64,000 nucleotides of DNA, taken from positions 1 through 64,000 of the forward strand of contig JAGWBI010000007.1 of assembly GCA_021295965.1 (NCBI GenBank), in the 5' to 3' direction. The translations under genes and the position numbers were made by a program. Shown here piece by piece: positions 1 to 64,000 of this stretch (the stretch's first letter is position 1; each line of letters begins with the position of its first letter). The notes under the pieces were generated by a model. The model was not told the DNA's origin, searched no databases, and was given only the letters and a program-made list of their open reading frames with translations. The DNA comes from Dehalococcoidia bacterium (GTDB taxonomy: Bacteria; Chloroflexota; Dehalococcoidia; Lucifugimonadales; UBA3495).

Positions 1-518
1 TTGGCGATGTCGGTCAGCGTGGCCCGCAGGCGATGCGGCGCCTCGAACAGCACGACCGTCTGACGCAGTCGGGCAGCCTCGGTCAAGGTTGCGGTCCGGT
101 CGGTCCGACGGCGGGGCAGGAATCCAATGAAGAGGAACCGATCAGCGGGAAAACCGGCCACGGCCAACGCCGCCGTCACCGCCGACACACCGGGGATACT
201 GACCACCTCATGGCCGGCGTCGGCGATTGCGGCTACCAGGCCAGCCCCCGGATCGCTGATGGCAGGGGAACCCGCGTCGGTTACCAGCGCGACGTCGCCG
301 TCGGCAAGGGAATCCAACAGACGGGGCAACTGCCGCCGCCAGTTGTGTTCGTGGCAACTGATCAGCCTCGGGTTCGCTTCCACACGGGCCAGCAACCGTC
401 GGGTGATGCGGGTGTCCTCGGCGGCCACTACCGGCACCGATGATAGTATCCGCGCCGCCCGGAAGGTGATGTCCTCCAGGTTGCCGATTGGGGTGCCGAT
501 TACGTAGAGGATGCCCAT
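1..518 (-). CDS. rsmI: 16S rRNA (cytidine1402-2'-O)-methyltransferase RsmI, 3' end outside window
   Basis: Reading from 518 down to the window edge gives an N-terminal RsmI fragment of about 172 residues that runs off the window. It begins MGILYVIGTPIGNLEDIT, the typical RsmI start with the S-adenosylmethionine-binding GTPIGNL loop, and continues with AAEDTR, SCHEHN and VTDAGSPAISDPG, all hallmarks of the tetrapyrrole-methylase fold as used by RsmI. The enzyme 2'-O-methylates C1402 in the 16S rRNA decoding centre. The next gene upstream (PIN protein, same strand) ends 15 bp away, so the two may be co-transcribed. The family call is secure; the C-terminal third cannot be inspected. Confidence 0.93.
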   Translation of the reverse strand, partial: MGILYVIGTPIGNLEDITFRAARILSSVPVVAAEDTRITRRLLARVEANPRLISCHEHNWRRQLPRLLDSLADGDVALVTDAGSPAISDPGAGLVAAIADAGHEVVSIPGVSAVTAALAVAGFPADRFLFIGFLPRRRTDRTATLTEAARLRQTVVLFEAPHRLRATLTDIA

Positions 519-533
519 GCGGGTGGTTTCCCC

Positions 534-944
534 TTACGGCACAACTGCCAGCGCGCTGCCATCCCCTAGCCGATACACGTAAAACTGTCCGTCAACCGTG
601 AACACCCTGCGCAAACCCAGCGTTTCCGCCGCCGCTACCAGCGAAGCGTCGGCCCGGGCCATCGGTGTGTCCCGGTACCGTTCCATCAGTCGGGTCATAC
701 GGAGAATTTCCGCCGCCGTCAGTTCGTGTAGGACCAGCCTCCCATCACGATACATATCCCACAGCGCAGCCTGGTAGCGATAGCCACCGCCCCTCCACAG
801 CAGGTGCATAGCCTCAGTAAAGCAAGGCCAACTGGTGAGCAGCGGCTCTGCCGGTAACGCTGCCAAGGCCGCGGCGCATCGGGCATGGTGCTGGTCAACT
901 GTATTAATCAGGGCGACCAGCGGCCCAGTGTCGGTCAGCGTCAT
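534..944 (-). CDS. PIN-domain ribonuclease, toxin of a VapBC-like pair
   Basis: This 136-residue protein has the size and acidic-residue pattern of a PIN-domain nuclease: Asp5 in TDTGPLVAL, Glu44 in CFTEAMHLL, Asp99 in MARADASLV and Asp118 in FTVDGQF would form the metal site. PIN toxins cleave tRNA, rRNA or mRNA when their antitoxin is lost. The start ATG overlaps the stop of the upstream gene as ATGA, a coupling typical of toxin-antitoxin pairs. No activity or target can be read from the sequence. Confidence 0.82.
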   Translation of the reverse strand: MTLTDTGPLVALINTVDQHHARCAAALAALPAEPLLTSWPCFTEAMHLLWRGGGYRYQAALWDMYRDGRLVLHELTAAEILRMTRLMERYRDTPMARADASLVAAAETLGLRRVFTVDGQFYVYRLGDGSALAVVP

Positions 945-1201
945 TGCTGCTGCTTGCGTTCACGCTCGTATCGAAGTTTGGCCTCGGCCTGGTCGCGCTG
1001 GTACTCTTCCCAGAGCAGGTCGCTGTACTCTTGACCGATGGCCGAGGCCGACGTTTTGTAGGTGCCGGCATTCGGGTCCTTGCTGCTGTCCACGACACCG
1101 ACGTACCCTTTCCAAAAGTCGGGCAGTATGTCGTAAAGCTTCTTTTTGGCGGCGTCGTTGTCGTCATGTTCGGTTGGTTCGTTATCTTTCGGGGTAGTCA
1201 T
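941..1201 (-). CDS. Small charged protein, probable antitoxin partner of the PIN protein
   Basis: This 86-residue, highly charged protein begins MTTPKDNEP and ends with a basic/glutamine tail (ERERKQQQ). I recognise no DNA-binding fold by eye; residues 20-86 could form helices. The assignment as antitoxin rests on size, charge and the 4-bp ATGA overlap with the PIN gene. The ATG at 1201 is preferred over longer in-frame options because a GAGG lies about 7 nt upstream and the extra N-terminal sequence would be antisense to the neighbouring ThDP gene. Function as an antitoxin is inference. Confidence 0.6.
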   Translation of the reverse strand: MTTPKDNEPTEHDDNDAAKKKLYDILPDFWKGYVGVVDSSKDPNAGTYKTSASAIGQEYSDLLWEEYQRDQAEAKLRYERERKQQQ

Positions 1202-1307
1202 TGCGGGCCTCGCAGCTGAGCGATTGTAGCATGGGGCTATGATAAGATGGCCTGGCCCGTTGCGGCGGGCGATTTGTTTGACTGACGCTTTTCGAGGAGT
1301 TGCGTTT

Positions 1308-2975
1308 ATGCCGGAGCTGAATGGTGGGCATCTGTTCATTCGTTGCCTGAAGCAGGAAGGTGTGCAGAAGGTGTTTACGATTGTGGGCGACACCATCCTG
1401 CCCCTGGTGGACGCGGCCGCCGATGAGGGCATTGAGTTCATCGACACCCGTCACGAGGGCGCGGCCATGCACATGGCCGACGGCTACGCCCGCATCACCG
1501 GCCAACCGGCGGTGGCCCTGTTCACCGGCGGCCCCGGCTTTGCCAACGCCATCTCCGGCCTGCCCGCCATCTACACCTCGGAAAGCCCGGTTATCTTCGT
1601 GGCCGGATGCGCCGAGTTGCCCGAAAAAGGCCAGGCCACCTTCCAGGAAATCGACCAGGTGGCGATGGCCGCTCCGGTTTCCAAGGGATCGTGGCTGATT
1701 CACGAGAAGAACCGCATCCCCGAGTTTGTCGCCACCGCATTTCGCACCGCCATGAGCGGCCGGCCCGGTCCGGTGCATCTGACCCTGCCTATTGACCTCC
1801 AGGAAGCGCCCATCAGCGAGGAGGACCTGCCGCCCTACCTGCCCCAGGAGTACCGCAACATGGGCCGTTCCCAGGGCGACCCCAAGCTGGTTGAGCAGGC
1901 CGCCAACCTGCTGGCCAACGCCCAGCGACCCGTCATCATCGTGGGCAACCCGGCCCGCTACTCGGTGGAGCCGGAGCAGCTGGAGGCGCTGGCCGAGGCC
2001 ACCGGCGCGCCCATCTTCACCGTCGAGCAGGCTCGCGGCCTCATCGACGACCTGCATCCCCTGTGCTTCGGCTATGCCGACGGCGCGCTGAACCGCACCG
2101 CCCGCAAGTTCCGCGAGGCCGACGTGCTGCTGCTGCTGGGCAAGCGGCTGGACCATCGCTATCGCTACGGCGGCGTTTTCTCCGCCGACGCCAGGCTGAT
2201 CCAGGCCGACCCGTCGGAGGCGGAGATCGGGCGCAATCGGGGCGTTTCCGTAGGTCTGCTGGGCGATTTGGGCGCCATCGTTGACCAGTTGACGGCGGCA
2301 GCCAAGCCCAACCGTAGCGTCGGCCCGTGGATCGACGCTCTCAGGCAGGAACACACCGCCTGGCTGGACAGCCTGCGCAGCAACGCCACCGGCGACGCGC
2401 CCATGCACCCGCTGGACGTGTACACCCGCATCGAGCACCTGGTGGACGAGGACACGTTCATCGTGCTGGACGGCGGCGACTACGTGCAGTGGGGCCGCTG
2501 CTACCTGCCGGCCCGCAAGCCGGGGCATTTCATGCGCCTGGGGCCGCTGAGCCACCTGGGTGGCGCGATACCCTACGCCATGGCCGCCAAGCTGGCCTAC
2601 CCCGACAGCAAGGTTCTGGCCTTCATGGGCGACGGCTCCTTCGGCTTCTACACCATGGAGTACGACACCTGCATCCGCCATAACCTGCCCATCACCGGCA
2701 TCATGGGCAACGACGGCAACTGGGGCATTGACCGCACCTTCCAGTTCGCCTATTTCGGGCGCGACGTGGGAACCGCCCTGCGTCCCGGCGTCCGCTATGA
2801 CCAGGTGGTCGAGGGTATCGGCGGCTACGCGGAACTGGTTGAACAACCCGACGACGTGGCTCCGGCGGTGGAGCGGGCCATCAACTCGGGCCGTCCGTCA
2901 TTGGTGAACATTGCCGTAAAATCGGGAGCCAGCCCCCTTGCCGACGCCATGATTGCGCGGCGGACGGGAAGTTAG
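1308..2975 (+). CDS. Thiamine-diphosphate-dependent enzyme, acetolactate synthase-like
   Basis: A 555-residue ThDP enzyme with the three domains of the acetolactate synthase/benzoylformate decarboxylase family. Glu50 (DTRHEGAAMHMADGYAR) matches the glutamate that activates ThDP. The C-terminal ThDP/Mg site starts with GDGSFGF at about residue 441 and ends with NDGNWG near residue 470. ATG 1308 is preferred because a GAGGAG lies about 8 nt upstream; an earlier in-frame codon at 1239 lacks this. No regulatory subunit or other branched-chain amino acid gene is adjacent, so it may be a decarboxylase or carboligase on another 2-oxoacid rather than biosynthetic IlvB. Family confident, substrate unknown. 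Confidence 0.85.
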   Translation: MPELNGGHLFIRCLKQEGVQKVFTIVGDTILPLVDAAADEGIEFIDTRHEGAAMHMADGYARITGQPAVALFTGGPGFANAISGLPAIYTSESPVIFVAGCAELPEKGQATFQEIDQVAMAAPVSKGSWLIHEKNRIPEFVATAFRTAMSGRPGPVHLTLPIDLQEAPISEEDLPPYLPQEYRNMGRSQGDPKLVEQAANLLANAQRPVIIVGNPARYSVEPEQLEALAEATGAPIFTVEQARGLIDDLHPLCFGYADGALNRTARKFREADVLLLLGKRLDHRYRYGGVFSADARLIQADPSEAEIGRNRGVSVGLLGDLGAIVDQLTAAAKPNRSVGPWIDALRQEHTAWLDSLRSNATGDAPMHPLDVYTRIEHLVDEDTFIVLDGGDYVQWGRCYLPARKPGHFMRLGPLSHLGGAIPYAMAAKLAYPDSKVLAFMGDGSFGFYTMEYDTCIRHNLPITGIMGNDGNWGIDRTFQFAYFGRDVGTALRPGVRYDQVVEGIGGYAELVEQPDDVAPAVERAINSGRPSLVNIAVKSGASPLADAMIARRTGS

Positions 2976-2991
2976 ATAAAGTCTCCCGGTT

Positions 2992-3100
2992 GTCATTGCG
3001 AGTCCGCCTCTGGCGGATGGCAATCTCGTTGCCGGAGGAACCGTTCGCCACTCGTCGGGATTGCCATCCGCCGGCGGCGGACTGCGCTCCTCGCAATGAC
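2992..3100. repeat. Palindromic intergenic repeat, GTCATTGCGAG family, full copy
   Basis: This 109-bp intergenic unit is bounded by perfect 11-bp inverted ends (GTCATTGCGAG and CTCGCAATGAC). Inside are a TGGCGGATGGCAATCTCG arm and its near complement, so the transcript could fold into a long hairpin. Related copies lie at 35174 (partial), 41626-41739 and 62008-62106. It encodes nothing. Confidence 0.85.
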
Positions 3101-3187
3101 AGCAATCCGGGTTCCCAGGCCTGCGGAGTCATTCCGTTGACGCGCCGGCGGTTGACCGTTTTCCGGCGCGGCCCCTAGAATGCGGGT

Positions 3188-4276
3188 ATGACCTCTGCTC
3201 AAAGAACCAGCGTAGAACCAACCGACGACGCGACTGACGTTAGCGCACGGGCGGTATCGCCGGCCGTGCAGCATGACGACGGCGAGCAGGATGCCCGCCT
3301 GAGCCCGGCCCGCCTTGACGACTTCGTCGGCCAGCCCCAGGTTCGGGAGAACCTGAGCATCGCCATGCAGGCGGCCAAAATGCGCGGCGAGGCGCTGGAT
3401 CACGTCGTGATCTACGGCCCGCCCGGCCTGGGCAAGACCACCCTGGCCAACATTATCGCCCACGAGATGGGATCAACCATCAAGGTGACCTCCGGACCCG
3501 CTGTGGAGCGGGCCAGCGACATCGCGTCAATACTCACCGGGCTGCAACCCAATGACGTCCTGTTCATTGACGAGATCCATCGCCTCAACCGGGCGGTGGA
3601 GGAAGTGATGTACTCGGCGATGGAGTACTTCTTCCTGTCCTGGGTGGTGGGCAAGGGCCTGTCGGCTCGGAGCATCAACCTGCGGATAAATCCCTTCACG
3701 CTGGTGGGCGCGACCACGCGATACTCGCTGATCAGCGCCCCGTTGCGGGACCGGTTCGGCTCCGTTTTCCGCCTGGACTACTACTCCGATGAGGACATGG
3801 AAACGGTGGTCAGGCGTTCGGGCCGTATAATGGGGATTGAGTCAGAAGACGAGGGCCTGCGCGAGGTCGCGATCCGTTCCCGTGGCACGCCGCGCATCGC
3901 CAACCGACTGCTGCGACGGGCCCGGGACTACGCGCTGGTCCGGGCCGACAACCGCATCACCGGCCCGGTGGCCCGGGAGTCCTTGGACCGACTGGGCGTG
4001 GACGCTCGCGGGTTGGACGAAACCGACCACCGCCTGCTCACCAACATCATCCACAAGTTCAACGGCGGCCCGGTGGGATTGGACACCCTGTCCGCCTCAC
4101 TGAGCGAGGACACCAGCACCGTCATGGAAGTGCTGGAACCATTCCTGCTGCAACAGGGTTTCCTGGAGCGCACCCCGCGCGGTCGCGTCGCCACTCGGCT
4201 GGCCTACGAGTACCTGGGATGGCCCTGGGCCGGCGGCGGATCTGACCCCAATCAGCAGGCGCAGCTATTCCATTAG
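3188..4276 (+). CDS. ruvB: Holliday junction branch-migration ATPase RuvB
   Basis: A 362-residue RuvB, slightly longer than the usual 330-350 because of a charged N-terminal tail. Walker A is GPPGLGKT (77-84), Walker B LFIDEIH (125-131), and the sensor-2/winged-helix part follows with [17 protein letters not shown]. RuvB drives the hexameric motor that moves Holliday junctions with RuvA before RuvC cuts. No ruvA or ruvC is adjacent here. It starts at ATG 3188 after the palindromic repeat, so it probably has its own promoter. A 175-bp spacer follows before cofG. Confidence 0.97.
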
Positions 4277-4451
4277 TTGACATAAAAAGACAGGCATCAG
4301 CTACTATCGCTAGATAATCGGGTATAGCCTTAGATTAACTTGACATAATCAACCCAGCTTAGCCGCCAACTCCGTTTCTCGTCTTGAATCCTAACCTACG
4401 CCTGCTTACAATGACCAAACTTCCCGCGCGCCCGCTCCAGGATACATTGAC

Positions 4452-5672
4452 GTGACCTCCGCAGTTGCCATCGGCGCAACTACCCCGCATTTCCCTTCCT
4501 TCGACCGGCTGGCCGCCGGCGCTGACTTGCCGGACGGCGACGCGCTGGCGCTCGTTGATCTTGGCGACGTAGCCTTGAACGAACTTTGCGCTGCTGCTGG
4601 CGAGTCGCGCGACCGGGGACGGGGAAACGTCATCACCTTCTCGCCCAAGGTGTTCATCCCGTTGACCCGGGTGTGCCGGGACTTTTGCGGCTATTGCACC
4701 TTCCGGCAATCGCCGGGCGAAGCCGACGACCTGTACCTGACCGCGGACCAGGTGCTCGCCGTCGCATCCGCCGGCCAAAGGCTGGGCTGCACCGAAGCCT
4801 TGTTCACGCTGGGAGAACGCCCGGAGCAACGCTACTCCGAAGCCGGAGATTGGCTGACCCAAAGCGGCTACCGGACGACGCTGGAATACCTGTCAGCCAT
4901 GTGCCGCATGGTGTTCGAAAAGACCGACCTGCTGCCCCACGGCAACCCCGGCACCATGAGCCGCCGCGAGCTGGAAGCCCTGCAACCCACCAATCCGTCC
5001 GTGGGCATCATGCTGGAAAGCTCCAGCCCCCGCCTTTACGAAGCCGGCGGTCCCCACGAATTCGCCCCGAGCAAGCGCCCTCGCGTCCGCCTGCGGACGA
5101 TGGAACTGGCCGGCGAGCTGGGCATACCCTTCACCACGGGCATCCTCATCGGCATCGGTGAAACCCGGACCGAGCGCGTGGAGTCCCTGCTGGCCATTCG
5201 CGATCTGCACCGCCGTTTCGGACACATTCAGGAGGTAATCGTGCAGAACTTCCGCGCCAAGTCCGACACGCCCATGGCCGACACGCCCGACGCCGCGCCC
5301 GACGAGCTGATGTGGACCACCGCGGTCGCCCGGCTCATCATGGGCGAGACCGTGAACATACAGGTGCCGCCCAACCTCAGCGAAAACTACGAACGATACA
5401 TCGCCGCCGGCATCAACGACTGGGGCGGCGTGTCGCCTTTGACCATCGATTACGTGAATCCGGAAGCCCCGTGGCCTCAACTGAAAGAACTGGAACGGCG
5501 CACTCGGGAGGCCGGCTACGAGCTGCGCCCCCGCCTGCCGGTGTATCCCGAATACTTTGCCAACGGCTCACCGTGGCCGCTGCCGGAGCCTCTGAAAGAA
5601 AAACTGCTGCGTCTCACCGACCAGAATGGATACGTGAAAGGGGGAACCCAACGCTATGCCCGCAATGACTGA
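4452..5672 (+). CDS. cofG: FO synthase subunit 1 (7,8-didemethyl-8-hydroxy-5-deazariboflavin synthase, CofG)
   Basis: A 406-residue radical SAM enzyme with the CX3CX2C iron-sulfur motif at Cys75, Cys79 and Cys82 (CRDFCGYC). CofG works with CofH to make FO, the deazaflavin core of coenzyme F420, from a ribityl-uracil and tyrosine. Start is GTG 4452. Its 3' end overlaps cofH by 17 bp, and cofH, cofD and cofC follow on the same strand, so this is an F420 biosynthesis operon. Actinobacteria fuse CofG and CofH into FbiC; here they are separate, as in archaea and other bacteria. Confidence 0.96.
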   Translation: MTSAVAIGATTPHFPSFDRLAAGADLPDGDALALVDLGDVALNELCAAAGESRDRGRGNVITFSPKVFIPLTRVCRDFCGYCTFRQSPGEADDLYLTADQVLAVASAGQRLGCTEALFTLGERPEQRYSEAGDWLTQSGYRTTLEYLSAMCRMVFEKTDLLPHGNPGTMSRRELEALQPTNPSVGIMLESSSPRLYEAGGPHEFAPSKRPRVRLRTMELAGELGIPFTTGILIGIGETRTERVESLLAIRDLHRRFGHIQEVIVQNFRAKSDTPMADTPDAAPDELMWTTAVARLIMGETVNIQVPPNLSENYERYIAAGINDWGGVSPLTIDYVNPEAPWPQLKELERRTREAGYELRPRLPVYPEYFANGSPWPLPEPLKEKLLRLTDQNGYVKGGTQRYARND

Positions 5673-6975
5673 TAAAGACGTTCCGGCAACCCTTGCCGCG
5701 CTGATGAAAGGGGTTGACCCCGATGTCGCATCCGCGTTGAACCGCGCCTTGGCCGGCGAGGACATCACCGTCGAGGAAGCCGATCTGCTGTTCGCCACCA
5801 GCGGGATTGAGTTCGCCGCCATGACTATGGTGGCTGACGAACTGCGCCGCCGCGTCGTCGGTGATGTGGTCACCTACGTGGTGAACCGGAACGTTAACTT
5901 CACCAACGTCTGCATCAAGCGGTGTGGCTTCTGCGCCTTCAGCCGGGACTTCCGCGAGGAGGAAGGGTACTTCCTGCCGGTGAGCGAGATCATCCGCCGC
6001 GCCAGGGAGGCCCAGGACTACGGCGCAACCGAGGTCTGCATCCAGGCCGGCCTTCCGCCCCAGATGGAGGGCGACCTGTACATCCGGCTGTGCGCGGCGA
6101 TCAAGGAAGAGTTGCCCGATATGCACATCCACGGGTTTTCGCCGGAGGAGGTGCTGTACGGCTCCATCCGCTCCCGGTGCAGCATCCGCGAGTATCTGCA
6201 GGGATTGAAGGACGCTGGTGTGGGCAGCCTGCCGGGAACCTCCGCCGAAGTGCTGGACCAGGGGCTGCGGGACATCATTTCCCCAGGCCGCATCACCGTT
6301 GACCAGTGGATTGAGGTGATAACCACCGCCCACGACCTGGGCATCCCGACCACCTCCACGGTCATGTTCGGCCACCGTGAGTCCAACGCCCAGATCGTGA
6401 GACACATCGCCCTGTTGCGGGACATTCAGCAGAGCACCGGTGGCTTCACCGAGTTTGTCCCGCTGAGTTTCGTGGCCTCGGAAGCGCCCATGTTCCTCAA
6501 GGGTACGGTGGAGGACGTGCGCTCCGGCCCCACCGGGATGGACGTTATCAAGGTCCACGCTATCGCCCGCATCATGCTCAACAACTCGATCCCCAACATC
6601 CAGGCGTCGTGGGTGAAGGAGGGCAGCCGTATGTCCCAGCTGCTGCTCACCGCCGGCGTCAACGACCTGGGCGGCACCCTCATCAACGAAAGCATCTCCA
6701 CCTCCGCCGGCGCGATGCACGGCCAGCTGATGCGCCCGGCCGAGTTCCGCGGCATGATCCGCGAGGCCGGCCGCACCCCGGCGGAACGCTACACCACCTA
6801 CGGCCTGCGTCGCGTCTTCAGCGACGCCGACGACGTTGTGGATCCCCTGGACCTGGTCGGCGATAACGTGGAGGAAATCTTCGGCTCCTACAACAAGCTG
6901 GTGCAGATGGAGTCCTACCGCTTCGAGCATCCCCGCACCCAGCGGGAACGGGCCGCCGCCGAGCAGCCGGCGTAA
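5656..6975 (+). CDS. cofH: FO synthase subunit 2 (CofH)
   Basis: A 439-residue radical SAM protein with its cluster motif at Cys86, Cys90 and Cys93 (CIKRCGFC), inside the CofH-like context NRNVNFTNVC. It joins the tyrosine-derived fragment to the ribityl-uracil in FO formation. The frame may begin at ATG 5656, overlapping cofG by 17 bp, or at ATG 5665, overlapping by 8 bp; the overlap implies translational coupling either way. The stop lies 2 bp before the cofD GTG. Confidence 0.96.
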   Translation: MPAMTDKDVPATLAALMKGVDPDVASALNRALAGEDITVEEADLLFATSGIEFAAMTMVADELRRRVVGDVVTYVVNRNVNFTNVCIKRCGFCAFSRDFREEEGYFLPVSEIIRRAREAQDYGATEVCIQAGLPPQMEGDLYIRLCAAIKEELPDMHIHGFSPEEVLYGSIRSRCSIREYLQGLKDAGVGSLPGTSAEVLDQGLRDIISPGRITVDQWIEVITTAHDLGIPTTSTVMFGHRESNAQIVRHIALLRDIQQSTGGFTEFVPLSFVASEAPMFLKGTVEDVRSGPTGMDVIKVHAIARIMLNNSIPNIQASWVKEGSRMSQLLLTAGVNDLGGTLINESISTSAGAMHGQLMRPAEFRGMIREAGRTPAERYTTYGLRRVFSDADDVVDPLDLVGDNVEEIFGSYNKLVQMESYRFEHPRTQRERAAAEQPA

Positions 6976-6977
6976 CC

Positions 6978-7940
6978 GTGGGCGAATCAGCGCAGGGGTT
7001 GGTGCTGGCGCTGGCCGGCGGCGTCGGTGGGGCCAAGCTGGCCCTGGGCTTGTCGAAAATCCTCCCGCCGGAGCGGCTCGTGATTGTCGTCAACACCGGC
7101 GACGACGAGGAGTTTCACGGCCTCCACGTGTCCCCCGACCTGGACACGATGACCTACACCCTCTCTGGCTTGTACAACCCCGATACGGGCTGGGGCATCG
7201 CCGGCGACTCTTTTGATACCCTGGAGATGCTCAACCGCCTGGGCGCGGACACCTGGTTCAACCTGGGCAGCCGCGACTTCGCCACGCACATCCGCCGCAC
7301 CGATCTGCTCCGCAACGGCGCGACCCTGTCCGAGGTGACGGCCCAACTGACGGCCACCCTGGGCATAAGACACGCCATCGTGCCCATGAGCGATCAGCCC
7401 GTCCGTACCGTTTTGGACACCGACGCCGGCACGCTGGCGATGCAGGAGTATTTCGTCAAGCACCGCGCCGAGCCGGTGGTGCGTTCCATCCGCTACGACG
7501 GGGCTGCGGACGCGCAGCCGTCTCCCGGGTTCGCCGCCGCGCTGCGCGATGCCGCTACCATCGTTATCTGCCCATCCAACCCGTTCCTCAGCGTCGCGCC
7601 CATTCTCGCCGTCCCCGGCGTCCGTGACGCCATCGCGGGACATGGCGGGCGGCGGGTGGCTGTCAGTCCCATCGTCGGAGGGGCAGCCGTGCGCGGTCCG
7701 GCGGGGAAGATCATGGCCGAGTTGGGCGCGGACGTCTCCGCCGTCGGCGTGGCCCGCGAATATCGCGGCGTCTGCGACCTGCTGGCGCTGGACTGCCAGG
7801 ATGCCGGTATCGCCGACGCCGTTGCCGCTGAAGGCATTGAGCCGGCGGTGATGCCCACTATAATGGAGACCGACGACGACAAAATCGCGCTGGCGCGGCA
7901 GGTCCTGGAGCTCGCCGCCCGGGCAGAGGCGACCGCATGA
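6978..7940 (+). CDS. cofD: 2-phospho-L-lactate (or phosphoenolpyruvate) transferase CofD
   Basis: A 320-residue protein with the CofD signature GGVGGAK at residues 14-20, followed by NTGDDEEFHGL and LDTMTYTL, which contact the FO and GDP substrates in this family. It transfers phospholactyl, or phosphoenolpyruvyl in many bacteria, from the GDP-activated donor to FO, giving F420-0 or dehydro-F420-0. GTG start at 6978, 2 bp after cofH; its TGA overlaps the cofC start as ATGA. Which donor is used cannot be decided by eye. Confidence 0.96.
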   Translation: MGESAQGLVLALAGGVGGAKLALGLSKILPPERLVIVVNTGDDEEFHGLHVSPDLDTMTYTLSGLYNPDTGWGIAGDSFDTLEMLNRLGADTWFNLGSRDFATHIRRTDLLRNGATLSEVTAQLTATLGIRHAIVPMSDQPVRTVLDTDAGTLAMQEYFVKHRAEPVVRSIRYDGAADAQPSPGFAAALRDAATIVICPSNPFLSVAPILAVPGVRDAIAGHGGRRVAVSPIVGGAAVRGPAGKIMAELGADVSAVGVAREYRGVCDLLALDCQDAGIADAVAAEGIEPAVMPTIMETDDDKIALARQVLELAARAEATA

Positions 7941-8626
7941 TGATGGATTCCGAAAATCAGTCCAACCCCTCCGTTGTGCCGCTGGTTCCCATGAAACGGC
8001 TGGCCGACTGCAAGACCCGGCTGTCCCGGGTGATGACCGTACAGGACCGGGAGGACCTGACCATCGGGATGCTCCGCCGGGTGCTGCTGGCGATCCGGGG
8101 CGCCGGCGCTGACCCGTACTGGGTGGTGGGCGGCGACGACCGCATTCGCAACCTGGCCCGCACGCTGGGGGCCAACTGGATGGAGGACCTGGGCCGCAAC
8201 CTCAATGACACCATCACCAAGTCATTCGAGACCGCCCGTTTGCGCGGCGTGTCGGCCCTGTACCTGCCCGGCGATCTGCCCTTCATCAAACCCGGCGACA
8301 TCCATCAGCTCATCCGCAGCGCCCAGCACCAGCACAACATCACCCTGTCCCCAGCGCGGCGGGACGGCGGGACCAACGCCATCCTGGTGCCCTATGATTT
8401 GATACCGTACTTCCGGCCGGAGTTGGGCAACAACAGCTTCCGCAAGCACGTCGCCACCGCCGCCCGAATGGGTGTATCGGTCGCCTTCTACTACAGCTCG
8501 GGCATGGGTTTCGACCTGGATGACGGCTCCGACCTGGATGAGTACGAGCACATGGAACCCGGCCTGCTGGAGCGTCTGATGGGCCGGAAACCCGGGAGCA
8601 TCAACCGCCAACCCCTGGAGTTGTGA
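7937..8626 (+). CDS. cofC: 2-phospholactate/phosphoenolpyruvate guanylyltransferase CofC
   Basis: A 229-residue nucleotidyltransferase-fold protein. The N-terminal VPLVPMKRLADCKTRLS matches the CofC GTP-binding loop; GDLPFI and RRDGGTNAILV correspond to the metal and base sites. CofC makes the GDP-activated donor used by the adjacent CofD. The start overlaps cofD by 4 bp. The gene for the gamma-glutamyl ligase CofE, needed to finish F420, is not in this window. Confidence 0.95.
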   Translation: MMMDSENQSNPSVVPLVPMKRLADCKTRLSRVMTVQDREDLTIGMLRRVLLAIRGAGADPYWVVGGDDRIRNLARTLGANWMEDLGRNLNDTITKSFETARLRGVSALYLPGDLPFIKPGDIHQLIRSAQHQHNITLSPARRDGGTNAILVPYDLIPYFRPELGNNSFRKHVATAARMGVSVAFYYSSGMGFDLDDGSDLDEYEHMEPGLLERLMGRKPGSINRQPLEL

Positions 8627-8632
8627 CACCGC

Positions 8633-9619
8633 ATGGCTGACAAAGTTCAACTGGGCTGCCTGCTGCCCACCCGTGGTCTGCTGCTGGAAGACAGCAAGCC
8701 CACCGACGCCGAATCCGTGCTGCGGCTGGCCACGTGGGCCGAGGAGGCCGGCATCGATTCAGTTTGGGTCGGCGACAGCCTGACCGCCAAACCCCGGCTG
8801 GAGGCCATGACCACCCTGGCGGCCATTGCCGCGCGCACGTCTCGCGTCCGGTTGGGCACTGCGGTGATGCTCATGGCCCTGCGCCATCCGGTGCTGCTGG
8901 CCCAGATGGTGGGCACGGTGGACCTTATTTCCGGCGGCCGACTGCAGCTGGGCGTCGGCGTGGGCGGCGCGTTCAACCCCATGCAGCGGGCGGAGTGGCG
9001 CAACGCAGACGTGAACCAACGCACCCGCGCTCCCCGTCTTGAGGAGATGATGCAGGTGATTAAGGGCCTCGGTTCAGGACAGCCCTACACCTTCGACGGC
9101 AAGCATTTCCAGCTGGACGACGTGGTGATGGAACCCACCCCGGTACAGTCCAGCGGCGTGCCGGTGTACGTGGGCGTCCACTGGCATGGACGAGGCGACG
9201 GGCAGGGGGCCCAGCGCGAACGCCAGGCCCGCCGCGCCGCGCGATTGGCCGACGGCATCATCTCGATTTCGGCCACGCCTGACGAGTTCGTGGAGATGAC
9301 CGACACCGTGCGCGACTACTACGCGGAGTACCAGCGAAACCCGGATGATATGTCCTCGGTAATGTATATGACGGTGAACCTGGACGAGGACGTGGCCCGG
9401 GCCGAGGCGGAGGCCGAGGACTGGTTGCTGGGTTACTACGGAGCAAACATCTGGGGCGACCGCTGGGGACCCTTCGGCGACGCCGAGCGGGTGCGGGAGC
9501 GCATCCACGCCTACGCCGAAGCCGGCGCTGACCAGATCGTGGTCCGGTTCGCCAGCTATCGCCAGGAGGAGCAGATGCAGACCTTCCTGGAGCAGGTGGC
9601 TCCCGACTTCCGACGCTGA
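8633..9619 (+). CDS. LLM-class (luciferase-like) oxidoreductase, probably F420-dependent
   Basis: A 328-residue luciferase-like monooxygenase-fold protein starting MADKVQLGCLLPTR, with the typical TIM-barrel blocks: AEEAGIDSVWVGDS, ARTSRVRLGTAVM, the GGRLQLGVGVGG loop and VPVYVGVH. Family members transfer hydride from F420H2 or use FMNH2. The ATG is 6 bp after cofC and on the same strand, so it is probably the last gene of the F420 operon and an F420 user. Substrate unknown. Confidence 0.88.
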   Translation: MADKVQLGCLLPTRGLLLEDSKPTDAESVLRLATWAEEAGIDSVWVGDSLTAKPRLEAMTTLAAIAARTSRVRLGTAVMLMALRHPVLLAQMVGTVDLISGGRLQLGVGVGGAFNPMQRAEWRNADVNQRTRAPRLEEMMQVIKGLGSGQPYTFDGKHFQLDDVVMEPTPVQSSGVPVYVGVHWHGRGDGQGAQRERQARRAARLADGIISISATPDEFVEMTDTVRDYYAEYQRNPDDMSSVMYMTVNLDEDVARAEAEAEDWLLGYYGANIWGDRWGPFGDAERVRERIHAYAEAGADQIVVRFASYRQEEQMQTFLEQVAPDFRR

Positions 9620-9656
9620 CACAACCGCCAGGCCTACGTTGACATAACCGGCAGGC

Positions 9657-9683
9657 CCGCTCATGGTGAGCCCGTCGAACCAT
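9657..9683. repeat. Half of a dispersed hairpin repeat (TGAGCC-TGTCGAACCAT type)
   Basis: These 27 bases match the reverse complement of 53547-53573 at 26 of 27 positions; there the same sequence is the right inner arm of a flanked element. The copy contains an ATG (9663) in frame with fabI, which therefore looks like a repeat-derived false start. Confidence 0.75.
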
Positions 9684-9695
9684 CGAGGTAACCCC

Positions 9696-10469
9696 GTGTA
9701 TCCCATCGACTTGACCGGCCGCAATGCGGTCATCTTCGGCGTGGCCAACGACCGCAGCATCGCCTGGGCCATCGCCCGCACCCTCGCGGACGCCGGGGCG
9801 CGTATCGCGCTTACCTACCAGAACGACCGCCTCAAGAGCCGGGTGGCAAGGCTGGCCGAGACGCTGGACGACGCTCTGATCTTCCCGTGCGACGCCTCTG
9901 ACGACGACCAGATCCAGGCCGTGTTCGAGGGTGTTCAGGCTGAGATGGGTTCGCTTTCCGTGCTGGTGCACAGCATCGCCTTCGCCAACCGGGATGATCT
10001 GGCCGGCCGGCTGGCTGACACCGGCCGCGACGGCTTCCGCCTGGCTCTGGAGATCAGCGCGTTCACGTTGCTGCCCATGGTGCGCCACGCCGCGCCCCTG
10101 ATGACCGACGGCGGCAGCGTCATCGCCATGACGTTCCACGCTTCCAGCCGCGTTTATCCCGGTTACAACGTCATGGGGACGGCCAAGGCCGCGCTGGAGC
10201 ACGAGATCCGGCAACTGGCGTACGAATACGGCGGCGACAACATACGGGTGAACGCCATTTCCGCCGGCCCGGTGGATACGCTGGCGGCTCGGGGCATCAG
10301 CGGCTTCCTGGATATGCGCCGCACCCACGCGGAGAAGGCCCCCCTGGGCCGCAATATCACCGCCGACGAGGTGGCGAATACGGCGCTGTTCCTGTGCAGC
10401 GACCTGTCCAGCGGGGTGACGGGAACGGTGCTGCCCGTGGACGCCGGCTATCACATCATGGCGGTGTGA
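9696..10469 (+). CDS. fabI: Enoyl-[acyl-carrier-protein] reductase FabI-like
   Basis: A 257-residue short-chain dehydrogenase starting MYPIDLTGRNAVIFGVAND, close to the usual FabI N-terminus with its unusual NAD-binding loop. The catalytic pair is Tyr157 and Lys164 with the FabI spacing Y-x6-K (YNVMGTAK), unlike the Y-x3-K of ordinary SDRs. It reduces the enoyl-ACP double bond in the last step of fatty-acid elongation. GTG 9696 is chosen because a GAGG lies 8 nt upstream; the ATG at 9663 lies in a dispersed repeat. It follows the LLM gene but is separated by repeat DNA. Confidence 0.9.
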   Translation: MYPIDLTGRNAVIFGVANDRSIAWAIARTLADAGARIALTYQNDRLKSRVARLAETLDDALIFPCDASDDDQIQAVFEGVQAEMGSLSVLVHSIAFANRDDLAGRLADTGRDGFRLALEISAFTLLPMVRHAAPLMTDGGSVIAMTFHASSRVYPGYNVMGTAKAALEHEIRQLAYEYGGDNIRVNAISAGPVDTLAARGISGFLDMRRTHAEKAPLGRNITADEVANTALFLCSDLSSGVTGTVLPVDAGYHIMAV

Positions 10470-10485
10470 CGTAGTAACTGTCGTT

Positions 10486-10634
10486 CCTGCGACAGAACAG
10501 CCTGCCCCGTGCCTGACATGGGGTCACCCCATACCTGATACGGGGCAGGAACCCAGAAAGGCCGTTGAGAAAGGCACGCTAGCCCGGCTTTAGGTTCGCT
10601 GGATTCCCGCTTTCACGGGAATGACGGTATCTGT
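10486..10634. repeat. Intergenic hairpin-rich repeat region
   Basis: The space after fabI contains an imperfect palindromic unit: a CCTGCCCCGT arm and its complement ACGGGGCAGG around 10500-10548, then a TTCCCGCTTTCACGGGAA hairpin near 10604. The latter belongs to the CGTCATTCCCGC family seen at 19678, 38830, 61853 and 62988. No gene is visible. Confidence 0.75.
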
Positions 10635-10642
10635 AAGGCGGT

Positions 10643-11428
10643 CTAAATCGCTTCCAACTGCTGCTGATCTGCCGCCGCCTTCTCGTTGAGTCCCAGTTCA
10701 CTGTACGCTTTGGCCCGGTTGGCCCAGGCCTCCCGATAACGCGGGTCGAGGGCGATGGCCTTGGTGAACTGGTCCACCGCCTCGCGCACCCTCCCCTGGT
10801 TGACGAGGGACAGGCCCAGTTCCGTCATACCGGCGGCGGTGAGCGGTCGGGTTATCTTCAGCGGCGCTACGGCGAAGGCCGGCGCAGGCTCGCCCTCCGG
10901 CTCCGACGGCTGTGTTGGGGATGCCGGGTTCACTTCTGACGCGTGCTGAGACGCCAGTACAGGCTCGGGTTCCGGCGCCGCGGTGGCCTCGCCCGGCGAT
11001 GCGGTTTGAGATGGCAGCGTCGCGCTGGCGTCGGCGCCAGCCTCCTCAGACGACGCCAGTGTTGGCTCCGGCGCGTCAGCCGGCTCTCTGCCGGCGTCCG
11101 CCGTGGCGTAGGGGCGGGTTATTTCCCATCCGCAGTTGGTGCAGAACGAGGGGCCGGATTCGTGGGTGTGCTGGCAGCGCGGGCAGGATACGGTAGTGTC
11201 CTGCTCCCCATCGGTGGCAACAGGCTGGCGCGCCCGCATGAATACCAGGGACAGCATCGGCAGCATACAGAAAATCGTCAGCCACTCGTAGAAACCCGGG
11301 ATGAGGCCCACTGCTGGGATAGCCGCGGCTCCGGCCCACAACAACGGGTTTCTCCCTTTGTTGCGGGCTAAACGCGCGGTCCAGGCGACCACGAATAGCA
11401 AGGACAATATTTGAAGAATCTCGTTCAT
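10643..11428 (-). CDS. Membrane protein with zinc ribbon and C-terminal TPR
   Basis: A 261-residue protein of unknown role. Residues 1-70 hold two hydrophobic membrane segments. A zinc ribbon follows with Cys82, Cys85, Cys96 and Cys99 (CPRC...CTNC), then a low-complexity Pro/Ala/Glu linker to about residue 185. The C-terminus carries tetratricopeptide-like helices (MTELGLSLVNQGRVREAVDQ; AIALDPRYREAWANRAKAY). ATG 11428 is chosen over an upstream TTG because it puts the hydrophobic segment at the N-terminus. The layout suggests a membrane-anchored scaffold. Confidence 0.75.
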   Translation of the reverse strand: MNEILQILSLLFVVAWTARLARNKGRNPLLWAGAAAIPAVGLIPGFYEWLTIFCMLPMLSLVFMRARQPVATDGEQDTTVSCPRCQHTHESGPSFCTNCGWEITRPYATADAGREPADAPEPTLASSEEAGADASATLPSQTASPGEATAAPEPEPVLASQHASEVNPASPTQPSEPEGEPAPAFAVAPLKITRPLTAAGMTELGLSLVNQGRVREAVDQFTKAIALDPRYREAWANRAKAYSELGLNEKAAADQQQLEAI

Positions 11429-11557
11429 TTTTACCCGATTACGGATATTTCCTTTGTTATTATAACTGCAAAATCGTAAGCGCGGCAAACGTGGCGTCGT
11501 GATTTACTTTGTGCGGGGATGGCCGGTAGCCTTTGCAGAGCCGGAGCCCGTCGCAAA

Positions 11558-11587
11558 TTGACAGTTCAACCGCCCCGGTGCTATCGT
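11558..11587 (+). promoter_or_regulatory. Possible sigma-70-type promoter for the FBPase gene
   Basis: TTGACA at 11558-11563, an 18-bp spacer and TATCGT at 11582-11587 precede the FBPase ATG by about 86 bp. The -35 box is consensus; the -10 box matches 4 of 6. This is a pattern match only. Confidence 0.35.
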
Positions 11588-11673
11588 AAGCTCGCAAAAC
11601 CAACGCATACTGGAAGCATTGTATCGCGCCAGCAGGCGTCCCCGGCTCGCTGGGCGCTGGAGGGAGAACTCAG

Positions 11674-12855
11674 ATGGATTTGACGATTTCCGTGCTCAAG
11701 GCAGACGTCGGTTCAATCGGCGGCCACACCAGGCCGTCGGAACGGATGATGGCCGCCGTAAACGCCGCTACCGAGCGGGCGATCCGGGATGGCCTCCTCA
11801 TTGATGCCTACGTCGGGCATACCGGTGATGACATCTGCATCACCTCCACCCACACCCGGGGCGACAACGACGAAGCGGTCCACCAGTTCGCCTGGAGCAC
11901 CTTCCTGGAGGCCACCGACATTGCCCGTGAATACGGGCTGTATGGCGCGGGACAGGACCTGCTGGTTGACGCTCCCTCCGGCAACATTCGTGGCGCCGGC
12001 CCCGCCGTGGCCGAGATAACCTTCGACCACGACCCGATCAAGACCAACCCCGTACGCCCCGCCGAATCCTTCTTCGTCCTCGCCGCCGACAAGTGCGGCC
12101 CCGGCGCGTACAACCTGCCCATGTTCCTGGGCTTTGCCGACCCCATGTACTGCGCCGGCCTGATGCTTCCCCGCCTGGGCGACGGGTTCACCTTCAACAT
12201 CATCGACATGGACAACACCGATGGCGACAGCATCATCTCGTTGAACGCTCCCGAGGACTACTACCGCATCACGGTATTGCTGCGCGACAACGAGCGGTTC
12301 GCCATCGAGAGCATCACGTCCCGATACAGCGGGCAGACCGCCGCCGCTATATCCGCCACTCGGCTGCACAACATCGCCGGCAGCTACACGGGCAAGGACG
12401 ACCCGGTGGCCATCGTGCGCAACCAGGGCATCTTCCCGGCGCCCGAGGAACTGATCTCCCCCTACACCAAGGCCCACTACATCGGCGGCGACGCGCGGGG
12501 TTCCCACGTGATGCCGCTCATGCCCGTGCCCATCAACACCGCCGTGACGGGCATGTACTGCCTGCCCTTGGTGTCCTGCATAGGCTTCAGCATCAACGGC
12601 GAGGGCAAGTTCTCCGACTCGTCCACTGACTTCTTCGACAACCCGGCTTGGGACTACACCCGCCAGCTGGCCCAGGAGAAGGGCATCGCCATGCGCTCGC
12701 AGGGCTGGTCCGGCGCGGCCATGCTGCCCTACGGAGAGCTGGAATACTCCGGCTTCCGCCAGAGCATCGGCGACCTGGTGGCCCGCTTCGCCATCCGGAC
12801 CAACGGCCACCAGCCGGCGAAAGAAGAGGCGGTTGCCACGGGCGACGACGACTGA
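11674..12855 (+). CDS. fbp: Fructose-1,6-bisphosphatase, class V (archaeal FBP aldolase/phosphatase type)
   Basis: A 393-residue protein of the archaeal/deep-bacterial FBPase family, starting MDLTISVLKADVGSIGGH, where the N-terminal region binds metals in this family. GHTGDDICI, ADKCGPGAYNLP and SINGEGKFSD are characteristic blocks. Known members are bifunctional and turn triose phosphates into fructose 6-phosphate in gluconeogenesis. A strong GGAGGGAG lies about 8 nt before the ATG. It is monocistronic here. Whether both activities are retained cannot be seen. Confidence 0.92.
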   Translation: MDLTISVLKADVGSIGGHTRPSERMMAAVNAATERAIRDGLLIDAYVGHTGDDICITSTHTRGDNDEAVHQFAWSTFLEATDIAREYGLYGAGQDLLVDAPSGNIRGAGPAVAEITFDHDPIKTNPVRPAESFFVLAADKCGPGAYNLPMFLGFADPMYCAGLMLPRLGDGFTFNIIDMDNTDGDSIISLNAPEDYYRITVLLRDNERFAIESITSRYSGQTAAAISATRLHNIAGSYTGKDDPVAIVRNQGIFPAPEELISPYTKAHYIGGDARGSHVMPLMPVPINTAVTGMYCLPLVSCIGFSINGEGKFSDSSTDFFDNPAWDYTRQLAQEKGIAMRSQGWSGAAMLPYGELEYSGFRQSIGDLVARFAIRTNGHQPAKEEAVATGDDD

Positions 12856-12884
12856 ACGGTACTACATAAACACCGAAAATAGCG

Positions 12885-12907
12885 GAGGCGGGCTTGAAAC
12901 CCGCCTC
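12885..12907. repeat. Short inverted repeat of the GGCGGG-TTGAAA-CCCGCC type
   Basis: GAGGCGGG and CCCGCCTC surround CTTGAAA, forming an 8-bp-stem hairpin just after the FBPase stop. It resembles the hairpin at 40772-40800. There is no T-run, so it is not a clear intrinsic terminator. Confidence 0.65.
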
Positions 12908-12966
12908 TATTGTCAATAGCCGATTCCCGCATCGAAGTTCGGGTTTCGCAGATCGGAAGGTGACAC

Positions 12967-13296
12967 GTGGTTACCCCCCATTCCTTTGCCGAAATCGTGG
13001 CCGAAGTCGCCCGAAAACATTTGCGGGACGACCTGCCGACCGCCACCGTGCAGGCGCGCCCGATAACCGACCTCTACGGCGATCCGGGCTTCCATCTGCG
13101 GATACTGTACGACGGCCACGTAGAAAAGCCGTCTCCCCGCCTGATGACCGGTCTCTATCACCGCATGTGGCCGGACCTGGTCAAACACGGCATTGGAGAT
13201 GAGCTCATCAGCCACTCTTTTATTGACAAAACGGAAGATAGCCTTTGGTCCTTACCGGCAGGACCGGCAACCCACCTTCCAGAGAGCAACCAATGA
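12967..13296 (+). CDS. Small protein, putative antitoxin partner of the downstream HEPN protein
   Basis: A 109-residue protein starting at GTG 12967 after a GGAAGG about 6 nt upstream. I do not recognise the family. It has an N-terminal helix-like stretch (FAEIVAEVARKHL) and a middle beta-like segment (GFHLRILYDGHVEK). Its TGA overlaps the next ATG as ATGA, so the two are translationally coupled. The antitoxin role is inferred from position, size and the HEPN neighbour. Confidence 0.6.
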   Translation: MVTPHSFAEIVAEVARKHLRDDLPTATVQARPITDLYGDPGFHLRILYDGHVEKPSPRLMTGLYHRMWPDLVKHGIGDELISHSFIDKTEDSLWSLPAGPATHLPESNQ

Positions 13297-13775
13297 ACTG
13301 GGAGGCCCTGATTGCGGTAAGCGAGAAACTGGCGCAAGTGGAGCATATTTCCGATTCAGACGTTCAGACTGGAGTAGCCCAGCTCAACAAAGCCGTCAGC
13401 GTGGCTTACTATGCTATGTTTCACGCCCTGGCACAAAACAACGCGGACAGGCTGGTTGGCGATTCGGAGTCTGACGGGGAAACCGTCGCTTGGCACAGAA
13501 TCTATCGCGCCCTCGAACACCGCACAGCATACAGGCAGTTGAGCGAATCACGGCTCGGGAATTTCAGCGACCAGGTTAGGCGGTTCGGTTCTACCTTCAG
13601 AGACCTGCAGGATAGCCGCCACCGAGCCGATTATGACCCGCAATCATACTTCGCCCGAACCGAAACTCTGAACTTGATTGCGGAGGCTGAATCTGCCATT
13701 AGGGATTTCCTGACTGCAACCATTGCGGAGCGCCGGGACCTGGCCGCCCACGTATTATTCACGTCACGGGGATAA
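13293..13775 (+). CDS. HEPN-domain protein, probable RNase toxin
   Basis: A 160-residue helical protein with a HEPN-like core: AVSVAYYAMFHALAQ (residues 34-48), a common helix of UPF0332-type HEPN proteins, and a later helix RHRADYDP that matches the R-x-ADY pattern of that group. HEPN proteins are often RNases in toxin-antitoxin and defence systems. The canonical R-x4-6-H motif is ambiguous here (RIYRALEH is a candidate). ATG 13293 is chosen because it forms a 4-bp overlap with the upstream gene. Family likely, toxicity inferred. Confidence 0.72.
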   Translation: MNWEALIAVSEKLAQVEHISDSDVQTGVAQLNKAVSVAYYAMFHALAQNNADRLVGDSESDGETVAWHRIYRALEHRTAYRQLSESRLGNFSDQVRRFGSTFRDLQDSRHRADYDPQSYFARTETLNLIAEAESAIRDFLTATIAERRDLAAHVLFTSRG

Positions 13776-13794
13776 CCTAACACTGAGGGATCTG

Positions 13795-14982
13795 TCAGCC
13801 GCTGAAAATCCCGTTCCGCTCAAAGATGTTCGCCAGTTCAGCGATGCCGGCTGAAACCGTTTCCGCCGTGGGGTGGCCGAAGCAGAGGCGGGCCATGTTG
13901 GCCCCATTGCCCTCGGGCGAAAACATCGTGCCGTTGTAGTAGCCGACTCCTTCACGGAAGGACTGCTCCTGGAAGCTCGCCAGGTCGGTGCCCTGAGGCA
14001 TGGTCAGCCACACGTACAGGCCGCCCTCGGGCCGGGACCAGGTGGCCCGGTTGCCGAAGTGCTCGCCCAATGCGGCCAGCATGGCGTCCCGCTTGACCCG
14101 CAGCGCCTGGTTTTCCTCGTCGATGTGCTCGTACATCTCGCTGCGGAGGTACTCGTTGATGGCCAGCGCGGCGAACTGGTTGACGCCGCCCGACTTGAAG
14201 CTCAGCGCCCGCTCCCGCACCCGCTCCGGCGCGACCATATAGCCCATGCGCACGCCCGGCGCGATGATCTTGGACATCGAACCGACGTACAGCACCTGGC
14301 CGCTGTCGTCCATACTGCCCATCGACGTTACATCCTCGCCTTCAAAGCGCAGGTCAACGTAGCAGTCGTCCTCCATCACGGGCACTCCGTGGCTGGCGCA
14401 GACCTCCAGGGTACGCCGGCGGCGTTCCAGGGTCATGGTCCAGCCCAGCGGGTTCTGGAATGTCGGGATGGTGTAGAGGAACTTGACCCGCCGGCCGGCT
14501 GCCGTCTGCGCCCGGATGGTCTCGTCCAGCGCCTCCGGGATGATCCCCTCGTTGTCGCACTTGACGCCCACCACGTTGGCGCCCCACAGCCGCATCTGGC
14601 GCATGGTCCCCAGGTACACGTACTCCTCGGTCAGCAGCACGTCGCCGGGGTTGGTCAACGCCTGGATCAGCATATTGATGGCTTCCCCGGATCCCGAAGT
14701 CAGAATGATGTCGTCGGGCGACACGTCCATCTGCCGGTCCCGCTGCAGCTTTTCCGCCACCAACTCGCGGAGAGGTGGGTAGCCGGCGGACACCGGATAG
14801 TAGGCCAGATCGCGCCCTTCGCGCTCCAACGCCACCCGCAACGCATCGGCCAGGCCGGTCAGCGGCAGGGTATCCGGATCGGGGTAGGCCACCGCGAAGT
14901 CGTAGGTGGCGTGGCGGTTGGCGCCGCGTGTGGTGATCGGCGCACGTTCCGCGAACAGGCTGTTGTAGTTGAACTGGGTCAT
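13795..14982 (-). CDS. PLP-dependent class I/II aminotransferase (2-aminoadipate/MocR-like)
   Basis: A 395-residue fold-type I aminotransferase. YYPVSAGYPPLRELVAEKL, TSGSGEAINMLIQAL, PTFQNPLGWTM and the PLP-binding lysine in GSMSKIIAPGVRMGY are all in the expected order; the GNTSEP-like arginine region is ARLCFG near the C-terminus. It lacks the GntR DNA-binding domain of MocR regulators, so it is an enzyme, probably acting on aromatic, branched or 2-aminoadipate-type substrates. It is convergent with the HEPN gene and shows no pathway neighbours. Confidence 0.88.
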   Translation of the reverse strand: MTQFNYNSLFAERAPITTRGANRHATYDFAVAYPDPDTLPLTGLADALRVALEREGRDLAYYPVSAGYPPLRELVAEKLQRDRQMDVSPDDIILTSGSGEAINMLIQALTNPGDVLLTEEYVYLGTMRQMRLWGANVVGVKCDNEGIIPEALDETIRAQTAAGRRVKFLYTIPTFQNPLGWTMTLERRRRTLEVCASHGVPVMEDDCYVDLRFEGEDVTSMGSMDDSGQVLYVGSMSKIIAPGVRMGYMVAPERVRERALSFKSGGVNQFAALAINEYLRSEMYEHIDEENQALRVKRDAMLAALGEHFGNRATWSRPEGGLYVWLTMPQGTDLASFQEQSFREGVGYYNGTMFSPEGNGANMARLCFGHPTAETVSAGIAELANIFERNGIFSG

Positions 14983-15010
14983 CTTGTGTTTCCTCCGGCG
15001 GCGGAAGCGT

Positions 15011-15397
15011 TCAAGGTATAGAGCGTTCGGCCAAGGTAATGATTCTGGACACGAATGATACTCCGTCGCTCACACTCAGTAGGAAGTCTGTGCCTTCCAA
15101 ATTACCGTGATAAAAATGAGTGTGCAACAGTCCTTGATTGTTGTTCAGGCAGTGTTCCAATTCCGATAACGTAAGCCCGGGGTTGGCGATGCGTTGAGCG
15201 ACTTGCAGGAAACTCCACCGCTGGTTGGGGGCAAAGTGATGGCTGGCGAAATGCTCCGGATCTGCGGCGCTCATGGCGGCTACGGTTGCGCCCCAGACCA
15301 TTTCTGCTACAGCCTGGCTTTGACGGGGTATCGTCTCCAGCACCGCTAACGCGGCCAGGAAATCGCGCGCAGATTCCAAGTGCCTGGCACGGTCCAT
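15011..15397 (-). CDS. Small HEPN/PaREP1-like helical protein, second of a tandem pair
   Basis: A 128-residue mostly helical protein. The stretch SQAVAEMVWGATVAAMSAAD resembles the WGAA helix of PaREP1/HEPN proteins, followed by a His-rich segment (HFASHHFAP) and a C-terminal helix. It lies 13 bp after the gene at 15411-15857 on the same strand, which looks like the same fold. The role is unknown; paired small HEPN proteins often form toxin-antitoxin-like units, but that is inference. Confidence 0.5.
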   Translation of the reverse strand: MDRARHLESARDFLAALAVLETIPRQSQAVAEMVWGATVAAMSAADPEHFASHHFAPNQRWSFLQVAQRIANPGLTLSELEHCLNNNQGLLHTHFYHGNLEGTDFLLSVSDGVSFVSRIITLAERSIP

Positions 15398-15410
15398 TTA
15401 CCGTTGCCGC

Positions 15411-15857
15411 TTATACTTCCGCCGCCAGAAGTTCAATGAACTTTTTGACCGGTGGCAGGCTACGGACATAGTCTTCCGGTTCCCAGAACACAACGGGAAG
15501 AGTGCCGTCAGTGGACGTTGTGGCGCCATGGAGCTTGAAGCAGATCACGTTAATGAATAGGGTTGAATATACCGGGAGCGGGTCGTTGACGCGTTCGAAC
15601 GCCTGCCTAACAGCCTCGGCGGACGATTCCGGTGGCGGTTCTACACCGTCGAGCTGGTAGATAACGTCGTGCGCGTCATCGTGTGTCTCGCAGACCCAGC
15701 CCCGCCGCGCCGCGACCTCGCGCAACGCGGTGAAGGCAGCCTGATAAACCGTGGCGGACCCTTCCCGGTACTGACCGTCGGTAATCAGACCTTCGCCTTT
15801 CGCCAGCAACGTCAACGGCGTGTCGGGGGTTTCCGCGTATGTCGCAGCTGCACTCAT
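15411..15857 (-). CDS. PaREP1/HEPN-like protein, first of a tandem pair
   Basis: A 148-residue protein whose first half (LLAKGEGLITDGQYREGSA, then AAFTALREVAARRGW) closely follows the PaREP1-type HEPN pattern of an amphipathic TPR-like helix pair ending in a conserved Arg-Gly-Trp. The C-terminal half contains DDAHDVIYQLD and VFWEPEDYVRSLPPVKKFIE. It is probably co-transcribed with the next gene. The ATG at 15857 sits near aspS, which is read on the same strand, so the pair may also be served by the aspS transcript. Confidence 0.55.
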   Translation of the reverse strand: MSAAATYAETPDTPLTLLAKGEGLITDGQYREGSATVYQAAFTALREVAARRGWVCETHDDAHDVIYQLDGVEPPPESSAEAVRQAFERVNDPLPVYSTLFINVICFKLHGATTSTDGTLPVVFWEPEDYVRSLPPVKKFIELLAAEV

Positions 15858-15900
15858 GCTGGTTCTCTGACGGGCTGACTATTCGGATTGTAGCACGCGC

Positions 15901-17691
15901 CTATTCGACCACCCGGATCGACAGGTCGCGCAACTGGGTCGCGTCAACCGAGGAGGGAGCGCCGAAGAGCAGGTCGGAACCACTCTGCGTCTTTGGGAAT
16001 GCGATCACCTCGCGCAATGAATCCGCGCCGGCCAGTATCGCCACGAGCCGGTCGATGCCCGGCGCAATCCCGCCGTGGGGCGGCGCGCCATAGTCGAAGG
16101 CTTCCAGGATGTGACCGAACCTTTCGCTGACCTGGTCCGGCGAGTAGCCCAGGATGCCGAAGATCCGTTCCTGCATCTCCCGTTGGTGAATGCGGATACT
16201 GCCGCTGGCCAGCTCGGAACCGTTGCACACCAGGTCGTAGGCGCGGGATGGGATGGCCGACAGGTCTTCGCCGTTCAGCATCCCCTCGCAGCCTGGCGCC
16301 GGCGCGGTGAAGGGGTGGTGCGTGGAATCCCAACGGCTCGAATCGTCGTTCCACTCGAAAAGGGGGAAATCGGTGACGAACGCGAAGGCCAGCACGTTGG
16401 GGTCGGCCAGCTGCATTTGCTCCGCCAGGTGGTCTCGCATGGCGGCCAGCCATTGGTTGGCTTGCTTGGGCGGGCCGGCCATCAGCACGATCAGGTCGCC
16501 CCGGGATGCGCCGGCGCGTTCAGCCAGGCGGCGTACCCACTCCACCGGCATCCGCAGGCCGGGCGAGAACAGCGTGTCGCGGTCCGCCAAGGTTTCCAAC
16601 GAACCTTCGCCCGTGACCCGCACGTGGCTCATGCCGGCAGCTCCGAACTCCTTGGCCGTGTCCTCCATGCGCCGCATTTCGGAGCCGGTGAGGCCGGCCT
16701 GTCCCGGCACCGCCATGGCCTTGATGATGCCGCCGCGATCCAGGATGCCGTGAAAGACGCGGAACTCGGTTTCGGCGGCCAGGTCGCTGGCGTCTGCCAT
16801 CTCCAGGCCGAAACGCAAGTCCGGCTTGTCGCTGCCGTAACGGGCCATCGCGTCGTCGTAGGACAGGCGAGGGAATGGGGTTTTGACCTTGAACTCAGGG
16901 GTCAGTTCCCGGATCATTCCGGCGTACAACCCTTCAATCAGGCCCAGCACGTCCTCCTCATTCACAAAGCTCATTTCCAAGTCAAGCTGGGTGAACTCGG
17001 GCTGGCGGTCGGCGCGCAGGTCCTCATCCCGGAAACAGCGAGCGATCTGGAAATATTTTTCGACGCCGCTGACCATGAGCAGTTGTTTCAACTGCTGGGG
17101 TGACTGAGGCAGGGCGTAGAAACTGCCCGGCTGCATCCGACTGGGGACCAGGTAGTCGCGTGCCCCTTCCGGCGTGCTCTTGATGAGGATAGGAGTCTCG
17201 ATTTCCAGGAAGTCGTGTCCGTCGAGATAGTCGCGGATGTACTTGACCACCTGGTGGCGCAGGCGCAGATTGTTCTGCATGGCGGGCCGGCGCAAGTCCA
17301 GGTATCGGTAGCGCAGGCGCAGGCTTTCGTCGGCGTCAACATCATCGGTGATGTAGAAAGGCGGGGTGAGGGACTGGTTGAGCACGGTAACGTGCTGCGC
17401 CATCACCTCCACATCGCCGGTGGGCAGCGCCGGGTTCTCCGATCCGGCCGGCCGCCTCCGGACTGTCCCCTCTACCTGGATGCACCATTCGGAACGCAGT
17501 CGCTCCGCTGTTTCGTAGTCTTCGGTGGGGATCTGTTCGGGATTGAAAACCACCTGCACGAAGCCGGACCGGTCTCGCAGGTCAATGAAAATAATCCCGC
17601 CGTGGTCGCGCCGTCGGCTGACCCAGCCGGATAGGGTGGTAGCGGTGCCATCGTGGGCGGCGCGCAGTTCGCCGCAGTCTTGGGTCTTCAG
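15901..17691 (-). CDS. aspS: Aspartyl-tRNA synthetase, bacterial type, with apparent CTG start
   Basis: With the start placed at 17691 the protein has 596 residues, the normal size for bacterial AspRS. It contains the N-terminal OB-fold (LSGWVSRRRDHGGIIFIDLRD), class II motif 2 (FRDEDLRADRQPEFTQLD), the bacterial GAD insertion and motif 3 (GIAPGIDRLVAIL). The first standard start codon in frame (GTG 17559) would remove 44 residues including most of the anticodon-binding OB-fold. The codon at 17691 is CTG, with AGGAG 8 nt upstream, and gives the expected N-terminus MKTQDCGELRA. It is 48 bp after the DUF255 gene on the same strand. Confidence 0.95.
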   Translation of the reverse strand: MKTQDCGELRAAHDGTATTLSGWVSRRRDHGGIIFIDLRDRSGFVQVVFNPEQIPTEDYETAERLRSEWCIQVEGTVRRRPAGSENPALPTGDVEVMAQHVTVLNQSLTPPFYITDDVDADESLRLRYRYLDLRRPAMQNNLRLRHQVVKYIRDYLDGHDFLEIETPILIKSTPEGARDYLVPSRMQPGSFYALPQSPQQLKQLLMVSGVEKYFQIARCFRDEDLRADRQPEFTQLDLEMSFVNEEDVLGLIEGLYAGMIRELTPEFKVKTPFPRLSYDDAMARYGSDKPDLRFGLEMADASDLAAETEFRVFHGILDRGGIIKAMAVPGQAGLTGSEMRRMEDTAKEFGAAGMSHVRVTGEGSLETLADRDTLFSPGLRMPVEWVRRLAERAGASRGDLIVLMAGPPKQANQWLAAMRDHLAEQMQLADPNVLAFAFVTDFPLFEWNDDSSRWDSTHHPFTAPAPGCEGMLNGEDLSAIPSRAYDLVCNGSELASGSIRIHQREMQERIFGILGYSPDQVSERFGHILEAFDYGAPPHGGIAPGIDRLVAILAGADSLREVIAFPKTQSGSDLLFGAPSSVDATQLRDLSIRVVE

Positions 17692-17739
17692 AGGATCAAC
17701 TCCTGGGCATCGGATTATTGGACCATCCGCTGGGTGAAG

Positions 17740-19536
17740 CTATCCCAGCAGATCAAGCACGTTTTGGAATGGGCTTTCCGAGATTGCGCCGCCCTCCTGC
17801 ACCGCTGCTGCAAGCTCCGCAGGGTCGGTTACGGGCGGATAGCAGACGGTATCGAGGCAAACGTGGGCCTGTGCCGGCGCGTCTCCGTGGGACGCTTCGG
17901 CGAGCTTGATCAGCAGATGAGGATCGGACAACGAAAGCGCGGCGGCCAGCATGGCGTCGGTATCGGCCCGGCCCGGCGGTCCTTCCACGGTAACCTCAAC
18001 CACCGGGTTCAGGAATTGGTCCACCGCCACGGCGTAATCGGCGGCCAGTTCGCCATAGTCACGGTTGGCGTCCACGTAGGCGCTGAGGGCGTGGTGGGCC
18101 ACCTGCCGGTAGCGTGGCTCCAGCGTGGCATGGTGCAGGCGCATCATGCCCACGGCGGCGGATACGCTCTCCGCCAGCGGCTTCTCCCGCGCTCGCAGGT
18201 AGCCCAGGCGTTCCGGTGTGTCCTCGATGTCCCAGAACCCGCCGTTCGGGCCGTCCAGGAACCGTTCCAGCAGCACGTCGGCGGCGCTCTGGGCGGCGGT
18301 CAGATAGCGTTCTCCGCCAACGGACACCGCGTCATAACCATCCAGCGCCGCCATCAGAAAGCGGGTCCAGTCAACCAGTAGATCCCCTTCGACCTGGGGC
18401 ATGGGGTCGGCGTCGGTGTACGTGTGCGGCAGCCGGGTGTCCTCGGCCATTGCCACCAAGCGATCCAGGAGCGAAACGGCGATTCCAGTGAGTTCGGGCC
18501 GGCCCAGGCGCCAAGCCGCTGAGAAGAACAGGGAAACCGCCTGAGCGGTGATGGATACATAGCAGAATGGGTCAACGGCTGGCGCCGACAGCTGCGCTCG
18601 CATCGGGGCGGATTGGCCGTAGTATTCGGAGTGCGCCCCCTGGCTGCCGCGCACGCCGCCGGCTGCCGGGTCGTAAAGCGAGCCGCACAGATAATCGACG
18701 GTTTTGCCGGCGAGGCGAGCGTAGTCGGGCCGCTCCAGCACCACGCCGGCTTCCAGCAGGACTCCGGCCAGAGCGATGTTGTCCTCTGCCATCTTTTCGT
18801 ACTGTGGCTGCGTCCAGTTCGCGCCGGCCACGAAGCGGAAAAATCCGCCGTCAACGTCGTCGTGTAACCCGCCGCCGGTGATAGCGTCGAGGCTTTTCTC
18901 CAGCATGATGCGGAAAAACGCCTCACCGTTGGTCCGATAACGGTGCAGGAGCAGGCGAAGCATCGGCGCCGAGGGGAACTTGGGCTCGATGCCGAAGCCG
19001 CCGTTGATGGGGTCATAGGTTCCGGCGACCCGGCGGGTGATGGCGTCAACCACCGCGGCGTCCGGCTCCCGGCCGGCGGCGACGCGGCCGGCGTGTTCCC
19101 GACGCTGCCGCAGGATGTCGTTGGCCTGCTCGTACAGCTCCGGCTTGCGCTCGGCGTAGGCGCGGCGCACCTCGTCCAGCATGGCCAGGAACTGGTCCGG
19201 TGGCAGGTAGGTTGCGCCGGCGATGTAGCCGCCGTGGGGCGTCAGGAAGGAAGTGGTGGGCCAACCGCCCACGTTATAGCGGGCGTTGATGTCGGGCCGG
19301 TGGTCGGTGTCAACGCGGATGGGCGTGAAGTGCTCGTTGACGAAACGCGCCACCTGGGGATCGGAATATGTGCCGCGCGCCATCTCGTGGCACCAGTTGC
19401 ACCAGACGCCGTTGATGGATAGCAGGATCGGACGATCGTGCTGCTGGGCGTCGGCGAAAGCGGCAGCGCCCCAGGGCTGCCAGGCGACCGCGTCAGCGGT
19501 CGTCGTAAGTGTTGGTTCGCCGGATGTAGTGCTCAC
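17740..19536 (-). CDS. DUF255 thioredoxin-domain protein (YyaL/SSP411 family)
   Basis: A 598-residue protein with an N-terminal thioredoxin-like domain carrying the CNWC motif (Cys46, Cys49 in VWCNWCHEM), then a long six-hairpin alpha/alpha barrel-like region with GGGLHDDVDGGFFRF and QPQYEKMAEDN. This is the bacterial YyaL family, of uncertain biochemical role. GTG 19536 is chosen because it has AAGGA about 9 nt upstream. It probably shares a transcript with aspS. The DNA just upstream of the start leads into the inserted element at 19641. Confidence 0.9.
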   Translation of the reverse strand: MSTTSGEPTLTTTADAVAWQPWGAAAFADAQQHDRPILLSINGVWCNWCHEMARGTYSDPQVARFVNEHFTPIRVDTDHRPDINARYNVGGWPTTSFLTPHGGYIAGATYLPPDQFLAMLDEVRRAYAERKPELYEQANDILRQRREHAGRVAAGREPDAAVVDAITRRVAGTYDPINGGFGIEPKFPSAPMLRLLLHRYRTNGEAFFRIMLEKSLDAITGGGLHDDVDGGFFRFVAGANWTQPQYEKMAEDNIALAGVLLEAGVVLERPDYARLAGKTVDYLCGSLYDPAAGGVRGSQGAHSEYYGQSAPMRAQLSAPAVDPFCYVSITAQAVSLFFSAAWRLGRPELTGIAVSLLDRLVAMAEDTRLPHTYTDADPMPQVEGDLLVDWTRFLMAALDGYDAVSVGGERYLTAAQSAADVLLERFLDGPNGGFWDIEDTPERLGYLRAREKPLAESVSAAVGMMRLHHATLEPRYRQVAHHALSAYVDANRDYGELAADYAVAVDQFLNPVVEVTVEGPPGRADTDAMLAAALSLSDPHLLIKLAEASHGDAPAQAHVCLDTVCYPPVTDPAELAAAVQEGGAISESPFQNVLDLLG

Positions 19537-19640
19537 TACCCGCGTCCTTGCAACATTCCCGGCGAACGATCGGCCGGTGATATGAACGCTATCAACGTTA
19601 GCACAGGCACCCGGTATTGGCAATTTGACTGTCTGTCAAC

Positions 19641-19775
19641 GGTAGCGTTCCGATTTAGGTGGTGTGGTAGCTGATACGTCACTCCGGGGAAAGCCGGAGT
19701 CCAGAAAACGCTACTGGATTCCGGCGAAAGCCGGAATGACGAGAAAAGTTAGGCCACCTAAATTGCAACGCTACC
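19641..19775. mobile_element. MITE-like element with 22-bp inverted ends and 10-bp target duplication
   Basis: The ends are 22-bp inverted repeats matching at 20 positions (left begins GGTAGCGTT, right ends AACGCTACC; both carry ATTTAGGTGG or its complement). The 10-mer GTCTGTCAAC flanks both sides (19631-19640 and 19776-19785) as a perfect direct repeat. Inside lies the common hairpin pair of the CGTCA-TCC family (19678-19743). It has no coding capacity. It sits between the DUF255 start and the end of the ABC permease gene. Confidence 0.88.
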
Positions 19776-19787
19776 GTCTGTCAACCG

Positions 19788-20849
19788 TCACCTGGCCCGC
19801 GGGTTGAACGCGTCGTTCACGGCGTCGCCCAGGATGTTGAAGCAAAAGAACAGCACCGTAACCGTGCCAATGGGATAGAGGAGCAGGTACGGTTCATTTC
19901 GGAGCACCTGGATGCTGCCGTTCTCGAACATCATGCGGCCCAGGCTGGGTACCGGCGGTTGCACGCCGATGCCGATCCAACTGAGCACCAACTCCGCGCC
20001 CGCGACCCCGGCCAGTCCAGCCGATATGGACACAATCAGAGGGCTGAGAATGTTGGGCAGGACGTGTCGGAACAGGATGCGCCAGATGGATGCGCCGGCC
20101 ACTAGTGCAGCCTCCGTGTACTGGCTCTCCCGTGCCTGCAATACCTGCCCGCGCACCAACCGAGCCATACCGAACCACCCGAAGATGGACAGGGCCACCG
20201 AGATAATCGCGTAGTCCAGGATGCCCAGCCGGATTATCCAGTCTATGCCCGTGGCATCTTCAAATCCCCGCACCACGCCAAGGAGCCGCGGCTTCAACGC
20301 GGCGACGAAGATGAGTATCAAAATAATGTCAGGGAAGGACGAAGTCACCTCCCCGGTGCGCATGATGATCGAATCGACCCACCGCCCCATGTAGCCGCTG
20401 AGCAAACCCAACACGACGCCCAACACCAGCGTCCCTCCCATCAGTGACGTGATGGTGATGATGACGGTCGTGCGCAGTCCGTAGATGACGCGGGTCATCA
20501 TATCCCGGCCCAGCCGGTCGGTGCCGAACGGATGCGCCAGGGATGGCGAGGCGCGGCTTTGGGACAGATCCTGGGCCGTGTATTCGTAGGGGGTGATCAG
20601 CGGGGACAGCAACGATCCGCCGTACATCATGATAATCAGGGACAGGCAGAGTATCGCCAACTTCTTGCGGGCCAGGCGGCGCACGGAAAGGCCCCAATAG
20701 CTATGTCCGCGGGCCGGCCTCTCGTCCAACTCCAGCAGTTGGCCGGCGGGCAGTTCGTTTTCCGACCAGTCCGTCCGTTGCCCGTCGGCGTCGAGATTTT
20801 GGGCGTGGCCGTGCTCGCGAGTGTGCGGTCCGGAGCGGTCAGGCAACAT
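19788..20849 (-). CDS. Peptide/nickel-type ABC transporter permease (OppC/DppC-like)
   Basis: A 353-residue inner-membrane permease. A hydrophilic N-terminal tail of about 65 residues precedes the first membrane helix (LAILCLSLIIMMYGGSLL). The OppC N-terminal motif HPFGTDRLGRDMMTR and the EAA loop (EAALVAGASIWRILFRHVLP) that docks the ATPase are both present. It overlaps the upstream permease gene by 11 bp. With the other permease and the binding lipoprotein it forms an importer for peptides or similar solutes; the ATPases are not in this operon. Confidence 0.93.
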   Translation of the reverse strand: MLPDRSGPHTREHGHAQNLDADGQRTDWSENELPAGQLLELDERPARGHSYWGLSVRRLARKKLAILCLSLIIMMYGGSLLSPLITPYEYTAQDLSQSRASPSLAHPFGTDRLGRDMMTRVIYGLRTTVIITITSLMGGTLVLGVVLGLLSGYMGRWVDSIIMRTGEVTSSFPDIILILIFVAALKPRLLGVVRGFEDATGIDWIIRLGILDYAIISVALSIFGWFGMARLVRGQVLQARESQYTEAALVAGASIWRILFRHVLPNILSPLIVSISAGLAGVAGAELVLSWIGIGVQPPVPSLGRMMFENGSIQVLRNEPYLLLYPIGTVTVLFFCFNILGDAVNDAFNPRAR

Positions 20850-21786
20850 TGCCAGCCCCCAGCCGAATCCGTGGATCCAGCAGTGGATACATCAGGTCAA
20901 CTATCAAATTGGCGAGCATGAACAGCGTGGTGGAGATGATGGCAAAGGCCATGAGCACCGGGTAATCCCGGGCGAACAGGGAGTTGATGGTGAAAAAGCC
21001 CACGCCGGGGATGCCGAAGTAGATCTCTACGATGAACGTGCCGCCAGCCAAGCCGGCTATCGTGAACCCGAAACTGGTCGCCACGGGGATCATGGCGTTG
21101 CGCAGGATGTGACGCCAGCGCACCATGTTCTCTCCCAATCCCTTGGCTCGCGCGGTGCGGATGTAGTCCTGCCCCAGCACGTCAAGAACGCTAGCCCGTA
21201 CCAGCCGTACCACTATGGCGATGCCCGGTACGCCCATTACCACTGCCGGCATGACTATGGTGGGCGAGAAAAATCCGTCCCATCCGCTGGTGGGCAGGAT
21301 GTCCAGATACAGCGCAAACACCAGCAACAAGACGGGGGCCGTGATGAAAACCGGCAGCGACTGAAAGGCCAGAGCGATTGCCACCACCACGTTGTCTACG
21401 CCGGTACCCTGCCGTAAGCCGGCAAACAGTCCAACGGGAATGCCTATGCCCAAGGTGATGATGATGGCGGCGACGTTCAACTGGAATGAAACCGGAATGC
21501 GCTTGGCTAGCAACTCACCGACTGACTTTCCTCGGAATTGGTAGCTCTCACCGAAATCCAGCCGCGTCACAACGCCCTCAACGTAACGGACGTATTGCAC
21601 AATCAGCGGGTCGTCCAGCCCTAACTGCTGACGCAGACGTTGGCGCACCTCTTCGTTTTGGTGTTCTCCCAACCATACCTGAACTGGGTCACCCGGCCCC
21701 AGCCGGAGCAGAGCGAACGTGATGAAGGTGACGATGAAGAGCAGGAACGGCAGCCAAAGCAGCCGGCGCGCCGCGTAGGTTCCCAT
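20839..21786 (-). CDS. Peptide/nickel-type ABC transporter permease (OppB/DppB-like)
   Basis: A 315-residue permease with six predicted membrane helices, beginning MGTYAARRLLWLPFLLF. The OppB-type periplasmic block GPGDPVQVWLGEH and LGLDDPLIVQYVRYV precede the core; the EAA-like loop YIRTARAKGLGENMVRWRHI lies near residue 210. It is the second gene of the operon, 73 bp after the binding protein and overlapping oppC. The spacer contains a 28-bp perfect palindrome. Confidence 0.93.
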   Translation of the reverse strand: MGTYAARRLLWLPFLLFIVTFITFALLRLGPGDPVQVWLGEHQNEEVRQRLRQQLGLDDPLIVQYVRYVEGVVTRLDFGESYQFRGKSVGELLAKRIPVSFQLNVAAIIITLGIGIPVGLFAGLRQGTGVDNVVVAIALAFQSLPVFITAPVLLLVFALYLDILPTSGWDGFFSPTIVMPAVVMGVPGIAIVVRLVRASVLDVLGQDYIRTARAKGLGENMVRWRHILRNAMIPVATSFGFTIAGLAGGTFIVEIYFGIPGVGFFTINSLFARDYPVLMAFAIISTTLFMLANLIVDLMYPLLDPRIRLGAGNVA

Positions 21787-21812
21787 TTGTAGCCGTCAGT
21801 CCTGTGCAGTCT

Positions 21813-21840
21813 GTAGGGGCGAATAATTATTCGCCCCTAC
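21813..21840. repeat. Perfect 28-bp palindrome (GTAGGGGCG family)
   Basis: GTAGGGGCGAATAA is followed directly by its exact reverse complement, between the genes for the binding protein and the first permease. Relatives lie at 40772-40800 and 46980-47006. In the operon mRNA it would form a strong hairpin and could set different levels of binding protein and permease. Confidence 0.8.
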
Positions 21841-21859
21841 ACCGTAACCGCTGTCGTTT

Positions 21860-23683
21860 CTACTGGTTGAAGTACACGTAGCGGTACTTGGGAATGCTCA
21901 TCTGCGTCAGGAAGTAGTCGGAGACTTCCGGCTTGATGAGGGCCCAGCCTTCACCGCTGAACCAGGTCCACACCCAGGGGGCGTCGTCCAGGATCATCTG
22001 TTCAATCTGGTTATAAAGCTGGAAGCGCCTCTCGCGATCCCGTTCCACCCGGGCTTCTTCCAGCAGCCGGTCAACCTCGGGGTTGCTGTAATTGGTGTGA
22101 TTGGCGTCGTGTTCGGAGTGGAACAACAGGTCCAGGAAGTTCTCCGGGTCGGGATAGTCGGCAATCCAGCCCAGGGAGAACATCTGGTACTTCTCCTCCT
22201 CCACGTCCTGCAGGAAAGTGGCCCACTCGGTCTGCTGGATGTCAACCTCGATGCCCAATTCCTGGCGCCACTGCTCCAGTATAACCTCCAGATACGTCGG
22301 TATCGCAGCGCCGAAACTGCCGGAGATGGTCAGTGTGATGCGGGGAAAGTCGTCCGACGCCAGGGCGCTGGCGTAGGTCGAACTCTGCATGAGCTCCCGT
22401 GCCAGATCAGGATTGTACTCATAGCTGCGCAGGCTCGTCGTGTAGGATGGGAATCCGGGCGGTATCACGCCCCGAGCCGGCGACACTCGCCCGTCGAGCA
22501 CGTTGTCGGCAATGCTCTGCAAGTCGATGGCATAGTTCATCGCCTGGCGGATTTTGGGGTCGTCAAAAGGCGGCTCTGCCACGTTCAGGCCGATGTAGAA
22601 AACGTCAAAGTCCTGGGCCGACCGATGCAGTTGCGGATTGAGCGGATCGCTGGGCTCCAGCAGCCGGGGCAGGTCGTCAAGGCCCACTCCGGTCAGGTGG
22701 ATCTCGTCGTTCTCGTACATGATCATCGCCGATCCGCCGCTCAGGATCATCTGGACGCTTTCAATGTGGGCCGGGCCGAGGTGGTAGTTTTCGTTGCGTT
22801 CCAGGACGATCAGTTCGCCGATCTCGTAAGTTTCCAGCTTGAACGGACCGGTGCCGTTGGGCGCATCCAACCAGTCTTCGTTGTTCTCAACCTGCTCCTG
22901 GTCAATCACGAACGCGGTGGGATAGGTCAGCTTGGCCAGGAAGTAGGATTTGGGAGCATCGATGGTTAACTCGATGGTTCTGTCATCGATGACACGAGCG
23001 CCCCTCACCTCGCTGGCGTTGCCGAGTAGCTTGTCATCCACGCCAACGATGTCGCCCAGATAGTCCTGAACCCGTGCGGAGAGGGTTTCCGGATCGGAGG
23101 CGCGCTCAATGGACCATTTCACGTCGTGGGCGGTCACCGGCCTGCCGTCGTGGAATTGAGCATTTTCGCGCAGGACGAAGGTGTACACCATGCCGTCCTC
23201 GCTGACGGAGCAGCTCTCCGCAAGGTCCAGCACCGGCTGGTAGTCCAGGCTCAACGTGACCAGTCCGCCGAAGACCTCGTTGATGATCACGCTGGACGTA
23301 ACGTCGCCGGCCAGATGGGGGTCCAGCGTGGGAGGGTCGGCAAAGAGCCTAACCAGCGTGCCACCCTGGGTCGGCCGGTTGTCAAAGGTGAGGTCGGCGG
23401 ATGGCGCGCAGCTGTCGGCGGGAGTGACCGCCGGCATGGCCGCTACGGTTGTAACCGACGCCGGGGCGCCGGCGGCGACCGCTGCCGCGGTGGGTTCCGG
23501 GGCAGTCGCAGCCTGGGCGGGAGGGGCCGCGGTGGGAGCTTCGGCGGCGGCCGCCGGAACCGCAGTGGCGGCGGGGGCCGCCGGTTCCGCAGCGGGGGTT
23601 TCACTGCCGCCGCAGGCTACCACCGCGATGGCTGCCACCAGCGCCGCTACCATGACAAGTATGCTCAGGGTTTTGCGGGTCAT
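21860..23683 (-). CDS. Extracellular solute-binding lipoprotein, family 5 (DppA/OppA-like)
   Basis: A 607-residue secreted protein. The signal peptide ends in a lipobox (AIAVVACGG), so Cys is the lipidated first residue. An Ala/Pro-rich linker of about 80 residues follows, then a family 5 domain (TFDNRPTQGGTLVRLFADPPTLDP; AHDVKWSIERASDP; DDPKIRQAMNYAID). It captures oligopeptides or other solutes for the two permeases downstream. It is the first gene of the operon; promoter signals must lie in the 222 bp up to the tRNA gene. Confidence 0.94.
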   Translation of the reverse strand: MTRKTLSILVMVAALVAAIAVVACGGSETPAAEPAAPAATAVPAAAAEAPTAAPPAQAATAPEPTAAAVAAGAPASVTTVAAMPAVTPADSCAPSADLTFDNRPTQGGTLVRLFADPPTLDPHLAGDVTSSVIINEVFGGLVTLSLDYQPVLDLAESCSVSEDGMVYTFVLRENAQFHDGRPVTAHDVKWSIERASDPETLSARVQDYLGDIVGVDDKLLGNASEVRGARVIDDRTIELTIDAPKSYFLAKLTYPTAFVIDQEQVENNEDWLDAPNGTGPFKLETYEIGELIVLERNENYHLGPAHIESVQMILSGGSAMIMYENDEIHLTGVGLDDLPRLLEPSDPLNPQLHRSAQDFDVFYIGLNVAEPPFDDPKIRQAMNYAIDLQSIADNVLDGRVSPARGVIPPGFPSYTTSLRSYEYNPDLARELMQSSTYASALASDDFPRITLTISGSFGAAIPTYLEVILEQWRQELGIEVDIQQTEWATFLQDVEEEKYQMFSLGWIADYPDPENFLDLLFHSEHDANHTNYSNPEVDRLLEEARVERDRERRFQLYNQIEQMILDDAPWVWTWFSGEGWALIKPEVSDYFLTQMSIPKYRYVYFNQ

Positions 23684-23905
23684 ATTTCCTCCGAATCAGT
23701 ACTCAGGATAAAAGGCAATACGAGATGCTGACCGGAATCAGTTTTCTGATATCCAAACGCCGGATCAAAAACAGTAACGCCGCAAAGGATTGTATCCAAT
23801 CGCAGGTGAGCGTTCAATTCCGTTGCGCCCAGAGTATTGTCCAAATTGATGGGATATGCTAACCTTCAAAGGCACGTCCGGCACCATACGCTGGAACAGC
23901 GTCGC

Positions 23906-23983
23906 GGCGAGCATAGCCAAGTGGCCTAAGGCGCCTGTCTGTGGCACAGGAGATCACGGGTTCGAATCCCGTTGCTCGCCCCA
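23906..23983 (+). tRNA. trnH: tRNA-His (GTG), with G-1 and encoded CCA
   Basis: The sequence folds as a cloverleaf: acceptor strands GCGAGCA and TGCTCGC, extra G at -1 opposite C73, anticodon arm CCTGT-CTGTGGC-ACAGG with anticodon GTG, and T arm ACGGG-TTCGAAT-CCCGT. The additional 5' G paired with C73 is the histidine identity element. The terminal CCA is encoded. Confidence 0.95.
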
Positions 23984-24012
23984 TCTCCTTGATCGATACA
24001 TTCAAGGGAACT

Positions 24013-24088
24013 GCGCCTGTAGCTCAATGGACAGAGCACTGGGCTTCGGACCCAGGGGTTGCGGGTTCGAGTCCTGCCAGGCGCGCCA
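24013..24088 (+). tRNA. trnR: tRNA-Arg (TCG), with encoded CCA
   Basis: Acceptor strands GCGCCTG and CAGGCGC, D arm GCTC/GAGC, anticodon arm CTGGG-CTTCGGA-CCCAG with anticodon TCG, T arm GCGGG-TTCGAGT-CCTGC (one G-U pair), discriminator G and encoded CCA. It reads CGA and probably other CGN codons. It lies 29 bp after tRNA-His, likely on one transcript. Confidence 0.94.
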
Positions 24089-24126
24089 CCGGAAAACCGA
24101 TCAGCGGAGCAGTGTAGGCAGTGTCA

Positions 24127-24501
24127 ATGTTCAGGGTATCCATAGGCGTCGGCAATCTGGATGGTGGCGATTTGGCACCCGTCCAAGCTGCTGTCGATAC
24201 CGGTGCGGCCCACTCCATGTTGCCTGAATCATTGATGACCCAGCTCCGCATTGAACCTCGGCAGAGGTTAGGCTTCATCCTGGCCGACGGCAGCCGGGTG
24301 CAGTACGGCTACGGCTATGCCCGATTCAGCATCGGCGGAAATGAGGGCCCCTGTCCCGTCATCTTCGGGCCGGATGACAATTATCTGCTGGGGGCATCCA
24401 CGCTGGAGGCCTTCAATCTGCTGGTTGATCCCGCCGGGGAACAGCTGCTACCCGCTGAATGGCTCTCTCTGGGCTGGGGCGGCCCGTTGCCACCCCGGTG
24501 A
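24127..24501 (+). CDS. Retropepsin-like (clan AA) aspartic protease-fold protein
   Basis: A 124-residue protein with one AVDTGAAHSMLPESL block, the Asp-Thr-Gly active-site loop of single-domain retropepsin-like proteases, and a C-terminal FGPDDNYLLGASTLEAF corresponding to the conserved second hydrophobic-Gly element. Such proteins act as homodimers, each giving one catalytic Asp. ATG 24127 is chosen over GTG 24121. It begins 38 bp after tRNA-Arg. Similar proteins are at 32241 and 60603. Substrates are unknown. Confidence 0.82.
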   Translation: MFRVSIGVGNLDGGDLAPVQAAVDTGAAHSMLPESLMTQLRIEPRQRLGFILADGSRVQYGYGYARFSIGGNEGPCPVIFGPDDNYLLGASTLEAFNLLVDPAGEQLLPAEWLSLGWGGPLPPR

Positions 24502-24533
24502 AGGCTGCGTGCTGCTTCTCGTGTATCCCGGCG

Positions 24534-25856
24534 CTAACCGGGGCGTTTGCCCATGGTAATGGTCACCGGGGCTTCCTCGCCGTCCCTCAATACCGTAAAT
24601 TCGACCGTATCTCCGGGTTGGGTGTGTTCTACTACGTAGGCTATCACGTCGTCCATTCCCTGGATGGGAGTTCCGTTGATGGCGATTATGATGTCGCCGC
24701 CCACGGGAACCTCGGCGCCGTTGATCACGGTCAGCTGGTCGGAGGCCCGCAGGCCCCCGCGACTGGCCGCAGTATCGGAGCCAACGGCAATCACCAGAGC
24801 GCCCCTGGTCTCGGCCGGCATGTCCATGGCGACGGCGATGTCGGGCCGCACGGTGGCTCCCCGGATGCCGATGTACGGATATTCGTAATGGCCGTCGTCA
24901 ATCAGCGCCGGCACCACCAGTTTCGCCAGGTTGATCGGAATGGCGAGGCCCACGCCGGAGAAGGCGCCCGTTTCGCTGATAATCTGCGTGTTGATGCCGA
25001 TGACCTCTCCTTCCCGGTTCAACAGGGGGCCGCCCGAGTTGCCGGGATTGGTGGCAGCGTCGTGCTGGACCACCCGGGGAACTGAGAAGTTGCTGTCCGT
25101 GGGGTTGATGGTGCGCCCCACGGCGCTGATTATGCCGGACGTCATGGAGAATCCGCGCGAGAACGGGTCTCCGATGGCAACCGCCAACTGGCCGGGCTGG
25201 ATGTCGTCGCTGTCTCCGACGGCGATGGGCGGCGGGCGCACGGAGTCGTCCATGATCCTGATCACCGCCAGGTCAGAGTCGGGATCGTCGCCGACGAGTT
25301 CGGCGTCGGCCTGCACGCCGTCGCTGAACATCACGATGATCCGTTCCGCCTCGACCACGACGTGCCGGTTGGTCACAATGTGCCCTGCATCGTCCCAGAC
25401 GAAACCGGAACCTGCGGCGCGAGAGAAGAAATCGTTGGGCATACCCGGGGGCATATTCCCGCCCACGATGATGTTTTTGAGCACCCTCAACCCTACGACG
25501 GAAGGCACGGTGGCGTCATAGAGATCGCTCATCACGGCGTCATGGGCGGCCACGATTTGCTGGACGCTAAGCTCGGCGACCGGCGCCACTTGCTCCTGCT
25601 GCCGGGTTTGACTAGCATCGGGTTGCGCGGCAGCATCCGGCGGATTGGCCGTGGGTTGGTCCGCCGTCGCCGCTGCCGTCGGCTCGGTAGCCTGGGCGAC
25701 CGTGTTCACTGCCGGCGGTGGAGGCGTCAACTCCACCGTAGCCGGTTCTGACGCGCTCGGTTGGCCGCAGGCGACGGCTATCATCAGCGCTACCGCGCCG
25801 ACGACAGCAGCAGCCGGTCTAAACGATCCCCATATTCGGTTGTTGGACACTATCAA
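24534..25856 (-). CDS. HtrA/DegP-like serine protease lipoprotein with PDZ domain
   Basis: A 440-residue protein anchored by a lipobox (MIAVACGQ, Cys30) and a long Pro/Ala/Thr/Gln linker to about residue 95. The trypsin-like domain has the full triad: His165 (TNRHVV), Asp195 (DSDLAV), Ser274 (NPGNSGGPL). A single PDZ domain follows with GALVIAVGSDTAASRGGL and GGDIIIAINGTPIQG. It would act outside the membrane as a protein quality-control protease or chaperone. It converges on the retropepsin-like gene. No sensor or sigma gene adjoins it. Confidence 0.94.
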   Translation of the reverse strand: MIVSNNRIWGSFRPAAAVVGAVALMIAVACGQPSASEPATVELTPPPPAVNTVAQATEPTAAATADQPTANPPDAAAQPDASQTRQQEQVAPVAELSVQQIVAAHDAVMSDLYDATVPSVVGLRVLKNIIVGGNMPPGMPNDFFSRAAGSGFVWDDAGHIVTNRHVVVEAERIIVMFSDGVQADAELVGDDPDSDLAVIRIMDDSVRPPPIAVGDSDDIQPGQLAVAIGDPFSRGFSMTSGIISAVGRTINPTDSNFSVPRVVQHDAATNPGNSGGPLLNREGEVIGINTQIISETGAFSGVGLAIPINLAKLVVPALIDDGHYEYPYIGIRGATVRPDIAVAMDMPAETRGALVIAVGSDTAASRGGLRASDQLTVINGAEVPVGGDIIIAINGTPIQGMDDVIAYVVEHTQPGDTVEFTVLRDGEEAPVTITMGKRPG

Positions 25857-26072
25857 CTCCCGTCGTTTCCGGTCTCTTGCCCGATATTTCGGTCAAATAG
25901 GGGCCTATCCGGCGTCCCCGTTCACCACCATACGAAGCAGGGGCGGCAACCGGATTTCTGCGGCACAGGCTACGGCGCCGATGCTATACTAACGCCGGCT
26001 GCGACCAGCCGCCACACCGCAATCGCGCTGCAAGCCGATCCGCACCCACACCGAACCGCAAGGAGAGAAGCG

Positions 26073-26732
26073 ATGCTGTACGAACTGCGCATCTACGACG
26101 CCGTCGCCGGCCGTCTGCCCGACATCAGCGGCCGTTTCGCCAACCATACCTGCGCCTTGTTCCGCAAACACGGCGTGAAGTACCTGGGCTTCTGGACCGA
26201 TGAAATCGGCCAGAGCAACCGCCTCACCTACATCAACGTCTTCGACAGCATGGCCGACCGGGAGAGTCGCTGGGCCAAGTTCGGCACCGACCCCGACTGG
26301 CTGGAGGTCCGCAAGCAGACCGAGGCCAACGGCCCGCTGGTCGATGCCGTGACCAACCGCTTCCTGCGTCTCACCCCCTACTCCCCCGAGCCCAAGGTTA
26401 CCACCGCCGTGCAGGAACTCCGCATCTACGAGGCGGTGCCCGGCCGCCTGCCCGACGTGCATAACCGCTTCGCCAACCACACCATCGGCCTGTTCGAGAA
26501 GCACGGCATCGAGAACATCGGCTACTGGTCGGAGGACGTGGGCGTCAACAACGTGCTGGTCTATATGCTGGGCTACCCCAGCCTGGCCGACCGGGAAAAG
26601 AGCTGGCGCTCCTTCCAGGCTGACCCGGACTGGAACACCGCCCGCGCCGCCAGCGAGGAAAATGGCCCACTGGTCCGCAAATCCCGCCACACCATAATGC
26701 GTCCGACCGACTACGCCTTCACCAGCGATTAG
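26073..26732 (+). CDS. NIPSNAP family protein with two tandem domains
   Basis: A 219-residue protein built of two similar NIPSNAP/dimeric alpha-beta-barrel domains: residues 1-100 (MLYELRIYDAVAGRLPDI, FANHTCALFRKHGVKYLGFW) and 110-219 (VQELRIYEAVPGRLPDV, FANHTIGLFEKHGIENIGYW). The internal duplication is clear from the repeated LRIY, GRLPD, FRKHG and PDW blocks. ATG 26073 has AGGAGAG about 8 nt upstream. The biochemical role of bacterial NIPSNAP proteins is poorly known. Confidence 0.9.
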   Translation: MLYELRIYDAVAGRLPDISGRFANHTCALFRKHGVKYLGFWTDEIGQSNRLTYINVFDSMADRESRWAKFGTDPDWLEVRKQTEANGPLVDAVTNRFLRLTPYSPEPKVTTAVQELRIYEAVPGRLPDVHNRFANHTIGLFEKHGIENIGYWSEDVGVNNVLVYMLGYPSLADREKSWRSFQADPDWNTARAASEENGPLVRKSRHTIMRPTDYAFTSD

Positions 26733-27131
26733 GCACGTTTTCAAGCGAGAATAGCCTGAAAGCGCCGTTGAAGTCGGGGACGCTTCGCGATGAAGCGTCC
26801 CCTTGCGCTTCGGGGCCGGTTGATCCGCCCCGTGCGACGGTTCCGGCTCCCCTGCTGCCCCCGCATATTCGGACACATTCCACACCGGACCCAATTGCCC
26901 CTCTGCGTCTTTGCGTTAAATCTCCTTGGAACGGTCCGACGGAGTGGTTCATACCAACAAACTGGGTACGCGTGAGCATCATCAACCGCCTACAGGAGGC
27001 GTTAATCCAATTCGGCCGGAATATCGTACAACATTACTAATTTATGCGTCCCACGGCGATCCGCCGCTGGCGAGCCCCGGGGATGAGTGAGTATATAGTT
27101 CGAAAGTGTAATCCATACGAGGTTGGATGAA
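26733..27131. other. Gene-free 399-bp spacer with hairpin and one stray element end
   Basis: I see no gene here. A hairpin with 11-bp arms (GGGGACGCTTC / GAAGCGTCCCC) lies at 26776-26802, 44 bp after the NIPSNAP stop. At 26958-26976 a single copy of the right end of the 61990 element occurs (AACTGGGTACGCGTGAG) without a matching left end, a probable remnant. The promoter of the RND gene should lie in the last 150 bp. Confidence 0.6.
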
Positions 27132-30100
27132 ATGATTATCTTATCCAGGCTTGCTCTGCGTAGCCGTCCGGTCACCGTGATGGCCATGATCCTGGTGCTG
27201 GCGGGCGGCGTGTACGCTTATCAGCAACTGCAGCAGGAGTTGTTTCCGGAAATCAGCCTCCGGGTAATCAATATAACAACCTCTTACCAGCAGGGCACGC
27301 CGTATCAGGTGGCCGAGGAGGTGACCAAGCCCATCGAGGACCTGATCATCGGGATGGAGGGCCTCAAGGAGGTCACGTCAACTTCCCGCTCCAGCCGCTC
27401 CCAAGTGCGCGCCAGCTTCGAAAACAACGTTGATATTGAGGAGGCGGAGGCGGAGATCGTTAGCCGGGTCTCCGGTCTCAGATTGCCCGACGCCGCCGGC
27501 GACCCGCGCGTCTATGAGCTCACGCCCAACCAACGACCGGTGATGGAGCTGAGCATATCCGGAGAGCGGGACATTCCCGACCTGGTCAGAGTCGTCGAGC
27601 GACAGATTATCCCTCGCCTCCAGTCGCTCCCGGGAGTGTTCGACGTGCAGATTGAGGGAGCCGTGGACGAGCAGGTGTTCGTGACGGTGGACCCCCTTTT
27701 GCTGGACACCTATGGGCTGACCATCCAGAACGTAATCGGCACTCTGCAGGGTAACTCGGTGGACGTCAACACCGGCAGCATGACTTCCGGCGACGGCACC
27801 ATGACCGTGCGCGCATTCCATGACTACACCAACCTGGAGGCCATACGCCAGCTGCCGGTGGGTTTCTCCAGGGACGGCGGCGCGACCGGTCCGAGCCGGG
27901 CTGCCGGGGGCAACGCAACGCCCATCAGCCTGGCTGAGGTGGCCGACGTGCGTGTTGCCACTCCCGAGGCCCGCACCGTCTCGCGTACCAACGGCAATCC
28001 CAGCGTGAGCCTGGACGTGCAGAAAACCCCGGACGGCAACACCATCGACATTACCCACGCCATCGACGAGCTGTTGGTTGACCTGCAAGGTGAGATTCCG
28101 CCCGACATTGACATCGCGGTAATGGAGAGCCAGGCGCCCCGGTTGGAAGAGGAACTGGGCAAGGTGATCAGCCAGGGCATCCAGGGCTTCGCTTTCGCTG
28201 TGCTGGCCGTGTTCCTTTTCCTGCTGCAACTGCGGCCCAGGCCCTTCGCGGGTATTGCCAACACCCTGCGGCCCACCATCATAATCGCCCTTTCCATCCC
28301 GCTCAGCGTGATGATTACGATGCTGGTCATGGCGCTTTTCGACTGGACGCTGAACTTCATGAGCCTGGCCGGTCTGGCAATTGCGGTGGGCCGGATCGTT
28401 GACGACAGTATCGTCGTGCTGGAGAACATCTACCGGCACATCCAGGAGGGCAGCCCGAGGGCGGTGGCTGTCATCGCGGCGACTCAGGAGGTGAGCCCGC
28501 CCGTCGTGGCTTCTACACTGACCACCGTGGCCGTGTTCGTTCCGCTGGGCTTTCTGCCGGGCGTGGTCGGTCAGTTCTTCGCGCCCTTTGCCCAGACGGT
28601 CTGCGTGTCCCTGCTGGCTTCCACTCTGGTTGCGCTGACCGCAGTTCCCGTGTTGGGATCGTGGTTCCTGCGCCAGGGAGACATGACCGGGGAACCGGGA
28701 ACCCCAAGGGGTGACACGCTGCTGCAGAAGGTGTACACGCCCGTGCTCCGTTTGGCCCTGCGCTTTCGGGTGATCACCGCGATCCTCAGCATCCTGGTGG
28801 TCCTGGCCAGCCTGACCTTGATACGGACGCTGCCCATCGAGCTATTCTCCCAGGGGCGCACCCAGGGTGTTCGTATCGACCTCACCCTGCAGGGCAACCC
28901 TTCGACGGTTCAGTTGGTCCGGGAGGTGAACGAGACCGAGCGGATACTGGACGATTTCGTCGCCAGCGGCGCGGTGGACAGCTACCAGGTGACGCTGGGC
29001 GCCAGCAGCCGAAGCTTCGGCTCGACCGCCGACCCGTCCTTCGACCGCGCCGGTTTCACCGTCGTGCTGGGTGAAGGCTCCCCTTCCGACCTGGACGAAC
29101 AGATCAGGAACGCGCTCCCCGAAAAGGAGAACGTGACCACCCGCGTTTTCGCCGACTCGGGCGGCCCGGGCCGGGGCGGAGGGTTGCGGCTGACGCTCAC
29201 GGGCCCCAATTATGAAGACGTCCGTGTCGCCACCGACCAATTGCAGACCGCCGTTGAACGGGATCCGGGTGTCCGCAACGTGAGAACCAACGTCGTTGAC
29301 GGGAACGAAGAGTTGACCATCGCCATCGATCCCAACGAAGCCGGACGCTATGGCCTGTCCACGGCGAACGTGGCCAACCAGATCCGCACTTGGATGCGGG
29401 GCAGCGACGTCACCGAAATCGACCTGTCCGGTGAAACTTTGGACGTGGTGGTTCGCGGCGCTCCGGAAGCCACGGATGAACCGATGGACATTCCCTTGCT
29501 TCCCATATCCAGCAACGCCGGAGCCATACCGCTGGGCACCATCGCGGACACTCGGCATACCGTTGGCCCCAACGTCGTCACTCACTACGGCGGCCACCGC
29601 TCCGCCACGATTTCCGGCGGCCTGGCCGGACGGGACGCCGGCGCCATTGGAGACCGGGTTGACGCCATCGTCGCGTCCACCCCGCTTCCGCCGGGGGTCA
29701 AGGTACGGTCCGGCGGAACCTTCAGCGACATCAGAGAGGAATTCAACAACGTTTACGTGGCAATGGCCATCGGCGTTTCCCTGGTGTACCTGGTGATGGT
29801 CGCCACGCTGGGTTCGTTGAAGATACCGTTCATCGTCGTGCTGAGTATGCCGCTGGCGGTGGTGGGCGCGCTGATCGCGCTAGTGATCACCGACCGGTCG
29901 TTGAGCCTGCCGGCGTTGATGGGTTTCCTGCTCCTGGTGGGCATCGTGGTTACCAACGCCATCGTGCTGCTGACGTTTGTACAACAGCTCCGACAAGCCG
30001 GTTATGCCCCACTGGATGCGGTAATGGCCGCCGGACGCACTCGGGTGCGGCCAATCCTGATGACGGCGTTCACCACGATATTGGCGCTCATACCGCTGTC

Positions 30101-30332
30101 GATGAGCGATTCGGCAGGGATGGTGGGAGCGGAACTCGCCACGGTGGTCATCGGCGGGCTGCTGAGTTCGACCTTCCTCACGCTTGTCGCGGTCCCGGTC
30201 GTCTATATGCTGTTCGAGGAAACAGCGCCCAATCTCTACCGGCGGATTACCGCGCCGATGCGCCGGCGTTCCGCCCCATCAGCAATGGAAGGGGCGCCGC
30301 AACCCGGACTGGAAGGCGACGGCGACGGTTAA
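27132..30332 (+). CDS. RND-superfamily efflux permease (HAE1/AcrB-like)
   Basis: A 1066-residue transporter with the AcrB layout: an N-terminal membrane helix (residues 8-29), a large extracytoplasmic porter domain, a block of membrane helices including AGLAIAVGRIVDDSIVVLENIYRH (the proton-relay helix region), a second porter domain and a second helix block (LPALMGFLLLVGIVVTNAIVLL). It exports drugs, lipids or metabolites using proton flow. ATG 27132 follows GAGG with good spacing; the earlier TTG is disfavoured. No membrane-fusion or TolC partner is adjacent, which would fit a monoderm-type pump similar to SwrC/YerP. Confidence 0.92.
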   Translation: MIILSRLALRSRPVTVMAMILVLAGGVYAYQQLQQELFPEISLRVINITTSYQQGTPYQVAEEVTKPIEDLIIGMEGLKEVTSTSRSSRSQVRASFENNVDIEEAEAEIVSRVSGLRLPDAAGDPRVYELTPNQRPVMELSISGERDIPDLVRVVERQIIPRLQSLPGVFDVQIEGAVDEQVFVTVDPLLLDTYGLTIQNVIGTLQGNSVDVNTGSMTSGDGTMTVRAFHDYTNLEAIRQLPVGFSRDGGATGPSRAAGGNATPISLAEVADVRVATPEARTVSRTNGNPSVSLDVQKTPDGNTIDITHAIDELLVDLQGEIPPDIDIAVMESQAPRLEEELGKVISQGIQGFAFAVLAVFLFLLQLRPRPFAGIANTLRPTIIIALSIPLSVMITMLVMALFDWTLNFMSLAGLAIAVGRIVDDSIVVLENIYRHIQEGSPRAVAVIAATQEVSPPVVASTLTTVAVFVPLGFLPGVVGQFFAPFAQTVCVSLLASTLVALTAVPVLGSWFLRQGDMTGEPGTPRGDTLLQKVYTPVLRLALRFRVITAILSILVVLASLTLIRTLPIELFSQGRTQGVRIDLTLQGNPSTVQLVREVNETERILDDFVASGAVDSYQVTLGASSRSFGSTADPSFDRAGFTVVLGEGSPSDLDEQIRNALPEKENVTTRVFADSGGPGRGGGLRLTLTGPNYEDVRVATDQLQTAVERDPGVRNVRTNVVDGNEELTIAIDPNEAGRYGLSTANVANQIRTWMRGSDVTEIDLSGETLDVVVRGAPEATDEPMDIPLLPISSNAGAIPLGTIADTRHTVGPNVVTHYGGHRSATISGGLAGRDAGAIGDRVDAIVASTPLPPGVKVRSGGTFSDIREEFNNVYVAMAIGVSLVYLVMVATLGSLKIPFIVVLSMPLAVVGALIALVITDRSLSLPALMGFLLLVGIVVTNAIVLLTFVQQLRQAGYAPLDAVMAAGRTRVRPILMTAFTTILALIPLSMSDSAGMVGAELATVVIGGLLSSTFLTLVAVPVVYMLFEETAPNLYRRITAPMRRRSAPSAMEGAPQPGLEGDGDG

Positions 30333-30544
30333 CCTGGTCAGAATCAGGATTTACCGAATTGATTTGCTTGGCAGGACCGGGTGGCCCTCGCCAGCCCACG
30401 GGTCTAATCTGTTGGTCTGCGAAATCCCGGAATTCCTGCCTCTGATAGTCCTCGCCGCGAAGCCGGTTTGAGCGGGCAGGCTGGCTCAGGTGATAAAATA
30501 AGCGCGCAAATCTTGCGACGTTATCCGGTCTGGAGGCGGGCAGT

Positions 30545-32206
30545 ATGTCAACGAGCAAGCAGGAATGGCAGGACTCCACGCTTTCGCGGGTCACGCAGCG
30601 ATTCCCGGAGCGGCGGGAAGAGTTCCAGACCGACTCCGGATTGGGCCTGGACACTGTGTACACGCCGGAGGATGACGGGGCGGCCGGCAGCGACTACAAC
30701 GAATCCGTGGGCTATCCCGGCGAGTTTCCCTACACCCGGGGCGTCCAGCCCAATATGTACCGGGGCCGCATCTGGACCATGCGCCAGTACGCCGGCTATG
30801 CCACCGCCGCCGCCACCAACGAACGCTATCGCTACCTTCTGGACAACGGTCAAACCGGCCTGTCGGTAGCCTTTGACCTGCCGACCCAGATCGGCTACGA
30901 CAGCGACCACCCCCTGGCGGAAGGCGAGGTGGGCAAGGTGGGCGTGCCCATCTGCTCCCTGGCCGACATGGAGACCCTGTTCGACGGGATCCCGCTGGAT
31001 AAGGTCAGCACCTCCATGACCATCAACGCCACGGCGGCGGTGCTGCTGTGCCTGTACATCGCCGCCGGCAAGAAGCAGGGCGTTTCGCCCGATCAGCTGA
31101 GCGGCACCCTGCAGAACGACATCCTGAAGGAATACATCGCGCGTGGCACCTACGCCTACCCGCCGCGCCCGTCCATGCGCCTGGTGGTGGACGTGTTCAA
31201 GTACTGCGCCGAGAACGTGCCGCGCTGGAACACCATCAGTATCAGCGGCTACCACATGAGGGAGGCGGGGGCCACCGCGACGCAAGAGCTGGCCTTCACC
31301 TTCGCCAACGCCATCGCCTACGTGCAGGCCGCCGTGGACGCCGGGCTGCCGGTGGACGATTTCGCGCCGCGACTCTCTTTCTTCTTCGTGGCGCAGAACA
31401 ACCTCTTTGAAGAGGTGGCCAAGTTCCGCGCCGCCCGCCGGCTCTGGGCCAGGATCATGCGCGACCGTTTCGGCGCCAGGGATCCGCGCTCCATGATGCT
31501 GCGTTTCCATACCCAGACTGCCGGCGTCACCCTCACGGCGCAGCAGCCCGACAACAACGTGATCCGCAGCACGGTGCAGGCCCTGGCCGCGGTGCTGGGC
31601 GGCACCCAATCGCTGCACGTGAACTCCCGCGACGAGGCCCTCAGCCTGCCCACCGAAGAATCGGCCCAGCTTTCGCTGCGTACCCAACAGATCCTCGCCC
31701 ACGAGAGCGGCGCCGCCGACGTGGTGGACCCTCTGGGAGGCTCGTGGTACGTGGAGAATCTCACCGACCGCCTGGAATCCGGCGTCCTGGAGTACATCCA
31801 GCGGATTGACGACATGGGCGGCGCGGTGGTGGCCATTGAAGACGGCTTCCAGGTCCGCGAAATCGGCGACGCCGCCTTCCGCCACCAACGCGAAGTGGAC
31901 GAAAACCAGCGCACCGTAGTGGGCGTCAACCAGTACGTCACCGAAACCCCGCCCATCGCCGACCTGCTGCGCGTGGACGCTACCGCCGCCGCCGAACAGG
32001 TGGAACGGCTCAGGACCCTGCGGCGTGAGCGCGACAACATGGCGGTTCAAATCAGCCTGGCCCGCCTCGCCGACGCCGCCCGCTCTCCCGATGCCAACAC
32101 CATCCCGCTGATGATGGACTGCGTGGAAAAGTATGCCACTCTGGGCGAGATCTGCGAGGTGCTGCGCAACGTGTTCGGCGAATACGAACCCGCCGCCGGG
32201 CTGTGA
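30545..32206 (+). CDS. Methylmalonyl-CoA mutase-type acyl-CoA mutase, large (catalytic) subunit without B12 domain
   Basis: A 553-residue TIM-barrel subunit of a B12-dependent acyl-CoA mutase. [46 protein letters not shown] and [17 protein letters not shown] are hallmark blocks. The polypeptide stops before the cobalamin-binding domain, so it needs a separate small subunit, which is not in this window. It probably interconverts methylmalonyl-CoA and succinyl-CoA, given the epimerase at 34688, but isobutyryl-type specificity cannot be excluded. The 212-bp spacer before it contains no recognised feature. Confidence 0.93.
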
Positions 32207-32240
32207 TACACTGCAATTAGAGTATCCGAGGGCCAACAAA

Positions 32241-32615
32241 ATGGGCATTACCCGCATAAACGTGAAGATCAGAAACCCTGCGGAACCTCACCGGGTCTGG
32301 GAAGGCCAGTGTCTGGTGGATACCGGAGCAATCGACTGTCTCATACCCCGTCAACACCTGGAAGGTATCGGACTCGCTCCGAAAGGACACCGCATCTACG
32401 GCCTGGCCGACGGCAGTTCGATTAGAATGGACGTTACCGTGGGAGAGATTGAGATCCTGGACGAAATCGTCGGCGGCACCATCGTGTATGGACCGCCAAA
32501 CGCCGAACCATTGTTGGGGGTTACGGCTATGGAATCGGCTGGTGTAGAGGTGGATCCTCACAACCAGACCCTGAACAAGCTTCCTTCGGTTCGCCTCCGG
32601 GGATTCAGGCTCTGA
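32241..32615 (+). CDS. Retropepsin-like (clan AA) protein in a HEPN module
   Basis: A 124-residue protein with the active-site loop CLVDTGAIDCLIPRQHL and a second element YGPPNAEPLLGVTAMES, the retropepsin-like arrangement. ATG 32241 has CGAGGG about 10 nt upstream; the longer frame would overlap the mutase gene. It ends one base before the ATG of the next small gene, which in turn overlaps a HEPN gene, so the three look like one unit inserted in the methylmalonyl region. Confidence 0.8.
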   Translation: MGITRINVKIRNPAEPHRVWEGQCLVDTGAIDCLIPRQHLEGIGLAPKGHRIYGLADGSSIRMDVTVGEIEILDEIVGGTIVYGPPNAEPLLGVTAMESAGVEVDPHNQTLNKLPSVRLRGFRL

Positions 32616-32616
32616 T

Positions 32617-33051
32617 ATGACCGCGACTAAACAATTCTCCGCCTTTGGCCGGCTGCCGCCGCAGGTCATCACGGAAATAGACCCATGGGTGCTCAAGCAC
32701 GAGTTGCCGTCGACGCTGGATTTCATCGCGCGCTATGAGGATGCGCTGTTGGCGGACCCGCTGCCGCCGTTGCGGTCGGTGTCCGTGTACTATGACGCCT
32801 ATGCTGACGAGCCTTTGCTTATCGCCTTCCACTGTGAAGCGCCGAAGGAAATATCGCCGGACGAAGAATTGACTTGGGGAGACACGCTATCTGACCGGGA
32901 AGACCGCTTTGACGCTACACTATCCGATGCCGAGAAGGCAATCTTGCAGGAGCGCCTTGCTCTGTCTTATATTGCGCTTCCCCCGTCCATAGTTGGAGAC
33001 GAACCGATTTGGTTCCAGCACGTGAGGCTTTGGCCCGAGCATTCCGGTTAG
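32617..33051 (+). CDS. Uncharacterised small protein upstream of a HEPN gene
   Basis: A 144-residue protein that I do not recognise. It contains a long helix-like region (EIDPWVLKHELPSTLDFIARYEDALLAD), a beta-like stretch (SVSVYYDAYADEPLLIAFHCEAP) and an acidic C-terminal half. It starts one base after the retropepsin stop and overlaps the HEPN reading frame by 43 bp. Position and size parallel the gene at 12967 that precedes the intact HEPN gene, suggesting an antitoxin-type role, but the two are not obviously homologous. Confidence 0.6.
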   Translation: MTATKQFSAFGRLPPQVITEIDPWVLKHELPSTLDFIARYEDALLADPLPPLRSVSVYYDAYADEPLLIAFHCEAPKEISPDEELTWGDTLSDREDRFDATLSDAEKAILQERLALSYIALPPSIVGDEPIWFQHVRLWPEHSG

Positions 33052-33382
33052 CGGCTTCCGCCAGTGACGAATACCAACGGCGCACCGCTGCTCATTCCCT
33101 TTTTACTATGCGTTGTTTCACTATGCCGGTGAGTCTCTGGCTGCTAAGACTGCCGGCGAAACTTGGAGATTCTACTGGCATGGGCGCTACCCCGATGGCC
33201 GCTCGGTAGTCAAGACCCATACCGCACTGCAAAAAGGTTGGCAGCGCTATCGTAATGACCATACCAACGCAAATGACGGCCGGCGCGTCCGACGTCTTTT
33301 GTACAACGCTCATGATGTGCGGAAATTTGCGGATTATCGCTTTGACATCGATTTACTCCAGCTATCTTGGATAGGCTGGTAG
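33009..33382 (+). pseudogene. HEPN-domain gene, frameshifted at a run of five T
   Basis: Two overlapping frames together encode one HEPN-like protein. The first starts at TTG 33009 (MVPAREALARAFRLAASASD, ending AAHSLF); the second continues YYALFHYAGESLA and ends with LLYNAHDVRKFADYRFDID and a stop at 33382. They join if one T is added to the T-run at 33100-33104, giving the classic HEPN helix LFYYALFHYAGE. As given, the first frame ends at 33209. This is a real inactivation, a programmed shift or a sequencing/assembly error in a homopolymer. Confidence 0.65.
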
Positions 33383-33458
33383 CCATTGTCCAACGGCTTA
33401 TTCCTCTTATCGATGCATCCTGAACCACCTCACCGAAACAATCCCCGGAGGAACCCCC

Positions 33459-34613
33459 GTGACCGACCTGATGCTTACCGAAGACGAAAAAATGCTGCAA
33501 AACCTGGTCCGAGATTTTGCGGAACGCGAGGTGATGCCCCGGTCCGCCGAACTGGACGAGAAGGCCGAATTTTCCCATGAGAATTGGGAAGGAATGGCCC
33601 GGCTGGGGTTGACCGGCATCGGGGTTGACCCGGCCTACGGCGGCAGCGGCGGCGGGTTCCGCCAGTCCTCCATCGCCATTGAGGAGATGGCGCGAGCCGA
33701 CGTCGCGGCCAGCGTTACCCTGGCGGCGCACCTGGGCCTGGGTCTGGAGACCATCGCCCGCTTTGGCAACGAGGAGCAGAAGCAGCAGTACGTCCCGTCC
33801 CTGGCTTCCGGCAAGGGCATCGCGGCCTGGGCGCTCACCGAGCCGGGCAGCGGCTCCGACGCGGCGGCCATGGCCACCACCGCCACGCGACGCAACGGCT
33901 CGTGGGTTCTCAACGGCTCCAAGCAGTTCATCACCAATGCCGAGGTTGCCGAGACCATGGTCGTGTTCGCCAACCAGGACCGCTCCATCGGCTATCGGGG
34001 CGTGTGCGCCTTCATCGTTCCGGCCGGCACCAAGGGAATGCAGATCAACCCTCAGCACAACAAGATGGGCATTCGGGCGTCCAGCACCTGCGAGATCGTC
34101 TTCGACGGTGCGGAGATCCCGGCGGAGAACCTGATCGGCGAAGAGGGTATGGGATTCCGCTATGCCATGGACATCCTGGACTCCAGCCGCATCTCCATCG
34201 CGGCCCAGTGCGTGGGCATCGGCCAGGCGGCGCTTGAAGAGGCGGTGCGCTACTCCCAGTTGCGCGAGACCTTCGGGCGTCCGCTGGCTCGCCACCAGGC
34301 CATCCAGTTCAAGCTGGCCGACATCGCTACCGGCGTCCACTCGGCCCGCGTCGCCACGATGCACGCCGCCACGCTGCGCGACCAGGGGCTGCCCTTCATC
34401 AACGAGGCGTCCATGGCCAAGCTGATCGCATCGGAGAACTGCAACAAGGCCGCCTACGAAGCCATGCAGATCCACGGCGGCATCGGCGTCTTCAAGGAAT
34501 CCCGCATCGAGCGCATCTTCCGCGACGCCCGGGTAACCACGATCTACGAAGGCACCTCGGAAGTGCAGCGCATGATCATCGCCCGCCAGGTGCTGGCCCA
34601 ATACCCAGTCTGA
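33459..34613 (+). CDS. Acyl-CoA dehydrogenase
   Basis: A 384-residue FAD enzyme of the short/medium-chain type. WALTEPGSGSDAAAMATTATR is the FAD-binding middle-domain signature, QIHGGIGVFKESRIERIFRD the C-terminal one, and the catalytic base is the Glu of IYEGTSEVQR near residue 369. It oxidises acyl-CoA to enoyl-CoA and passes electrons to ETF. GTG 33459 with GGAGGA 8 nt upstream. It lies with the mutase and epimerase, consistent with degradation of propionyl-CoA-yielding or branched acyl substrates. Confidence 0.95.
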   Translation: MTDLMLTEDEKMLQNLVRDFAEREVMPRSAELDEKAEFSHENWEGMARLGLTGIGVDPAYGGSGGGFRQSSIAIEEMARADVAASVTLAAHLGLGLETIARFGNEEQKQQYVPSLASGKGIAAWALTEPGSGSDAAAMATTATRRNGSWVLNGSKQFITNAEVAETMVVFANQDRSIGYRGVCAFIVPAGTKGMQINPQHNKMGIRASSTCEIVFDGAEIPAENLIGEEGMGFRYAMDILDSSRISIAAQCVGIGQAALEEAVRYSQLRETFGRPLARHQAIQFKLADIATGVHSARVATMHAATLRDQGLPFINEASMAKLIASENCNKAAYEAMQIHGGIGVFKESRIERIFRDARVTTIYEGTSEVQRMIIARQVLAQYPV

Positions 34614-34641
34614 CCGACTGAAATTGCAAACCTCCAAAACT

Positions 34642-34664
34642 CCCTCTCCCATCAAGGGAGAGGG
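34642..34664. repeat. CCCTCTCCC / GGGAGAGGG hairpin repeat
   Basis: Perfect 9-bp arms around ATCAA, between the acyl-CoA dehydrogenase and the epimerase. A close relative is at 46031-46057. No T-run follows, so it is not a standard terminator, and the downstream gene is on the same strand. Confidence 0.65.
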
Positions 34665-34687
34665 TTGGGGTGAGGGTGAAAACCTAA

Positions 34688-35098
34688 ATGACCGAAATTT
34701 GCGCCGTCAACTACATCGACCACGTGGGCGTTGCGGTAAACGACATCCGCGCCGCCCTTGACTTCTTCGCCGCCAACTTCGGCGCCCCTGATGCCGAGGT
34801 GGTTGAGTTGGACGACCAGGGCGTGCGGGCCTGCCTTATCGAGATCGGGCAAACCCGCCTGGAGTTGCTGGAGCCAACGTCTCCGGAGAGCGCGGTCGGC
34901 CGTTTCATCGAGAGGCGCGGCGAGGGCCTGCACCATCTGGCCCTGAACGTGGACGACATCGGCGGCAAGCTGAAAATCCTCGGAGCCAACGGGTTGTCGC
35001 TGATTGACAACGAACCGAGGCACGGCCTGTCGGGAACCATCGCCTTCGTGCATCCCCGGTCGGTGTTCGGGGTGCTCACCGAACTAGTGGAGAACTAA
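34688..35098 (+). CDS. mce: Methylmalonyl-CoA epimerase
   Basis: A 136-residue vicinal-oxygen-chelate protein with the epimerase pattern: metal ligand His12 in YIDHVGVAV, LIEIGQTRLELLEPTSPESAVGRF split by family-typical Glu residues, GLHHLALNVDDI, and LTELVE at the end. It interconverts (S)- and (R)-methylmalonyl-CoA, linking propionyl-CoA carboxylation to the mutase at 30545. ATG 34688 lies 74 bp after the acyl-CoA dehydrogenase. Confidence 0.94.
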   Translation: MTEICAVNYIDHVGVAVNDIRAALDFFAANFGAPDAEVVELDDQGVRACLIEIGQTRLELLEPTSPESAVGRFIERRGEGLHHLALNVDDIGGKLKILGANGLSLIDNEPRHGLSGTIAFVHPRSVFGVLTELVEN

Positions 35099-35108
35099 CT
35101 ACCAGGCC

Positions 35109-35214
35109 GTCATTGCAGCCTACCCCCGCTGTCATTGCGACTACCCCCGCTGTCATTGCAGCCTACGCTCACTGTCATTGCGAGTCCGCCTATGGCGGAT
35201 GGCAATCTCGTGAG
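35109..35214. repeat. Short tandem GTCATTGC units leading into a partial palindromic repeat
   Basis: GTCATTGCAGCCTACCCCCG-type units of 21-22 bp start at 35109, 35131 and 35152, and a fourth GTCATTGCGAG at 35174 runs into the left arm of the palindromic family seen complete at 2992-3100 (TGGCGGATGGCAATCTCG). The right arm is missing. The tandem looks like slippage or repeated end duplication of that family. It fills the spacer before holA. Confidence 0.75.
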
Positions 35215-35225
35215 CTGAGATCACC

Positions 35226-36227
35226 ATGCCGGCCCACGTAGTGTACGGTGACACCTTCCTGGTAGCGGAGGAAGTCCGTCGCATCAAGGACGGTTTGGGC
35301 GCCGGCGACCTGATGGAGTCCAACCGGCACCGGGTGTCGGCGGCGCAGGCCCGGCCCGAAGAGGTGCTGGCGATGTGCAGTTCCCTGCCGTTCCTGGACG
35401 TGATGCGGCTGGTGGAGCTGGAAGGAGCGCTGGCGACGCAGGAAAGCTCGGGAATCGGCGGTCGGTCGGGTGGGCGGCGGCAACGGGCGTCATCCGGAGT
35501 CTGGGCGCCACTGGCCGAGGCCGTTCCGCAGTTTCCCGATACCACGCTGCTCATCGTGGTTGACGGCGAAGTATCCCAAAATAATCCCCTGCTCAGGTCA
35601 CTGGCGGAACACGCTTCGGTACACCGCCAGTCCACTCCCACCGGCACGGCGTTGAACCAATGGATCAAAGGACGCGCTGAGGCCAAGGGGTCGTCCATCA
35701 CCCCGCCGGCGATACAGGCCATGGCCGAAATGGTGGGCGGCGACCTGTGGACCATTGACCGGGAGCTGGAAAAACTGTCTCTGTACGCCGCTGGGCGGGA
35801 CATCACCGACTCCGACGTGCGCGAGATGGTGCCCCACGCCCAGGAGGCCAACATCTTCGCCGCCGTGGACGCCATAGTGGACGGGCAGCCGGGCCTGGCG
35901 TTGCGCCTGCTGATGCAACTGATGAACGACGGACACGAGCCGTTGTACATCATCGCGATGATCGAACGCCAACTGCGCTTGCTGGCCCTGGCTAAAGACC
36001 TTACGGACAATCATGGGGTCGCGCAGCCGGAATTGGGCAAGCGCATGGGCACGAATTCCGACTTCGTGGTGCGCAAAACGCTGGGGCAGGCGCGGCGGAT
36101 GACCTTGCAAGACATATCGCGGAAGTACCGGCGGGTCCTGGAAAGCGATCTGGCCATCAAGCAGGGGCGGCTGGAGCCGGCGGTGTCCCTGCAACTGCTG
36201 GCGGCGGATTTGGCCACAGAGCGTTAG
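35226..36227 (+). CDS. holA: DNA polymerase III delta subunit
   Basis: A 333-residue clamp-loader delta subunit. It starts MPAHVVYGDTFLVAEEVRRI, and has SSLPFLDVMRLVELEGAL, the Walker-like beta-sheet VPQFPDTTLLIVVDGEV and the C-terminal collar TLGQARRMTLQDISRKY with LESDLAIKQGR, a nearly universal HolA ending. It lacks a functional P-loop, as delta subunits do. Delta opens the beta clamp. No other replication genes adjoin. Confidence 0.9.
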   Translation: MPAHVVYGDTFLVAEEVRRIKDGLGAGDLMESNRHRVSAAQARPEEVLAMCSSLPFLDVMRLVELEGALATQESSGIGGRSGGRRQRASSGVWAPLAEAVPQFPDTTLLIVVDGEVSQNNPLLRSLAEHASVHRQSTPTGTALNQWIKGRAEAKGSSITPPAIQAMAEMVGGDLWTIDRELEKLSLYAAGRDITDSDVREMVPHAQEANIFAAVDAIVDGQPGLALRLLMQLMNDGHEPLYIIAMIERQLRLLALAKDLTDNHGVAQPELGKRMGTNSDFVVRKTLGQARRMTLQDISRKYRRVLESDLAIKQGRLEPAVSLQLLAADLATER

Positions 36228-36288
36228 CCGCGCTAACGAACCTGCCATCATGTGACCATACGGTTGCCTACCAGCCGGGAGAAGAATT

Positions 36289-36624
36289 ATGGAGTTCAAG
36301 AAAGGGGAAGCAGCCGCCATTGGAAAGGCAATGTACGAGAAAATCCGCGATGTGATGGAGGATAACTACTGGGGCCATATGGTAGTCATCGACGTGAAGA
36401 GCGGCGACTATGAGATAGGCGGTCCGGGCGAAGACGACTTCACCGTCACCACGCGCCTGCGAGAGCGCCGGCCGGATGCGTACACTTGGGGCGAACTGGT
36501 TGGTTACCCGGTGACCTGTTCTATCGGTGGTGGCGTAATTGAGCCTTTGCCCCGGAGGCGTAAAGGCCGTGAACAACCGAATTCCGCGCAAACCTTGCCA
36601 AGCAGCCTTGCCTTAGATGCGTAA
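36289..36624 (+). CDS. Small partner protein of a retropepsin-like gene, with repeat-extended C-terminus
   Basis: A 111-residue protein: N-terminal helix GKAMYEKIRDVMEDNYWGH, then VVIDVKSGDYEI, a charged loop, and TWGELVGYPVTCSIGGG. From memory this matches a widespread small protein found directly before clan-AA aspartic protease genes in cyanobacteria and Chloroflexi. The last about 20 residues look foreign: a 15-bp direct repeat brackets that stretch (36558 and 36619). Without the 61-bp duplication unit the frame would read RRRKGRD then stop, overlapping the GTG of the next gene. A toxin/antitoxin role is inferred only. Confidence 0.65.
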   Translation: MEFKKGEAAAIGKAMYEKIRDVMEDNYWGHMVVIDVKSGDYEIGGPGEDDFTVTTRLRERRPDAYTWGELVGYPVTCSIGGGVIEPLPRRRKGREQPNSAQTLPSSLALDA

Positions 36625-36633
36625 AGGCCGTGA
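36558..36633 (+). repeat. 15-bp direct repeat with 61-bp period
   Basis: GCGTAAAGGCCGTGA occurs at 36558-36572 and again at 36619-36633. The interval is not a multiple of three, so it changes the reading frame of the 3' end of the gene at 36289 and separates it from the retropepsin GTG at 36630. Confidence 0.85.
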
Positions 36634-37038
36634 TTAGCGGGACAGTCAGGATTTTGGGCCGAGAAGGCCCCATTACCCTCTGGGAACCGCGCATTGAGGT
36701 CGCAGTTTCCGGCAGGGACATGAAACTTCCAGCGCCTGGAAGTCGTTGTTGATACCGAATTCACGGGAGCACGGGCTCTACCGAGCAACATTATCCGGGA
36801 ACTTGGCTTGACCTACCAAGGCGAACGGGAGATCAGGCTCGCGACCGGAAGGCAATCTGTGTATATCTACGGCGCGGTGGTGTCCTGGTGCGGCGACCTT
36901 CGCGCCGTGTTCGTTCATCAAGTTGACGGCAACCCTCTGGTTGGCAATGCGCTACTCACCAATTGCTTGCTAACGATAGATTTCCGAGAAGGCGGCGAGG
37001 TCAACATACGACCTCACTGGCTGAACATGGGGGATTAG
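36630..37038 (+). pseudogene. Retropepsin-like (clan AA) gene, frameshifted
   Basis: The first frame starts GTG 36630 (MISGTVRILGREG, then EPRIEVAVSGRDMKL) and stops at 36752. The second, open from 36724, reads RLEVVVDTEFTGARALPSNI, then IIRELGLTYQGERE and NPLVGNALLTNCLLTIDF, ending at 37038. Together they match one protease-like protein of about 135 residues, with VVDTEF replacing the usual DTG loop. A single +1 shift between 36724 and 36750 would join them. The Gly-to-Glu change in the active-site loop hints at lost activity independent of the shift. Confidence 0.65.
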
Positions 37039-37042
37039 CCAG

Positions 37043-38017
37043 TCAGGGGTACTCAACCGGGTTGTAACAGGCAGCCCAATGTCGCTCTTCCATTTCCGAC
37101 AACCCCGGCGTTGGTTCCTCGCGGCAGCGGGATAGCGCCTTGGGGCAACGGGGGACGAAGGGACACTGCTCGGATATGTTGATCAGGTCGGGCGGCGTCC
37201 CCCGCAGGGCCTGGAGCCGGCGACCGGCGGCGTCCAGCCTGGGGAGCGTTTGCAGCAGGGACCAGGTGTAGGGATGGCGCGGCTGCTGGAAGATAGGCAG
37301 CAAGTCAGCGATTTCCACCAGATGCCCGGCGTACATCACCCCCACGCGGCGAGCCATGTTCGCTACCACGCCCATGTCGTGGGTGATGAGCAGGATGGCG
37401 GACTTGGAATCTCGGCTGAGTTCCTTGAGGCGTTCCAGTATCTCGGCTTGCAGAGTTACGTCAACGCTGGATGTTACCTCGTCGGCAATGAGCAGGCGCG
37501 GGCGCATGACCAGCGCCATAGCCAGCATGACGCGCTGACACTGACCGCCGCTGAGGGTGAACGGATAAGCAGACATCATGCGGCGGGGATCGGGAACGCC
37601 CAGTTCGCGCAGCATCTCCTGGCATACTCCGCCGGCGGCGCGGCGGTTCAGGTTGGAGTGGGTGATGATGACCTCAGTGAGCTGTTGACCGATGGTTTGC
37701 ACCGGGTTCAAGGCAGACTGGGCATCCTGAAAGACCAGGGACATGGACTTGCCGCGCAACTGCCGCAAGTGTTCTGCGGAGGCGGTTACCAGGTCAACGC
37801 CGTCGAAAAGTATCCTGCCGCCAGTGACCGCGCCGTTGTCGGGAAGAAGGCCCATCACCGCCAAGGCCAGCGCGCTCTTGCCGGCCCCACTTTCGCCGAC
37901 TACACAGAACACCTCCTCCTCTTCCTGGGTCAGCGAGACGCCGTTGACGGCGTGGACGACGCCGTTGGGTACGCGGAACTCCACCCGCAGGTCTTGAATT
38001 TCCAGGACCGGCGGCAT
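37043..38017 (-). CDS. Oligopeptide-type ABC transporter ATPase (OppD/DppD-like)
   Basis: A 324-residue ATPase: Walker A GESGAGKS, Q-loop VFQDAQSALNP, ABC signature LSGGQCQR, Walker B LLIADEVTSSVD, and the OppD-specific C-terminal Cys block (CPFVPRCPKALSRC) that binds an iron-sulfur cluster in related proteins. Its first base is one base from the end of the PHP gene, so they form an operon. The usual OppF partner is absent here. It could energise the permeases at 19788-21786, which lack ATPases, but that is inference. It is convergent with the retropepsin remnant. Confidence 0.93.
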   Translation of the reverse strand: MPPVLEIQDLRVEFRVPNGVVHAVNGVSLTQEEEEVFCVVGESGAGKSALALAVMGLLPDNGAVTGGRILFDGVDLVTASAEHLRQLRGKSMSLVFQDAQSALNPVQTIGQQLTEVIITHSNLNRRAAGGVCQEMLRELGVPDPRRMMSAYPFTLSGGQCQRVMLAMALVMRPRLLIADEVTSSVDVTLQAEILERLKELSRDSKSAILLITHDMGVVANMARRVGVMYAGHLVEIADLLPIFQQPRHPYTWSLLQTLPRLDAAGRRLQALRGTPPDLINISEQCPFVPRCPKALSRCREEPTPGLSEMEERHWAACYNPVEYP

Positions 38018-38018
38018 A

Positions 38019-38711
38019 TCAACACGCTGAAGGTACCGGTTGCCTCGCAGTGGTCAGGTCCACGGGCCGCATCCGTCCGGCCTTGAGCTCGGCGATCAGG
38101 TCATCCAACGAGGTTACGCGACGTTGGAACAACGTTGCGGCAGTGCCCATCTGATGCCCGTAATGCGTATCGCTGCCGCCAGTGCCGGGCCGGGCGAGAC
38201 ACCGGCGCAGGTCTTCGGCAAAGCAGTTTTCGACATCCGTTCCCCGTCCGTTGCGAGATTCAACGGCATCGAACAGGCGGAGCATGGGGTCGGAAACGGC
38301 CCGTTGCAGCATCTCGGCGCGGACATCAGGGTCACTGCCCGGGTCGGCCAGGAAACGGCGGCGGTAAGGATGGGCGGCGACCAGGACGGCTCCCAGGCTG
38401 TCGGCTTCGGCGCGAAGGAAAGTGGGCTTGTGCATCCCGAAACGGTAGCGGTGGAGGCCGAATACCAGCACGTGCCCCGCGTCGGTATTGATCTCCGCGC
38501 CGGGCAGGACCAGGATGCCGTGACGACGGGTCAACTCAGCGGTGGCGTCCGGCGTCCAGAAATCATCGTGCTCCGTGATGCAGACGCCGTCCAATCCGGC
38601 GGCTCGCGCTGAGTCCACTAACTCGTCGGCGGACACAAAACTGTCGTCAGATTTGGGGTAGGTGTGAGTGTGGAGGTCTATCAGCACGGTTGCTTCGTCT
38701 TTCAGCGCCAC
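38019..38711 (-). CDS. PHP-domain phosphoesterase
   Basis: A 230-residue PHP protein with metal ligands in DLHTHT (His14, His16 counting from GTG 38711), CITEHDD, GAEIN and a later AAHPYRR and GGSDTHYG. PHP enzymes are metal-dependent phosphoesterases acting on histidinol phosphate, nucleotides or RNA. A second GTG at 38687, giving MLIDLHTHT, is an alternative start; neither has a clear ribosome site. It precedes oppD by one base; the functional link is unclear. Confidence 0.85.
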   Translation of the reverse strand: MALKDEATVLIDLHTHTYPKSDDSFVSADELVDSARAAGLDGVCITEHDDFWTPDATAELTRRHGILVLPGAEINTDAGHVLVFGLHRYRFGMHKPTFLRAEADSLGAVLVAAHPYRRRFLADPGSDPDVRAEMLQRAVSDPMLRLFDAVESRNGRGTDVENCFAEDLRRCLARPGTGGSDTHYGHQMGTAATLFQRRVTSLDDLIAELKAGRMRPVDLTTARQPVPSAC

Positions 38712-38798
38712 GTTGGCGGCAGGTCAGTTTGCGTACCGTAACACAGCCGGCATAATACCACCGATTGAGTACCTGCGACCTCTGGACTCGGCCTTTCG

Positions 38799-38960
38799 CC
38801 AAGGCTATCGCATGTGAAATCACTCACCCGTCACTCCGTCGGAAGCCGGAGCCCGGAAACCGCCAAGCGCTTTATTTTCACAACGAAACTAAGGTTGCTT
38901 ACTGGGATTCCAGCTTTCGCCGGGATGACGGTGGCAAAAATCCATGTACGATAGCCTTGG
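38799..38960. mobile_element. MITE-like element, outer 12-bp inverted ends around inner hairpin arms
   Basis: CCAAGGCTATCG (38799-38810) and CGATAGCCTTGG (38949-38960) are perfect inverted repeats, with CATG close inside each. Within are the CGTCACTCC-type and CCGGGATGACGG arms of the common inner family. No clear target duplication is visible. It lies in a 480-bp gene-free spacer (38712-39191) that also has a degenerate element end at 39074-39092 (AACCGGGTACGTGTTAG). No gene is seen there. Confidence 0.7.
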
Positions 38961-39191
38961 TCTTTCCACGAAGTGATGGATGCGTGGGGTCATGGTTCGA
39001 TTACCCTGGGAATCCGTGTGGTGGCCTGCTCGTGTCGGCGCCTTCGACCGTGCCTCTGTTCTCCACCACGTCACCAAACCGGGTACGTGTTAGACCCGCC
39101 ACAATTCTTGACTTTGCGGTGGGCCAACCACTAGGATAAGAACAGGGCAAAAATACCCCGAGCCGACGCTCGGGACGGCAGAGGAGGACCC

Positions 39192-40727
39192 ATGGTCACC
39201 ACTATTATCCTCGTCGTCCTGGCGGTCGCAGGGTTAGCAACAGGCGTAGCAGCAGTGGTTTGGCTGCTGCTATCCACCAAAAAAGGCGATAACAGACTGC
39301 AACACAGCCTTGAGGAGGCTGCAAACACCGTAACCCAGGCCGAAGATGAAAAGCGCACCATTCTGCTCGAAGCGCAGGAAGAAGCGCTGAAGATCCGCGA
39401 GGCCGGGGACCGTGAAATCCAGGAGCAACGGCGCGAACTCAATCGCATGGAGCGCCGTCATATCCAGCGGGAGGAACAGCTCGACCGCAAAGTGGAATCG
39501 TTGGAGAATCACGAAGCCGAACTGGAACAGAGAGAAACGAAAGCCCAGTCGGCTTTGCAAAAAGCCGAGGATTTGAAGCTCCAGCATAACCGCGAGCTAG
39601 AACGCATCGCGTCACTGTCTATTGACGAGGCACGAGACATCGTGCTGAAACGCGGAGAAGAGGAGGCTTCCCACGAACTGGCTCGCCGCTACTACGAGCT
39701 GGAGAAGGAACACCAAACCCGGGCGGATGATAACGCCCGTCGCATCCTCACCCTCGCCATAAACCGTCTTGCTACCGACGTTGTGTCGGAGAGCACGACA
39801 TCTGTTGTTTCCCTGCCCAATGATGAGATGAAAGGTCGTCTCATTGGCCGCGAAGGACGTAACATACGGGCCCTTGAGGCTCAGACCGGCGTCGACATCA
39901 TCGTTGATGACACGCCCGGAATCGTAACGTTATCCTGCTTTGACCCAGTGCGCCGGGAAATCGCCAAGCTGGCGCTGACCCAGTTGGTGAAAGACGGCCG
40001 CATCCAACCGGCGCGTATCGAGGAAAGCGTCAACCGCGCCATGCGCGAAATCGAAGAAACCATGTGGAGGGCTGGCGAAGAGGCCACTTTTGAGGTGGGC
40101 GTCAGCGGCCTTGATGCGGAGTTGATCCGGCTGCTGGGGCGGCTCAAGTACCGCTACAGCTATGGTGAAAACGTGTTGACCCACTCCATCGAAGTGGGCC
40201 TGCTCTCCGGGATGCTGGCATCCGAGGTCGGCGCCAACGTGCAGATCGCCAAAGCCGGCGGCCTGCTCCACGACATCGGGAAAGCCCTGACCCACGAGAT
40301 ACCCGGTCCCCACGCGGAAATCGGCTACGACCTGACCACCCGCAACGGTGTTGGATCGTTGGTCTGCAACTGTGTCCTGGAACATCACGACGACGACCAT
40401 TCCAGCATCGAGTCGTTCCTGGTGGCAGCAGCCGATGGCATCAGCGCCGCCCGCCCTGGCGCGCGCAAGGAGTCCATCGAGCAGTACACGCGCCGCCTGC
40501 GGGAGTTGGAAGAAACCGCGTACAGTTTCGACGGCGTCCAGCGCGCCTTTGCCATACAGGCCGGTCGCGAAGTGCGGGTCATGGTCAGTCCTGACGATGT
40601 GGACGACGTGGCCTGCGCCAGCCTGGCCCGCGACATCGCCGGCAAGGTCTCCAAGGAATTGCAGTTCCCCGGCCAGATCAAGGTCACGGTGATCCGCGAA
40701 ACCCGTGAGGAGAGCGTCGCCCGCTAG
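39192..40727 (+). CDS. rny: Ribonuclease Y
   Basis: A 511-residue RNase Y. An N-terminal membrane helix (residues 3-28) anchors it; a long coiled coil runs to about residue 195; the KH domain has GRLIGREGRNIRALE; the HD domain has HDIGKAL (His360, Asp361) and the ending GQIKVTVIRE is typical. It starts bulk mRNA decay by endonucleolytic cleavage at the membrane. The neighbour ymdB is its usual genomic partner. ATG 39192 follows GAGGAGG by about 6 nt. Confidence 0.97.
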   Translation: MVTTIILVVLAVAGLATGVAAVVWLLLSTKKGDNRLQHSLEEAANTVTQAEDEKRTILLEAQEEALKIREAGDREIQEQRRELNRMERRHIQREEQLDRKVESLENHEAELEQRETKAQSALQKAEDLKLQHNRELERIASLSIDEARDIVLKRGEEEASHELARRYYELEKEHQTRADDNARRILTLAINRLATDVVSESTTSVVSLPNDEMKGRLIGREGRNIRALEAQTGVDIIVDDTPGIVTLSCFDPVRREIAKLALTQLVKDGRIQPARIEESVNRAMREIEETMWRAGEEATFEVGVSGLDAELIRLLGRLKYRYSYGENVLTHSIEVGLLSGMLASEVGANVQIAKAGGLLHDIGKALTHEIPGPHAEIGYDLTTRNGVGSLVCNCVLEHHDDDHSSIESFLVAAADGISAARPGARKESIEQYTRRLRELEETAYSFDGVQRAFAIQAGREVRVMVSPDDVDDVACASLARDIAGKVSKELQFPGQIKVTVIRETREESVAR

Positions 40728-40771
40728 CGGCTCTTATCTCCAACCGTCATCATCGTGGTAGCCGGAAGCCG

Positions 40772-40800
40772 GTAGGGGCGGGTTTGAAACCCGCCCCTAC
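40772..40800. repeat. Near-perfect palindrome (GTAGGGGCGGGTTT / AAACCCGCCCCTAC)
   Basis: Two 14-bp arms around a single G, between rny and ymdB. It contains a TTG (40784) in frame with ymdB, a false upstream start. Same family as 21813-21840 and 46980-47006. Confidence 0.8.
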
Positions 40801-40843
40801 ATTGCGGACACGACAAACAATATCAGCAGCAAGAGCCTTTTCA

Positions 40844-41617
40844 ATGCGCGTACTAATGATTGGCGACATCATCGGGAAGCCGGGGCGCAGCGCGCTGTCC
40901 CGGCTGCTGCCCCAGTTGCGCCGGGAACTGGATGTTGACCTGGTGACGGCCAATGCCGAGAACACTGCCGGCGGTTTCGGCCTGACGCTCAAAACCGCCA
41001 ACGCCCTGCTGCAAGCCGGCGTTGACGTAATGACGTCGGGCAACCACATCTGGGACAAGAAGGACATTTTGCCCCACATGGAAGAACTGCCGCTGCTCCG
41101 ACCCGCCAACTACTATGGCGCGCCGGGCCGCGGCTGGATGATGTTCGGCGACGTGATGGTTCTGAACCTCCAGGGCCGGGTTTTCATGCCGCCCATCGAC
41201 TGCCCGTTCCGCGAGGCCGACCGGCGGCTGGCCGAGGCCGAAAGCGAGCTGGGACATGCCCCCCGCAAGGTGGTGGTGGATTTTCACGCCGAGGCGACCT
41301 CGGAGAAGCAGGGGTTGGCCTGGTATCTGGACGGCCGCGTCAGCGCGGTGGTGGGCACCCATACCCACGTCGCCACCGCTGACGCTCGGATCATGCCCGG
41401 TGGCACTGCCTACGTCAGCGACCTGGGAATGACCGGCCCCCAGGACTCCGTTATCGGCACGGAGGTCGCGCCCGTGCTGGAACGGTTCCGCACCGGCCTG
41501 CCGCAACGCTTCGAGCCGGCCAAGGGGGCGTGCATTCTGAACTCGGTGCTGATTGACGTAGATGACGACAGCGGCCATGCGGTTGACATCGTCCGCATCG
41601 ACCGCAAAATAGACTGA
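40844..41617 (+). CDS. YmdB-family metallophosphoesterase (2',3'-cyclic-nucleotide phosphodiesterase type)
   Basis: A 257-residue protein starting MRVLMIGDIIGKPGR with the first metal Asp at residue 8, followed by NAENTAGGFG, TSGNHIWDKKD, DFHAEATSEKQG and GTHTHVATAD, the full set of YmdB metal motifs. In Bacillus YmdB modulates RNase Y and biofilm switching and hydrolyses 2',3'-cAMP. ATG 40844 is chosen because it gives the conserved N-terminus; the upstream TTG lies in a repeat. It lies 116 bp after rny, so co-transcription is plausible. Confidence 0.95.
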   Translation: MRVLMIGDIIGKPGRSALSRLLPQLRRELDVDLVTANAENTAGGFGLTLKTANALLQAGVDVMTSGNHIWDKKDILPHMEELPLLRPANYYGAPGRGWMMFGDVMVLNLQGRVFMPPIDCPFREADRRLAEAESELGHAPRKVVVDFHAEATSEKQGLAWYLDGRVSAVVGTHTHVATADARIMPGGTAYVSDLGMTGPQDSVIGTEVAPVLERFRTGLPQRFEPAKGACILNSVLIDVDDDSGHAVDIVRIDRKID

Positions 41618-41625
41618 TATGATTT

Positions 41626-41739
41626 GTCATTGCGAGGAGCATAGTCCGCCTCCGGCGGATGGCAATCTCGGCAGCACAGGCGATTGCGCCGACGGCCCGG
41701 CTGCGCTGCCGAGATTGCCCACACTACGCTCGCACTGAC
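41626..41739. repeat. Palindromic intergenic repeat, GTCATTGCGAG family, full copy
   Basis: A 114-bp unit bounded by GTCATTGCGAG and CTCGCACTGAC (10 of 11 complementary). It carries the TGGCGGATGGCAATCTCG arm and a partner arm CCGAGATTGCCC. It lies between ymdB and the PHP gene and ends 18 bp before the PHP start. Confidence 0.8.
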
Positions 41740-41757
41740 AACGACCGGGGAGTACCA

Positions 41758-42630
41758 ATGCCCATCACCGTTGATCTTCACATGCACACCACCGCTTCAG
41801 ACGGGCGGCTGACGCCCACCGAACTGGTTGAGCTTGCCGCCGCCAAGGGCCTGCGCACCATCTCCGTCAGCGATCATGACACCACCGCCGGCCTGGTCGA
41901 GGCTCAGCTGGCGGTGAACCGGATCTCGGGAATGCGACTTATTCCCGGAATCGAGTTGAGTTGCGACGTGCCCGGTGGCGAAGTTCACATGCTGGGCTAT
42001 TTCATGGACGTTGAGGATCCCGGCTTCCAGGAGATTCTGGCCAACTTCCGCGAAGGCCGATTGGCCCGGGGCGAAGGCATGGTCGCCAAGCTCGCCGAGT
42101 TCGGGTTGCACATCGAATGGGAGAGAGTGCTGGAGATCGCCGGCGACGCCTCGGTGGGACGGCCTCACATCGCCCAGGCCCTCGTCGAAAAGGGCTATTT
42201 TCCCGAACCCTCGGAGGCCTTTCGGGAATACCTGGGCCGCAATGGCAAAGCCTACGTGGAGCGTGCCAAGCTGACCCCGCCCGACGCGGTGAAGCTGCTC
42301 AACGACGTGGGCGGCGTCGCCGTGTTCGCACACCCGTGGTTTGAGCGTCGGGGCAATGAGCCGGAACCGGAGCAATCGCTCATCGAAACCGTGGAAGAGT
42401 TGAAAGCCGCCGGTTTGCACGGCATGGAAGTGCATTACTCCATGTACGACGAGGCGACCGTGGACTGGCTGGCCGACGTGGCCCGAGCCTACGACCTCAT
42501 TCCCTGCGGCGGCAGCGACTATCACCACAGCGGCAACTCCCGGGAACCCCTGCCCGGCGTCAACGGACCGCCCATGGAGTCCATAGAACGCCTTGAGGAA
42601 GCGGCGCGGCAGTTGGCTGCCCGGCGCTAG
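41758..42630 (+). CDS. PHP-domain phosphoesterase (YciV/RNase AM-like)
   Basis: A 290-residue PHP protein. The metal motif DLHMHTTASDG puts His8 and His10 at the N-terminus; SVSDHDT, PGIELSCD, VGRPHIAQALV, FAHPWF and GGSDYHH complete the set. Residues 100-195 hold the insert typical of YciV/RNase AM, which trims 5' ends of RNAs and degrades 3'-phosphoadenosine 5'-phosphate. ATG 41758 has GGGGAG 7 nt upstream. The proximity to rny and ymdB hints at RNA metabolism. Confidence 0.9.
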   Translation: MPITVDLHMHTTASDGRLTPTELVELAAAKGLRTISVSDHDTTAGLVEAQLAVNRISGMRLIPGIELSCDVPGGEVHMLGYFMDVEDPGFQEILANFREGRLARGEGMVAKLAEFGLHIEWERVLEIAGDASVGRPHIAQALVEKGYFPEPSEAFREYLGRNGKAYVERAKLTPPDAVKLLNDVGGVAVFAHPWFERRGNEPEPEQSLIETVEELKAAGLHGMEVHYSMYDEATVDWLADVARAYDLIPCGGSDYHHSGNSREPLPGVNGPPMESIERLEEAARQLAARR

Positions 42631-42672
42631 CGCTACAAACTTCCGTTCTCCCCCTCCTGCTGCAATGTCGCC

Positions 42673-43386
42673 ATGCCCGAGGATGCGGCAAAGCTAATCG
42701 CCCTGTGGGTCGCGGCCTATGTCATCGGAGCCGTCCCGGTTTCCTACCTTTTGGCCCGATCCGTAGGCGGCGTTGACCTGCGAAAACACGGCAGTGGCAA
42801 CGTGGGCGCCAGCAACGTCGCCAGCCAGTTGGGCAAGCCGTGGTGGTTGGTTGTCGCGGTTATAGACTTTAGCCGAGGCGCTGCTGCCCTGCTGTTGGGC
42901 CATCACCTCTTGGGCTTGGGCAGCGCGGCTTGGTTACTGATGCTGGCGCCCTTGTTCACTATCATGGGCAATAACTGGTCCCCGTTTCTGCGCTTTACGG
43001 GAGGTCGCAGCGTCGGTATCTGGGCCGGAGGCATCATCGGTTTTTCGCCGCTGTTCTTTGGCGCCGGGCTGCTGTTCTACCTGTTGGGATGGCGAGCCAC
43101 GAAGCGGTCGGCGGAATGGCTGCTGGTGGTGATGGCGGCGCTCCCGGCGTTGGCTTTGGCATGGCCGGAGCGATTCCTGCTGGCCGGCGGAACCGAGCAA
43201 ATGGCGCTCTTCACCGGCGCCGGCGCCTTGCTGATCTTGGTGAAGCGGCTGTTGTCCAACGGTACGCCACCCGCCGACCTCCCCCGCGGTTCGGTATTGG
43301 TCAATCGACTGCTGCGGGACCGCGACATCGCCGACCGGGAAAAATGGCTGGCCCGTGCCGGCAGCAACGGAAACAATGCGGGATAA
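42673..43386 (+). CDS. plsY: Glycerol-3-phosphate acyltransferase PlsY family
   Basis: A 237-residue integral membrane protein with about five helices. The PlsY motif 1 is visible as GSGNVGASNVA (usual GSGNxGATN), and motif 2 as FLRFTGGRSVG (usual FKGGKGV), each with a substitution; motif 3 is weak. PlsY transfers the acyl group of acyl-phosphate to glycerol-3-phosphate. The motif changes suggest a divergent paralogue. The stop is 6 bp before the next gene, so they are probably co-transcribed. Confidence 0.8.
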   Translation: MPEDAAKLIALWVAAYVIGAVPVSYLLARSVGGVDLRKHGSGNVGASNVASQLGKPWWLVVAVIDFSRGAAALLLGHHLLGLGSAAWLLMLAPLFTIMGNNWSPFLRFTGGRSVGIWAGGIIGFSPLFFGAGLLFYLLGWRATKRSAEWLLVVMAALPALALAWPERFLLAGGTEQMALFTGAGALLILVKRLLSNGTPPADLPRGSVLVNRLLRDRDIADREKWLARAGSNGNNAG

Positions 43387-43392
43387 CGCGAA

Positions 43393-43902
43393 ATGGCGGA
43401 ACGGCAAACAGAACCCCAGACCATAACCTGCCACTGGCACCCGACAGTGCCGACCGGGTTGTCCTGCAGCCAGTGCCGGCGTCCCATTTGCACCGAATGC
43501 ATGGTGCAGGCGCCAGTGGGGATACGCTGCCGGGAGTGCGGCCGCCCGGTACCGCTCCCGACGTTCGACGTCAGGCCGTCGAATTATGCCAAGGCGTTGG
43601 TGGTAGGGGCGGTGCTGGCAGTGTTGGGCGTGATCCTGTGGCTCACCCTCGGGTTCTTCACGGGGACGTGGTTCCTGTCCCTGATCGTCACGCCGCTGGC
43701 CGTGGGATACGCCGCCGGAGAGATCATCAGCCGCGTGGTGAATCTGAAGCGAAGCAAGGGCCTGATGTACATTGCCGGCGGCACGGTGGTTCTAACTACA
43801 CTGTTCGCGATGTTTATGACCAGCGGGCTGGTTTTGAGCCTGTGGGGTATCCTCGCTCTGATTGGCGGCGTGCTCATCGCCATCGCGCGGGTGCGGCTAT
43901 AG
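43393..43902 (+). CDS. Small membrane protein with N-terminal B-box-like zinc finger
   Basis: A 169-residue protein with a Cys/His-rich N-terminus: Cys13, His16, Cys25, Cys28, Cys33, Cys36, Cys46 and Cys49 (TCHWHPTVPTGLSCSQC, then CTEC and CREC). This resembles the B-box-type zinc finger often fused to bacterial rhomboid proteins. Four hydrophobic segments follow from residue 65. No catalytic rhomboid Ser-His pair is present. The role is unknown. Confidence 0.75.
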   Translation: MAERQTEPQTITCHWHPTVPTGLSCSQCRRPICTECMVQAPVGIRCRECGRPVPLPTFDVRPSNYAKALVVGAVLAVLGVILWLTLGFFTGTWFLSLIVTPLAVGYAAGEIISRVVNLKRSKGLMYIAGGTVVLTTLFAMFMTSGLVLSLWGILALIGGVLIAIARVRL

Positions 43903-43938
43903 CCAGCGCCCGCCGGGACGGAGCGGAGACCCTCCGAG

Positions 43939-44366
43939 CTAATCCTGGGGGTGGCGCTCCTGCCACAGGCGATTGGCGGTGTCACGGGTGACCCCAGTGG
44001 CGAACCCGCGTCGCCCCAGGTAATCCCACATCTTGCGCCGGAACGTGGCGTACGACATGTCGCCGTTCCTCAGCCAGCGTTGCGCCGCTCGTTCGCCCGC
44101 TCGGTAGGCGCTGCCCGCTTCGTCCAGTCCGTCCAGGGCGTCGTGGCGCGCAGCTCGCGGCGCAGCAGGAACGCTCCTCGGGGCTTGCGCTTTTCCCTGC
44201 TCCGGCGCCACTGCATCGCATACTCGGCGTCATCCAGGTAGCCGTAGCGTGTCAGCGAATCCAGTACGCACTCTACTACGGGCTGGGTGAAATCGCGGCC
44301 AATCCGCCGGCGCACTTCGGTGATGGCCCTCGGTTTGAAGCTCACGTAACCGAGGGCCATCTGCAT
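43939..44366 (-). pseudogene. recX: recX (RecA regulator), apparently frameshifted by a small internal deletion
   Basis: The start frame (from ATG 44366, or further upstream since in-frame DDYARAMQMALGYVSFKPR continues the RecX pattern) reads RAITEVRRRIGRDF, YGYLDDAEYAMQW and RRELRA, then leaves the RecX pattern near 44145. The downstream frame resumes with HDALDGLDEAGSAYRAGERA and AQRW, and ends at 43939. Normal RecX has about ten further residues between these blocks, so a small non-triplet deletion fits. RecX damps RecA filaments. Assembly error remains possible. It lies 50 bp after recA. Confidence 0.7.
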
Positions 44367-44416
44367 CGCCCGAGCGTAATCATCGCCGGCGTCTATTGGG
44401 GTGGGATTTGACGCCG

Positions 44417-45532
44417 CTAGTTGAGGCTGACGGCATCGGGATTGGCGATGTGCGCGGCGCCGTCCGGAGTGGAGGTTGAATGGCTGCCGTTGGCTTCAAC
44501 GTCGGACGACCCGCCCTCCGGCACATCTTCGCCCCGTATCAACGCCTCAATCTCATCCGCAATGTCGGAGCGCTCCAACAGGAAGTTCTTGGAGTTCTCC
44601 CGGCCCTGACCCAGACGGGTATCCCCGTAGGAGTAGAATGCGCCGGCCTTTTTGATGATGTTCTGGTTCACACCGATGTCCAACAGGTCGCCCATCTTGC
44701 TGATGCCCTGGTTGAACATAATGTCGAACTCGGCCACCCGGAAAGGCGCGGCAACCTTGTTTTTCACGATCCGCGCCCGGACCCGGCTGCCAATGATTTC
44801 CGAGCCTTGCTTCAGCGACTCAGTGCGGCGCAGGTCGATGCGGACGGAGCTATAGAATTTCAGGGCTCGCCCGCCCGGCGTGACCTCGGGGCTGCCGTAG
44901 CTGATGCCGATTTTCTCGCGGATCTGGTTGATGAATACCACAGCGGTACGGGAGTGGTTGATGGTTCCGGTCAGTTTCCGGAGGGCTTGGGACATCAACC
45001 GGGCCTGCATCCCGACGTGGACATCGCCCATATCGCCCTCAATCTCGGCCTGGGGAACCAGGGCAGCGACGCTGTCGATGACGACGGAATCGACGGCCCC
45101 GCTGCGTACCAACTGTTCGGTGATGTCCAGCGCCTGCTCGGCCGAGTCGGGTTGTGAGATGAGCAGGTTGTCCAGGTCCAGGCCGCAATTGGTGGCATAG
45201 TGGGGGTCCAGCGCGTGCTCGGCGTCGATATATGCAGCGAGGCCGCCCATCCGTTGCGTCTCGGTCATAACGTGGATGGCGAGGGTCGATTTGCCGGCCG
45301 ACTCGCCGCCGTAGATCTCGGTAACCCGTCCCCGTGGCAATCCCCCAACGCCCAGGGCCAGGTCCAGCGACAGGGAGCCGGTGGGGATGACGTTGGTAAT
45401 CAGGTGCGCGACCTGCTCGTTGCCGCGCATCACGGCGCCGCGGCCATGGTCCTTCTCGATCTTGCCCAGGGCAATCTCCAGCGCCGCCAGCTTGTTCTTG
45501 TCCAGGTTGAGGGTTTCGGGGTTGATCGCCAT
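44417..45532 (-). CDS. recA: Recombinase A
   Basis: A 371-residue RecA. Walker A is GGESAGKST (75-83; the usual form is GPESSGKTT), Walker [10 protein letters not shown], loop L2 and the [17 protein letters not shown] core follow. The C-terminal tail is acidic and variable. RecA drives homologous recombination and SOS self-cleavage of LexA. The recX remnant follows on the same strand. A candidate promoter with an operator-like site is at 45570-45598. Confidence 0.98.
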
Positions 45533-45569
45533 CGCTAGCCTCCCGTGCTGCTTGGTTGCACTTGCTGAG

Positions 45570-45598
45570 ATTTTAGCACGTGCGTTCCATTAGCGCAA
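45570..45598 (-). promoter_or_regulatory. Candidate recA promoter with LexA-like operator
   Basis: On the minus strand TTGCGC (45593-45598), a 17-bp spacer and TAAAAT (45570-45575) precede recA by about 40 bp. The spacer contains GAACGCACGTGC, one mismatch from the Gram-positive-type LexA box GAAC-N4-GTTC. This is a motif match without further support. Confidence 0.35.
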
Positions 45599-45659
45599 CG
45601 GTGGGTTGACACTATTTTCGGCCGGTTTTACGGGGCCGACGGCCCCGGGATCAGAAGTC

Positions 45660-45890
45660 TCAATAACCGCCTTCAAAGCCGATGGTGACGACGCCGTTCT
45701 CGACGATGATCGGCGTAATCCGCTCCCCGCCGGACAGTTCCAGCAGGGACGGCACCTGGTCAGGCTGCTTGGAGACGTCAATCTCGGTGTAAGGCACGCG
45801 CTGGCGACGGTAGTGCATCTTGGCCTGCGCCGAAAACGGGCAGTCTGGATGGGTGTAGAGGATGATTTCGGTTTGTTCTGCAGTGGTCAA
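45660..45890 (-). CDS. Glutaredoxin-like protein, CPFS type
   Basis: A 76-residue thioredoxin-fold protein of glutaredoxin size. The active site is CPFS (Cys17 to Ser20), so it is monothiol. RITPIIV holds the cis-proline that binds glutathione or a substrate thiol, and IGFEGGY ends the domain. It could handle disulfides or carry iron-sulfur clusters. A GC-rich hairpin (GGGGCC/GGCCCC) lies just beyond its stop without a T-run. Convergent or co-directional function with recA is not apparent. Confidence 0.85.
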   Translation of the reverse strand: MTTAEQTEIILYTHPDCPFSAQAKMHYRRQRVPYTEIDVSKQPDQVPSLLELSGGERITPIIVENGVVTIGFEGGY

Positions 45891-46266
45891 TTGGGTTCTC
45901 CTGCGATCTCGGGCGTATTTCGCACCGGCTCAAGGTACGTTGAGGTGACCAAATTGTACGTAGGCGCACGGCATAACGCAACGCGACCGGCGAGCTCGTC
46001 CAGGGTCTTTCGATTCTCCAAGAAATCCCTCACCCCCTCCCGTCAAGGGAGAGGGTGAAAACTTGGGGAGGAGACCTATCCCGCAGCAGGGAGATACCCC
46101 TCAACCCAGCCCTCTCTCCTTGTGGGACAGGAAACCCTACGAGTTCGCCAGCACCTCGCCGCCGCCCGACCGCCAGGCTGGGGAACGGATTGCCAGCGTT
46201 CCGGTTGCTTGTATAATGGGCGATGTCGGCGTGATGCCGGCGAAATTCGACTGGGAGCCAATCCCA
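45891..46266. other. Gene-free 376-bp spacer with a hairpin repeat
   Basis: I see no gene. A hairpin of the CACCCCCTCCC / GGGAGAGGGTG type lies at 46031-46057, and a related CCCTCTCTCC string follows at about 46105. The start of the CoA-transferase operon promoter should lie close to 46200-46260 (TTGTATAATGG near 46208 is a possible -10 region). Confidence 0.5.
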
Positions 46267-46965
46267 ATGAAGAACAAGGTTTATACCGATTTCGATTCCG
46301 CCGTGGCCGACATGAAGGACGGCATGACGTTCATGTCGCCCGGTTTCGGCAACGTCGGGCTGGCTCGCAACCTGCTGGCCGCCGTACACCGCCTGGGCGT
46401 CAAGGAACTCACCGGGATTTCCAACAACGCCGGCAGCCTGGACGAGCGGGTGGACGTGGGCACGCTCATCGAGGCCGGCCAGGTCAAGAAGATGATCTGT
46501 GCCTTCACGGCTCCGACCCACCCGTCGCAGATCACCCCCTTCGTCCAGATGTACAACGACGGCGAACTGGACGCCGAGCTGGTGCCCCAGGGCACCCTGG
46601 CCGAACGGATGCGCGCCGCCGCCGCCGGCATCGGCGCTTTCTACACCCCCGCCAGCGTGGGGACCGAACTGGCCGAGGGCAAGGAGCACCGCGAAATCAA
46701 CGGGCGCACCTACGTACTGGAATATCCCCTGCCGGCCGACTTCGCCCTGATCCGCGCCTATCGCGCCGACACCTTCGGCAACCTGCAATTCCGCCTCACC
46801 CAGCGCAACTTCAATCCCATCATGGCCATGGCCGCCGACGTCACTGTCGTCGAGGTGGAAGACAGCATCGTCGAGCCGGGCGACATCGACCCTGACTGCG
46901 TTCACGTCCCCGGCGTTTACGTTGATCGGATTGTGAAAATACCCGAGGATGGCATCTGGGACTGA
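46267..46965 (+). CDS. CoA-transferase subunit A (3-oxoacid CoA-transferase type)
   Basis: A 232-residue family I CoA-transferase alpha subunit, with SPGFGNVGLARNLLAAV, ISNNAGSLDERVDVG and QGTLAERMRAAAAGIGAFYTP split at the usual GxGxF glycines. It pairs with the B subunit at 47077 to move CoA between succinyl-CoA or acetyl-CoA and a 3-oxo- or other acid. ATG 46267 has GGGAG 9 nt upstream; longer starts would begin in low-coding DNA. Confidence 0.93.
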   Translation: MKNKVYTDFDSAVADMKDGMTFMSPGFGNVGLARNLLAAVHRLGVKELTGISNNAGSLDERVDVGTLIEAGQVKKMICAFTAPTHPSQITPFVQMYNDGELDAELVPQGTLAERMRAAAAGIGAFYTPASVGTELAEGKEHREINGRTYVLEYPLPADFALIRAYRADTFGNLQFRLTQRNFNPIMAMAADVTVVEVEDSIVEPGDIDPDCVHVPGVYVDRIVKIPEDGIWD

Positions 46966-46979
46966 CTAATCGCCACCAC

Positions 46980-47062
46980 GTAGGGACGATAAATTTTCGC
47001 CCCTACCCTACGCCCTTAATTCTATTGCCTATCAAATTGTAGGGGCAACCCTTGTGGTTGCC
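46980..47062. repeat. Two short inverted repeats between the CoA-transferase subunits
   Basis: GTAGGGACG...CGCCCCTAC (46980-47006) is an imperfect copy of the 21813 palindrome family; GGCAACC...GGTTGCC (47043-47062) is a second hairpin. They separate the two subunit genes, and the second ends 14 bp before the scoB-type ATG, close to its ribosome site. Confidence 0.65.
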
Positions 47063-47076
47063 AAAGGAGTGCCACG

Positions 47077-47766
47077 ATGACTACCGCCGATAAGCCCCGC
47101 CTGTCCCGGCAGACGATGTGCGACCGCCTCGCCATGGAGTTCCAGGACGGCTGGATCGTGAACTTGGGCGTCGGGATGCCGACGCTGTGCTCCAACTACC
47201 TGGAATGCGAGCCGGACAAGGAGATCATCTTCCACTCCGAAAACGGCGTCATCGGCTTCGGCCCGCTGGCCCCGGCCGGCGAGGAGGACCGGCACCTGGT
47301 CAACGCCGGCGGGCAGAACGTGGTGGCCCTCCCCGGCATGGCCATCGTTCATCATGCCGACTCCTTCGGCCTCATCCGCAAGGGCATGGTGGACGTCACG
47401 GTGATGGGCGCCTACGAGGTATCGGAGAACGGCGACTTCGCCAACTGGCGCATCCCCGTCCGCAAGGGCGGCGGCATCGGCGGCGCTATGGACCTGGCGG
47501 CCTGCGCCAAGCGCGTCTTCATCGCCATGGAGCACAACCAGCGCAACGGCGCCCCCCGCGTCCTCAAGCAGTGCGCCCTGCCCATCACCGCCCCCGGCGT
47601 CGTAAAGCTCCTGGCCACCGACCTGGGCCTATTCGAGATAACCGAAAACGGCTTCGTCCTGAAAGAAAACGCCCCCGGCTGGTCCCCCGAGGACATCCAA
47701 GAGCAGACCGAGGCCGAGTTGATAGTAGCCGACGACCTGCGGGAGATACGGGTGCGGCCAAGTTAG
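47077..47766 (+). CDS. CoA-transferase subunit B (3-oxoacid CoA-transferase type)
   Basis: A 229-residue beta subunit with the catalytic glutamate Glu55 in HSENGVIGFGPL, which forms the glutamyl-CoA thioester. VNLGVGMPTLCSNYL, NAGGQNVVALPG and GGIGGAMDLAACAK are family blocks. It forms the transferase with the subunit at 46267. AAAGGAG lies 7 nt before the ATG. Substrate cannot be set from sequence. Confidence 0.94.
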   Translation: MTTADKPRLSRQTMCDRLAMEFQDGWIVNLGVGMPTLCSNYLECEPDKEIIFHSENGVIGFGPLAPAGEEDRHLVNAGGQNVVALPGMAIVHHADSFGLIRKGMVDVTVMGAYEVSENGDFANWRIPVRKGGGIGGAMDLAACAKRVFIAMEHNQRNGAPRVLKQCALPITAPGVVKLLATDLGLFEITENGFVLKENAPGWSPEDIQEQTEAELIVADDLREIRVRPS

Positions 47767-47821
47767 CAAGTCGCCAAGCCGACAATATCGTGGGCGGCGC
47801 AAAGATAGCGTCGCCCGCATT

Positions 47822-48460
47822 TTATTGCGTGGGGAACCAGCGTTGCAGGGTGGTTCGGAACTTCTGAAAAGCGCGGTCCTGGCAGCGAGCGAGGCTGACG
47901 GTGCGGGCCAGATATTCGTACAGTCTTCGGGAACGCGGTTCTCTCTGCAAATCTAGGATGGCTTCTATTGCGCTTTTGGGGTCGTCGGGTTTATGGTTCC
48001 CTACGGACAAATACCCATTGCGTATGAGCCACTCTCTTATATTCTGTGTATGTGACCAACCGACGAACTGCTGGAGTTGCTGGAATGAGGCTCCGAACAT
48101 CCAGGCCTCAAGCTCCGGTTCGATCACGACGAACACGACGCTGCCTGGAGTCCAGCCGTTGGTTTCATAAAATTGTTCCAGGTTTCGCTCCAAATCAGGA
48201 GCGGTGATCTGACTTACACCGCAACCGTCATAATCGAACATTACCAAAGCGTATTGATACTCGTCACGCAATGGCCGCAAAATACCCTCAGACGCCGTCC
48301 GGCAACCAGAGTCTTGATGAGGATGGCTCTGGACCTCGAAAGTGATCTCCCGTATGCCCAACGCCGGCCGACGGTTGCCGAGTAGCGTCTCAACCGTACG
48401 TTTCATCTGCGAGTCTGCTACGAGAACGAGGAGATCTCGAACTTCGCGATTCAGCATCAT
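47822..48460 (-). CDS. TOPRIM-like (DUF4276-type) protein paired with AAA ATPase
   Basis: A 212-residue protein with a TOPRIM-like layout: LVLVADSQMKRTVETLL at the N-terminus, an acidic pair in MFDYDGCG (Asp76, Asp78) and VVIEPELEAWMFG (Glu114-Trp120), which matches the catalytic Glu/Trp block of DUF4276-type proteins. The start ATG overlaps the ATPase stop as ATGA. Two-gene AAA + TOPRIM modules, for example OLD-related and PARIS-type systems, are known anti-phage effectors; that this is one is inference. Confidence 0.65.
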   Translation of the reverse strand: MMLNREVRDLLVLVADSQMKRTVETLLGNRRPALGIREITFEVQSHPHQDSGCRTASEGILRPLRDEYQYALVMFDYDGCGVSQITAPDLERNLEQFYETNGWTPGSVVFVVIEPELEAWMFGASFQQLQQFVGWSHTQNIREWLIRNGYLSVGNHKPDDPKSAIEAILDLQREPRSRRLYEYLARTVSLARCQDRAFQKFRTTLQRWFPTQ

Positions 48461-49734
48461 GCAAGGATCCCAGAGGCGAAGAAAGTTCCCAGATCGGTCT
48501 CGTTTTGCCATTTCATCAGGCGTGGGTGCGATGATCCGGGAATTACATCTACCACGCCATAGTCAGTTCTACCGAAGCACAGCAGGTGCTTCACGTTAGC
48601 GATCGCTACGAATTCCGGTGAATGCGTCGCCAGAAGGACTTGGGCATCGTAAACCGATGAGAGCGAGTCGAAAACGTCTTGAAGCGCCCCTGGATGGATA
48701 CCGTTCTCCGGCTCTTCGATCATGTACAAGCCGTTTGCCTGGGGCATATAAGCCAACACGGTCAGGGCCAATAGCCGGAGCGTGCCATCTGAAACCTTCC
48801 ATGAAGGTACCTCTAGACCGTTGCGGTATTTGAGCATCAAATACTTATGCCTGTCGTCGGCACGATCGATCACCTTGACGGATTCAAAACCATGCAGGGC
48901 TCCTTGTACATGACCAATCCAGTCTTGAGTTCGTTTGGGCGCCTGCACCTGCATATAGTCTACGACCCAAGGTATGTTCGATCCGTCGCGCAAGAAATCA
49001 GTTCCCACGCCCGGTCGGCTAGCTTGGCGCATCCGCTCGCTGCTGAGCGACACGCTCATTACGCTCTCCCGAAGGTAAGCCGAAACCCTAGTAGTTGCCG
49101 GATAATCTCCGATGCTGTCCGGCAGGATAGACATAGCAGACCGGTCGGCGCTCAAGCTGAATGCCGGTCGCCAGCCCTGCGTACCCGGGTCATTGACGGT
49201 TTCAGGATGATATCTGCTACGCCCGGTGTTGCTCTTACTAAATACCATGCGAGTGCCTGGAGATTGCCTTTGCATGATAGTAACCATTGGCGCTAGCGGG
49301 TCCGGAAACATCCACAATTGGCGTTCTTGGGACGACTTGTCGGAAATAAGCGTCCCCCGCTCCTCTTGCAAACTGACCCGGCCAGTTTCTATGTTTGTCC
49401 CGATAGCTAGCTGATATCGAAACCGGCTGAATCGGGGACCGAGGGGGATCAGCGATTGGATGTCATCAGGCAGATCAAATTCCAGCGCGATCTCGAACCG
49501 TTGCTTCTCTGGTTCGTCCGGCCGGCCCCACACCAGATCGGCAAAATTAGACGTGCGCCGCTCACAGGCCGCCTCGACGCCATCCCGCACCACTTCGGAG
49601 ACGAACTTGATGGCGTCCATCAGCGTGCTTTTCCCGCTGGAGTTGGGGCCGATGAGCACGTGGAAGCGGTCCATCGGCACATCCACGTACCGCAGACAAC
49701 CGTAGTTGAGCACCTGTATCCGGTTGATAATCAT
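48457..49734 (-). CDS. RecF/OLD-like AAA ATPase, probable defence component
   Basis: A 425-residue ABC/SMC-type ATPase starting MIINRIQVLNYGCLRYVDV with Walker A GPNSSGKS (29-36). The signature-like VSDGTLRLLALTVLAYM and Walker B LYMIEEPENGIHP with a LLATHSPEFV H-loop complete the head domain (AAA_21-type). No nuclease domain is fused; the TOPRIM-like partner follows with a 4-bp overlap. Such ATPases sense phage or DNA states in several abortive systems. No other defence genes are nearby. Confidence 0.85.
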   Translation of the reverse strand: MIINRIQVLNYGCLRYVDVPMDRFHVLIGPNSSGKSTLMDAIKFVSEVVRDGVEAACERRTSNFADLVWGRPDEPEKQRFEIALEFDLPDDIQSLIPLGPRFSRFRYQLAIGTNIETGRVSLQEERGTLISDKSSQERQLWMFPDPLAPMVTIMQRQSPGTRMVFSKSNTGRSRYHPETVNDPGTQGWRPAFSLSADRSAMSILPDSIGDYPATTRVSAYLRESVMSVSLSSERMRQASRPGVGTDFLRDGSNIPWVVDYMQVQAPKRTQDWIGHVQGALHGFESVKVIDRADDRHKYLMLKYRNGLEVPSWKVSDGTLRLLALTVLAYMPQANGLYMIEEPENGIHPGALQDVFDSLSSVYDAQVLLATHSPEFVAIANVKHLLCFGRTDYGVVDVIPGSSHPRLMKWQNETDLGTFFASGILA

Positions 49735-49781
49735 GGCTGCTCCGCAGGCCCTGCGGCCGGATAATCGGCGCTACTTCATCA

Positions 49782-50534
49782 TCACCCGAAAAACCCCTGC
49801 CCGCCGTTCACATGCACCGTCTGCCCGGTGATGAAGCCGCCGTCGTCGGTGCAGAGGAAGGTTACCGTGGAGGCTATTTCGTCGGGCTTGCCCTGGCGGC
49901 CCAGGGGGATGCCGGAGGAGTCGGGGACGCGGCCGGCATACCACTCGGGATTGGCGCGGCTGGTGTCGATGCTGCCGGGGGACACGACGTTGACCCGAAT
50001 GTTGTGGGGCGCGAACTCGGAGGCCAGGCTGCGGGCCATGCCGACTATGCCCATCTTGGCCGCCGACACGTGGGCCCGCAGCGGGCTGCCCCGGAAGGCT
50101 CCGTCGCCGGTCAAAAACACGATGCGCCCGAAGTTGTTGTCCACCATCTGCTGTATGACGCCCCGGGTCGTGTAGAAGGCGCCGTCCAGCACAACCCCGC
50201 GGACATGCTCCCAGTCTTCCAGCGTCACCTCGGTGAAGGGTTTGTGGGGCCGGATGGCGGCGTTGTTCACCAGGATATCGACGTGGCCGAAGGTTGACAT
50301 GGCGGCGTCGATCATGGCGTCCACCTGGTCCTTCTGGGACACGTCGGCCAGAACGGGCAGCGCCTTGACGCCCAACTCCTCCACCGCCGCGGCGGTGGCC
50401 TCGGCTTCGTCCCGGTTGCTGCGGGCGTTAACGACGATGTTGGCGCCCTCGGCGGCCATCATCAAAGCGGTAGCCCGACCGATGTTGCGGCCCGAGCCTG
50501 TAATCAACGCTACTCTGCCGTCCAGTTTGCCCAT
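49782..50534 (-). CDS. Short-chain dehydrogenase/reductase with missing catalytic tyrosine
   Basis: A 250-residue classical-size SDR: nucleotide loop ITGSGRNIGRA (glycine pattern TGxxxGIG with R/N), NNAA at DILVNNAAIRPH, C-terminal GRQGKPDEIASTVTFLCTDD. The catalytic Y-x3-K motif should lie in PLRAHVSAAKMG, where Tyr is Val (VSAAK) next to a His. The enzyme may be altered in mechanism or have lost oxidoreductase activity. FabG-like overall; substrate unknown. Confidence 0.85.
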   Translation of the reverse strand: MGKLDGRVALITGSGRNIGRATALMMAAEGANIVVNARSNRDEAEATAAAVEELGVKALPVLADVSQKDQVDAMIDAAMSTFGHVDILVNNAAIRPHKPFTEVTLEDWEHVRGVVLDGAFYTTRGVIQQMVDNNFGRIVFLTGDGAFRGSPLRAHVSAAKMGIVGMARSLASEFAPHNIRVNVVSPGSIDTSRANPEWYAGRVPDSSGIPLGRQGKPDEIASTVTFLCTDDGGFITGQTVHVNGGQGFFG

Positions 50535-50631
50535 AGTGCTGCACCTCTCTGCGAATCCGCCCGAAATGGTACGGGATTGTACGCGGCATTATAGCGCACT
50601 ACCCGCGCGCTCCCTATATACTTAAGCCCAT

Positions 50632-52467
50632 ATGAAATACGCTTTGATGATCACAATAATTCTAGTGTTGGCGGCTACGACAATGGTCGGGTGTCTATTC
50701 GAAGACCCTGAAGAGACCGGGGACTCTCCGGCGGACCTGCAAGCTACGATCGAAGCTGCGCTCGCCCGAATTGCGGAGGCCCAGCCCACCGCATCCGACC
50801 CGGCTACGCCCGTAGCGGTCAACCCTACGGCCACTCCTCGTGCCGGAGGAGACCCGCCGACGGCAACGCCGGCGCCTACGCCCGAGCCTACGGCTTCCCC
50901 CGAACCGGCGGCCTATGACCTCGCCATGGTCCGCAACTGGGAGTACGCCAAGCAGAACGCGCCGGTTCCCGTAGCGAACATCAGGGGAGTCACCTGGATC
51001 GCCGACGGTTTGCAGGATATCGACGAATTTAACGCCGCCGAACGCCTGGTCAACATCGGTGTAGCCGCCCCGGACACCCTGGACACGATGCTTAACACGC
51101 ATCATCTGAACCGGAAGTTGGGGCCTCTGGACTTGCCGGCGTTGCTGTCCCTAGCGCGGATGGCCCAGGATCGACCGGAACGGCTGGCGCAGTTGACCCG
51201 CGCCGAGTGGTTCCGCGATGGTCTGACCGACGCCGAAGCCGCCATCGTCGCCGTGCTCTACGAGCGTTCCCGATTCCTTTCGCCGGAGTTCGACGCCATT
51301 GTCGCCAATCCCTACGCGTTGAGCGTGGAGCTGGGCGCGACGACCAACCAGGCCGGCGATACCGTGCCCATCGCCATCATCAGGTCGGGAGATGTTCCTG
51401 ACAGGTCGCCCATAATGTCCGTGGCCCGCGATGCAGTGCCGATTTTTGAGGAGATGTTCGACGCCCCGTTTCCGACACCCGCCATCGTGGTCCACGTTAC
51501 CGACTACGTTGCCGGCACGGCAGCCGGCACCAATTACCAGACCCACGTCACTCTGAAGCCGGCCATAGACGCCAACGAAACGCCCGAATTCGCTCCCCAC
51601 GCCGTTTTTCACGAGATTGCCCACTATTACCTGTACGCCAGGCCGGCATGGTACGCCGAGGGCGGCGCCGACTTTGCAGCATCCTATGCCCGTCACGTCT
51701 CCGCCGGCCAGCGGATCGAAGCCACCAACTCGCCGTGTGCGGCTGCGATTTCGCTCAACGAACTGGAGCGACTGTTGCCCGCCGACGAGCAGGATGCCCG
51801 GAGCGACCCCGACCTCTGGCAGTGCAATTACGCCCTGGGCGAGCGCTTGTTGCTGGCGTTGTACGGCAAGCTGGGGGACAAGGCGTTTCTTCAAGCCTGG
51901 CGCGAAATCTACGGGATTTTGGCCAGGGAACCCTCATACCCCTCCCAGCAGGAGCTCGCCGAGATCGATATTCGTGTCGCCTGGCTGAGGGCCGGCGGGA
52001 TGATAATGCAACCGGAACTGGAGCATATCTGGGACCAATGGTATCGAGGCCGCGCCAGCCGGGAAACCGCTGGAGTACCGGACCCGAGCCTGGTGGACCC
52101 AAGGCTGCCGGCCATCAACGGACGCATCGACCATGCCTATATCGCGTTGAGCCAGGGCGGACAAGCGGTAGATGGCTTTTCCTCCAGCAAGACACCGGGC
52201 TGGGTGTACCTGACCCTGGAGTATTCCTTCCCAGCCGCCAATACCGAGCAAGAATTGGCGCTGGAAGTCGTGGAGTATTTCGAGGACGGGTTTACCACCG
52301 GGCGCCGCAACGTGCCGCTGCCGGTCCGACTGCTGTCAGCCGGCGGAACCCAATGGCTGTCGGTGGGGCCAAACCCTTCCCAACGGTGGGCGCCGGGCCG
52401 CTATTGGGTGTACGTGTATGAAAGCGGGCGCAAGGTGGCCGAGGTCGAGTTCGGGGTAACCCCGTGA
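50632..52467 (+). CDS. Lipoprotein with HExxH gluzincin-like metalloprotease domain
   Basis: A 611-residue exported protein: signal peptide and lipobox (TTMVGC, Cys21), a Thr/Pro/Ala-rich linker to about residue 95, then a helical region. HEIAH at 327-331 with Glu343 in PAWYAEGGADF forms a zinc site of the gluzincin type (HExxH plus downstream Glu). The C-terminal about 110 residues are beta-rich and end RYWVYVYESGRKVAEVEFG. It probably acts on the outside of the cell. The gene is divergent from the SDR with a 97-bp shared promoter region. Confidence 0.78.
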   Translation: MKYALMITIILVLAATTMVGCLFEDPEETGDSPADLQATIEAALARIAEAQPTASDPATPVAVNPTATPRAGGDPPTATPAPTPEPTASPEPAAYDLAMVRNWEYAKQNAPVPVANIRGVTWIADGLQDIDEFNAAERLVNIGVAAPDTLDTMLNTHHLNRKLGPLDLPALLSLARMAQDRPERLAQLTRAEWFRDGLTDAEAAIVAVLYERSRFLSPEFDAIVANPYALSVELGATTNQAGDTVPIAIIRSGDVPDRSPIMSVARDAVPIFEEMFDAPFPTPAIVVHVTDYVAGTAAGTNYQTHVTLKPAIDANETPEFAPHAVFHEIAHYYLYARPAWYAEGGADFAASYARHVSAGQRIEATNSPCAAAISLNELERLLPADEQDARSDPDLWQCNYALGERLLLALYGKLGDKAFLQAWREIYGILAREPSYPSQQELAEIDIRVAWLRAGGMIMQPELEHIWDQWYRGRASRETAGVPDPSLVDPRLPAINGRIDHAYIALSQGGQAVDGFSSSKTPGWVYLTLEYSFPAANTEQELALEVVEYFEDGFTTGRRNVPLPVRLLSAGGTQWLSVGPNPSQRWAPGRYWVYVYESGRKVAEVEFGVTP

Positions 52468-52497
52468 GACCGCCCGCGTAGGAAGTGGGTTACTGGG

Positions 52498-52665
52498 CTC
52501 ACGGGTGCCCGTTTTGGTCCGTGGCAGCGTGATCCGCCGCCGGCGGAAGGTTTTACGGGACTTTGGGATTCGCAGCATTGGGTTGGGAGAGGCTTTTGAC
52601 CATGGTATCCTGAAAGCCTGATAATCCTGATTCTCACAAACTTCCGAAAAGCGGGTACGCCTGAG
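52498..52665. mobile_element. Degenerate relative of the CTCACGCGTACCC element
   Basis: CTCACGGGTGCCCGTTTTG (52498-52516) and AAAAGCGGGTACGCCTGAG (52647-52665) are imperfect copies of the two ends of the element at 61990-62133. No target duplication remains. The rest of the 465-bp spacer (52468-52932) contains fragments of the inner family: TTCCGTTTTTCTCCGGAA near 52769 and TCCCGCTTTCGCGGGA near 52864. No gene is visible. Confidence 0.55.
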
Positions 52666-52932
52666 CTGACAATCCCCCGGGCCGTTCGATTATCCATTGT
52701 TTGAGCCGTTTTCCAGCCCGAGGAGGTTAGTTCTGGCAATGGTCGTTATAGCCAAAGATTTCCTGGATTCCGTTTTTCTCCGGAATGACGGTTGGGGACC
52801 CGCCATCATCGGATGACCCTGGTTCCAAGAGCAGTCGAGCTATTGACGGTTCAAACCATTGGATTCCCGCTTTCGCGGGATGCCCCGGCCCGAAAGACGG
52901 ATTGGGTGCTGCCCCAGTTTTGAGATATTTTC

Positions 52933-53352
52933 TTATTCATCGTCCTCTTTCCAGGAGATGAAACGACCGGGGGAAATGACGATCAGGGTCAACCGTTCGT
53001 CTGCCAGAAGTTCCGCGGCGAACTCCGCGCCTCGCTCTTCTCCCTCGTAGAGGACGCATGTCCTGCGCACCATGTCATCCAACCCGCTGTCGGTGATGTT
53101 GGCCGTGCCCTCGACGGTCACAAAAGAATAGGGGTGATCCGGCGTGCAGACGCAGAGGGCCACGGCGGGATTGCGGCGAATGTTTCGCACCTTGACCGCC
53201 GCTCTGTCGGCCATCACCAAAGCCCGACCGTTATCCCAAAGGAACCAGACCGGGGCCACGTGTGGAGTGCCGGCGGCACGCATGGTGACCAACTGCGCCG
53301 TTCGGGGCTGGGACAGAAATTCATCCACCTCTGCTGTGTTCAGTGTTCCCAA
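52933..53352 (-). CDS. PPOX-class (pyridoxamine 5'-phosphate oxidase-like) protein, possible F420 user
   Basis: A 139-residue split-beta-barrel protein of the PPOX/FDOR type: FLSQPRTAQLVTMRAAGTP, PVWFLWDNGRALVMADRA, KVRNIRRNPAVALCV and FVTVEGTANI are the expected strands. Many members use F420 or FMN; with a cof operon in the genome, F420 is plausible. TTG 53352 is chosen because a perfect AGGAGG lies 7 nt upstream; the longer ATG start at 53391 would place that site inside the gene. Confidence 0.85.
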   Translation of the reverse strand: MGTLNTAEVDEFLSQPRTAQLVTMRAAGTPHVAPVWFLWDNGRALVMADRAAVKVRNIRRNPAVALCVCTPDHPYSFVTVEGTANITDSGLDDMVRRTCVLYEGEERGAEFAAELLADERLTLIVISPGRFISWKEDDE

Positions 53353-53467
53353 GGTATTTCCTCCTGCATCCTCTCGGGTCCGCGATGCCATTCATCGATA
53401 CACCGAAACCATGATAGCGGAAATGCGGCCGGTGGCGGGTTTTTGGACAACCGGTCCGTCGATGAAG

Positions 53468-53600
53468 CGGGGCTTGTGCAAAGTAATCGGCCTCTTTTGT
53501 TTCCACTCATCCTGAGCCTGTCGAAGGATGCCGCCGTTGCCGGAGTCATGGTTCGACAGGCTCACCATGAGCGGCTAAAGGGACTTTGCACAAGCCCTGC
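53468..53600. mobile_element. MITE-like element flanked by CGATGAAG, with inner 'CCTGAGCCTGTCGAAGG' arms
   Basis: Outer arms GGGCTTGTGCAAAGT and ACTTTGCACAAGCCC are perfect 15-bp inverted repeats. The 8-mer CGATGAAG occurs at 53460-53467 and 53601-53608. Inside are CATCCTGAGCCTGTCGAAGG and TGGTTCGACAGGCTCACCAT hairpin arms. The surrounding 53353-53789 contains no gene I can support; the flanks join into one short open frame if the element is removed, too short to name. Confidence 0.75.
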
Positions 53601-53789
53601 CGATGAAGACGAGCGCCAGATGCGCGCCGGCTCGGTGTCCCAGATCATGGCAGGCTCGCCCAATTTGATCATTGGTGTGATCCGATCGGCTGGAGAAGCC
53701 AACATCGCAGCCGTCTGGCGTTGCCACTCCGTTCTACCATCACGTCTTCTGGCCTTGATCGGCGCTGTCTGCAAATAATCGAAAGCAAC

Positions 53790-54220
53790 CGAACTTCAAA
53801 CCCTGCCACCGCCTCTATGCCGCCAAAGAACTGCGCTGCCGCGGCTTCGACTGCGCCCCCGATGAACCGGACCCCAGGAAGCCGTCCACGCCCCGGCTGA
53901 ACCCGCTCCCGATCCCGCTGAAGTCGAAGCCCAGCGCCGCCTTCAGGAAGACATCGAATTCAGCCGGCACGGCCCGACGTACTATGAATGCTACCCCTAC
54001 CCCTGCGTCTGTGCAGACTTCCTCCATGACTGCAACGGCAACGTCCTCAACCCCCGGGAACGCGAAAAAAACCGCCCAACTCGCACCTGCTAAAGCCCAT
54101 TTCATCGACCACCGCGATAAAGATGAGAAGGAAGCCTTAATGGCCCGTTACTCCGACTACCTGACCCGTCGCAACGCGCTGAACCCCCACAACCCCATCG
54201 ACGTCAACCGTATCCGGTGA
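53790..54220 (+). pseudogene. Degenerate Cys-rich gene remnant
   Basis: Three frames in sequence look protein-like: FKPCHRLYAAKELRCRGFDC from about 53796, then EAQRRLQEDIEFSRHGPTYY followed by ECYPYPCVCADFLHDCNGN and NPREREK to a stop at 54093, then KTAQLAPAKAHFIDHRDKDE and RYSDYLTRRNALNPHNPIDV ending at 54220. The breaks lie near 53870 and at a run of seven A around 54065. I do not recognise the family; the spaced cysteines suggest metal binding. This may be decay or sequence error. Confidence 0.35.
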
Positions 54221-54337
54221 CCTCGGTTCTGGCGCCTTGCCGGCCCCGACCCTTGAGGTGCAGTGTGCCCGTTCCCCGCCGGATACAGCCCGCGTGTGCT
54301 ATCCTTGCGCCAAGAGTACGGACAGGAGGGATTGGCC

Positions 54338-55357
54338 ATGCGCGCCGCCGTCTATAAGGGTGAACAGGTTTTGCAGGTTGAGGAATTGCCCGATCCGACC
54401 CCCTCCGCCGGGCAGGTGGTGATGCGGGTCAAGTACTCTGCCATCTGCGGTACGGATGTACACGCTTTCATGTATGACCTGGCCCAGCCAGGAGCGGTGA
54501 TGGGCCATGAATACACCGGGACCATCGTTGACGTTGGGCCGGGCGTAACCCGCTGGCAGGTGGGCGACCGGGTGGTTGGCGGTGGTGGGCATCCCCCGCC
54601 CGGCGGCGGTTCGGCGACGCGCAGCCATCCCCGCTTCAACTACCGCACCATGGGCTTCCAGCAGAACACCCGACCCCGCGGTTATGCTGAGTACGTGCTG
54701 CTGGACGAATGGGAACCGACGCCGGTGCCCGACGACGTGACCGACGAGCAGGCCGCCCTCTGCGAACCCTGCGCCGTCACTGTCCATGCCGCGCGCCTTT
54801 CGGATATCAAACTGGGCGATCCCGTGCTGGTGCTGGGAGCGGGACCCATCGGTCTGTTGTGCATGCAGACGGCGCGAGCCGCTGGCGCCACCACGGTCAT
54901 CGTGTCGGAACCGGCGCCGGGACGGGCGGAGGCCGCCCGTCGGCTGGGCGCCGACGCCGTGCTCAACCCTGGCGACTCCGATTTCGAGGCGCGAGTGGTC
55001 GAACTCACCGGCGGCGCCGGCCCGCAGGTGGTGTTCGAATGCGCCGCCGCTCCGTCCACGCTGGAGCAGGGGCTGGACCTGTGCGCCCGGGGTGGACAGG
55101 TTGTGATGATCGCCATCGCCTGGGAGCCGACCCCGGTGGTCCCGCCCAACTGGATGGCGCGAGAGGTTCGGATGCAGTCGTCCTTCGGTACGCTGCCCGA
55201 GGACTGGCGCATTGCCCTGGAGCTGATGCGAACCGGCCGGGTCTCGGTGGAGCATATGCTGTCCGCCACCAACTTCGTGCGGCTGGAGAGCATACAAGGC
55301 GCATTCGAGGCACTGTGCCAACCGACCACGGAGTTGCAGATGGTGGTGGAATTGTAA
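54338..55357 (+). CDS. Zinc-type medium-chain dehydrogenase/reductase
   Basis: A 339-residue MDR protein: catalytic zinc Cys in SAICGTDVHAFMYD, His/Glu in GHEYTGTIVDVG, Rossmann loop VLGAGPIGLLCMQTARA. The structural-zinc lobe with four closely spaced Cys is replaced by a Gly/Pro-rich loop (GGHPPPGGGSATRSHPRF), so the protein probably binds only the catalytic zinc. It oxidises an alcohol or sugar-like substrate with NAD(P). ATG 54338 has AGGAGG 8 nt upstream. Confidence 0.9.
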   Translation: MRAAVYKGEQVLQVEELPDPTPSAGQVVMRVKYSAICGTDVHAFMYDLAQPGAVMGHEYTGTIVDVGPGVTRWQVGDRVVGGGGHPPPGGGSATRSHPRFNYRTMGFQQNTRPRGYAEYVLLDEWEPTPVPDDVTDEQAALCEPCAVTVHAARLSDIKLGDPVLVLGAGPIGLLCMQTARAAGATTVIVSEPAPGRAEAARRLGADAVLNPGDSDFEARVVELTGGAGPQVVFECAAAPSTLEQGLDLCARGGQVVMIAIAWEPTPVVPPNWMAREVRMQSSFGTLPEDWRIALELMRTGRVSVEHMLSATNFVRLESIQGAFEALCQPTTELQMVVEL

Positions 55358-55388
55358 TTCTGGCGCGGTGTTTTTTCGCTGATCCCGG

Positions 55389-56486
55389 CTATGGCACCCG
55401 TACCCGGTCCGCTCGTACCTGCCGCAACCGGGCCAGCCGCCGGCCGCGCCGCGCCTGGGTCGTCACCGCCAACGCCAGCAGCAGCAGTATCGTTGCTGCC
55501 ACCGCGCCGGAGACCCCCAGCAACAGCGCCTGGCTCGCCAGTTCCAGGCCGTCGGCGCCAATGGTTCGCGCCAGCTGCCCCAAGCCCACGGCCACGCCGG
55601 CGTTGAGCACGGTGACCCCGAACAGGCCTAGGATGCGGGTCGCGTTCACGAATCGCGTCGCCAGCGCGCCCAGTTGCGTGCCCACCGAAGCCGAGGCAAA
55701 CATAATCACTGCGATCACCGGGTCAACGTTGCCGCTCAGCGAATACAGAAACGCGCCCAGCGTACCGGTAATAATGATCTGGAACAGGTCGGTGCCGATG
55801 GCCACCACCGGCGGGATCCCCAGCCCATACACCAGGAAGGGCATCAGGAGGAAACCGCCGCCCGCGCCCAACAGGGCCGCTATGAACCCGATGACGAACC
55901 CGGCGAAAACCGGCACGAACGCGGACATCTCCTCGATACCGGCTCGGGGGAAGGCTGGCCGCAGGTTGATCTCCCGCGTCGTTCCGGTCCAAGCCGGCAG
56001 CGTCAACCGTGCGGGACCAATCCGCACCCGACGAAAAAATCCCGGCAGACCCCCGCCTACCCTCGGCCCCGGGCGGTAGCGCAGGCCGCGTAGCCAATTG
56101 CCCACCATCAGCGAACCCAGGCTGAGCAGCAGCACGAAATACACTGCGCCCACCACCGGGCCGACCGCGCCGGCCTCCGCCAGAGTGGCGTTAACACGCT
56201 CGCCGGCGAAGACGCCGGGTATCGTCCCGCAAACTATCAGGATAGCCAGACGGAAGTCCACGTTGCCCAATCGACGGTGTCGCAGCGTGCTGGTGATCGC
56301 CGTGCCCATCACCATGAGCAGGCCCGTTCCCACGGCGTATATCGTCGGTACCCCCAGCACCAGCAGCCCCCCGGTGATGAGGAACCCGCCGCCCACGCCG
56401 AAGAAGCCGGTCATCGTGCCGACAATCATCCCCAGCAGCGCCAACAACAGCGGCGATACCGTGGCGTCGGCGATTGGAAAATGCAC
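55389..56486 (-). CDS. TauE/SafE-family anion permease
   Basis: A 365-residue membrane protein with about eight helices in two halves. MTGFFGVGGGFLITGGLLVLG and IAALLGAGGGFLLMPFLVYG are the duplicated Gly-rich TauE/SafE motifs. A central hydrophilic loop of about 70 residues separates the halves. The family exports sulfite, sulfonates or other organic anions. GTG 56486 lies 1 bp after the stop of the small membrane gene, so they are co-transcribed. Confidence 0.9.
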   Translation of the reverse strand: MHFPIADATVSPLLLALLGMIVGTMTGFFGVGGGFLITGGLLVLGVPTIYAVGTGLLMVMGTAITSTLRHRRLGNVDFRLAILIVCGTIPGVFAGERVNATLAEAGAVGPVVGAVYFVLLLSLGSLMVGNWLRGLRYRPGPRVGGGLPGFFRRVRIGPARLTLPAWTGTTREINLRPAFPRAGIEEMSAFVPVFAGFVIGFIAALLGAGGGFLLMPFLVYGLGIPPVVAIGTDLFQIIITGTLGAFLYSLSGNVDPVIAVIMFASASVGTQLGALATRFVNATRILGLFGVTVLNAGVAVGLGQLARTIGADGLELASQALLLGVSGAVAATILLLLALAVTTQARRGRRLARLRQVRADRVRVP

Positions 56487-56487
56487 G

Positions 56488-56697
56488 TCAGTGCCCCCGG
56501 TCCGCCGGCGGCGGTCCGCCGCCGGTGGTGTTCCTATCCCGACCGCCCGGCCTGACCAGCGAAACCCCTCGTCCCACCAGGTCCCAGAATACGTACAACA
56601 CCACGGCGGTGACGGCCATGGCCAGGATCACGGACACTGCCCACAATGCCCCCTGGCTGCTCAGACGCACCAGAAACTCAGAGAATGCCTCGTACAT
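56488..56697 (-). CDS. Small single-helix membrane protein upstream of the TauE gene
   Basis: A 69-residue protein with one clear membrane helix (ALWAVSVILAMAVTAVVLYV) and a Gly/Pro/Arg-rich tail. Its TGA is one base before the TauE GTG, indicating coupled expression. It may be a subunit or stabiliser of the permease; no family is recognised. Confidence 0.65.
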   Translation of the reverse strand: MYEAFSEFLVRLSSQGALWAVSVILAMAVTAVVLYVFWDLVGRGVSLVRPGGRDRNTTGGGPPPADRGH

Positions 56698-56732
56698 CGT
56701 CGCACTCTGGCTCTACGGATTGCGCGGGCTGA

Positions 56733-58969
<2,237 letters not shown>

Positions 58970-58978
58970 CCGAGTGGC

Positions 58979-59551
58979 CTAAACTTCCCTGCCGTGCCCC
59001 AGCAAAGCGGCCACAATCTCCGGCGCTACCGCATCCACCCTGGCTTGAATCGCCGCCGTGTCCAGCGCGGCGACCGGATGTTGCAGGTACACCGACCCGG
59101 CGTAATCTGGCCGGCCCAGCGAGATGATGTGCTGTTCGGCAGCGGAACGGAACGCTTTGGTGTGTACCACCACAGTCCGCACGCCCCGGTCTTCCAGTTC
59201 CACTGCGTCGCGCAAACTGCGCGCCACGCAGCTTCCTCAATCCCCCACCGCCGTCACCACGAAGTCGCACTCCGCCAGCTCGTCGATGATCTCCGGCGCT
59301 GCGGGAGCGGAAAACACCCACTTGGAGCGTACCAGTGATTGCATCATGCCATATTGGTCGGCCAGCCGTTCCCGGATGGCGTCCAGTATCACGTCGGCAT
59401 TGCCCTTGCGGTTGTCCAGAAATCCGCCGCGCAGTCCCTCCAGGGTTTCCAGCGGGGCCGCCGGCCGGCGCTCCGGTTCCTCCTGTCGGTCGGTGGGATC
59501 CACCAGGCCCAGGGCGGCGATACGAGCGTGCAGATCATTCAAGGTGGTCAT
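58979..59551 (-). CDS. UGSC-motif selenoprotein, in-frame TGA read as selenocysteine
   Basis: The frame from ATG 59551 runs MTTLNDLHARIAALG to FVVTAVGD, meets TGA at 59239-59237 and continues GSCVARSLRDAVELEDRG to a TAG at 58979. Read through, the protein has 190 residues with selenocysteine at 105, giving the motif U-G-S-C that names a known selenoprotein family seen mainly in marine bacteria. A SECIS-like hairpin follows the TGA. The Cys107 two residues on could form a selenenylsulfide redox pair. The upstream partner (59579) ends 27 bp before the ATG and add starts 9 bp after the stop. Sec insertion genes are not in the window. Confidence 0.85.
59203..59231 (-). promoter_or_regulatory. Bacterial SECIS-like hairpin after the in-frame TGA
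   Basis: On the minus strand: CTGCG, TGG bulge, CGCGCA, loop GTT, TGCGCG, A bulge, CGCAG. The two stems are 5 and 6 bp. The apical loop begins with G and lies 19 nt after the TGA, inside the usual bacterial window of about 16-37 nt. SelB would bind this loop. The fold is read by eye, without an energy calculation. Confidence 0.75.
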
Positions 59552-59578
59552 GCTGTTGATCCTGTGCGTCCGTGCGTT

Positions 59579-60619
59579 TCAGGCTACTCGTGCTGAGGTT
59601 ATCCGCGAACCCCAGCCGGGAATGTAAACCGAGTGTCTCCCCGGCCCGCCGGCCACCATTATATGTATGTCCTCGGGCCGGCGCACCACGGGGACCATCG
59701 CCTCATCGTCGTCCCGGTCGATCCAACGGGGCCAGAGGGTGTTGCGATGGGCGTGGCGTCCGTGGATGCCGCCCAGCTTCAGCAGCGATAGAGGCTGCCG
59801 CGCCAGTTCGTACAGGTACGAGCGCACGTCATTCTTGCTCCAGCCGGCGCCGGCGATGATCTCGGCGTGCTCCGGCCCCAATACCAGCAGCACGTCGCCC
59901 ATCACATGGATGTTGTTGCAGCCGGGGATGGCCATTGACATGGCAAAGGTAGTCAGCAAGTCTCTTGGATTGTCCGCCCCGTGATTGTTCAGGTTGTGGG
60001 GCGCTTCGGCCGGATGCACCGTCACCACCGAGTCATCGGCTGCGAACCCGCGTTCCACGTGGTAGGGCTGCCACGGGTTCTCCTCCTCGTTTTCGGCGAT
60101 GCAGTAGGTGTACTTGCCCGGGTGTCCGAAGGTCGCCCGGTCTTCATCGCCCGGCAACGCGCCGCCCAGGTTGGTCAGCGCCAGCTTCACCGCCCGCCCG
60201 ATGGTGGCATTGGCCCGGTTGCCCTGTCCGAAACAGTTGCCGCCGGCGTTCATTCCGAGTCCGGTGGCAACGGGCCCGTTCACCACCACCAACGGGGTGG
60301 CGATATGCGTGGAGCACTGCACCGACGCCAGGTTGAAACGGGGCATCAGCAATGCCTCGATGGCGGCGATAACCACCGGAAAATATTCAGGCAAACACCC
60401 GGCCATCACCGCGTTGGCCGCCAGCTTCTCCACAGTCGCCCGACCCCCGCGCGGCGGTATGTCGCCCACCGAGTCCAGGGCCGACCGGCACGACGCATCG
60501 ACGAAAGCCCGCACCCGCTCTGCGGTGGGCGGGACGATGGGCAGGCCATCGGTCCAGCCGGCCTCGTACGCCAAAGCGAGGGCTTCATCGTAGCGAATTG
60601 CGTCAACAGGTGCCGTCAC
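59579..60619 (-). CDS. Conserved uncharacterised partner of the UGSC selenoprotein
   Basis: A 346-residue protein I cannot assign to a characterised enzyme. It begins RYDEALALAYEAGWTDGLPI and has conserved-looking blocks: AVMAGCLPEYFPVVIAAIEA, STHIATPLVVVNGP, GGNCFGQGNRANATIGRAVK and IPGCNNIHVMGD. Several cysteines (in DASC, MAGC, VQCS, GGNCFG, IPGC) could work with the selenocysteine partner. GTG 60619 overlaps the retropepsin gene by 17 bp. From memory, homologues often sit beside UGSC proteins, suggesting a two-component redox or reductase system, but the reaction is unknown. Confidence 0.65.
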   Translation of the reverse strand: MTAPVDAIRYDEALALAYEAGWTDGLPIVPPTAERVRAFVDASCRSALDSVGDIPPRGGRATVEKLAANAVMAGCLPEYFPVVIAAIEALLMPRFNLASVQCSTHIATPLVVVNGPVATGLGMNAGGNCFGQGNRANATIGRAVKLALTNLGGALPGDEDRATFGHPGKYTYCIAENEEENPWQPYHVERGFAADDSVVTVHPAEAPHNLNNHGADNPRDLLTTFAMSMAIPGCNNIHVMGDVLLVLGPEHAEIIAGAGWSKNDVRSYLYELARQPLSLLKLGGIHGRHAHRNTLWPRWIDRDDDEAMVPVVRRPEDIHIMVAGGPGRHSVYIPGWGSRITSARVA

Positions 60620-60980
60620 CGTCGCCCCACATCAGCAGACCGTCCTCGGGGATTAGCTGCTTGTTTATCGGGTCAACGATCAGGAGCAAGGCTTCTAATG
60701 TAGTCGCCCCAAGCAGGTGTATATTCTCGGGGCCAAAGACCACCATAACTTCAGCATCAATACCGGCAACTTCAAAGAAGGCCATACCGGTTTGACGCTC
60801 TTCGGTACGGCCGTTGGCGAGCCGGAGTCTCCGCGTCCTGGCCGGCTGGATGCCGAGACGGCGCAACAGACTGGTGGGCATTACCGAAAAGGTGGCTCCG
60901 GTATCCACCAACGCATTGACGGTTTCCCTGGCATCGGAATCCGGGTTGCCCAGCGTCACTCCAACTCTGAAAGTGCCCAT
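60603..60980 (-). CDS. Retropepsin-like (clan AA) protein in the selenoprotein operon
   Basis: A 125-residue protein with ALVDTGATFSVMPTSLLRRL as the Asp-Thr-Gly loop and VVFGPENIHLLGATTLEAL as the second element, close in pattern to the protein at 24127. It ends 17 bp inside the start of the partner gene at 59579, so it is the first gene of the operon leading to the selenoprotein. Its ATG (60980) lacks a strong ribosome site. Whether it processes the neighbours or is a passenger is unknown. Confidence 0.82.
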   Translation of the reverse strand: MGTFRVGVTLGNPDSDARETVNALVDTGATFSVMPTSLLRRLGIQPARTRRLRLANGRTEERQTGMAFFEVAGIDAEVMVVFGPENIHLLGATTLEALLLIVDPINKQLIPEDGLLMWGDGDGTC

Positions 60981-61027
60981 GATAATTGCCCGTTTGGAAA
61001 CGCGTGAGCGCGGTTTCACGTCTGGCG

Positions 61028-61798
61028 TTACGGCCCGATGATTTCCACCGATTGGATAACCACCGGGTTTACCGGTGAGGAGCCTTCTCCGCCTGGCCTG
61101 GTGGGGGCGGTGGCGATGGCGTCGATGGCTTCCAGCCCGGATATCGTCTGACCGAAAATGGTGTAGTTGGGCGGCAGGGAGTAGTCGGCGTGCATCAGGA
61201 AGAACTGGCTGCCGTTGGTGTTGGGGCCGGCGTTGGCCATGGCCATGACCCCGCGGGCATAGGGCCGGCGCACCGGCTCGTCTGCGAAGCGATAACCGGG
61301 ACCGCCGCCACCGGTGCCGGTGGGGTCTCCGCCCTGGATCATGAACTCCGGTATGGTGCGGTGGAAAATCACGTTGTCGTAAAAACCCTCGCGGGCCAGG
61401 AAGACGAAGTTGTTCACCGTGTTCGGCGCATCTCCGGTCAGCAGCTCCACGGTGATTGGCCCGGCCGTGGTGTTGAGTACGGCAGTGTAGGACGCTGAGG
61501 TGTCGATGGTTAACTGTGGCGGGGCCGACCACTGCTTGATGGAGCGGCCATCCATTACCATGACGGTCGCCGCTGCGGCGCCGGATGCCGCCGGAGTTCC
61601 CGGTTGCACCGCCGTTGCCGGCACGATTGCGGTGGCGGGCGGCGCCGGCGGACTCGTGGCCCGAGGCTCGGTCGGAGTGGTGTCCCCTCCTCCAGGCCCT
61701 CCCACCGGGGGAGTGGTTATGAAGTTGCAGGCCGCAAGCGCCAGGATTGCGACCAGGGTCAGGACAAGGGTGGTGAGCAGTCTGGTAGGCGTGATCAT
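61028..61798 (-). CDS. Cyclophilin-type peptidyl-prolyl isomerase lipoprotein
   Basis: A 256-residue protein with a lipobox (ILALAACN), a Pro/Ala/Thr linker to about residue 75 and a cyclophilin domain: TAGPITVELLTGDAPNTVNN, FHRTIPEFMIQGGD, GVMAMANAGPNTNGSQFF and NYTIFGQTISGLEAID. The catalytic Arg is in FHRTIPEFMIQGG. It helps fold exported proteins. It is 47 bp upstream of the retropepsin gene on the same strand and may share its transcript. Confidence 0.95.
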   Translation of the reverse strand: MITPTRLLTTLVLTLVAILALAACNFITTPPVGGPGGGDTTPTEPRATSPPAPPATAIVPATAVQPGTPAASGAAAATVMVMDGRSIKQWSAPPQLTIDTSASYTAVLNTTAGPITVELLTGDAPNTVNNFVFLAREGFYDNVIFHRTIPEFMIQGGDPTGTGGGGPGYRFADEPVRRPYARGVMAMANAGPNTNGSQFFLMHADYSLPPNYTIFGQTISGLEAIDAIATAPTRPGGEGSSPVNPVVIQSVEIIGP

Positions 61799-61822
61799 GC
61801 CGGGTTTTTCACCTTGTGTTAT

Positions 61823-61987
61823 CTAGGGCGTGTTGACCCGCCGGAAGCGGGCCGTCATTCCCGCGAAAGCGGGAATCCAGAGAGTACATAATCATAATAG
61901 GGTCAACGTTCCTGTCACAGAGGCTTTTCTAGGTTCCTGCTTTCGCCGGAACGACGGGATGATTTCTTAAATATCAACATGTCCTAG
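61823..61987. mobile_element. MITE-like element with CTAGG-CGTGTTGA type ends
   Basis: CTAGGGCGTGTTGA (61823-61836) and TCAACATGTCCTAG (61974-61987) match as inverted repeats at 12 of 14 positions. Inside are the CGTCATTCCCGCGAAAGCGG arm (61853) and its partner ending CGGAACGACG (61957). The right end lies within the target duplication of the next element, so the two elements abut in the 338-bp space after the cyclophilin gene. Confidence 0.65.
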
Positions 61988-61989
61988 TA

Positions 61990-62133
61990 CTCACGCGTAC
62001 CCGGTTTGTCATTGCGAGGAGCGGAGCGACGCGGTAACCTCGCCGGCTATGTGGCGGTTCCTTCGGCAGCGAGATTGCCATCCGCCAGAGGCGGACTCGC
62101 AATGACAAGTTGCGCAAAGTGGGTACGCGTGAG
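61990..62133. mobile_element. MITE-like element with 19-bp ends and perfect 9-bp target duplication
   Basis: The ends CTCACGCGTACCCGGTTTG and CAAAGTGGGTACGCGTGAG are inverted repeats matching at 17 of 19. GTCCTAGTA flanks both sides (61981-61989 and 62134-62142). The inner part (62008-62106) is a complete GTCATTGCGAG-family palindrome. The right target copy contains the stop codon of the RraA-like gene, so insertion happened exactly at that gene's end without changing the protein. Confidence 0.9.
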
Positions 62134-62136
62134 GTC

Positions 62137-62811
62137 CTAGTATGGCCGTGTGATCTTGGCTACTTCTTTCAGCGCGTCCAGGGAGAAGTCGGGAGACTGG
62201 CACAGGCTGATGGTTTTCTCCTCGTAGTCGGCGATGGTACTCACCATATCGGGGATGCGGTCGGCGATGTCGAAGGGGATGTTGGTTACGCCGTGCTTGT
62301 CACCGTGGAGCAGGTCGCCGGTGTGAACGGTCAGCCCGCCCACCTCCACCGGAATGCCCATGTCAACCATGTGAACGTAAGCGTGGGACACCGAAATCTC
62401 CTTGGCGAAGAACTGGAACCCCAGCGCGCGTACCTCGTCCAGGTCTCGCACGGTGCCATCGGTGGCTACGGCCAACGCGCCCAGCGCTTTGTGGATGTTG
62501 GACTGCACCTCTCCCCAATAGGCTCCCAACGGCGGGTTGTCGATGTCGTGCAGGACGATGAACCGGGGTTCGGGCACTGAGACGATGAGATCCCACCAAT
62601 CCTCCCGGGCCACGCTGTGTCCCTCGGGACGGTTGGCGGATATGACGCCGGTAACCGCGTATCCAACTAAAGGAGGAAATTCCTGGAATACCGTCTTTAT
62701 CTCCGGCAGCATGAAGCCCGCGTTCTTGGGACGGACATTGAACCCCTCGATGGCGTTGCAGATGCTCGGGGAATCAATCTGAGACAGGGCTTTCAGCGTG
62801 GCGTCGCTCAC
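62137..62811 (-). CDS. RraA-like protein (hydroxymethyl-oxoglutarate aldolase family)
   Basis: A 224-residue protein of the RraA/HMG-aldolase fold: LKALSQIDSPSICNAIEGFN at the start, GYAVTGVISANRPEG, ALAVATDGTVRDLDEVRALG (the usual GGxxRD pattern is changed to DGTVRD), and VGGLTVHTGDLLHGDKHGV with the metal Asp. Members are aldolases/decarboxylases or RNase E inhibitors. GTG 62811 is chosen because it gives the usual N-terminus; an ATG 33 codons upstream lies in poor coding DNA. The stop is inside the target duplication of the element at 61990. Confidence 0.82.
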   Translation of the reverse strand: MSDATLKALSQIDSPSICNAIEGFNVRPKNAGFMLPEIKTVFQEFPPLVGYAVTGVISANRPEGHSVAREDWWDLIVSVPEPRFIVLHDIDNPPLGAYWGEVQSNIHKALGALAVATDGTVRDLDEVRALGFQFFAKEISVSHAYVHMVDMGIPVEVGGLTVHTGDLLHGDKHGVTNIPFDIADRIPDMVSTIADYEEKTISLCQSPDFSLDALKEVAKITRPY

Positions 62812-62949
62812 GGTTTGATACAAGGCGGGACCTCCAGCGAGTAACGATTGCGGTTGAGCGCGCCCCAAAACATCGGGGCATACTGAATTCAGGCCGACAG
62901 GGAGCATATCATAATCGGTCGCGGGGCTGAAAGTCGGCGCATGGCAATG

Positions 62950-63119
62950 TAACTGTTCAGACTCGGAGGCGCCACCCGAACCTGATCCGTCGTTCCCGCG
63001 AAAGCGGGAACCCAGAAGCTTTTCCAAAACGCAAACGTGCGCATCTGCAACGTCCTGGATTCCCGCGTGCTCGGGAATGACGGTTGAAGAATGGACACGC
63101 CTCCGAAAGTGAACAGTTA
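62950..63119. mobile_element. MITE-like element with 22-bp ends between divergent genes
   Basis: The ends begin TAACTGTTCA (left) and finish TGAACAGTTA (right); the 22-bp arms match at 19 positions, including TCGGAGGCG. Flanks CATGGCAATG and CATGACAACC are similar, perhaps a decayed 10-bp duplication. Inside lie the arms CGTCGTTCCCGCGAAAGCGG (62988) and CGGGAATGACG (to 63082). It fills the 389-bp space between the RraA-like and 2-hydroxyacid dehydrogenase genes, where no other feature is seen. Confidence 0.75.
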
Positions 63120-63200
63120 CATGACAACCTGAACTCCGACATACTACAATCCCGCCAAACACTCCTCGTCTTCCATGGATCCTCCCACGGTGAACTGATA

Positions 63201-64000
63201 TGCCCCAGTACAAAGCCCTGGTTACCCGAACACTGCTCCCCGAGGCGTTGGACATCATCCGCGAGGCCGCCGACGTAACGGTCTGGCCGGAGGAAGCGCC
63301 CCCCTCTGCGGAAGAACTGCGCCGCCTGGCCGCCGACGCTGATGGCATTCTCACCACCATCATGGACCGGGTGGACGCCACGCTCCTGGACGCCGCGCCC
63401 AACCTGCGCGTCATCAGCCAGTTGGCGGTGGGACTGGACAACGTGGACGTTGGCGAGGCCACGCGCCGGGGCATCCCGGTGGGCTACACGCCGGGCGTGC
63501 TGGCGAAATCCACCGCCGACCTGGCCTTTGCCCTGCTGCTGGGCGCGGCCCGGCGCACCTCGGAAAGCGAACGCTGGGTGCGCGGCGGCGGCTGGGAGAT
63601 CCAGTTCCACCCCATGCACTGGCTGGGGCAGGACGTTCACGAAGCCTGCCTGGGCATCGTCGGGTTGGGCCAGATCGGGCGGGAGATCGCCCGCCGGGCC
63701 CGGGGCTTCGACATGGACATCATCTACCACTCACGCACGCGCTATCCCGACGCTGAAGCGGAGTACGGCGTGCGTTACGTGGAGTTCGAGGAGTTGCTGG
63801 CCCAGGCCGATTTCGTCATTTTGAGCGTGCCCTTGACCCCCCAAACGCATCATCTCATCAGCGCGCCCCAACTGGCGATGATGAAGCCGTCGGGCATCCT
63901 CATCAACGTCTCCCGCGGCCCGGTGGTGGACCCGGCGGCACTCTACGAAGCCCTGCGCGACGGCCAAATCGCCCGCGCCACCCTGGACGTAACCGCCCCC
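63201..64000 (+). CDS. D-isomer-specific 2-hydroxyacid dehydrogenase, 3' end outside window
   Basis: The first 266 residues of a glyoxylate/hydroxypyruvate reductase-like dehydrogenase. ISQLAVGLDNVDVGEATRRG contains the substrate-binding region; the NAD fold has GIVGLGQIGREIARRARGF; ILINVSRGPVVDPAALYEAL precedes the catalytic Arg. It reduces a 2-oxoacid with NAD(P)H. ATG 63201 starts the MPQYKALVTRTLLP N-terminus. The catalytic Glu and His near the C-terminus are beyond the window. Confidence 0.93.

Follow-up and report, generated by a model that had tools for sequence, protein, structure and literature searches.

Two apparent gene fragments in a 64,000-nucleotide stretch of a draft Dehalococcoidia genome (GenBank GCA_021295965.1, contig JAGWBI010000007.1, positions 1 to 64,000; hereafter, the window) encode a single protein that belongs to the known UGSC selenoprotein family. 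The UGA that separates them, codon 105, is almost certainly decoded as selenocysteine (Sec), judging from comparative sequence evidence. UGSC has counted among the major selenoprotein families of aquatic environments since 2008 (PMC2398784). The window gene is one well-supported additional member of this family, and more important than the gene itself are the expansion that UGSC genes show in this group of bacteria and their obligate partner gene. The partner, a remote link to the Sec subunit GrdB and the thioredoxin genes found near some UGSC loci allow a concrete and testable proposal for the function of UGSC proteins. The features under study are listed in Table 1.

Table 1. Positions in the window of the UGSC gene, its recoding elements and its partner gene
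Feature	Position	Strand	Basis
UGSC-family selenoprotein gene	58979..59551	minus	190 residues with Sec105; read-through translation, PF24696 match, orthologues
TGA codon, selenocysteine 105 (almost certain)	59237..59239	minus	column holding TGA or Cys codons only; Sec machinery in own genome
Cys108 codon (presumed resolving Cys of the U-x-x-C pair)	59228..59230	minus	invariant in the 35-homologue alignment
SECIS-like hairpin, 6-bp stem, GUU loop	59209..59223	minus	covariation in 36 Sec-type genes; invariant synonymous codons
Partner gene, 346 residues	59579..60619	minus	ends 27 nt upstream of the UGSC gene; adjacency, copy-number tracking

The gene opens with an ATG and runs for 104 residues up to the TGA, which is followed at once by Gly-Ser-Cys; 85 residues are encoded after the TGA, and a TAG stop lies at 58981-58979. 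The coordinates, these lengths with their total of 190 and the GSC motif were all correct in the preliminary description of this locus. Plus-strand frames that overlap the gene are not regarded as coding.

A Pfam search with the read-through protein returned UGSC (PF24696) at 156 bits, against a gathering cut-off of 25 bits, with residues 16-184 aligned to model positions 2-171. The halves before and after the TGA fall in register on the same model (positions 2-92 and 95-171; 69 and 62 bits, respectively). It had been expected that automated annotation would call two short hypothetical genes. This does not necessarily hold, since each half alone passes the Pfam cut-off, although the complete protein does just miss the NCBIfam equivalog model NF041046 (UGSC_fam), scoring 119.4 bits, 5.6 below the curated cut-off of 125. 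We therefore file the gene under the Pfam family rather than the equivalog model, and a pipeline relying on NF041046 could miss it. Within the 35-sequence alignment, column 105 is Sec or Cys, and Gly106 and Cys108 are invariant. A few relatives carry UGGC, and the window copy is UGSC. The window gene thus shares with the family a full-length match, the U-G-S-C motif, Cys homologues at the Sec column and a hairpin after the TGA. It differs in that its orthologue group has Arg at residues 111 and 114, positions at which Cys and His predominate among Sec-type relatives, and in that it sits in a many-copy lineage.

The genome that hosts the window encodes the Sec machinery: selA (546 bits), selB (356 bits), selD (379 bits) and a tRNA-Sec with anticodon UCA, the last identified by ARAGORN, were all found in this 3.23-Mb draft (86.6% complete, 5.9% contamination). 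In addition, selA occurs in 55 of 60 relatives, and every one of the 30 best genomes has it. The selD gene (G000:C8:23659-24582) has an in-frame TGA of its own, and the selenophosphate synthetase SelD is probably itself a selenoprotein. Across the 35 homologues, the position of the UGSC TGA is occupied by TGA in the Chloroflexota copies and by a Cys codon in haloarchaea, Roseovarius, Variovorax and Arthrobacter; two further genes, read outside the alignment, are of the Cys form (Embleya) and the TGA form (Acidovorax sp. T1).

Orthologues in eight congeners (84-92% identity) all retain the TGA. Purifying selection is equal on the two sides of it, with a median dN/dS of 0.081 before and 0.102 after the TGA (nine orthologues including the window's, 36 pairs). 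The partner gene provides an internal control: its true stop varies among TGA, TAA and TAG in the orthologues, and the UGSC codon is TGA in all of them. The preliminary description had proposed a UGSC selenoprotein and had named three observations that could tell against it, namely missing Sec machinery, a sense codon other than Cys at the TGA column and a loss of conservation after the TGA; none of these arose, and the proposal is supported. The partner gene, the copy-number expansion and the link to GrdB go beyond that description.

It is extremely improbable that the TGA is a real stop, be it in a decayed gene or between two separate short genes. A standard gene caller would end the gene at 59237, and two further copies in the genome appear broken at or near the motif, but equal purifying selection, a TGA in every orthologue, a covarying hairpin and the full Sec machinery all speak against termination, as does the free interchange of true stops in the neighboring partner gene. 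Just as far-fetched is the possibility that the TGA encodes another amino acid through a changed genetic code, or that it is a sequencing error, for which we found no supporting evidence. The partner gene, whose TGA here is replaced by TAA or TAG in orthologues, argues against a reassigned codon; the same TGA recurs in independently assembled genomes and in nearly every UGSC match among the matches listed across the class, and elsewhere it is replaced by Cys codons only.

The hairpin downstream of the Sec codon (CGCGCA-GUU-UGCGCG) is more than a chance feature. Thirteen nucleotides separate the TGA from the stem, which begins 14 nt after it, and the earlier account of a loop beginning with G at 19 nt from the TGA was borne out. 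In 36 distinct Sec-type genes, taken at the same distance from the TGA, 97.7% of the stem cells are paired, with 15 two-sided changes, and none of 500 shuffles reached so high a value; pairing falls to 6-74% when the 3' partners are slid by one to three columns, a comparison that allows for relatedness, which the shuffles do not. The upper stem is mostly broken in Cys-type genes (pairs 4/8 and 3/8). Among the nine orthologues, the codons that form the hairpin (codons 5-9 after the TGA) are the longest invariant run of codons capable of synonymous change, against a background of 21 invariant codons in 126. In the orthologue group of the window gene, the base changes behind the two Arg residues are mutually paired (CG for UA), so the RNA stem survived a change in the protein sequence. 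Bacterial SECIS elements typically carry a G among the first bases of the loop. The hairpin described here lies soon after the UGA, has a G early in its loop and shows compensatory changes. It very probably directs SelB and tRNA-Sec to decode the UGA at codon 105.

The window's own genome contains nine UGSC loci, seven of which are intact with the TGA. Two copies are damaged. One (G000:C37, about 13278-13743) keeps the TGA and is missing ~19 nt, a deletion that takes out the hairpin and leads to a frameshift; from the other (G000:C45:46594-47082), seven codons are gone in frame, the Sec codon among them. Both are hit exactly at the recoding site, where real decay and an assembly effect at the palindromic hairpin are indistinguishable.

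With regard to the wider lineage, the congeners, the window's genome included, carry 6-10 UGSC copies, other genera of the family 2-13 and other families of the order 0-5, and at least one UGSC gene was found in 133 of the 393 genomes sampled from the class. Based on the nearest relatives (Dehalococcoidia, SAR202 cluster bin87), we infer that the window belongs to SAR202. The tally in a survey from 2016 was 33 UGSC selenoproteins from 26 organisms, and the groups it listed as chiefly rich in selenoproteins were Deltaproteobacteria, Clostridia and Synergistetes (PMC5029168). By comparison, a single genome here can contain as many as 13, and multiple UGSC copies, each with the same partner, were less expected in SAR202-type Chloroflexota. 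Expansions published for SAR202 concern flavin monooxygenases, the enolase superfamily and dioxygenases (PMC6946804), and the main text of that paper contains no word starting with "selen". None of the papers searched mentions both SAR202 and selenoproteins, and the expansion could still be reported elsewhere.

The partner gene has no family match in Pfam or NCBIfam; Cys75 of its product is invariant. Its relatives adjoin UGSC at every examined SAR202-type locus with enough flanking sequence, as well as at plasmid loci of haloarchaea, Roseovarius, Variovorax, Arthrobacter, Embleya and Acidovorax; the only UGSC copy of the window's genome without a partner (C67) lies at a contig end. Among the 60 relatives, the same 47 genomes bear both genes and none has only one of the two. 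The counts are equal in 51 of the 60 genomes (r = 0.99; 280 and 284 genes in total). Mirror-tree distances of the two proteins are also correlated (r = 0.78; 0 of 2000 permutations), a figure that linked inheritance alone could produce. Because copy number is shared and the taxonomic range is wide, a joint function is very likely, and we thus consider it highly probable, on genomic evidence, that UGSC and its partner act together. We place the same high confidence in the two proposals combined, Sec insertion plus joint action, with the chemistry set aside.

The two genes also occur in other arrangements. In Acidovorax and in one copy of the window's genome (C19), UGSC and the partner form one open frame through the TGA. 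The Acidovorax sp. T1 fusion, which is of the TGA form, is carried near transposase genes on the conjugative IncP plasmid p2-T1, and its frame continues into a transposase-like segment. On two haloarchaeal plasmids, two different partner copies flank a Cys-form UGSC gene, and this partner-UGSC-partner order hints at a heteromeric complex. In the window the two genes lie in the same reading frame; in-frame read-through from the partner into UGSC was considered and rejected, given that the partner stops are TAA or TAG in orthologues and that the spacing varies.

Profile comparison points to a remote link between UGSC and the Sec region of GrdB, the selenoprotein B of glycine/sarcosine/betaine reductase. 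More specifically, hhalign matched the UGSC profile to GrdB-type selenoproteins, taken at full length from the same bacteria, with a probability of 77% and a score of 43.8, placing Sec on Sec, whereas the best of 40 column-shuffled controls scored 21.2. Both families display a hydrophobic strand, U-G-[ST]-[CS], a helix and E-x-x-G-[IV]. The UGSC protein itself has no match to the GrdB family PF07355, PF24696 being the sole Pfam family found, so we do not file it as a GrdB, and it may work like one. The PF07355 model covers GrdB residues 1-347 and stops one residue before the GrdB selenocysteine; the lack of the Sec-containing end that resembles UGSC may be why the link was not drawn earlier.

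GrdB is the Sec subunit of glycine reductase; it binds glycine and sets ammonia free, and thioredoxin is the reductant of the complex (PMC13188914). UGSC shares with GrdB a thioredoxin system near some of its loci. It differs in being about half as long and in having a partner for which comparison at this sensitivity showed no relation to GrdE; the enzyme is thus probably not a glycine reductase of known composition. The partner was considered as a relative of GrdE, GrdB or PrdB, and profile comparison gave no signal for any of them; its probability against the GrdE profile (PF09338) was 0.2%, at a sensitivity that a remote relation could escape.

Given these likenesses, we infer that UGSC and the adjacent 346-residue product would form a Sec reductase of two subunits that acts on small organic molecules and is driven by thioredoxin. 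In it, Sec105 would serve as nucleophile or electron donor, reducing or cleaving the substrate; after turnover, a selenenylsulfide would form between Sec105 and Cys108 as the resolving thiol, and thioredoxin and thioredoxin reductase would reopen it in the manner of GrdB in glycine reductase. By this analogy, a GrdB-like thioredoxin-driven step is plausible, if a little short of probable. More tentatively still, we postulate that UGSC and its partner could represent a hitherto undescribed class of two-subunit reductases, dependent on selenium, driven by thioredoxin and distantly akin to GrdB. In one SAR202-type family, this class would have grown to 2-13 gene pairs per genome within the broad catabolism of resistant organic matter known for that group, and selenium might be a major catabolic element there.

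Gene neighborhoods are consistent with this chemistry in part. The thioredoxin reductase gene trxB lies near Cys-form UGSC in Roseovarius and Variovorax, as do trxB and trxA in Arthrobacter, and the short flanks searched at SAR202-type loci gave one distant thioredoxin-like match. Other neighbors include CoA transferases, luciferase-type monooxygenases, RraA-type and DUF6282 proteins, and uptake systems. These catabolic neighbors differ between loci, and the UGSC copies probably serve different substrates.

The adjoining trxB and trxA genes would suit any thiol redox enzyme, and U-x-x-C is a common redox motif. Both observations fit the suggestion made in the GOS paper that the UGSC selenoprotein is a thiol-disulfide or peroxide-type oxidoreductase with a thioredoxin-like fold, in which case the partner would be a substrate or chaperone. 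We regard this as rather unlikely, though far from negligible: the catabolic neighborhoods are more in keeping with an enzyme of catabolism than with general redox defense, and the best structural neighbors of the moderate-confidence model predicted for UGSC (pLDDT 76, pTM 0.72, with only ten close homologues in the input) are not thioredoxins. In this model, strands and helices alternate in a Rossmann-like manner, with Sec between a strand and a helix. The Foldseek and VIA-align matches are all weak (best Z, 7.3), and no thioredoxin or GrdB structure is among them. The partner model (mean pLDDT 57.5) was too poor for a structure search, and sequence searches of solved structures with the UGSC, partner, GrdB-like and PrdB-like proteins returned nothing useful.

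An adenosine deaminase gene (57935-58969, minus strand) begins 9 nt past the UGSC stop. It was rejected as a functional partner, as no relative of it lies beside UGSC in the nine relatives with flanking sequence.

PrdB-like selenoproteins (TUPxC) of the same bacteria resemble UGSC in having Sec in a U-x-x-C motif at the equivalent place, whereas their hhalign match to UGSC is weak (probability 11%). One such gene, with the motif TUPLC and an in-frame TGA, lies on the same contig past the window (G000:C51:75165-75590), and similar genes are found across the relatives.
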